A program made the translations under genes and the position numbers. A model generated the notes under the pieces. The model was not told where the DNA came from. It ran no database searches and worked only from the letters and a program-made list of their open reading frames with translations. Below are positions 1 to 34,965 of a stretch of 34,965 nt of DNA, one piece after another (position 1 is the first letter of the stretch; each line of letters opens with the position of its first letter). The stretch is from Anaerolineae bacterium (GTDB lineage: Bacteria; Chloroflexota; Anaerolineae; J102): assembly GCA_015485435.1 (NCBI GenBank), contig WFTO01000320.1, positions 1 through 34,965 on the forward strand. Reading direction: 5' to 3'.

Positions 1-40
1 CTTATTTACAGACCGATTGCCGCCATATCCTTATCGGGGA

Positions 41-1120
41 TCACTGAGATCGCCGGCTTTGAATGACAGTGTAGGCCACAATGCCGATAAAAATTAGAAT
101 GGCGGTCGCATTCAACAGTCCGCCCCACAGACGCCACGCCCGCAATCCGGCCAGATCTCCCACAATACGCAACAACAAGGAGAGGTTAAGCAACACCAAC
201 GGACCATACATCCGCGGTGTGTAGCGCACCGGCAAACTGAGCACGGCGGGGAAAATGATGGGGGCATGACCAAAAATCATCGAAAACACAAAGCCAACAA
301 ACACGGTGTGTAGCATGGCGTCGTAATGGAATCCTGCGGGGATGGGGCCGTAGGCCATGAGCAGCAGCCCTCCAACGCCCAACCACACATAACCGGTCAG
401 TAAACAAATAGCGATAAATTTCGGCAATCCCGGCAGTTTTACTGTGCGGCGAGCAATATCGAATCGAGCCAACCACAAGGCATACGCTGCCATGCCCAAC
501 CCCAACAGACGCACGCCTATATTGGCCTGCCATAATGTCAGCAACAGCCCGATCCCGGCGACGGCGGAGATCGCATAAAACGTAGGGAACGCCCACGCGG
601 GCAAACGCTGCAACCGTCCCAGCTCCAACCGTTCTGCGGCGATAGTCAACACCAAAAACAACATCCACCACCAAACCGCCAGAAAGATGGGAAATCCCAC
701 GGCCCATAACAGATTGCCCACCAACAGCGCCAACACCCCCGCTTCAAGCAACCAGGTGAAAATGGCGGATTGTCGCTGAATGACCGCAGCGCCCACGGCC
801 AGATAGAGCCCACTGCTCAGCACCAAAAGCCACGCCGCCAGGGTCAATTGCCCAGGGACAAAAATAATCATTAAACCGGCCACCACCGCGAGGACCGGCG
901 CGCTATAGGCCCAGGTCTTTCCCAATGCCACCGCACGCTCCAGCGCGATTAACGCGCCAAAAAAACTGGAGATCATCAACGGTCCATGCATACCGGCCAG
1001 CTGGGGCGTCAAAGTAGGCCAATCCCACCCTATGCGCAGCAATGCCGCCCATAGGGTCACCAATAAAATCACCATGGAACCGGCTAAAGAAAGGGGACGC
1101 AATCGAGTCATAGGGGCCAT
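41..1120 (-). CDS. NnrS-like polytopic membrane protein
   Basis: 359-aa multi-TM ORF; motifs MHGPLMISSFFGALIALERAVALG and FHYDAMLHTVFVGFVFSMIFGHAPIIFPAVL resemble the NnrS-like family. Confidence 0.7.
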   Translation of the reverse strand: MAPMTRLRPLSLAGSMVILLVTLWAALLRIGWDWPTLTPQLAGMHGPLMISSFFGALIALERAVALGKTWAYSAPVLAVVAGLMIIFVPGQLTLAAWLLVLSSGLYLAVGAAVIQRQSAIFTWLLEAGVLALLVGNLLWAVGFPIFLAVWWWMLFLVLTIAAERLELGRLQRLPAWAFPTFYAISAVAGIGLLLTLWQANIGVRLLGLGMAAYALWLARFDIARRTVKLPGLPKFIAICLLTGYVWLGVGGLLLMAYGPIPAGFHYDAMLHTVFVGFVFSMIFGHAPIIFPAVLSLPVRYTPRMYGPLVLLNLSLLLRIVGDLAGLRAWRLWGGLLNATAILIFIGIVAYTVIQSRRSQ

Positions 1121-1123
1121 CCT

Positions 1124-1423
1124 TTATCCCATCCATCCAAGCTGTTCCCGTGCGGCATCAGACATCATCTCCGGCGTCCATTGGGGATGCCATACCAGAT
1201 TAACGCTGACTTCAGCATCGGGGAAAAATTGACGAAGCAGCATGTCTGCCTGGTCCACAATATAAGCGCCCAGAGGACAGGCTGCGGTCGTCATGGTCAT
1301 ATCAACATTTAACCGATTTCCTTCGATCGTGACCCCATACACCAAACCGAGATCCACGACATTGATCCCGATCTCTGGATCGATCACTTTGCGAAGGACT
1401 TCTAAAACTGCATCTTCCGTCAT
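1124..1423 (-). CDS. Metal-sulfur cluster assembly factor (MIP18/PaaD/SufT-like, DUF59)
   Basis: MTEDAVLEVLRKVIDPEIGINVVDLGLVYGV... with TTAACPLG motif; internal ATG at 1423 preferred over the ORF-track start 1468. Confidence 0.85.
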   Translation of the reverse strand: MTEDAVLEVLRKVIDPEIGINVVDLGLVYGVTIEGNRLNVDMTMTTAACPLGAYIVDQADMLLRQFFPDAEVSVNLVWHPQWTPEMMSDAAREQLGWMG

Positions 1424-1654
1424 AACTATGCTCCAATGAGGAATTCGACACAAACAAGAGAGCATCACTCACTTTCCGCTCGCATCATACGATTCGAATC
1501 GCGTGTCGATTGCTGCGGTCGGTGAAGAGTTGCAAGCTGGTCTTGTTTGCTTTTCATCTTGAGAATGGCCTGAGATCATAACTCACGAAGAGAAAGATGC
1601 AAATTTCCTGAGAGACGTTACACATGATGCGCATGACCACCGGCCCCTCATGGT

Positions 1655-2131
1655 TCAGGGACATATTTCAGTACGCAATAACTGAGTAAGGAGGGCCATC
1701 GCCCCCTCTTCAATGATATCCAACACCCGTTCGGCTTGTTTCTCTCCGCCATAATAGGGGTCTGGAACATCCATGCCCAGATCGGGCGCATACGCCAGAA
1801 ATAGATGGATTTTGGGATGATGTTCAGGAGGGGCCAACCGCAATAAGTCCTGCAGGTTCACGCGATCCATGGCAAAGATATAATCGAAGCGTTCGAAATC
1901 CGATGGTCGAATTTGACGTGCACGCAAATGCGCCATCTCCAAGCCACGGCGACGGGCCACTTGCAACATCAGCGGACAGGGAGGCTCGCCGATGTGATAA
2001 TCGGCCGTACCCGCGGAATCTACCCACACATCCGCATCAAGGTTTCGAGTGGCCAACAAATCCTCAAAGACAACCTGGGCCGTGGGTGAACGGCAGATGT
2101 TTCCTAGACAAACAAAGAGAATGTTCGGCAT
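1655..2131 (-). CDS. Low-molecular-weight protein-tyrosine-phosphatase
   Basis: N-terminal ILFVCLGNICRSPTAQ P-loop and C-terminal DVPDPYYGG; start moved to the Met of MPNILFVC. Confidence 0.92.
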   Translation of the reverse strand: MPNILFVCLGNICRSPTAQVVFEDLLATRNLDADVWVDSAGTADYHIGEPPCPLMLQVARRRGLEMAHLRARQIRPSDFERFDYIFAMDRVNLQDLLRLAPPEHHPKIHLFLAYAPDLGMDVPDPYYGGEKQAERVLDIIEEGAMALLTQLLRTEICP

Positions 2132-2341
2132 AAGTTCTACAAAAGGACTTTCAATTCCGGAGCGATGAATGAGGTGTGCTCTTGAAGCACAACGTTTCGG
2201 TCCGCATAAAGGACTTGGCCACAAGCATGCCAGCGCCCTGACTTAAAGCAGGTCGTTCAGTCGGATGGCTGAAAAACGCTGCCAGGATGGCGGAAGCGCG
2301 GCATGTGTGGCCAAGAGGATCATGGTCGAGGCATTCGCCTC

Positions 2342-2866
2342 TTAGGGCTGTCCTGCAGCAGCCACCGGAGGCGTGGGCGCCGGCCTGGTTGCCAGCTCCT
2401 GATCAATCATCAGCAATCCAGGAGGATAATCTTTGACCATACGTATTCGGGCCAAGACGTCGTTCGCTGTTTTTTCTTCTTCCACCTGTTCATCAATAAA
2501 CCATTGCAACAAGGTCTGTGTGGGATAGTCGTTTTCCTCCACGGCCAAGTTGTACAAATTGTGAATTAAGGCAGTTACCTTTTGTTCATGCGCCAAAACT
2601 TCGGCAAACACTTCTTCGACCGAGCCGAAATCGGTGGGAGGCGCATCGATTGCCTTCAAGATGACGCGAGCGCTGCGATCATTCATGAAATCGAAAAATC
2701 GCAACGCATGAAAAACCTCCTCCTCATACTGCATTCGCATCCAATGAGCCATGCCCGGCAAATCTTTGTATTCCAGATAGGCGGCCATGGAGAGATAGAG
2801 GTAGGCCGAGTAATATTCGGCGTTGATCTGATCATTGATAGCGGTTTGTAACCGTTCGCTAAACAT
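2342..2866 (-). CDS. Ferritin (non-heme, FtnA-like)
   Basis: LQTAINDQINAEYYSAYLYLSMAAYLE...YEEEVFHALRFFDFMNDR...WFIDEQVEEEKTA; SD aaggag 8 nt before ATG. Confidence 0.93.
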   Translation of the reverse strand: MFSERLQTAINDQINAEYYSAYLYLSMAAYLEYKDLPGMAHWMRMQYEEEVFHALRFFDFMNDRSARVILKAIDAPPTDFGSVEEVFAEVLAHEQKVTALIHNLYNLAVEENDYPTQTLLQWFIDEQVEEEKTANDVLARIRMVKDYPPGLLMIDQELATRPAPTPPVAAAGQP

Positions 2867-2950
2867 GGTGTTTACTCCTTGATTTGAATCGATTCACGCG
2901 ATGACGAATGAACAGCGCCGAAGGTGAATCTTTGAATTAAGTTCAACCTC

Positions 2951-2979
2951 ATTTTATCCTATTACCCACCTTTGCACAA
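2951..2979 (-). promoter_or_regulatory. Candidate ferritin promoter (TTGTGC-N17-TAAAAT)
   Basis: Minus strand TTGTGC AAAGGTGGGTAATAGGA TAAAAT upstream of ferritin. Confidence 0.5.
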
Positions 2980-3109
2980 CGAAAAAATGCGGAGCAGGGT
3001 AAGAGCTTCCTAAGAAGATTCGATGCGAAGTGTCTTCGATCTCTGGAAAATTAGGAAAGTCTCAGACCCTGCCCTATAATTGACCATCATCCCCAAGAAA
3101 AGGAACCTT

Positions 3110-4225
3110 ATGATCATTGGAATTGACGCCTCAAGGGCCCTCACCGCCCGACGCACCGGCACCGAACGTTACAGTCTAGAATTGATCAACGCTCTGCTTG
3201 ACCTCCAAAGTGAACACACATTCCGGCTGTATGTTCCTCGCACGCCACCCATTGGCCTATTCCGCGAACACGCCGAGATTGTCCTATTGCCTGGGAAGCG
3301 CCTGTGGACGCATTCCAAATTAGGGCCTCATACTCGTCGCCACCCTCCAGATGTCCTCTTCGTTCCCTCTCACGTGTTGCCAGTTTGGGGCCCAAAACAC
3401 ACCGTGGTGACTGTCCACGATCTGGGATATGAATACTACCCCGAAGCGCATCCGGCCGGCGAATTGCGTTATCTTCGCTGGAGCACAAAACGCCATGCAC
3501 GCGTCGCCACCCGGATCATAGCTGATTCTCACGTCACCAAGAACGATCTCGTGACATGGTATGGTGCAGACCCAGAACGAATTCGCGTCATTTATCTCGC
3601 GCCCGATCCCAATCTACAACCGGTGCGAGACAAACTAAAGCTCTCCCTCACCATTGCCCAATTCGGCATCCCAGGATACGCCAAATACCTCTTACATGTC
3701 GGTGCCATGCGCCCACGGAAAAATTTAGATCGACTTCTGGAGGCATTTGCCATTGTCAGAGAACGTCGACCAGAGCAAAAACTCCACCTCATGCTGGTTG
3801 GCAATCTGGCCTCTGAAGGATATCGCTTACGCGAAAAAGCCAAAGCCATGGGCATTTTGGACTACATCCGTTTTCCTGGATATATTTTGCCACATCAAAT
3901 CGCCACAGTGTACTCGGGCGCCGCTGCCTATGTGCTCCCTTCCTTATTCGAAGGCTTTGGTCTGCCAGCATTAGAAGCCCAGGCCTGCGAAACGCCTCTG
4001 GTTTGCGCTAATAGCTCCTCGTTGCCCGAAATTGCGGGCGATGGCGCCGTGTACTTTGATCCACTCGATGTCGAGGACATGGCAAACGCTATCGAGCAAG
4101 TTCTGACCGATGCAGACCTACGCCAGACGCTGATTGCCCACGGCAAAGAAAACCTCAAACGGTTCTCCTGGCAAAAAACTGCACAGGAAACCTTGGCTGT
4201 CCTCGAAGAAGCAGCGCAAAGCTGA
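3110..4225 (+). CDS. Glycosyltransferase family 1/4 (GT-B)
   Basis: MIIGIDASRALTARRTGTERYSLELI...LHVGAMRPRKNLDRLLEAF...PSLFEGFGLPALEAQACETPLVC; ATG at 3110 preferred over 3080. Confidence 0.9.
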   Translation: MIIGIDASRALTARRTGTERYSLELINALLDLQSEHTFRLYVPRTPPIGLFREHAEIVLLPGKRLWTHSKLGPHTRRHPPDVLFVPSHVLPVWGPKHTVVTVHDLGYEYYPEAHPAGELRYLRWSTKRHARVATRIIADSHVTKNDLVTWYGADPERIRVIYLAPDPNLQPVRDKLKLSLTIAQFGIPGYAKYLLHVGAMRPRKNLDRLLEAFAIVRERRPEQKLHLMLVGNLASEGYRLREKAKAMGILDYIRFPGYILPHQIATVYSGAAAYVLPSLFEGFGLPALEAQACETPLVCANSSSLPEIAGDGAVYFDPLDVEDMANAIEQVLTDADLRQTLIAHGKENLKRFSWQKTAQETLAVLEEAAQS

Positions 4226-4336
4226 GGATTCCCCTAGAACCTGAAAGCAAAGCTCAAACAAGTTGTTTTATGTCGATATTATCAATCATCCGATCACTTC
4301 TTTTCTTTCGCAATCCCATTTCCCAAAAACCGAATC

Positions 4337-5845
4337 ATGCGCGCACTTCTATCCCTATCCGACAAAACCGGCCTGATTGAACTCGCCCGAGGCCTTCACC
4401 AGCTCGGGTATGAACTTATCGCCAGCGGAGGCACGGCAGCAGCCATTGCCAAAGCAGGCCTTCCCGTAATCACCGTCTCAGAGCTCACAGGATTTCCCGA
4501 GATATTGGGCGGACGAGTAAAAACGCTCCATCCTGCCATCCACGGAGCGATCCTGGCTCGCGACACCGATTCTGATCAGCAAGAGCTGGCGCAGCACCAT
4601 ATTCAGCCAATCGATATCGTCGTTTGCAACCTTTATCCCTTCCAAAAGACCATCGCCCAACCTGACATCTCCTTGGAGGAGGCCACCGAACAAATCGACA
4701 TCGGCGGCGTCACCCTCCTGCGGGCAGCGGCCAAAAACTTCGATCGTGTCATTGTATTGGTCGATACCGCGGATTATGCCTGGGTGTTGAAAAAACTCTC
4801 TGACCAGGGACTTAGCAAACAAGATCGACAGCGATTGGCCCTAAAGGCCTTCAAGCATACCGCCGCTTACGACGCGGCGGTCAGTGATTGGCTGGCCAGC
4901 CAAACCCCTGACGAAACAGACCTTCTCCCTGAAACACTCATCCTCCGTCTGAAGAAAGCGCAATCGTTGCGCTACGGCGAAAACCCCCACCAGCAAGCTG
5001 CTTTTTACCACTGGGAAGGTTATCCACCGGCCTTTACCCAACTTCAAGGGAAAGCCCTGAGCTTCAATAACTTGGGCGATCTGCATGGCGCCTGGCGCGC
5101 AGCAAACGAATTCGACACACCAACCGTGGCCATCATCAAACACGCCAACCCATGTGGACTGGCCACAGCCGATGATCTCGTTCTCGCCTATCAGAAAGCG
5201 TTGGCTTCTGATCCTGTCAGCGCATTTGGCTCCATCATCGCCGTGAATCGTCCCGTCGATCTCCCGTTTGTAGAAGCCCTTGGCAAGCTCTTTGTGGAAG
5301 TACTGGCCGCCCCCGGATTCACAGCCGACGCGTTGGAACGTTTACAGCGCAAGAAAAATCTGCGGGTGATGCAGGCGACCGGCGCTCCCGGATTTCCGCT
5401 GGAGCTGCACACTGTTTATGGTGGCTTATTGGCCCACACGCCAGATGAGGCGCTCATTGCAGAGCAAAAGGTCGTGTCTAAACGACCACCGACCGCCGAC
5501 GAAATGGCCGATTTGCTTTTTGCCTGGAAAGTCGTGAAGTGGGTAAAATCCAACGCCATCGTGTTTGCAAAAGATCGGGCAACCGTAGGGGTTGGCGCAG
5601 GCCAAATGAGTCGTGTTGATGCTGTAAAAATCGCAGGCATGAAAGCCGGTGAGCGGGCCCAAGGCGCCGTCATGGCCTCAGACGCCTTTTTCCCCTTCCC
5701 AGACGGCATTGAAGAAGCCGCCCGCCTTGGAATCACAGCTGTCATTCAGCCTGGCGGTTCCATTCGCGATGCTGAAGTCATCGCGGCTGCGGATGCCCTC
5801 GGATTGGCTATGGTCCTGACCGGGATGCGCCACTTCCGACATTGA
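4337..5845 (+). CDS. purH: Bifunctional AICAR transformylase / IMP cyclohydrolase
   Basis: [20 protein letters not shown]...[18 protein letters not shown]...[15 protein letters not shown]...[13 protein letters not shown]...[16 protein letters not shown]. Confidence 0.97.
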
Positions 5846-5922
5846 TCGGTGTTATAGTTTTCAACGTTCATAGGCGTCATCTATACGCCCGCACCTTCAT
5901 CCCACTCAACTCCTGCGATCTT

Positions 5923-6717
5923 ATGAAAAAACTTCTTTTCTACGTACGCGCCACGCTCATTTTGTTTTGGTTAGCCATTGCCACCATTGCCACCAGCATT
6001 TGGATGCTCTTTCACTCCAAGGAACGGGTGAATGCAGATCGATATTGGCTGGATTGGTGGCAAAAAGGAATCCCCAAAATCGTTCCCGTCAACTTTGTGG
6101 TGGAGGGAAAAGAATACATTGATTCGGTGCGCCCCGCCGTGTACGTGAGCAATCATCAGCACTTCCTCGATGCATTAATGATTGCTCAGGTATATCCTCC
6201 GCGCACATTGGTCGTTGCCAAAAAAGAGCTGAAGAAAATCCCTCTGGCGGGATACATTTTCGACAAAGCGGGGAACCTGTTCATTGATCGCAGCAATCGC
6301 GAAGCCTCCATTGCCATGCTCAATGATTTTGCCAAACGCATGCGCACAGAAGGATTAAACCTCTGGGTGCTTGTGGAAGGGCATCGCAACCGTGGCCAAA
6401 CCGGGTTGTTGCCTTTCAAAAAAGGCGCGTTTTACACAGCCATCCAACTCCAAGTCCCCATCGTGCCGGTCGTTTTTGGCCCCAGCTACCAACAGATAGA
6501 CATCCAAAGCGGCAACCTGAACGGAGGGACGATCTACATACGCGTCCTTGAGCCAATCCCCACCGAGGGCCTTACCAAGGACGACGTCAACGAGCTCTTA
6601 CAAATCACCTACGAACGCATGTTGGCTGCTTTTCGCGGGTTGGAAGCCAAAACCTATGCCGCCACTGCCACAGAAGCCGCAGAACACCCCATTTCCGACA
6701 GCCTTTCCGCATCATAA
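5923..6717 (+). CDS. 1-acyl-sn-glycerol-3-phosphate acyltransferase (PlsC family)
   Basis: NHQHFLDAL acyltransferase motif, GNLFIDRSNR, VEGHRNRG; start at MKKLLFYVRATLILF. Confidence 0.88.
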   Translation: MKKLLFYVRATLILFWLAIATIATSIWMLFHSKERVNADRYWLDWWQKGIPKIVPVNFVVEGKEYIDSVRPAVYVSNHQHFLDALMIAQVYPPRTLVVAKKELKKIPLAGYIFDKAGNLFIDRSNREASIAMLNDFAKRMRTEGLNLWVLVEGHRNRGQTGLLPFKKGAFYTAIQLQVPIVPVVFGPSYQQIDIQSGNLNGGTIYIRVLEPIPTEGLTKDDVNELLQITYERMLAAFRGLEAKTYAATATEAAEHPISDSLSAS

Positions 6718-6767
6718 CCATCTTCCACCAACGCCTCCCCCCCACCCCATCAAAAGAAGGATGCGCC

Positions 6768-7469
6768 ATGACCACAAAGTCTGAAAATCTTCTCACCCAA
6801 CCGTTCGTACAGACCCGTTCTCTTATGCAGAACGTGTATCTCTACATGTTGCTTGCCATGACCATGACGGCCGGAGCCTCATGGTTCACATTGAACTCAG
6901 GGCTTGTGCGCTCGCTAAGCAGCCCCCTTTTGCTTTTCGGCATCTTCATGGTGCAACTGATCCTCGTCGGTGTTCTGTCATTTGCGCTGAATAAACTTTC
7001 CGTCCCCGCAGCCTTTGCCATCTTTTTTGGATACGCCGCGCTGACCGGCGTCACGCTCTCCGGCATCTTTTTATATTACGAGGTCGCCGATCTAACGCTG
7101 GCTTTTGTCTCCGCCGCGGCGCTTTTCCTCACCATGACCCTGGTGGGGATGTTCACCAAGGCGGATTTGACCAAGTTGGGGACCTATCTTTTCATTGGGC
7201 TCATCGGCGTGATCATTGCCCTGCTCATCAACATCTTCCTGCGCAGCAGTGTCATGGATTTGATCGTCAGCATCATCGGCGTGATCATCTTTACCGGGCT
7301 CACAGCCTATGACACCCAAAAACTCACACGGATGGCTCGAGACCCGCGCTTGCAAAATTCCGAAGGAGCCGTCATGACCCGGCTCAGCATCCTCGGTGCA
7401 CTGGCTCTTTATCTGGATTTCTTGAACCTTTTCCTGTTTTTGCTGAGGATATTTGGGCGAAACCGCTGA
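6768..7469 (+). CDS. Bax inhibitor-1 / YccA-YbhL family membrane protein
   Basis: Seven-TM-like protein; GYAALTGVTLSGIFLYY and FTGLTAYDTQKLTRMA...LGALALYLDFLNLFLFLLRIFG. Confidence 0.93.
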   Translation: MTTKSENLLTQPFVQTRSLMQNVYLYMLLAMTMTAGASWFTLNSGLVRSLSSPLLLFGIFMVQLILVGVLSFALNKLSVPAAFAIFFGYAALTGVTLSGIFLYYEVADLTLAFVSAAALFLTMTLVGMFTKADLTKLGTYLFIGLIGVIIALLINIFLRSSVMDLIVSIIGVIIFTGLTAYDTQKLTRMARDPRLQNSEGAVMTRLSILGALALYLDFLNLFLFLLRIFGRNR

Positions 7470-7787
7470 CCATCGTTTAACAGTCTATCTGCGGTGCAGC
7501 TGTCATACGCCACATCATTCGCTTTCGTTCATAGTCATAAGTCGCCCTAATCATTCCTGGGCTCCGACGGGACCATCTATCCTTTTTAGGAGGGATAACG
7601 GCTGGTTCTGGGCAAACTACCTCCTCGCTTCTGAGAGGGGGGCGGGCACAGAGTCAGTTTGTCAGCAACCCGTTTTGGTGTTAAGATGGATGGGTTGAAA
7701 GCTGGTTACAGCTCATCGGTCCGCGATTTGGCAGCCATTGGTCGTTGATTGATGCATTTTCAGAAATGGCTGAAATCATTGGAGTCA

Positions 7788-8069
7788 ATGATGAATATTT
7801 ATGTCGGAAATCTTCCTTATTCTACCACCGAAGCGGAGTTGAAGAACCTTTTTGCTAAGTTTGGCGAAGTTGTATCAGCAATTATTATTACGGATCATTA
7901 TACAGGTCGTTCAAAAGGCTTTGGTTTCGTGGAAATGTCCAACCAACGTGAGGGCGAGACAGCCATTGCTGAGTTAGATGGCTTTCTATTTAACGGTCGC
8001 AACCTTCGCGTCAACATGGCCCGGCCACGCACACAACGTCCTCGCCGACGTTCTGATGACTGGTATTAA
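7788..8069 (+). CDS. Single-RRM RNA-binding protein
   Basis: MNIYVGNLPYSTTEAELKNLFAKFGEV...GRSKGFGFVEMSNQ...GRNLRVNMARPRTQRPRRR; RNP1 and RNP2 both present. Confidence 0.95.
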   Translation: MMNIYVGNLPYSTTEAELKNLFAKFGEVVSAIIITDHYTGRSKGFGFVEMSNQREGETAIAELDGFLFNGRNLRVNMARPRTQRPRRRSDDWY

Positions 8070-8100
8070 TTTCCCTGCATCCCCAAATCCATCATTTCCC

Positions 8101-8136
8101 AAAGCGGGCGTCGCAGAAAGCGGACGCCCGCTTTTT
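8101..8136 (+). terminator. Intrinsic terminator after the RRM gene, possibly shared with convergent ctaA
   Basis: 12-bp perfect stem AAAGCGGGCGTC / GACGCCCGCTTT followed by TT. Confidence 0.85.
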
Positions 8137-8163
8137 ACATTTAGGCGTCTTTGCGCCACGGGC

Positions 8164-9108
8164 CTAAGCCCTAAACACGTTAGTCCAAGAGACTCGATCC
8201 GCTCTAGGGGCGTCTTCAGCCAGAGCTTCGGCGGTCAACCAGACAATGCCCAACCAAAACAGATCGGCAAATAGCAAATGCAACACCTGCATGGTCACTG
8301 GCGCGTGCAACCAGTTGTTGATGAATCCCACCGCCCAGGTCAGCAGAATGACCCATATCAACATGCGTGCAGCGCGCTTCACGCGCGGGCTTGGACGCGC
8401 CAGGATGGCGTATCGCGCCAATAAGATCCAATAAACGCCCACAAGAATCGACGTCAAAGGGTGATAGATGCGGATGGCCAAAATGCCAGCCACTACAGGA
8501 GATTGATCAGGAGTGAGTCCGATTTGCAGGAAAAGGCTATCGCCCAAGGCGATAATAGCGCCCGTCACCACTAGAATGATGGCGATCAGCACGCCCACCC
8601 CATACAACCGACCGATCATCCCCTGATCGCGAAAATCAAACATCTTCCCTCCAGACGCCCAAAATGAGGTAAGAAACAACGCGCCCAATAACAAGAGGGT
8701 GTTGGTAAGATGCACCCCCATAATATACACGCGGGCCATGGAATCATCCGCTTCAACCCAACCAAATAAAACCAACGCCGCGCCGACCAATGACTCTAAA
8801 ATCATAAAGAACATGGCAGCCACAGCGCCTTTACGCACCGGATGTCCTTCGGCGTAAGCAAGAAACGCCCACACCAACATAACGACTACCATCAGCAGAG
8901 CCAGGCCACTGCTTAAGCGATGCGTGTATTCAATCCATTGAGCGGAGCTTTGCAGCCCCGGGACGATTTCACCGTCACATGTGGGCCAATGTGCGCCACA
9001 ACCTGCGCCGGATCCGGTTGCGCGCACCACAGCCCCCCAAAGAACGACAAACACATTGACAATGAGCGTCAGCCAGGCAAAAGAAGGAAAACGCTTTGCA
9101 GACCGCAT
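8164..9108 (-). CDS. ctaA: Heme A synthase (COX15/CtaA)
   Basis: WGAVVRATGSGAGCGAHWPTCDGEIVP...EYTHRLSSGLALL...MGVHLTNTLLLLGAL. Confidence 0.92.
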   Translation of the reverse strand: MRSAKRFPSFAWLTLIVNVFVVLWGAVVRATGSGAGCGAHWPTCDGEIVPGLQSSAQWIEYTHRLSSGLALLMVVVMLVWAFLAYAEGHPVRKGAVAAMFFMILESLVGAALVLFGWVEADDSMARVYIMGVHLTNTLLLLGALFLTSFWASGGKMFDFRDQGMIGRLYGVGVLIAIILVVTGAIIALGDSLFLQIGLTPDQSPVVAGILAIRIYHPLTSILVGVYWILLARYAILARPSPRVKRAARMLIWVILLTWAVGFINNWLHAPVTMQVLHLLFADLFWLGIVWLTAEALAEDAPRADRVSWTNVFRA

Positions 9109-9278
9109 AAACGGCTCCTTAGAAAAAGGGATAAAGTTATCATGACAATGTGTGGTATTCTATCAGATAAAGGACTCAAACATAAAACAAGGACTTGTTT
9201 CCACGAGGCTACGATACATCCCTGTGAAAATGCCACCCTGAATTGTTCTCAAATCATCCATCATCTAAGAGGTGTTCA

Positions 9279-9806
9279 ATGGTCAAAAAAGGCGATCCCA
9301 AACTCCCGCCCACGGGTTGGCGGAAGTATATTTGGCGAGCCCCGATTTATCTCTACCGAATGGGGTTGGGGCCGATTCTTGGAAAAAGGTTCCTTCTTTT
9401 GACACACCGAGGTAGAAAAAGTGGATTGCCCCGACAAGCGGTCATCGAAATCGTCCGCTACGATCCCGAAAGAGATATGTACTATGTTGCCTCCGGATTT
9501 GGCACATCCTCAAACTGGTACCGCAATCTCCAGGCCCATCCCGAGGCAACCATCCAGATCGGCAATAGAACCTACTCTGTTCTCGCCCACTTTCTATCGC
9601 CTGAAGAATCGGGGGAGGAAATGCTACGTTACGCCCGGAAACATCGTCGGGCCGCGCTGGAGCTGGCCAGATTGATCGGCCTCAAAATCGAAGATCCAGA
9701 GGACGAAGAAGAATGGCGGACCATGGGGCGCGAGTTCGTTCCCTTTGTAGCGTTGCAAGTCGTATCCGAAGAGAGCACCTCCTCGGAGGACGCGTCTAAT
9801 CCCTGA
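9279..9806 (+). CDS. Deazaflavin (F420)-dependent nitroreductase-family oxidoreductase
   Basis: LLLTHRGRKSGLPRQAVIEIV...YYVASGFGTSSNWYRNLQAHPEATIQIGNR (DDN/FGD-type fold); ATG 9279 preferred. Confidence 0.85.
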   Translation: MVKKGDPKLPPTGWRKYIWRAPIYLYRMGLGPILGKRFLLLTHRGRKSGLPRQAVIEIVRYDPERDMYYVASGFGTSSNWYRNLQAHPEATIQIGNRTYSVLAHFLSPEESGEEMLRYARKHRRAALELARLIGLKIEDPEDEEEWRTMGREFVPFVALQVVSEESTSSEDASNP

Positions 9807-10923
9807 CCTTCCCGCGAATCAGCCAATCCTCGCCCAACCGTTCCACACGGACATCCGTCAGGCGTGGCGCTTGAGCAAGTTGCCCAAACCCGCTGCCTCC
9901 GACCGGGCCAGGCGCTGTATCGCCCCCAATGATCATGGGGGCCAGAAAGGCCCATACTTCCTGCACGGCCCGGTGCTGAAAGAAGCTGCCCAATACCTTG
10001 CTCCCACCTTCAACGAGGAGACTCATCAACCCGATCTCCCCCAGATAGGCCAGCAGCGCTGCCACATCTACATGGCCGTTGTCATCGGCTGGCAACACAA
10101 CAACATGAATCCCCATGGCCGCCAAAATCTCTCGACGCACAGTTGCCATGGCATCCGTGGTGGCGACCAGGGTTTTTGCAGGTGATCGCGGACGAAAAAG
10201 CCGGGCCAGGAGGGGGGCGCGGCCGCGAGAATCAAGCAGAATACGTATCGGCTGATGATCGTGAAGGGATCCATCGGGTTTGCGCGCTGTTAACATGGGA
10301 TCATCAGCGAGAACCGTGCCCACGCCAACGAGAATCCCATCGATCTGACGTCGAAGATCATGGCCCCGCAGACGAGCTTCCGGCCCGGTAATCCACTGGC
10401 TCTCCCCACGAAAGGTAGCAATTTTTCCATCCAGACTACTGGCGAACTTGGCGATCACGTAAGGACGACGATGATGGATGTAATGGAAGAAAAATCGGTT
10501 GATCTCCCTGGCCTCCTTTTCCCGCAGACCGCGATGCACTTCAACGCCTGCAGCAGCCATGCGTTCCGCCCCCCCTTTGGCAAGGGGATTGGGATCAGGC
10601 GTGGCATAAAAAACTCGAGCGATGCCGGCATTGATGATCGCCGTGGAACATGGCGGCGTGCGCCCATGATGATTGCATGGCTCCAGCGTCACATACATAT
10701 CCGCGCCTCGCGCTTGCTCGCCCGCCTTTTGCAATGCCACGATCTCCGCATGCGGATGCCCCACACCACGATGCCATCCTTCGGCGATAATGCGGCCATC
10801 CTTGACAATCACAGCGCCCACAGAAGGATTTGGGCTGGTTTCGCCCAAATGTGCGGTGGCCAAGGCCAACGCCCGAGCCATAAAGATGTCCTGTGGTGTA
10901 GCCTGGTTAGAATGCGCTTCCAT
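9796..10923 (-). CDS. ribD: Bifunctional pyrimidine deaminase/reductase of riboflavin synthesis
   Basis: NPSVGAVIVKDGRIIAEGWHRGVGHPHAE...VTLEPCNHHGRTPPC deaminase domain plus C-terminal reductase domain. Confidence 0.95.
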   Translation of the reverse strand: MEAHSNQATPQDIFMARALALATAHLGETSPNPSVGAVIVKDGRIIAEGWHRGVGHPHAEIVALQKAGEQARGADMYVTLEPCNHHGRTPPCSTAIINAGIARVFYATPDPNPLAKGGAERMAAAGVEVHRGLREKEAREINRFFFHYIHHRRPYVIAKFASSLDGKIATFRGESQWITGPEARLRGHDLRRQIDGILVGVGTVLADDPMLTARKPDGSLHDHQPIRILLDSRGRAPLLARLFRPRSPAKTLVATTDAMATVRREILAAMGIHVVVLPADDNGHVDVAALLAYLGEIGLMSLLVEGGSKVLGSFFQHRAVQEVWAFLAPMIIGGDTAPGPVGGSGFGQLAQAPRLTDVRVERLGEDWLIRGKVRD

Positions 10924-11166
10924 GAAGTCGTATTTTCACGCAACCGAGTCAATTCCACAAATCAGCATATCCCTCGTAGTCCACACGTCGCCTGACATTC
11001 CACGCCTCCACGATGATCATAACACCCCCAACCCTTCCAATAACGTACAGGAACGTTTCAAGTGAAGGGTGCGTCGCAAAACGAAACATCCGCCGTCGGC
11101 AGACTGAACGCCACACACGAAAAATACGCCGATAGGCCCCAAATACCCCCATGACGCAACACATCC

Positions 11167-11195
11167 TTGCAGAAAATTCGACAATCATGTAAGAT
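11167..11195 (+). promoter_or_regulatory. Candidate promoter TTGCAG-N17-TAAGAT
   Basis: Spacing of exactly 17 nt; located upstream of the TTG-start ORF at 11281. Confidence 0.45.
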
Positions 11196-11280
11196 TTAAT
11201 TTGGCGTCGCAAAGTCGCGGCCCCCTTTTGATCAACGACGCTCAAAAGGTTCAACAACATCATAAAAAGGAGGTGTTGCA

Positions 11281-11643
11281 TTGGCAATTCCTACAGCTTT
11301 GTTGCGTCGTTTCTACGTCGGGAACAGCTTGCGAAACTATGGTGACGGGTTTGAATTTCAGCTGGCAAACCGCATTGCACCAACCACCATTATTTCGCTG
11401 GGCCCGATTGAGGTGGACGGCGAATTGTATGCTCCGAATCAGATCACAGTCAAGGCGAGCAGGCCACGGCCAGCCAGCGCCATCCGAGAAGGAGCACCTC
11501 TCTTTCTGAGTATGGGAAAAGTCGTGACGCTCTCAATCCCCGGGAAGCAGCTCACGCCCGGCCGACACCAAATCATCGTCCACGCGTTGACCAAAGAGGT
11601 CGGCCCCGTCTCCATCGAATTCGACGAAACAATCCGCAATTGA
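11281..11643 (+). CDS. Conserved-looking small protein of unknown function (120 aa), TTG start
   Basis: Strong SD AAAAAGGAGGTG 4-5 nt upstream of TTG; followed by a good terminator. Confidence 0.75.
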   Translation: MAIPTALLRRFYVGNSLRNYGDGFEFQLANRIAPTTIISLGPIEVDGELYAPNQITVKASRPRPASAIREGAPLFLSMGKVVTLSIPGKQLTPGRHQIIVHALTKEVGPVSIEFDETIRN

Positions 11644-11659
11644 ATATGCACAATCCTGT

Positions 11660-11695
11660 CCCTGGCCCTTCTCACGGCCAGGGGCAACCTTTTTT
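11660..11695 (+). terminator. Intrinsic terminator
   Basis: CCCTGGCC-CTTCTCAC-GGCCAGGG stem then ...CCTTTTTT. Confidence 0.75.
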
Positions 11696-11808
11696 CAGGC
11701 GATTTGCGCAATCATCCCCCCATTGATTACACTTGAAACAAGCTATCGTATCCCACACAGTTGAATATTGATTTATCTTTCCACTTTTTCTTTTCCGGAG
11801 GATCAACG

Positions 11809-12918
11809 ATGATCATCGGCGTGCCCAAGGAGATCAAAGATAATGAATATCGCGTCGCCATGACGCCAGGCGGCGTAAAACAACTCGTACATGAAGGCCA
11901 TGAAGTTTGGGTTCAAAAGGGTGCGGGCGAAGGAAGTGGCTTTACGGATGAGGTCTATGAGCAAGCGGGGGCTACCATCGTTCCTACCGCCGCAGATGCA
12001 TGGTCAGCCAACATGGTCGTCAAAGTCAAAGAGCCACAACCCTCCGAATATTCGTTTCTTCGCTCCGATTTGACGCTTTTCACTTACCTGCATCTGGCAG
12101 CTGATGAAGAATTAACCAAAGCCATGATTGCCAGCGGCGTGCTAGGCATCGCTTACGAAACCGTCGAATTGTCCAACGGCCATCTCCCTTTGCTTCAACC
12201 GATGAGCGAAGTTGCTGGTCGCATGTCCGTTCAGATCGGCGCGTACTATCTCGAAAAGATGAACGGCGGACGAGGTAAATTGCTGTCTGGCATCCCCGGC
12301 GTACGCCCTGCGGACGTGGTCATCATTGGTGGGGGCACCGTGGGCACCAATGCCGCAAAAATCGCCCTGGGCATGGGCGCCAATGTCGTGATCATCGACA
12401 TCAACCTGGACCGACTTCGCTATCTGGATGACGTCCTGGGTGGCAGGCTGGCCACCATGGCATCCAACCCTGTCAATATCGCTGAGGCGGTCAAGCGAGC
12501 CGATTTACTAATTGGCGCAGTGCTGGTTAAAGGAGCTCGAGCGCCCAAACTGGTCTCTCGACAAATGATCCGTAGCATGAACCCTGGTAGCGTAGTTGTG
12601 GATGTCGCTGTTGACCAGGGAGGATGCATCGAAACAACCCACCCCACCACCCATTCAAACCCCACATATTTGGTGGATGGCGTTGTGCATTATTGCGTAT
12701 CGAACATGCCTGGCGCTGTACCGCGGACCAGCACATACGGACTCAACAACGCCACGCTGCCCTACATGGTGAAACTCGCCAACCTCGGACCCGTGAAAGC
12801 GATCAAACAAGACCTCGCCTTAGCCAAAGGCGTGAACACATTCCGGGGACACGTCACCTATCCTGCCGTGGCGGAAGCGTTTCAACTATCCTGGACGCCA
12901 TTAGAATCCTTGCTTTAA
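11809..12918 (+). CDS. ald: Alanine dehydrogenase
   Basis: [27 protein letters not shown]...[19 protein letters not shown]...[20 protein letters not shown] ccggagg upstream. Confidence 0.96.
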
Positions 12919-12950
12919 TCTCACCACAACATTCATCATGCATTTGCACC

Positions 12951-13646
12951 ATGCACCACGACCATCATCCTTCACAACCCAAAATCCGCACCGAAAACCT
13001 CTCTCGCGTAGCGGATGGCAAAGTTATTGTCAAAGACGTCAACCTGACCGTAGATGAAGGGGAAGTTTTGATGATCGTAGGGCCCAGTGGGTCCGGAAAA
13101 TCCTCACTTCTGCGCCTCATCAATCGCCTCGATGAACCCACAGACGGCGTCGTCTATCTCGATGGCGTGGATTATCGAACCTTTCCTCCCCTGGAGCTTC
13201 GCCGCCGGGTGGGTATGATGATGCAAACCGCATTTCTGTTTCCGGAAACGGTTGCTGACAATATCCGTTTTGGGCCGCGCCAACGAGGCATCGAACTCAC
13301 CGACGATGAAGTGGAAAACTTACTGGCGCGAGTAGGTCTTTCGGGATTCGCCAATCGCGAGGTCTCTCGACTTTCGGGCGGCGAGGCGCAACGAGTTGCC
13401 CTCGCCCGCGTCCTCGCCAACGATCCCGAAGTGATTCTATTGGATGAGCCCACCTCGGCGCTGGACCAGGAAGCCAAAGAAGCTGTAGAGGGAGTGCTGC
13501 AAGAAGTTATCCGGGAGGAATGTCTCACCTGCATCTGGGTCACTCACGATCTGCAACAGGCGCTGCGCATGGCCGATCGGGTCGGCCTCATGGAGGCAGG
13601 ACGCCTCGTTCGCTTAGGCGCGCCTGAGGAGGTATTGCATGCTTAG
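12951..13646 (+). CDS. ABC transporter ATP-binding protein, FetA/YbbL-like
   Basis: Walker A GPSGSGKSS, signature LSGGEAQRVALAR, Walker B VILLDEPTSALD; overlaps a FetB-like permease by 8 nt. Confidence 0.88.
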   Translation: MHHDHHPSQPKIRTENLSRVADGKVIVKDVNLTVDEGEVLMIVGPSGSGKSSLLRLINRLDEPTDGVVYLDGVDYRTFPPLELRRRVGMMMQTAFLFPETVADNIRFGPRQRGIELTDDEVENLLARVGLSGFANREVSRLSGGEAQRVALARVLANDPEVILLDEPTSALDQEAKEAVEGVLQEVIREECLTCIWVTHDLQQALRMADRVGLMEAGRLVRLGAPEEVLHA

Positions 13647-14421
13647 CCATTTTATTCAAGATCCCATTTATCTGGCTGCAGCCCAGGCTCTGATTGCCGG
13701 GGGGCTGGCGGTCGTGATGCTGATCATTGCCAGCTTTTACGGCATTCATCTGGAAAAGGAAATCATCGTTGCTTTGGTGCGCGGGCTGATTCAAGTCGTT
13801 GCCGTGGGCTCGATCCTTCTTTTCATCTTTGATGGTCCTACGGTGCTTGGATTTGTGATCCTTGCAGGCATGATGGCCCTGGCAGCGAAAACCGCAGAAA
13901 AACGCGCGGGGGATCTGCCCGGCGCCTTCAAAATCACGTTTTGGGGCATTTTCATCGGCGCCGGCTCTGTGATCATTTTGATGACCCTGGCTGGGGTGAT
14001 CGACACCAAACTGACAGCCCTCATCCCCATTGGCAGCATGATCATTGCCAACAGCATGAACTCGGTGGGGTTGGCCCTCGATCGATTTAAAGGAGAGGTC
14101 GAATCCCATGTCGGCCATATCGAAACCGCGCTGGCATTAGGGGCAGATGCCAAGACTGCGGTCAAGCCTTATACCCAGGCCGCCATCAAGGCCAGTCTGA
14201 TTCCTCGTATCGACTCCCTTCGCTCTCTTGGCATCGTGTGGATTCCCGGCGTCATGACCGGTATGTTGCTAGGAGGCAGTCAGCCAGTTGAGGCAGCGCT
14301 CTACCAATTCGTCATCATGGCCATGATTTTGACCATCTCCGGATTGGCTTCCCTGGTGAGTGCGCTCCTGATGGCCAACGAAATCTTCACTCCAGCGGAA
14401 CAGCTAGCCCTCAGGCGCTAA
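13639..14421 (+). CDS. FetB/YbbM (UPF0014)-type ABC permease, putative iron export
   Basis: IPIGSMIIANSMNSVGLALDRF...GIVWIPGVMTGMLLGGSQPVEAALYQFVIMAMIL. Confidence 0.9.
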   Translation: MLSHFIQDPIYLAAAQALIAGGLAVVMLIIASFYGIHLEKEIIVALVRGLIQVVAVGSILLFIFDGPTVLGFVILAGMMALAAKTAEKRAGDLPGAFKITFWGIFIGAGSVIILMTLAGVIDTKLTALIPIGSMIIANSMNSVGLALDRFKGEVESHVGHIETALALGADAKTAVKPYTQAAIKASLIPRIDSLRSLGIVWIPGVMTGMLLGGSQPVEAALYQFVIMAMILTISGLASLVSALLMANEIFTPAEQLALRR

Positions 14422-14664
14422 ACGCGTCCCAAAAGCCATGTAAAAACAAACCGTCTGACCACAAGCAAACCAGCGAGGATATCACCGAACATGGCGGCCC
14501 GAAGCAGATCATTCTCTATGGTATCCCTTGAACTCCAATGAAACTCAAGCAAATTGGCACAGACGGCCAGATTCTATAAACGCGATGTGCGGAACTGACC
14601 ATTTGCACTGATGCAGCTCATGAACCCGGCCTTGACCTACAACCGCCTTCGTAAAGGAGAAAGT

Positions 14665-14707
14665 AAGCAGGATGACGTAGCCTTTACGGCCAAACCCCAT
14701 CCTGCTT
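14665..14707. terminator. Long-stem hairpin between convergent fetB and cimA, possible bidirectional terminator
   Basis: 10-bp perfect stem AAGCAGGATG / CATCCTGCTT with an inner GCC/GGC pairing; only a short T-tract. Confidence 0.5.
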
Positions 14708-14729
14708 TTCAGACGAACCTGGAGACCGT

Positions 14730-16301
14730 CTAGTCCTTTTCATGTAGCAACGCCCATTCCAAGCCATCGGCAAGAGCCTGCCAACTGGCTTCGATGATAT
14801 TGGCGCTGGCCCCCACGGTTGTCCATCGCTTTTCGCCATCGCTGAAGTCGATGAGCACCCGGGTGGTAGCCGCCGTGGCCATATGCGTATCGAGAATGCG
14901 CACCTTGTAATCGACCAGATGCACGCGTTTGAGTTGTGGGTAAATGCGCTCCAAGGCTTTCCGCAGAGCTTTGTTCAGGGCATTAACCGGCCCATTGCCT
15001 TCAGCGACTTCATGGTGGACCTGATCATCCACCTGCACTTTCACGGTGGCCTCGGCGAAGGTTCCCCGGCCCCGCCGGTGTTCTACATTGGCGGTGAAGT
15101 CGATCAGCTCGAAGGGAGGCTTATAATCAGGCTGTGTCCTACGAAGCAGAAGCTCCACCGAAGCATCGGCCGCTTCAAAGGCAAACCCACGGTGTTCCAA
15201 CTCTTTGATCTGGGCCAATACAGCCTTTTCCTGTTCCCGAGTCACGCCCTCCAGGCCGAATTGCGCCCGCTTCACGGCAATATTATCCTTACCAGACAAA
15301 TCGGAAACCACCACGCGCATGCGGTTGCCCACTAGCTTGGGATCGATGTGTTGATAGCTGTCGGGATTTTTGACCATGGCATTGACGTGAACGCCGCCTT
15401 TGTGGGCGAAGGCGCTGCGGCCTACATAGGGTGCATGATCATCAGGAGCCAGATTAGCCAACTCACTCACAAAGATGGCCACCTCAGTGAGTTTGCGCAG
15501 CTGCTCAGGCCTCACCACCTCCAATCCCATTTTCAAGTTTAAGTTGGCAATGATGGAAATAAGATTGCTGTTGCCGCAGCGTTCGCCATACCCATTCACT
15601 GTGCCCTGGACGTGTACGACGCCTGCCCGAACCGCGGCCAGGGCGTTAGCCACGCCGACTTCCCCATCATTATGAGGATGAATGCCTAAAGGCGTACGGA
15701 TGCCGGCCTCCTGGACTTCATGCACGATGCGCTCAACCTCCCAAGGCATGGTGCCGCCATTGGTGTCACAGAGAACAATCACATCCGCTCCAGCTTTTTC
15801 CGCCGCCTCCAGAGTGCGCAAGGCATATTCGGGGTCCGCCTTGTAACCATCAAAGAAATGCTCGGCGTCATACATGACCTCCTTGCCATTTTCTTTGAGG
15901 TAGGATACGGTGTCGTAGATCATGGTCACATTTTCGTCAAGTGTTGTTCGCAGTACGTCGAATACATGCAACGTCCAGGTCTTGCCGAAAATGGTGACCA
16001 CGTCTGTGCCCGTATCGAGCAACATCTGCACCTGAGGGTCTTGCTCAACCGGCGTGTGCGCTTTACGGGTGGAGCCGAAGGCGGCAATTCGCGCCTGTTG
16101 CAACTGCAATTCGGTCTTTGCCCGCTCGAAGAAATCCATATCCTTGGGGTTCGATCCGGGCCAGCCGCCCTCAATATAATGGACGCCCAATTCGTCCAAT
16201 TTGCGGGCAATACGCAGCTTGTCACCAGCGGAGAAGTTCACGCCTTCTCCCTGAGTGCCGTCGCGAAGGGTGGTGTCATACAATTGAATTGTTGGATTCA
16301 T
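14730..16301 (-). CDS. cimA: (R)-citramalate synthase
   Basis: IQLYDTTLRDGTQGEGVNFSAGDKLRIARKLDELGVHYIEGGWPGSNPKD...HPHNDGEVGVANALAAVRAG; class typical of the long CimA family. Confidence 0.92.
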   Translation of the reverse strand: MNPTIQLYDTTLRDGTQGEGVNFSAGDKLRIARKLDELGVHYIEGGWPGSNPKDMDFFERAKTELQLQQARIAAFGSTRKAHTPVEQDPQVQMLLDTGTDVVTIFGKTWTLHVFDVLRTTLDENVTMIYDTVSYLKENGKEVMYDAEHFFDGYKADPEYALRTLEAAEKAGADVIVLCDTNGGTMPWEVERIVHEVQEAGIRTPLGIHPHNDGEVGVANALAAVRAGVVHVQGTVNGYGERCGNSNLISIIANLNLKMGLEVVRPEQLRKLTEVAIFVSELANLAPDDHAPYVGRSAFAHKGGVHVNAMVKNPDSYQHIDPKLVGNRMRVVVSDLSGKDNIAVKRAQFGLEGVTREQEKAVLAQIKELEHRGFAFEAADASVELLLRRTQPDYKPPFELIDFTANVEHRRGRGTFAEATVKVQVDDQVHHEVAEGNGPVNALNKALRKALERIYPQLKRVHLVDYKVRILDTHMATAATTRVLIDFSDGEKRWTTVGASANIIEASWQALADGLEWALLHEKD

Positions 16302-16360
16302 GGTTGCGGGCCTTATCATCAGAAGAGTTTGAGAAAAATGAAAAACGTCGAATCAACGTA

Positions 16361-17443
16361 TCAATACAAAAAATTTCGAACGATTTCGCCCATCGCTTCC
16401 GTACCGACAATCTCGATGGTCTGATCCGGGGAAGCGACGCCTGCAAGATCGGGCGTTCGATACCCGGCGTCGAGCGATCGCTCGACCGCCCTCTCGATAA
16501 CATCCGCAGCGTCTTTCTCGCCAAAAGAATAACGAAGCATCATCGCTGTCGACAGAATCGTCGCCAGGGGGTTGGCAACACCCTGTCCGGCGATGTCGGG
16601 AGCGGAACCGTGAATGGGTTCATAGAGCCCCACCCGGCCTTCGCCCAGGCTCGCTGAAGGCAACATTCCCATCGAGCCAGCCAGCATGGCCGCCTCGTCG
16701 GTAATGATATCGCCAAACATGTTGCCACTGACAATGACATCGAAATCCGCGGGGCGCCTGATCAGATACATGGTCATGGCGTCCACCAGGACATGTTCCA
16801 ATGTCACGTCGGGGAATTCCGTCTCGACGAGGTGTTGTGTGGTCTGACGCCAAAGGCGAGATGAGGCCAAGACATTGGCTTTATCGACGGATGTGAGCTT
16901 TCCACGTCGCTCCTGGGCGGCTTTGGCCGCGACACGCACCACGCGCTCTACCTCCGGACGGGTGTACAACATCGTGTCATACGCCTCCTCGGACCCCTCT
17001 TCTCGCGGACCGAAGTAGATGCCGCCGGTCAACTCGCGGACCACCAATAAGTCCACGCCCGCCAGCACATCGGGCTTTAGGGAAGACGCGGAAATCAGCT
17101 GAGGATAAATTTTGACTGGTCGCAGATTGGCATACAGGCCTAAACCTTTGCGGATGCCTAACAGTCCTTGTTCTGGACGCACGGCCGCGGTGGGATCACT
17201 CCATTTGGGCCCACCGACCGCGCCCAGCAACACAGCATCCGCCTGTCGACAGGCCTGCAGCGTCTCTTCGGGCAGCGGCTGGCCTGTTTCATCAATGGCA
17301 ATGCCACCGATCAACCTTTCTTCAAATGTAAATTGCAAATCAAAAAGAGGGGATAGAGCCTCCAAAGTTTTTCGCGCTTCGCGAACTACTTCGGGGCCGA
17401 TGCCATCTCCGGGCAAAAGCACAATATGATAATTTTTTGACAT
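16361..17443 (-). CDS. leuB: 3-isopropylmalate dehydrogenase
   Basis: [14 protein letters not shown]...[10 protein letters not shown]...[10 protein letters not shown]...[28 protein letters not shown]. Confidence 0.97.
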
Positions 17444-17639
17444 GATTGTTAGCTATGATGGAATCTCTTCACAAAACTGGATGGGAATTCGATAAAATTC
17501 GTTGGGCGCTCAACAAGAGGATATCACAGCCTGTTGGGCGCGATAGAAACGCCTGGAATCCATGGTCTAAAATCAAAGATTCCTTTCGAAAAAATTCCCC
17601 AACCCCATTGTTGGAGGCGCGACAAGGAACAAGTCCATG

Positions 17640-17849
17640 TCAATGATACTCGTTGGGATCAAACGCTCGGTTCAGGGGATCATGTTCATGTTCCCACTCG
17701 CGTTCATGCGGCGCCTCTTGCGCCTCTTCCTCCAGGAAAGCAGGCTGGTAACCCTGATTAATATACCGATTCCAATATTGTTGCTGCTCTTTGACTTCAT
17801 ATTCGCTGCTGGTTTGAAATCGGTTGCTGAGTTGATCTTCGCGTGTCAT
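17640..17849 (-). CDS. Small hypothetical protein (69 aa) between leuD and leuB
   Basis: SD aaaggaga well placed before ATG at 17849; MTREDQLSNRFQTSSEYEVKEQQQYWNRYINQGYQPAFLEEE...; fills the leuD-leuB gap. Confidence 0.6.
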   Translation of the reverse strand: MTREDQLSNRFQTSSEYEVKEQQQYWNRYINQGYQPAFLEEEAQEAPHEREWEHEHDPLNRAFDPNEYH

Positions 17850-17904
17850 GATCAGGTCTCCTTTCGGCACAAATGAAATTCAGAGATGAAGAGAATGGAT
17901 CGTT

Positions 17905-18495
17905 TTATTTTCCCCAGGCCCGTTCATAAGCCTGGATGGCGTCGAGATTGGCAAGCAGATAGCCCAGATCGTCCAGGCCTTGAATCAGGCACTGCTTGCG
18001 GTATGGATCGATCTGAAAGGCGTATTGTTGGCCATCGGGCAGGGTGACCGTCTGACCAGGAAGATCGATGCGAATACGCACGCTGGGATCTTCCTCCACC
18101 ATATCCATCAGCATGTTGACCGTAGACTCTGAGAGGGGGATAGGCAACAAGCCATTTTTCAGAGCATTGTTATAGAAGATGTCTGCGAAATTGGGGGCGA
18201 TGACTGCACGAAATCCGTAATCGGTCAAAGCCCAAACCGCATGCTCTCGACTGGAGCCGCTGCCAAAATTTTTGCCAGAGATAAGAATTTCGGCATGGGC
18301 GTATTGTGGCAAATTCAGCACAAACTCAGGGTTCGGGCGACCATCAGGCAGGTAACGCCAGGCGGCAAAGAGGCCTTTGCCCATGCCATCGCGGGTGACT
18401 GCGGTGAGATATCGCGCTGGAATGATCTGATCGGTATCTACATTTTCCGCCCGTAAAGGCGCTGCCGTTGCGTAAATCGTGGTGAATGGTTTCAT
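17905..18495 (-). CDS. leuD: 3-isopropylmalate dehydratase small subunit
   Basis: ENVDTDQIIPARYL...ILISGKNFGSGSSREHAVWAL. Confidence 0.96.
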   Translation of the reverse strand: MKPFTTIYATAAPLRAENVDTDQIIPARYLTAVTRDGMGKGLFAAWRYLPDGRPNPEFVLNLPQYAHAEILISGKNFGSGSSREHAVWALTDYGFRAVIAPNFADIFYNNALKNGLLPIPLSESTVNMLMDMVEEDPSVRIRIDLPGQTVTLPDGQQYAFQIDPYRKQCLIQGLDDLGYLLANLDAIQAYERAWGK

Positions 18496-18524
18496 GTGCT
18501 TGCAATGATGTGAAGCTGAGTGGT

Positions 18525-19934
18525 TTAGAGGATGTCGCGAACGTCGATGATGCGGCCATGGATGGCGGCAGCCGCAGCCATGAGAGGGCTCATGAGGAAG
18601 GTGCGGGCGCCAGGCCCCTGTCGACCGCGAAAGTTCCGATTACTGGTGCTGGCAACGTACTGACCAGGACCAGCTTTGTCATCATTCATGGCCAAACACA
18701 TGCTGCAACCAGCATTACGCCATTCGAAGCCCGCTTCCATGAATATGCGGTCGAGTCCTTCGGCCTCGGCCTGGGCCTTGACATTTTTCGAACCGGGCAC
18801 TACCAGCGCCTGCACACCATCGGCGACCTTCCGGCCTTTCACCACTTGAGCCGCCATCCGCAGATCTTCAATGCGGCTGTTCGTACAAGAGCCAATAAAC
18901 ACGATGTCGATGGGCTGTCCTTCCATGGGCTGTCCTTCCTTCAAGCCCATGTATTCGAGCGCGGCCAATAGATCGCGACGTTGGCCGGGGTCTTCCAACG
19001 CATCCAGAGTGGGCACTCTACCTGTGATAGGAACGCCTTGCCCAGGATTGACGCCGTAAGTCACCATGGGAACGAGCTCATCCGCGGTGATGGTCAATTC
19101 CTTATCAAACATGGCCCCCTCATCCGTGGCCAGCGTTCGCCAATAAGCCACCGCTTTGTCCCATGCATCGCCGCTGGGGGCGTAAGGACGCCCTTTCAAC
19201 CAGGCAAAGGTGGTTTCATCGGGTGCGATCATGCCTGCTCGCGCCCCTCCTTCGATGCTCATATTGCAAATGGTCATGCGCCCCGCCATATCCAGCTTTT
19301 GGATGGCGCTCCCGCGATATTCGAATACATACCCGCGGCCGCCAGCGACGCCATTCTTGGCAATGATGGCGAGGATGATATCCTTGGCGGTTACACCAGG
19401 CCCCAGCTCGCCCTCCACATTAATGGCAAAGGTTTTGGGCTTGTGTTGAAGCAAGGTCTGAGTCGCCAGCACATGCCCGACTTCGCTCGTGCCAATGCCA
19501 AAGGCGAGGGCGCCAAACGCGCCATGGGTGCTGGTGTGACTATCGCCGCATACAATGGTGCTACCCGGATGGGTAATGCCCATCTCTGGTCCAACCACGT
19601 GGACGATCCCCTGTGTAGGGCCTTCGATATCCCAGAGGGTCACGCCGAACTCTTCGCAGTTTCGGCGGAGGGTGTCGACTTGAAGACGCGCATCTTTTGG
19701 CCATTTTTCTGGGGGTTCAGGCCGGGTGGGGATGGCGTGATCCATGGTGGCAAAGGTGCGATCGGGACGTCGCACCCGCAAGCCACGCTCTCGCAGCATA
19801 TTAAATGCCTGGGGCGAGGTCACCTCGTGAATAAGGTGGGCGTCAATGTAAAGGATGGCGGGAGCGCCTTCATCTTGTTTGACGACGTGCGCTTCCCAAA
19901 CTTTTTCGAAAAGGGTTTTGGGCGTTGATGTCAT
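18525..19934 (-). CDS. leuC: 3-isopropylmalate dehydratase large subunit
   Basis: [12 protein letters not shown]...[17 protein letters not shown]...[34 protein letters not shown]...[13 protein letters not shown]; start at MTSTPKTLF. Confidence 0.97.
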
Positions 19935-20013
19935 GATGTGTTGAGACGATGAATGATTGTTTTGTGTGGGATAGGATGGAATGGGATCAATACAGACGAT
20001 CGGTGGCGATGTC

Positions 20014-21696
20014 TCAAGCCAGGGTCGTCTCAGGCTGCGAATCGGGTGCATCGCTGATGTGAATGGCGGCGCTTTCCTCATCGCCTGCCGCGATCAGCTT
20101 GTTTAGGGCCTGCATGTATGCTTTGGCGCTGGCGACGACAATATCGGTGTCTACGCCCCGCCCTGAGAAAAGCCGGCGACGAGGTCGTCCCTGGGGGGTG
20201 AATTTGTAGCCGCGACTATCGGGCGCCTCGATGCGGATGGTCACATCACCGTTGGCATCCATACCTTCGGTGATCGCCTGCACCAGATATTCCACCAACC
20301 GATTGGGTACGCCGACAATGCGGTTAATGCCCTGGTACATCGCATCGACAGGCCCAGCGCCAAAGCCGGCGTCGGTGACTTCTTCGCCGGTTTCTAGATT
20401 GCGCAGGGTCACCACCGCCGTAGGAATGACGTTGGTGCCGGTTTGGACCTGCACATTCACAAGCTCCCAAACCTCTCGGGGTTGGTACACCTCATCGGCT
20501 ACCAGCGCCTCTATATCCGCATCGGAGACGGTTTTCTTCTTATCCGCCAGTTCTTTGAAACGGCGAAAAGCGCGATTGAGCTCTTCATCGTCCAGACGAT
20601 ACCCCATATCCTCCAGCCGTTTACGAAACGCATGACGCCCCGAATGTTTTCCCAATACGAGACGGCTATGACTCAGTCCGATCAGGGAAGCGTCCATGAT
20701 TTCGTAGGTGCGCTTATGTTTCAACATGCCATCCTGATGGATGCCCGCTTCATGGGCGAAGGCATTTGCGCCTACTATGGCCTTGTTCGGCTGGATCAAC
20801 ATGCCCGTGTAGCGGCTCACCATGTCCGATGTGCGGTGGATCTCCTGGGTAATGATGTTGGTGTCCACCTCGTAGACCTGTTGACGTACATACAAGGCCA
20901 TGACCACTTCTTCCAGACTGGTATTTCCTGCGCGTTCGCCAATGCCATTCACGGTAACTTCCACCTGACGAGCGCCAGCCTGAATCCCAGCCAGGGCGTT
21001 GGCGGTGGCCAGGCCCAGATCATTGTGGGTGTGGACGGAGATGATCACGTCCTTGGCGCCGGGCGTGTGCTCGCGGATGTCGGCGATGAGTTTGCCGAAC
21101 TCCTCGGGCGTGGTGTAGCCCACGGTGTCGGGGATGTTGATGGTGGTGGCGCCGGCTTCGATGGCCGCCTGCAACACCCGATACAAGAACTCGGGATCGC
21201 TACGGCCCGCGTCCTCGGGACTGAATTCAACGTCATCGGTGTATTGTTTGGCGTAAGCGACCATCTCACGCACCCGGGCCACGACCTCGTCGGGTGACAT
21301 GCGCAATTTGTATTTCATGTGCACCGGAGATGTGGCCAAAAAGGTGTGGATGCGTGGACGCTTGGCTGGCTGCACAGCCTCCCAGGCCTTATCGATGTCG
21401 CTCTTGTTGGCCCGGGCCAGCCCACAGATCACGGGCGGTTCCGCGGGTTGTCCAAATTTGTCGATGCGCGGCTCGCGTCCGACCGTCTCTGCGATGCGCT
21501 TCACCGCGGCGAGATCGCCGGGCGAAGCCGCTGGAAAGCCCGCCTCGATGATGTCAACGCCCAGACGCGCCAGCTGCTTGGCGATGTCAAGCTTTTCCTC
21601 TGCATTCAACGTGGCGCCAGGGGATTGCTCGCCATCGCGTAAAGTGGTGTCGAAAATCAGGACCACGTCTCGATCATGAATAGGAGGTTCGCTCAT
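20014..21696 (-). CDS. leuA: 2-isopropylmalate synthase
   Basis: [42 protein letters not shown]...[37 protein letters not shown]. Confidence 0.97.
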
Positions 21697-21815
21697 GAAT
21701 AAACTCCTGTCGAATGAGCATGTTGGTGGTTGGGGTGGAAAGAGCGCCGTAGGGGGAGGATGCAGGAGGATTGTTCCCGCATCCTCAAATATAAGCGCTA
21801 GCGACGAAGGTCAGC

Positions 21816-22820
21816 TCAATCAATCTCAACAGGATTGAGCCAAGGCATCATGCGGCGGAGCTGACGCCCCACCTTTTCAATCAGGTGATTACGCTCCTCT
21901 CGGCGACGGGCATTGAAGTTGGGGCGGCCTTTCGCGTTCTCCTCGATCCATTCTTCGGCATACGCCCCCGATTGAATGTCTGCCAGAATCTTCTTCATGG
22001 CCTCTCGCGACTGTTCGTTGATGACTTTTCGACCGGCATGGTAATCGCCGTGCTCAGCGGTGTCGCTGACGCTGTAGCGCATATAAGCCAATCCGCCTTG
22101 ATAGAAGAGGTCCACGATCAGTTTCATTTCGTGCATGGTCTCGAAATAGGCTACTTCAGGTTGGTAGCCCGCTTCGACCAGGGTTTCAAACCCCGCTTTG
22201 ATGAGCTCGCTGACGCCGCCGCAGAGCACAGCCTGCTCGCCAAAGAGGTCTGTTTCCGTTTCTTCGGCAAAGGTGGTCACCAGAGCCCCTGCCCGGGTGC
22301 CCCCGATGGCCTTGGCGTATGCCAATACATCCTCCCAGGCATGACCGGTGGCGTCCTGATAGACGGCGACAAGAACTGGCGTACCCACGCCTTCCACGAA
22401 TAGCTCGCGCACGCGATGGCCTGGGGCCTTGGGCGCAACCATGCTGACGTCCACCTCCTTAGGAGGCACAATCTGGCCGAAACGGATATTGAAGCCATGC
22501 CCGAACATTAACGTATTCCCAGGTTCAAGATGGGGCTCGATGGCCTCTTTGTAAACCTGGGCCTGCTTTGTATCAGGAATTAAGACCATGATCATGTCGG
22601 CTTCCTGACAGGCCTGAGTGGTCGGGACCACCCGCAGACCCTCGGCTTCCGCCTTCTCCCAGGAAGGAGAACCTTCATACAGCCCAACGCGTACATCCAT
22701 CCCACTATCTCGCAAGCTGAGAGCGTGGGCGTGGCCCTGGCTGCCATAGCCGAGCACAGCGATCTTACGTCCTTCAAGATGAGAGAGGTCAGCGTCTTTG
22801 TCGTAGTAGATGGTTGCCAT
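21816..22820 (-). CDS. ilvC: Ketol-acid reductoisomerase (class I)
   Basis: [21 protein letters not shown]...[30 protein letters not shown]...[24 protein letters not shown]. Confidence 0.98.
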
Positions 22821-22892
22821 GGATGTAGTCCTCGAATAGAAAATGGATGGTGATGAATGATTGGATGGAAAAAATATGGTAGTTGGAGTGGT

Positions 22893-23441
22893 TCAAAGCG
22901 CGATGCGACGAGCGTGCTTGCCGTTGCCGTTGGCGCCGTTGGCGCGACCTCGCGTCATGGCGATGGGGCCGGTGCGCACCATCTCAGTGACGGGAAAGTT
23001 GGAAAGCAGCTCAATGAGGCTATCCAATCGATCCTGATCACCGACAGCCTGAACGACCAGCGAATCGAGGCTGACATCAATGATGCTGGCTCGATAAATA
23101 TCGACCAGTTGCATGACTTCAGGCCTGGTTTGGGCATTGACCTTAACGCGAATAAGGGCCATTTCACGCCGGACGGCTGGCTTGCCGGTGACGTTTTCAA
23201 CCTTCAATACGTTGATCTGCTTGTCTAATTGCTTGATGGCTTGTTCGACCATCTGGTCATCGCCGACCACGGTAAAGGTCAGACGGCTGACGCCTGGGCG
23301 TTCGCTATGTCCCACAGCCAGACTTTCGATGTTGAAATTTCGGCGGCGGAAGAGGCTCAGCACCCGACTGAGCACTCCGGGTTTATCCTCAAGCCAGGCG
23401 ATCACGGTATGCTTGTTAAATGTGCTTGGATCGTGGGTCAT
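22893..23441 (-). CDS. ilvN: Acetolactate synthase small (regulatory) subunit
   Basis: ACT domain: [46 protein letters not shown]. Confidence 0.95.
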
Positions 23442-23521
23442 GATTGGACTCCTGATGATAAAAACTCATCGAAACATAGAGAAAAACAAGATTTCAGTTG
23501 AATGCGGCGGAAGGCGTTCAT

Positions 23522-25231
23522 TTACCAGGCAGGTTGCAACCCGCTCGGTCCTTGCACGATCCGTCGTCGTAGCAGATTGTCGATAGCCTCACCGGGCGCG
23601 ACCATGGGATAGACGTTGACTTCTTCTTTGACCTGGAAGTCAATGAGATAGGGGCCTTCATGGCTGTTCGCCTCTTCCAACGCGGCGACGACCTCTTCTT
23701 TAGTGGTCACTCGGCGGGCGGGAATGCCATAGGCCTGGGCCAAAAGCATGTAATCAGGACTTTGAATCGGGGTGCCAGCATAATTCTTTTCGTAGAAGAG
23801 CTCCTGCCACTGGCGAACCATGCCCAAAAAACCGTTGTTGATGATCGCTATTTTGACCGGCACACGCTCCTGCATGATCACTCCCAGCTCTTGTAGGGTC
23901 ATCTGAAAACCACCATCGCCCACCACTGCCCAGACGGTTTCATCAGGCGAGGCATAGTGGGCGCCGATAGCTGCAGGCAATGCATATCCCATGGTGCCCA
24001 GACCGCCGCTGGTCAATAGCTGTCGGGGTTTGTCATGCAGAAAATATTGGGCCTCCCACATCTGATGTTGCCCCACGTCTGTCACAATGATAGCGTCGCC
24101 CTGGGTGACATGCCATAATTGCCTCATGACGTATGGCGGAATCAGTTCATCGACTTCTGCGTTCAGGATGTCCAATTCTTGGGACTCATGGTTCCATTCC
24201 TCGATTTTGGCCATCCAGTTCTGATGGCGTGCGGGGTTGACCTTCCCCAACAGCGCTTGCAGAGCCTCTTTAGCGTCCGCGAGAATTGCTACGTCCACGG
24301 GAACATTTTTGTTGATCTCAGCAGGATCGAATTCGATATGGATGATCTTGGCGTTGGGAGCAAAGGCGTCCAGATCGCCGGTCACGCGGTCATCAAAACG
24401 CATGCCCACTGCGATGAGGACATCGCTTTCCTGGATGGCTTTATTGGCCCGCGCTTCGCCATGCATTCCACACATGCCCAGGCTGAGAGGATGGGTTTCG
24501 GGGATATCCCCCAGCCCCAACAGGGTCATCGCCACCGGAATGTGTGCTTTTTCAGCCAGTTGCCGCAGTTCATTTTCGGCATGGGCCATCTGCACGCCAT
24601 GTCCGGCAATGATTACTGGGCGATGAGATTGATTGATGAGTTCCGCCGCGGCCTCGACCGCATCCATGTCAAGGCCGGTGTAGGGCCGATAGCCGGGAAG
24701 GTCTAATTTCTCCGGGAACACAAACTCGGTCTCATCGTTGAGTACATCTTTACAGATGTCCACTAGCACAGGTCCGGGACGACCTGTACGGGCGATATAG
24801 AACGCTTCTCTCAAGATGCGAGCGAGATCCTGGATGTTTGTAACCAGATAATTGTGCTTGGTGACAGCCTGGGTGACGCCAGTGACATCGGTTTCCTGAA
24901 AAGCGTCATTGCCTAGCAATGTGGTGGGGACCTGTCCGGTAATGGCGACAATCGGAACCGAATCCATCATGGCTGTAGCCAGGGCGGTGACCAGATTGGT
25001 CGCGGCCGGGCCAGAGGTCACCGTAACGACGCCCACATCGCCTGAGACGCGAGCATAACCATCGGCCATGTGACCTGCGCCTTGCTCGTGTCGGGCAAGG
25101 ATGTGGCGGACGGGGTAAGCGGGCATGGCGTCGTAGACGGGCAGAATGGCACCGCCAGGGTGTCCGAATACGGTGCTGACGCCCTCGCGGGTCAACACTT
25201 CCCAAACGATCTGTGCGCCTGTTCGCTTCAT
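23522..25231 (-). CDS. ilvB: Acetolactate synthase large (catalytic) subunit
   Basis: [36 protein letters not shown]...[31 protein letters not shown]...ThDP motif [14 protein letters not shown] aggagaag before ATG 25231. Confidence 0.97.
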
Positions 25232-25306
25232 GTTCTTCTCCTGATGTGGAAGAGATGGCTGCCGTTTGTGCGGAAACACATTGGCATGTGGGATAAAAGA
25301 AAGAAG

Positions 25307-25343
25307 GGCCTTCAATATCCCGCTGTGCGGTCAATCGAAGGCC
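25307..25343 (-). promoter_or_regulatory. Second strong hairpin in the ilvB leader
   Basis: Minus strand GGCCTTCGAT-TGA-CCGC-ACA-GCGG-GAT-ATTGAAGGCC followed by pyrimidine-rich CTTCTTTCTTTT. Confidence 0.5.
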
Positions 25344-25460
25344 TCATTGCCTGAACGAGTTGGTTGGGTTGCATCCATCGTCGTAATTGATGGTTTGGCG
25401 AAAACCATTTGATGCCATGATTCTGAAATACATTCATGATGTGCAGGGTTTCAATGGTCA

Positions 25461-25496
25461 AACAAAAAAGCCCTCTCCCGGTTGGAAGAGGGCTTT
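25461..25496 (-). terminator. Attenuator terminator upstream of ilvB
   Basis: Minus strand AAAGCCCTCT-TCCAACCGGG-AGAGGGCTTTTTTG: 10-bp perfect stem plus U-tract. Confidence 0.88.
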
Positions 25497-25518
25497 GCTA
25501 TCACGGTATGGATGCTTA

Positions 25519-25635
25519 TCAACATCTTCGTCGGGCATCCGCCTCCTGTCCAACCGGGATCGGCTCCTGGCCGCTAATAAGGGCGAGGAGCACAATAATA
25601 ATAACGAGGACGAGGAAGCTAATGCCGAACAACAT
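25519..25635 (-). CDS. BCAA-rich leader peptide of the ilv-leu operon (38 aa)
   Basis: MLFGISFLVLVIIIVLLALISGQEPIPVGQEADARRRC; 12 of 13 residues in LVLVIIIVLLALI are Leu/Ile/Val; lies between promoter and terminator. Confidence 0.82.
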   Translation of the reverse strand: MLFGISFLVLVIIIVLLALISGQEPIPVGQEADARRRC

Positions 25636-25690
25636 TCGATTCGTGGTTGATAAAAGGGTCTTGAACGTGAATATCCTTAAGTTGGGGGTG

Positions 25691-25719
25691 ATTATACTCA
25701 GGTCGAAATCATTTGTCAA
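25691..25719 (-). promoter_or_regulatory. Consensus sigma70-type promoter of the ilv-leu operon
   Basis: Minus strand TTGACA AATGATTTCGACCTGAG TATAAT (exact consensus hexamers, 17-nt spacer). Confidence 0.85.
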
Positions 25720-25923
25720 ATCATACTGGCGAGGGAAGTCTGCCCGGACAGCGTTCTAGAAAGATGGCCATCCGCTCAACCTATCAGGTCATTTCATGTG
25801 ATTTTCCACAGTCAATCCACGTAAAAACGCCCGTTGGCCCGTGTATGCGTCCGCAATCACAAACCGACGGCCAAACGCGTTGGATTATCGATGCTAAAAA
25901 ATCCAATCAGGAACGTTAGGATT

Positions 25924-25952
25924 TTGATGTCCGTCGCATTTTGAGATAGGAT
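25924..25952 (+). promoter_or_regulatory. Candidate hisA promoter TTGATG-N17-TAGGAT
   Basis: -10 ends 6 nt before the hisA ATG. Confidence 0.5.
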
Positions 25953-25958
25953 AAGCCT

Positions 25959-26708
25959 ATGTTTACCATCTTTCCAGCCATCGATCTACGACAGGGACGC
26001 TGTGTGCGTCTTAAACAAGGCGATCCCAACGCCGAAACCGTCTTCAGCGACGATCCCGCGGCCATGGCCCGACATTGGGCATCTCAGGGGGCGAGCTGGC
26101 TTCATGTGGTCAATTTGGATGGCGCGTTCGGTGACGCCCATGAGGAGTCCACGGTCAGTCTGCCCATCAATTTACAACGACTCAAGCAAATCCGCGATGC
26201 AGTCAATCTTCCCATTCAATTTGGCGGCGGTATTCGTCGCCTTGAGGATATTGCGTTGGCGCTCGATTTAGGAGCCACCCGGGTCGTACTAGGCACGGTC
26301 GCGGTCAACGATCCCGCCATGGTCCAAGCCGCATTGGCGCAATTCGGCCCAGAACGCATTGTTATAGGCATCGACGCCCGTGATGGTATGGTCGCCACCC
26401 ACGGGTGGCTGCGAGTCAGCGACGTGCCCGCGGTGGACCTGGCCCGTGCCATGGCCGACGCAGGCGTGCGCCGCGTGGTCTATACGGATATCAGTCGCGA
26501 TGGCATGCTTACTGGCGTCAACGTCGCCGCCTCTGTCGAACTCGCTCAGAACAGCGGGCTGGCCGTGATAGCCTCTGGCGGAGTGCGCGGAATCGAGGAC
26601 ATTACCGCTTTATGCGACCACCAACATGAAGGCATCGAAGGCGTAATCGTGGGCCAGGCCCTCTATGCAGGACGCCTCTCTTTGACCGAGGCTATGCAAG
26701 CCTGCTAA
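25959..26708 (+). CDS. hisA: Phosphoribosylformimino-AICAR ribotide isomerase
   Basis: [21 protein letters not shown]...[15 protein letters not shown]...[16 protein letters not shown]...[12 protein letters not shown]. Confidence 0.96.
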
Positions 26709-26717
26709 TAGTGCATT

Positions 26718-27665
26718 ATGCAACTCACCTTTCGTCCTCTGCGCGTGAAAGAAGTCAGTAAAGCCAGTCACCTGGTCGACGCCGCCTACGCACCTCAAGT
26801 GCAAAAGCTCTATGGCAACCACTCTCATCTCAGAAAATGGCAACATTACGAGGAAGCCAAGATTCTGAACTTTATGCAACGAGAACCAGAAGGGGTGCGC
26901 GTAGGCGTCTGGAGGGATCAGATCCTTACGTTTCATGTTTGCCGCAGCTATGGCAGCCTCGGCTGGTTTCATACATTGGCCGTCCATCCAGAATTCCAGC
27001 GACGAGGACTGGGCAGACAGGCTGTCGCCGACGCAGAGCATTACCTCTACGACTGTAGCGTCAGCACCATTGCTCTGATGACTTGGCCTATGGCCGTCAA
27101 TAACCTGGCGTTTTATCAGCGATTACGCTATCGGTTTGGTGGAATCAGCCTTTATGCCTATCGGAACAGCGATGATCCCATCATCACCGGACGTTCGCCC
27201 TTTTACACCAGCATTTTTGACCAGGACTCGACAAAGGACATCCAACTCGACGCCATCCATTCGCTCTGTCAGCAAATCAGCCCGGGGCTGGATTATCGTT
27301 CCTGGGTGATTTGGGCTCAACAGGCCAATGCTGGCGAGACCCTGCTCATCTGGCGACGACGACAACTTCATGCTTTGGCATTGAACTATTTCCTGCCTCA
27401 CGCCCATTGGACCGAGGGCAAGTTGCTCCTCCTGCATCCAGGTCTTGACGAATCCGAAAAATTATGGATTTTGGAACATCTTCGCCTGTGGACACGGGCA
27501 CGGCATCGTAGCGCATTTGGTTTTCCAGTCGACTTGGGTGGCTCGTTTATTCGAGATTGTATGCTTTCCCACGGCTTTCGATTGTTTCCTGAATCCATGG
27601 CGAATCTGTTCAAGGGTTCGCCCCTTCCCCATCCAGATCTGCATTTCGTCCGCTTCAGCGGGTAA
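26718..27665 (+). CDS. GNAT-family N-acetyltransferase (315 aa, GNAT domain plus C-terminal extension)
   Basis: LAVHPEFQRRGLGRQAVADAEHYL...WPMAVNNLAFYQRLRYRFGG. Confidence 0.85.
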   Translation: MQLTFRPLRVKEVSKASHLVDAAYAPQVQKLYGNHSHLRKWQHYEEAKILNFMQREPEGVRVGVWRDQILTFHVCRSYGSLGWFHTLAVHPEFQRRGLGRQAVADAEHYLYDCSVSTIALMTWPMAVNNLAFYQRLRYRFGGISLYAYRNSDDPIITGRSPFYTSIFDQDSTKDIQLDAIHSLCQQISPGLDYRSWVIWAQQANAGETLLIWRRRQLHALALNYFLPHAHWTEGKLLLLHPGLDESEKLWILEHLRLWTRARHRSAFGFPVDLGGSFIRDCMLSHGFRLFPESMANLFKGSPLPHPDLHFVRFSG

Positions 27666-27698
27666 TGCATCCACGTCTTCTCAGCCTAATTCTCTGTT

Positions 27699-28478
27699 AT
27701 GTTAGCAAAACGCATTATTCCTTGTCTTGACGTCAAAGATGGCCGCGTGGTCAAAGGCGTCAACTTTGTCGACCTCCGTGATGCCGGCGATCCGGTGGAA
27801 CAGGCGATGATTTACGACGCCCAAGGTGCCGATGAGCTTGTTTTTCTGGATATTACAGCCACCCACGAACGCCGCGGCATCATGCGTCAGGTGGTGCGCG
27901 CAGTGGCCGATCAAGTTTTTATTCCTTTTACGGTAGGGGGCGGATTGCGCACCGTGGAAGACATGTATGAAATGTTGGCCGCGGGCGCGGATAAGGTGAG
28001 CGTGAATTCGGCTGCCGTTAAGGATCCTGAGCTCATCTCACAGGGGGCCGCTCTATTCGGCAATCAATGCATGGTGGTGGCCATTGACGCCATTCAGCGG
28101 GGTCCAGGACGCTGGGAGGTGGTGATCCATGGTGGACGTAAGCCGACTGGGCTTGATGTGGTTGCCTGGGCCAAAGAGGTCGTCAAACGTGGAGCGGGTG
28201 AAATTTTGCTCACCAGCATGGATCGCGATGGCGCCCAAAGCGGTTATGACATCCCTTTGCTACAAGCTGTAACCGCGGCTGTCAATGTGCCGGTCATCGC
28301 CAGCGGCGGCGCTGGACGTCCGGAGCACTTTTTGGAAGCATTGACCACCGGTGGGGCTGATGCCGCCCTGGCAGCCAGTCTCTTCCACTTCAATCAACTC
28401 AGTATCCCCGATCTGAAAGCCTTTCTATTAAACGCAGGTCTCCCCATTCGCCCTGCGATAACGACCCCTCTCTCTTAA
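27699..28478 (+). CDS. hisF: Imidazole glycerol phosphate synthase cyclase subunit
   Basis: [34 protein letters not shown]...[13 protein letters not shown]...[15 protein letters not shown]...IASGGAG. Confidence 0.98.
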
Positions 28479-28504
28479 TATTATACGCTCAACCTTAACC
28501 GATC

Positions 28505-29677
28505 ATGAACCGTCACGACCTTCCCCAAACTGTAGACATTCTAATCATCGGCGGTGGCGTCATGGGTGTTAGCGCCGCCTATCATCTGGCCAAACGTCGA
28601 GCAGGCCGCATTTTGCTGTTAGAAAAGGATCCTTTTTTAGGCCAAGGAGCCACAGGGAAATGCGCCGGAGGCATCCGCCATCAATTTTCAACCGAGGTCA
28701 ACATCCGCCTGTCCACGCTCAGCATTCAAATGATGGAGCGTTTTCCTGAGGAGATGGAGCAGGATATTGACCTACATTTTGTGGGCTATCTGTTCTTGCT
28801 CAGTTCAGAAGCACAGATGGAGGATTTCCGTCGGAATGTGGCTTTGCAACATCGATTGGGCATAGAAACCGAGCTTTTGGATCGAGATGAGATCGCACGT
28901 CGAGCGCCCCTTATCAATCTCGATGCGGAGCCGGTCATTATCGGTGGTACTAATTATAGTCGGGATGGGTTGGCGGACCCCAATTCGATAGTCCAAGGCT
29001 ATGCGAAACAAGCTCGTCGTCTTGGAGTAGATATCCGCACAAACGCCCCTGTAGCCCGACTGTTGCGTCAAGGTGATCGTATTCTAGGCGTAGAAACACG
29101 CGACGGCCAACGGATCGAGGCGGGCGTGACCCTGCTCGCCGCGGGGCCCTGGTCGGGAAAGCTGGCTGCGACAGCCAATTTCGATCTCCCCGTAGTCCCA
29201 TTACGCCGCCAGATCGTTGTCACGCGTCCATTGCGTATTCCTCGAGATATGCCCTTTATTATTGACTTCGCCCAAAGCCTTTACTTCCATTATGAAAGCG
29301 GTGGCATTTTAACAGGCATGTCCAATCCAAATGAAACCCCCGGTGAAAAGTTGGACGTCGATCAAGATTGGACGCTCTACCATCTAGAAAAAGCCATTGA
29401 GCGCTTTCCCTTGCTGGAGCGTGCGCAACTCCTGACGCAGTGGGCCGGACTTTATGAAGTGACGCCCGATCATCAGGCCATTATTGGCAAATTGCCTCTA
29501 GATGGATTTTACACTTGCACCGGTTTTAGCGGCCATGGATTTATGCACGGTCCCATTTGCGGTCTGCTCATGGCCGAAGAAATTTTGGACGGTCGTGCAC
29601 ACACCGTCAACATCGATCCATTGCGTTACCAACGGTTCCTCACCCAGGCGTTGCACCCCGAGAAAAATGTGGTGTAG
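28505..29677 (+). CDS. FAD-dependent oxidoreductase (DAO / sarcosine oxidase beta-like)
   Basis: VDILIIGGGVMGVSAAYHLAKRRAGRILLLEKD...GATGKCAGGIRHQFSTE...GFYTCTGFSGHGFMHGP. Confidence 0.92.
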   Translation: MNRHDLPQTVDILIIGGGVMGVSAAYHLAKRRAGRILLLEKDPFLGQGATGKCAGGIRHQFSTEVNIRLSTLSIQMMERFPEEMEQDIDLHFVGYLFLLSSEAQMEDFRRNVALQHRLGIETELLDRDEIARRAPLINLDAEPVIIGGTNYSRDGLADPNSIVQGYAKQARRLGVDIRTNAPVARLLRQGDRILGVETRDGQRIEAGVTLLAAGPWSGKLAATANFDLPVVPLRRQIVVTRPLRIPRDMPFIIDFAQSLYFHYESGGILTGMSNPNETPGEKLDVDQDWTLYHLEKAIERFPLLERAQLLTQWAGLYEVTPDHQAIIGKLPLDGFYTCTGFSGHGFMHGPICGLLMAEEILDGRAHTVNIDPLRYQRFLTQALHPEKNVV

Positions 29678-29706
29678 CTGCCACATCCTATCTCATCCAT
29701 CAGGCT

Positions 29707-29737
29707 GCGCCGGCAGAGAAGGCAGTCCTGCCGGCGC
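29707..29737 (+). terminator. GC-rich hairpin after the FAD oxidoreductase
   Basis: 10-bp perfect stem GCGCCGGCAG / CTGCCGGCGC, 11-nt loop; no T-tract, so termination is uncertain. Confidence 0.4.
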
Positions 29738-30018
29738 TCAGCCAGTGATGAGGCAACGGTAAACAACACCGGACGTGAACGTGACGCCCACGCGTTGCTT
29801 GGGGCATCCCTACCAAATTGCAACATCATTATGTGCGTCCGTGGTGAACACCCATCATCTTGAAACATCGCATCGACCGTAGGCTTTCGAGGTCTGCGAG
29901 ATTTCGAGAGTCTATGGTCGTACACCGTCATCGGCGGCATAGTAGTTCCGATCGACGCATGGGCAATCATCATTGTGGCAGTCTTGAGAAAATAGTCAGA
30001 TTGGGGTAAAGTGATCAG

Positions 30019-30921
30019 ATGAATGAATCTCCTATGCACAACCACGCATTTTTCTCAGCGATCGGGCGTTGGGTTCCCGTGGCCCGATTTAGGGACTCTC
30101 GCCATGATGGCGTCTGGCGCTTAGGCCCATCCACCGTCGGCAGAAGGTGGGGCTATGCATGGCTGCTTGCACTTCTGGCGACGCTGATTTTACTTATGGG
30201 GGGAACCCAGGTGGCTCATGCGGAATCCCCCACGCCGTTCCGTCAATTTCTACCCTTCACCATCATCCCCTCTGCGGGTTGCACGCCCACTGGCGCCTCA
30301 TACAAAACCCTATCTGTCATTCCTCCCCCCACCGATCGGCCAGCCGCGGAACATCCAGATTTGAATTTAAGATTACGTGGTTATACGCCTTCCTCCGCTT
30401 CCGCGGATTACCTTTGGATCAATGGGCCAACCGATCCGCACGCGCCGTTGTTGAGCACCCTTTTCGCGCCAGCGCGACGCCCGGGTATCGAAAAGGCGTG
30501 GCGCATCTATGATTGGGATTGGACGCGAGGGCAACGTAGCGAACCCATTCAAGACCCACCGGTCACGCTCATCAGCCTCGATGTCAGGCCGGGTGAAACC
30601 CTGCATTTGCCAGACTCAGGGTACGATCTGGGGCAAGGATTTGAAGCGCTAGTTTTGTATGCTGAAACGCATCGGATCACTCTTAAATACACCCGCGAGG
30701 ATAATGTCATTTGGGGGTATACGCTGCATTTAGAGAATGTGTGTGTGGATCCAAATCTGCTTGCTTTGTATCGCGCGATGGACCAGGCTGGCCGTCAACA
30801 GCTGCCTGCCTTACGACCCGGCCAGTCCTTCGCACGGGCGGAGGAAACGCCATTGGGCCTGGCCATTCGTGATACCGGACGTTTCATGGACCCACGATCC
30901 ATCAAGGACTGGTGGCAGTAA
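30019..30921 (+). CDS. Hypothetical secreted or membrane-anchored protein
   Basis: Long ORF with TM/signal segment WLLALLATLILLMGGTQVAHAES and a soluble Pro/Trp-rich C-terminal part. Confidence 0.75.
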   Translation: MNESPMHNHAFFSAIGRWVPVARFRDSRHDGVWRLGPSTVGRRWGYAWLLALLATLILLMGGTQVAHAESPTPFRQFLPFTIIPSAGCTPTGASYKTLSVIPPPTDRPAAEHPDLNLRLRGYTPSSASADYLWINGPTDPHAPLLSTLFAPARRPGIEKAWRIYDWDWTRGQRSEPIQDPPVTLISLDVRPGETLHLPDSGYDLGQGFEALVLYAETHRITLKYTREDNVIWGYTLHLENVCVDPNLLALYRAMDQAGRQQLPALRPGQSFARAEETPLGLAIRDTGRFMDPRSIKDWWQ

Positions 30922-30930
30922 GCCACAGAG

Positions 30931-31584
30931 CTACATCCGAAAGCGTTTCAGCTGCTCCCCAGCCAACAGGGCGCTGGTCTCGAAAAAACCATACGTGCGA
31001 CGCAATGGGCCATAGCGCCTGCGAACCAACTCACCCCACCGGCCTTTCGCAAACTGCCACAGCATCCCCTCCATCTCTTCGATCCGACTCAACACCTCGC
31101 CCGGCGTAACGGGCGTGGGGATGTCGGCGTAGGTTGGCGGCCGATTGTAGCTGTGAGGGAAAGTCACCGACTCGGAAGGCAGGCGCGGCAGGGTAACCAA
31201 AGCGACCAAGGCCATGCCAAAGGCCAACAGCTGCCCGCGCACTCGCTCTAGGGCCTGGTCGAATTCGACCTCCGTTTCGCTTTCAAGCGCTAACCCCAAC
31301 TCCTGGCTCAGGGCATCCCAATCCAACAGCACGCGCTCGAGCAAATAACGCATCTCGCTGGTATCGGTGACCTGACCAGTACGCACGCTTAACACAAACC
31401 CCTCTCGCACCTGCGCCAGGTAATCTCGGGCCTGTTGCAAAATGGTGAAGGCAATACGATCGCTCCGCCCAGGTGAACGCGACACCACGATATCGGTTTG
31501 TAAATGCATGGCCAGCCACTTCGTTGTAGCGTCGGCCACTTCGGCAATTGCGACAAAGTCGCTGACATCGCCATGAAGCGTCAT
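30931..31584 (-). CDS. Hypothetical protein
   Basis: Long ORF convergent with 30019-30921; start chosen at MTLHGDVSDF; no family recognised. Confidence 0.65.
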   Translation of the reverse strand: MTLHGDVSDFVAIAEVADATTKWLAMHLQTDIVVSRSPGRSDRIAFTILQQARDYLAQVREGFVLSVRTGQVTDTSEMRYLLERVLLDWDALSQELGLALESETEVEFDQALERVRGQLLAFGMALVALVTLPRLPSESVTFPHSYNRPPTYADIPTPVTPGEVLSRIEEMEGMLWQFAKGRWGELVRRRYGPLRRTYGFFETSALLAGEQLKRFRM

Positions 31585-31892
31585 AAATCGCCTCCTGAAG
31601 TGGATTGAGCGTGGCAAGCCAACGCGACGTTATTCAATTATACCAGATTACCGAAAGGGTTAAAACGTTACCGCCACCATGTCCGACTCTTTTTTCAAGG
31701 GCAGCCATTGACGACATCCGGGCCACCACAGGGCCCGAGCTCCACCCTGCCCTTGACGCCATGCCCTAGCTGTTCGTCGAATAAGCGTCTACCTAAGTGC
31801 TATCGTGTTGCAACTTCTGTCCCTCCCAGCCCAAAAAGTTGCGCAGGGACAGGATCGGACCGCGGCCCGATCCCATCCCATTACGCGATGGA

Positions 31893-32768
31893 TTAGTAAG
31901 CTCGGCCGCGACCGCCTAAACGCTCGACATGGGTTGGATCCCAGGCATCGCCGAATTTGGTCTTCGGCATGGTGGCCTTCTTCGCCATGAGCTCCTCGTA
32001 TTCGTCATCGTCCACCATGGCTACGATCCGGGCGATGCTGGATTCGCCATCGACAAAGCGCCAGGGGAAGCAGGCAACCTGCACACGACGATTCACCAAT
32101 AAATCGATGTCGCCGCCCACACATTCAGCATGGATGATGCCTTTGGGGAACATCCAGATGTGCATCATCTGGTACATGTCGGGGGTGAAATACTCGGCCA
32201 GGGGTTTGCCATATTTCTTGCGGAAATGTTCATCCGCCTGTTGGGCCTGCACTGGCATCCAATCCCGAATTTTTGTATTCATGGGATGATCGGCGCTTCC
32301 ACAATCGACGCCCACCCATTTGATCTTCTTTTCCACCAGCCATTCTGCAAATCGTTCATCCGGGCCTGGGTGCATGACCATATAACGAACCTCATTGCCA
32401 AACGGCTGATCCCAACCAAAATGATGATAGCCGGTGTGAATAATGAGGATATCGCCTTCCTTGACTTCCACTCGTTCTTCGATCATTTCGGGAGTGTAGA
32501 TGTCGTAGTCACCGCAGACATCACTGATGTCTACGATCGCAGCCTCGCCCGCCAGAAAATCGAAGTCCAGGCTGGCGATATCTTTGCCCGGGGTGTAAAA
32601 ATGAATTTCCCCATCAAGATGGGTGCCTACATGATTGCTATGGGTAACGATCTGGCCGTTTGCGCCATTCGGGGCCAATCGCTTAAAATATTTGACTTGC
32701 AAGGGTTCGTATGTGGGCCATGCTGGCGTGCCGATGCCCAATGGCATGGTGAGATCGATGAACTTCAT
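31893..32768 (-). CDS. Cyclase family protein (putative kynurenine formamidase-like metal hydrolase)
   Basis: IDLTMPLGIGTPAWP...HSNHVGTHLDGEIHF...GDILIIHTGYHH... (HxGTHxD motif). Confidence 0.88.
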   Translation of the reverse strand: MKFIDLTMPLGIGTPAWPTYEPLQVKYFKRLAPNGANGQIVTHSNHVGTHLDGEIHFYTPGKDIASLDFDFLAGEAAIVDISDVCGDYDIYTPEMIEERVEVKEGDILIIHTGYHHFGWDQPFGNEVRYMVMHPGPDERFAEWLVEKKIKWVGVDCGSADHPMNTKIRDWMPVQAQQADEHFRKKYGKPLAEYFTPDMYQMMHIWMFPKGIIHAECVGGDIDLLVNRRVQVACFPWRFVDGESSIARIVAMVDDDEYEELMAKKATMPKTKFGDAWDPTHVERLGGRGRAY

Positions 32769-32875
32769 GGTTCAACTCCTTTGTTCGATTGGAAATTGGT
32801 GTTTGGATGATGGTTTCATTCTAGCACTGCGCCTGCCAAAGCAAGAAACGTCCAACCTTTTGAAATGTGCGTCTA

Positions 32876-34965
32876 TCAGGAACGATAGTGCCAGCAAAAC
32901 GCCGCGGCAGGACAAAAGGAAGGACATCTACTCGCAGGCGGACGCGGTTGAAACTGCCCCCTCCGAATGCCCTGAACAGCAGAGCGCACGTGCTCCGTCG
33001 CCAGTGCAACCGCCTCATCCACGCCGAACTTTTTCAAACGCAGCTTACTGGCTTCGGCCCTGGTGATACTCCAATAGAAACCGTCGGCAAGTTTCCCGAG
33101 CTCCAACACCTGGCTGGCGGCCAATCCATAAATGGGCAATTGCAAGTGCTTGCCTTCCTTTAATGACGCCCAGGTGATACGTTCGGTCGAACCGGTCTTG
33201 TAATCGATAATCCGCATATTCCCTTGGCCATCGCTGTCCACGCGATCGATGACCCCACGCAATAGCAATGGCTTGCTGTTCTCCCCATCAGGTATGGTGA
33301 GGGGAGGCGTTTGACGATCGAACCCAAATCTTGCTTCAAAAACGCGCGGTCGCCATCCCTTATTTTCTCGCGCAAGGGCCGTTAATGTCTGTCGCAGGAG
33401 CTTTTTCATGCGTTCGCGTGTTTGCGGCCACCAGGCAGTCGGTCGAAACCCATACTGTTCGGGGGCTTCATCCAACAGATCATCAGCCATCTGCTCCCAA
33501 ATAGCGATGAGAGCTTCTGCATCTGCAGCTTGATCGGCCCCCTGACGGAAGATAAGCTCCAATGCCCTGTGAAAAAATTGGCCCAATTGAAGAGCGTCCA
33601 TGCCCATGGCCGGTTCTGAGCGCTCTTCAAGTTGCAACAAATAGGTGCTAAAAAATTGAAATGGACATTGCAAGTAGGTTTCTAGGCGACTCACAGACCA
33701 GACAACACCCGGTCCAAAACGCCGACTGAGATAAGGGGCGAGGATGTCCAGCGCCCCATCAAAGACGCTGTTTTCCCCTTTCTGGCGCTGTTTGACGATT
33801 TGCGCTCCATGTCGCCAGCGGGCGAGAGTATCCGCCGGCACCAGCGACACAACATCCGCCGCGTGCAGAGATTGTGAACGAGCGTGAGCGTACAGCAATT
33901 CAGGATAAGAAGCGACGGGGAAGCGAGACAGCATGGTTTCATGGGTCAATTCTAGAGCCTGAATCCTGGAGCTCTTTTCCAACCAGCGCCAAAAAGGCGA
34001 AGCCTGCCATTCGGCGCCGCCTTCTGCCAAACGGGGCCTGAGGATAAGCAATCGCCCATCGGTTCGGCTCAGCGCCTGATAAAACAAGGCTGCTTCTTCG
34101 TTTCGCGGGGAGGGGGGCACCATGAACCCAGCGCGATTGAACGCTTCTCTATCGGCTTGCCGAAGAAACGGGTCTTCATGCAGCACTGTGGGGAAGCTCC
34201 CCTCGGCCAAGCCAATGAGCGCCACCGCCTGAAAGCGCAACCCTCTTGCTGATTCGACATCGCCCACAAACACGGCCTGTTGGCCCGAAGGATGAGGCGG
34301 TCTGTAGTGAGCTGCTTCAAGAGCGCCCCCCAGGTCGTCGAGAAATTGTTCGAAGGTAACAGGCCTTAATTTCAGGGATTCTGCGGCCCAAACCATGCCG
34401 CGCAGCGTCTCCTTCAATGCGACGAGGGCAGCGATATCGCGTTCCACCAAGGCCGGATCCTCCACGCGACGAATCTGTTGCACCATGTTCAGGGTGAATG
34501 CTCCTGACGTGCGCTCAGCTTCCACCTCCTCTTGCAGAAGCGGCTCCACGGTTTCCGGGCCAATCAGAGTCTCTAACCAACGCACAAAGGTTTGGATAGG
34601 ATGGACGCCAGATGGAGGACGCAACGAGCGACGAAAACACAGCCATTTTCGCCATAGCCTCCTGGCCGCCTCTCCTTCCGGCGCCTGAAAACCAGGAGAT
34701 GCGTCGTCGAATCTGGCTTCAATGAGGCTATCTTCCTGTCGCTTTTTGGCTCGCCGCCTGAAAGCGTCCCACCATTGCGCCGAACCGGCCACCACCTGTC
34801 CCCAACGCCCGAGCGCGGCCAATGCATCTGCATCCTCCACGTCGATCGTCAGCAGTCGCGAGGGATATCGATCGGCCTCAGGCCAATTCCAATCGAAGTA
34901 AGGCGATCGCCAGGCGGCCAACACCTCTCGAAAAGGAAAACGTCGATCATTGGCCGGATCCCAGG
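32876..34965 (-). CDS. PD-(D/E)XK nuclease family / AddB-like protein, 5' end outside the window
   Basis: SVSRLETYLQCPFQFFSTYLL...GQFFHRALE...RIIDYKTGS...CPSFCPAAAFCWHY; the frame stays open (WDPANDRRFPFRE...) to the window edge beyond the GTG at 34924. Confidence 0.85.
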   Translation of the reverse strand, partial: WDPANDRRFPFREVLAAWRSPYFDWNWPEADRYPSRLLTIDVEDADALAALGRWGQVVAGSAQWWDAFRRRAKKRQEDSLIEARFDDASPGFQAPEGEAARRLWRKWLCFRRSLRPPSGVHPIQTFVRWLETLIGPETVEPLLQEEVEAERTSGAFTLNMVQQIRRVEDPALVERDIAALVALKETLRGMVWAAESLKLRPVTFEQFLDDLGGALEAAHYRPPHPSGQQAVFVGDVESARGLRFQAVALIGLAEGSFPTVLHEDPFLRQADREAFNRAGFMVPPSPRNEEAALFYQALSRTDGRLLILRPRLAEGGAEWQASPFWRWLEKSSRIQALELTHETMLSRFPVASYPELLYAHARSQSLHAADVVSLVPADTLARWRHGAQIVKQRQKGENSVFDGALDILAPYLSRRFGPGVVWSVSRLETYLQCPFQFFSTYLLQLEERSEPAMGMDALQLGQFFHRALELIFRQGADQAADAEALIAIWEQMADDLLDEAPEQYGFRPTAWWPQTRERMKKLLRQTLTALARENKGWRPRVFEARFGFDRQTPPLTIPDGENSKPLLLRGVIDRVDSDGQGNMRIIDYKTGSTERITWASLKEGKHLQLPIYGLAASQVLELGKLADGFYWSITRAEASKLRLKKFGVDEAVALATEHVRSAVQGIRRGQFQPRPPASRCPSFCPAAAFCWHYRS

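Follow-up and report, generated by a model that had tools for sequence, protein, structure and literature searches.

The window analysed here, the whole 34,965-nt stretch of contig WFTO01000320.1 from an Anaerolineae bacterium (Chloroflexota), carries on its minus strand an operon, ilvBNC-leuACDB-cimA, which according to family-library matches makes the very branched-chain amino acids (BCAA; Leu, Ile, and Val) that the leader described below would sense. It comprises ilvB (acetolactate synthase large subunit, 23522..25231, TIGR00118, E 1e-228), ilvN (acetolactate synthase small subunit, 22893..23441, TIGR00119), ilvC (ketol-acid reductoisomerase, 21816..22820, NF004017), leuA (2-isopropylmalate synthase, 20014..21696, TIGR00973), leuC (18525..20081, TIGR00170), leuD (17905..18495, TIGR00171), leuB (16361..17443, TIGR00169), and cimA (citramalate synthase, 14730..16319, TIGR00977, E 4e-226). 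A sequence-only reading of this DNA had counted nine genes in the cluster; eight are recognisable, and the ninth could only be a small, unassigned acidic ORF of 76 aa on the same strand between leuD and leuB (17640-17870). The longest ilvB ORF begins with TTG at 25315, and homologues together with an upstream AGGAG place the true start probably at ATG 25231. The family match of leuC runs from residue 54, and the true start of this gene is probably at about residue 50 of its ORF. Upstream of the leader lies hisA, in divergent orientation.

Before ilvB, also on the minus strand, we found a sigma-70-type promoter, TTGACA-N17-TATAAT, at 25691..25719 (TTGACA at 25719-25714, a 17-nt spacer, and TATAAT at 25696-25691), and a leader ORF of 38 codons, MLFGISFLVLVIIIVLLALISGQEPIPVGQEADARRRC, at 25519..25635 (ATG at 25635, TGA ending at 25519). 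The control codons of this ORF are leader codons 8-20, 12 of the 13 specifying Leu, Ile, or Val, including ATT ATT ATT at 25602-25594. Neither element is expected by chance: exact TTGACA-N16..18-TATAAT occurs once in the window versus never in 300 Markov copies, and ATG ORFs of 20-60 aa with at least 11 of 13 residues being Ile, Leu, or Val occur once in the window and are absent from 60 first-order Markov copies. TTGACA with TATAAT or TATACT stands at the same position in all members of the host family with upstream sequence, and the leader ATG has no clear Shine-Dalgarno sequence in this family.

Within the ORF, a pause-type hairpin at 25563..25591 (minus strand; GCTCCT at 25591-25586 with AGGAGC at 25568-25563) pairs Leu-Leu codons with Gln/Lys-Glu codons. 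Also inside the ORF (codons ...P V G Q E) is strand 2, the 5' half of the antiterminator, assigned by covariation to 25541..25559 on the minus strand; its TCCCGGTTGGA (25559-25549) is the exact 11-nt reverse complement of TCCAACCGGGA (25486-25476). The latter belongs to strand 3 (25476..25492, minus strand), which sequence, folds, and covariation identify both as the 5' arm and loop of the terminator and as the 3' half of the antiterminator. The intrinsic terminator (3:4) with its U tract occupies 25461..25496 on the minus strand by sequence and RNA fold, the stem spanning 25495-25468 and being followed by a T run, and it lies downstream of the promoter and ahead of the first structural gene, as it does in homologues. 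The RNA fold of the leader has z = -5.0. The sequence-only reading had proposed the promoter, the leader ORF with its BCAA run, the pause hairpin, and the 11-nt complementarity, and had remarked on the lack of a clear Shine-Dalgarno sequence; all of these are as it described. The terminator, too, lies where it had been placed, with 13 bp in the RNA fold. Three features were absent from that reading: the position of strand 2 inside the leader ORF, a protector (1:2), and a second conserved hairpin before ilvB.

Mutually exclusive pairings and their covariation

In folds of transcripts ending before strand 3, strand 2 pairs with the early leader ORF in 39 of 39 homologues and encloses the pause hairpin, the mean pairing probability of the strand 2 region being 0.69. 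Minimum free energy (MFE) folds of the window and the 39 homologues define strand 1, the 5' half of this protector (anti-antiterminator), as 25605..25626 on the minus strand (leader codons 4-11), and the protector predicted for the window pairs 25626-25605 with 25556-25534, so that the pause hairpin is nested in its stem. The pause hairpin alone was rejected as protector because it does not overlap strand 2; the longer stem fits instead. The predicted protector completes the classical set of 1:2, 2:3, and 3:4 pairings.

The complementarity of strands 2 and 3 is kept in 39 homologues despite many sequence forms, among them CCGGTTGGAAGG/CCTTCCAACCGG, CCGTTTGGAAGG/CCTTCCAAACGG, CCAGTTGGAAGG/CCTTCCAACTGG, CGCGTTGGGAGG/CCTCCCAACGCG, CCCGTTGGGC/GCCCAACGGG, and TTTCGTTTAGGA/TCCTAAACGGAG, with two-sided compensatory changes from CCGG-TTGG/CCAA-CCGG to CGCG, CCCG, CCAG, and CCGT. 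The complement of strand 2 sits in the terminator loop in homologues as well. Over 39 sequences, the antiterminator forms 412 Watson-Crick pairs versus at most 376 in 5000 swaps between sequences (P = 0.0004 in the host family alone); such swaps ignore relatedness, whereas shifting the partners by 1-3 columns preserves it and lowers pairing from 89% to 32-60%. For some members outside the family, complementarity itself served to anchor the core positions, and the weight of the evidence therefore falls on the flanking ones. Two-sided changes number 10 at pair 43-126, 6 at pair 44-125, and 17 at pair 49-120. In the two-helix structure, 89% of cells are paired, with a covariation score of 0.265 versus 0.133 in shuffles (0/500). 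The pause hairpin covaries too (CTTCTG/CAGAAG, CTCCTT/AAGGAG, and CTTTTG/CAAGAG), Leu-Leu codons changing together with Gln/Lys-Glu/Lys codons. The elements of the leader are conserved and show compensatory changes, and the antiterminator, supported by this covariation, is exclusive of the terminator.

Proposed attenuation mechanism and alternative explanations

We regard it as very probable that the leader is a ribosome-mediated attenuator that senses the charging of branched-chain tRNAs and controls the ilvBNC-leuACDB-cimA operon. This interpretation had been advanced from the sequence alone and is supported by relatives across many families, which have a BCAA-rich ORF and compensatory changes. 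Transcription and translation of the leader, stalling, and the direction of regulation are what we infer, as follows. With an ample supply of Leu, Ile, and Val, the ribosome would pass the control codons onto strand 2, inside the ORF; with strand 2 occupied, no antiterminator would form, the 3:4 hairpin would fold, and RNA polymerase would terminate at about 25461. If even one of these amino acids runs low, the ribosome would stall within the L-V-L-V-I-I-I-V-L-L run, covering strand 1 and breaking the 1:2 protector stem, and the freed strand 2 would pair with strand 3 (the terminator 5' arm and loop), allowing transcription to continue. The role of the nested LL/QE hairpin is probably to make RNA polymerase pause until the ribosome has caught up.

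Simulations of the ribosome footprint, moved codon by codon along 20 homologues, support this logic and, being equilibrium folds of truncated RNAs, are not proof of it. With the ribosome on strand 2, antiterminator pairing is abolished; with the ribosome on the BCAA run, its probability is near 1 in nearly all of the 20, including eight in which the ribosome-free protector wins (L004, L010, L035, L038, L046, L064, L067, and L078), and in one, L039, the modelled antiterminator is never dominant. In the window leader, 2:3 beats 1:2 at ribosome-free equilibrium before strand 4 exists (P 0.96), as it does in several relatives, and default termination in the window leader must therefore rest on kinetics or on a later win of the terminator. 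The antiterminator is the MFE state without strand 4, and once strand 4 exists the terminator usually wins, which makes equilibrium folds of the full leader uninformative about stalling. The position of the stop codon varies. In the host family it lies 5-10 codons beyond strand 2, so that a ribosome parked there leaves strand 2 not directly covered. In L043, L046, L063, L074, L162, and L163, the ORF ends just before strand 2, so that a ribosome halted at its stop codon would sit over that strand; in most homologues strand 2 appears to be translated.

Alternatively, the leader could encode a functional peptide, either a small membrane protein or an arrest peptide, with GQEPxPVGR selected as protein. 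Its motif L-I-x-G-Q-E-P-x-P-V-G is nearly invariant in the host family and it is hydrophobic like a membrane segment, but we consider this explanation very unlikely. GGC CAG GAG is free of any synonymous change in 17 of 17 host-family sequences, pointing to selection on nucleotides. Moreover, between families QE, KE, and QK change with the LL codons, and PVG, ARVG, and SVR with the terminator loop, while RNA pairing persists where the ORF ends before strand 2 (L043, L046, L063, and L074). Stalling by a conserved nascent peptide was ruled out by the codon-level conservation and by residues changing with their RNA partners. Since strand 2 lies inside the ORF, the odd motif GQEPxPVG would be imposed by RNA pairing, and the comparison between families leads us to read the peptide motif best as a by-product of that pairing.

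Control of the operon by a metabolite riboswitch or T-box, with the short ORF incidental, has next to no likelihood. The same genome has seven matches to the T-box covariance model (RF00230), six of them over the cut-off, and four of the five checked precede genes that we take, from their sequence, to be thrS, pheS, serS, and valS (L217, L219, L220, and L221), so tRNA-sensing leaders are in use in this genome; but none of the seven is at the ilv operon or elsewhere on this contig, the window and six homologous loci gave no Rfam match at the gathering threshold, and the BCAA-run ORF is conserved in homologues. Among the listed matches to the Rfam leader families (Leu, Thr, His, Trp, and Phe) at E up to 10, scores were only 17-21 bits versus thresholds of 55. 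The genome appears to use two kinds of sensor for tRNA charging, T-boxes for the synthetases and a leader peptide for BCAA biosynthesis. Finally, intrinsic terminators are common in intergenic regions, but a constitutive insulator beside a chance hydrophobic ORF can practically be dismissed, as this terminator lies between the operon's own promoter and first gene, has no upstream gene to serve since hisA is divergent, and has a loop covarying with strand 2, next to an ORF that is conserved.

A second conserved element before ilvB

Downstream of the attenuator, conservation marks a candidate element at 25295..25353 (minus strand), a second terminator-like hairpin (GGCAANGNNGCC) with a T run, whose 5' arm is overlapped in the window by a small hairpin, AGGC-AATG-AG-GCCT. 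The arrangement, RGGC-AANG-NN-GCCY with small deviations and then a terminator-like hairpin, is present in 17 of 17 family loci, in 8 of other families, and in L207, a locus that played no part in its definition (the window, L002-L017, L037, L038, L045, L064, L066, L069, L070, L078, and L207), and it is conserved where the surrounding spacer is not. A strict pattern requiring the stem matched upstream in 4 of 30 ilvB loci, with no match on the reverse strand and none in 45 kb of gene bodies; the window copy escaped it only because the ilvB ORF as called is too long and runs into that copy. The small hairpin is the one favoured by RNAalifold, though on an alignment whose 3' side is poor. It is conceivable, though we advance it with some doubt, that two switches act in series on the ilv operon, the BCAA attenuator and, some 90-420 nt beyond strand 2 in the downstream direction, another attenuator, of an undescribed kind, in which the small hairpin with its invariant loop residues would compete with the second terminator in response to a protein or metabolite. 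The same hairpin-terminator layout is seen in L178 and L180 (family f21), where a small hairpin, GAGGC-CNNGAC-GCCTC, is followed by a terminator just before a LysE-type-exporter-like gene.

Distribution in Chloroflexota and relation to known attenuators

As a 301-nt DNA query, the leader was found in 17 of 61 relatives, corresponding to 17 of the 20 host-family genomes and none from other families. Homologous BCAA-rich leader ORFs occur in these 17 host-family genomes and in other families. A leader peptide profile matched 57 of 397 genomes of the class at E 0.1, true and false matches mixed; inspection of the weaker ones confirmed genuine leaders in additional families, frequently upstream of ilvB, and set aside L062, L065, L068, L071, L072, L075-L077, and L079-L081 as false or unsupported. 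The covariance model R1 matched 54 of 399 genomes of the phylum at E 0.01, and nearly all of the 27 new loci examined combine a terminator with a BCAA-run ORF and a pair of complementary strands. In a sample of 30 ilvB loci from the class, drawn without regard to the leader, 11 have an R1 match (E < 1e-3) upstream on the same strand. The gene after the leader is ilvB by tblastn, and in other genomes it is what we presume, from translations and without a family-library run, to be ilvD or ilvE.

Some loci depart from this layout. L203 (G023) has two complete BCAA leader attenuators in tandem, at 2404-2307 and 2135-2034 on the minus strand, upstream of one ilvB, and a 2.8-kb contig (L073/L043, G380 contig 487) bears two BCAA leaders, the first before an ilvE-like gene. 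In L034 and L037 (family f32), a typical BCAA leader attenuator has a short uncharacterised ORF directly downstream and no BCAA gene there.

A genome-wide pattern scan gave 55 matches. Where a record combines the motif with a BCAA leader and bears a title, it is from Chloroflexota (Anaerolineae, Caldilineales, and Ardenticatena), and the matches in other phyla are taken as chance, judged from taxonomy and the expected number rather than one by one. GGCAAYGNNGCC was rejected as a recurrent genomic regulatory element: it has 15 matches versus 3 for a reversed control, and those outside the ilv leader look coding. Covariation across many lineages indicates that the attenuator is real, ancient, and widespread in Chloroflexota.

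The enterobacterial ilvGMEDA, ilvBN, and leuABCD operons are controlled by leader-peptide attenuators, to which the sequence-only reading had likened the architecture found here; the likeness holds for the logic and fails for descent. Shared are the BCAA codon run in a short ORF, the exclusive protector, antiterminator, and terminator hairpins, and the BCAA operon downstream. No sequence relation to the enterobacterial attenuators can be detected, nor does any Rfam leader family match at the gathering score. Unlike them, the Chloroflexota leader has strand 2 inside the ORF in most homologues and the pause hairpin nested in the protector, and in the window a single attenuator serves the combined ilv-leu-cimA operon. 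T-box leaders also sense tRNA charging, but they bind uncharged tRNA directly, without a leader ORF.

Three studies describe BCAA leader peptides before actinobacterial ilvB (PMC1262725, PMC10272879, PMC11857589), and the Ile/Val/Leu-rich peptide preceding ilvBNC in Corynebacterium and other actinobacteria is shared with the leader described here. In C. glutamicum, according to PMC11857589, a terminator, antiterminator, and anti-antiterminator of ilvBNC were proposed and tested by mutation; the leader peptide given there has 15 aa, MTIIRLVVVTARRLP, and no sequence relation to the Chloroflexota leader. PMC1262725 reports the exact mode of actinobacterial ilvB leaders as unclear. A 2013 survey including five Chloroflexi genomes regards amino-acid attenuators as chiefly gamma-proteobacterial and lists T-boxes for Chloroflexi (PMC3766115), and comparative analysis there suggested a gamma-proteobacterial origin of leader-peptide attenuation with few transfers (PMC3766115). 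Our literature search returned no earlier description of this leader in Chloroflexota, though a prior mention may exist.

A ready covariance model for the leader now exists. The leader also illustrates that an RNA switch, when it lies in a coding region, can leave its mark on the peptide as a conserved motif that might be misread as the sign of a functional microprotein. Most known cases of leader-peptide attenuation come from Proteobacteria and Actinobacteria. The finding of a covarying family in many Chloroflexota families, in genomes that are also able to regulate synthetase genes by T-boxes, suggests that the strategy has deep roots in a distant phylum.
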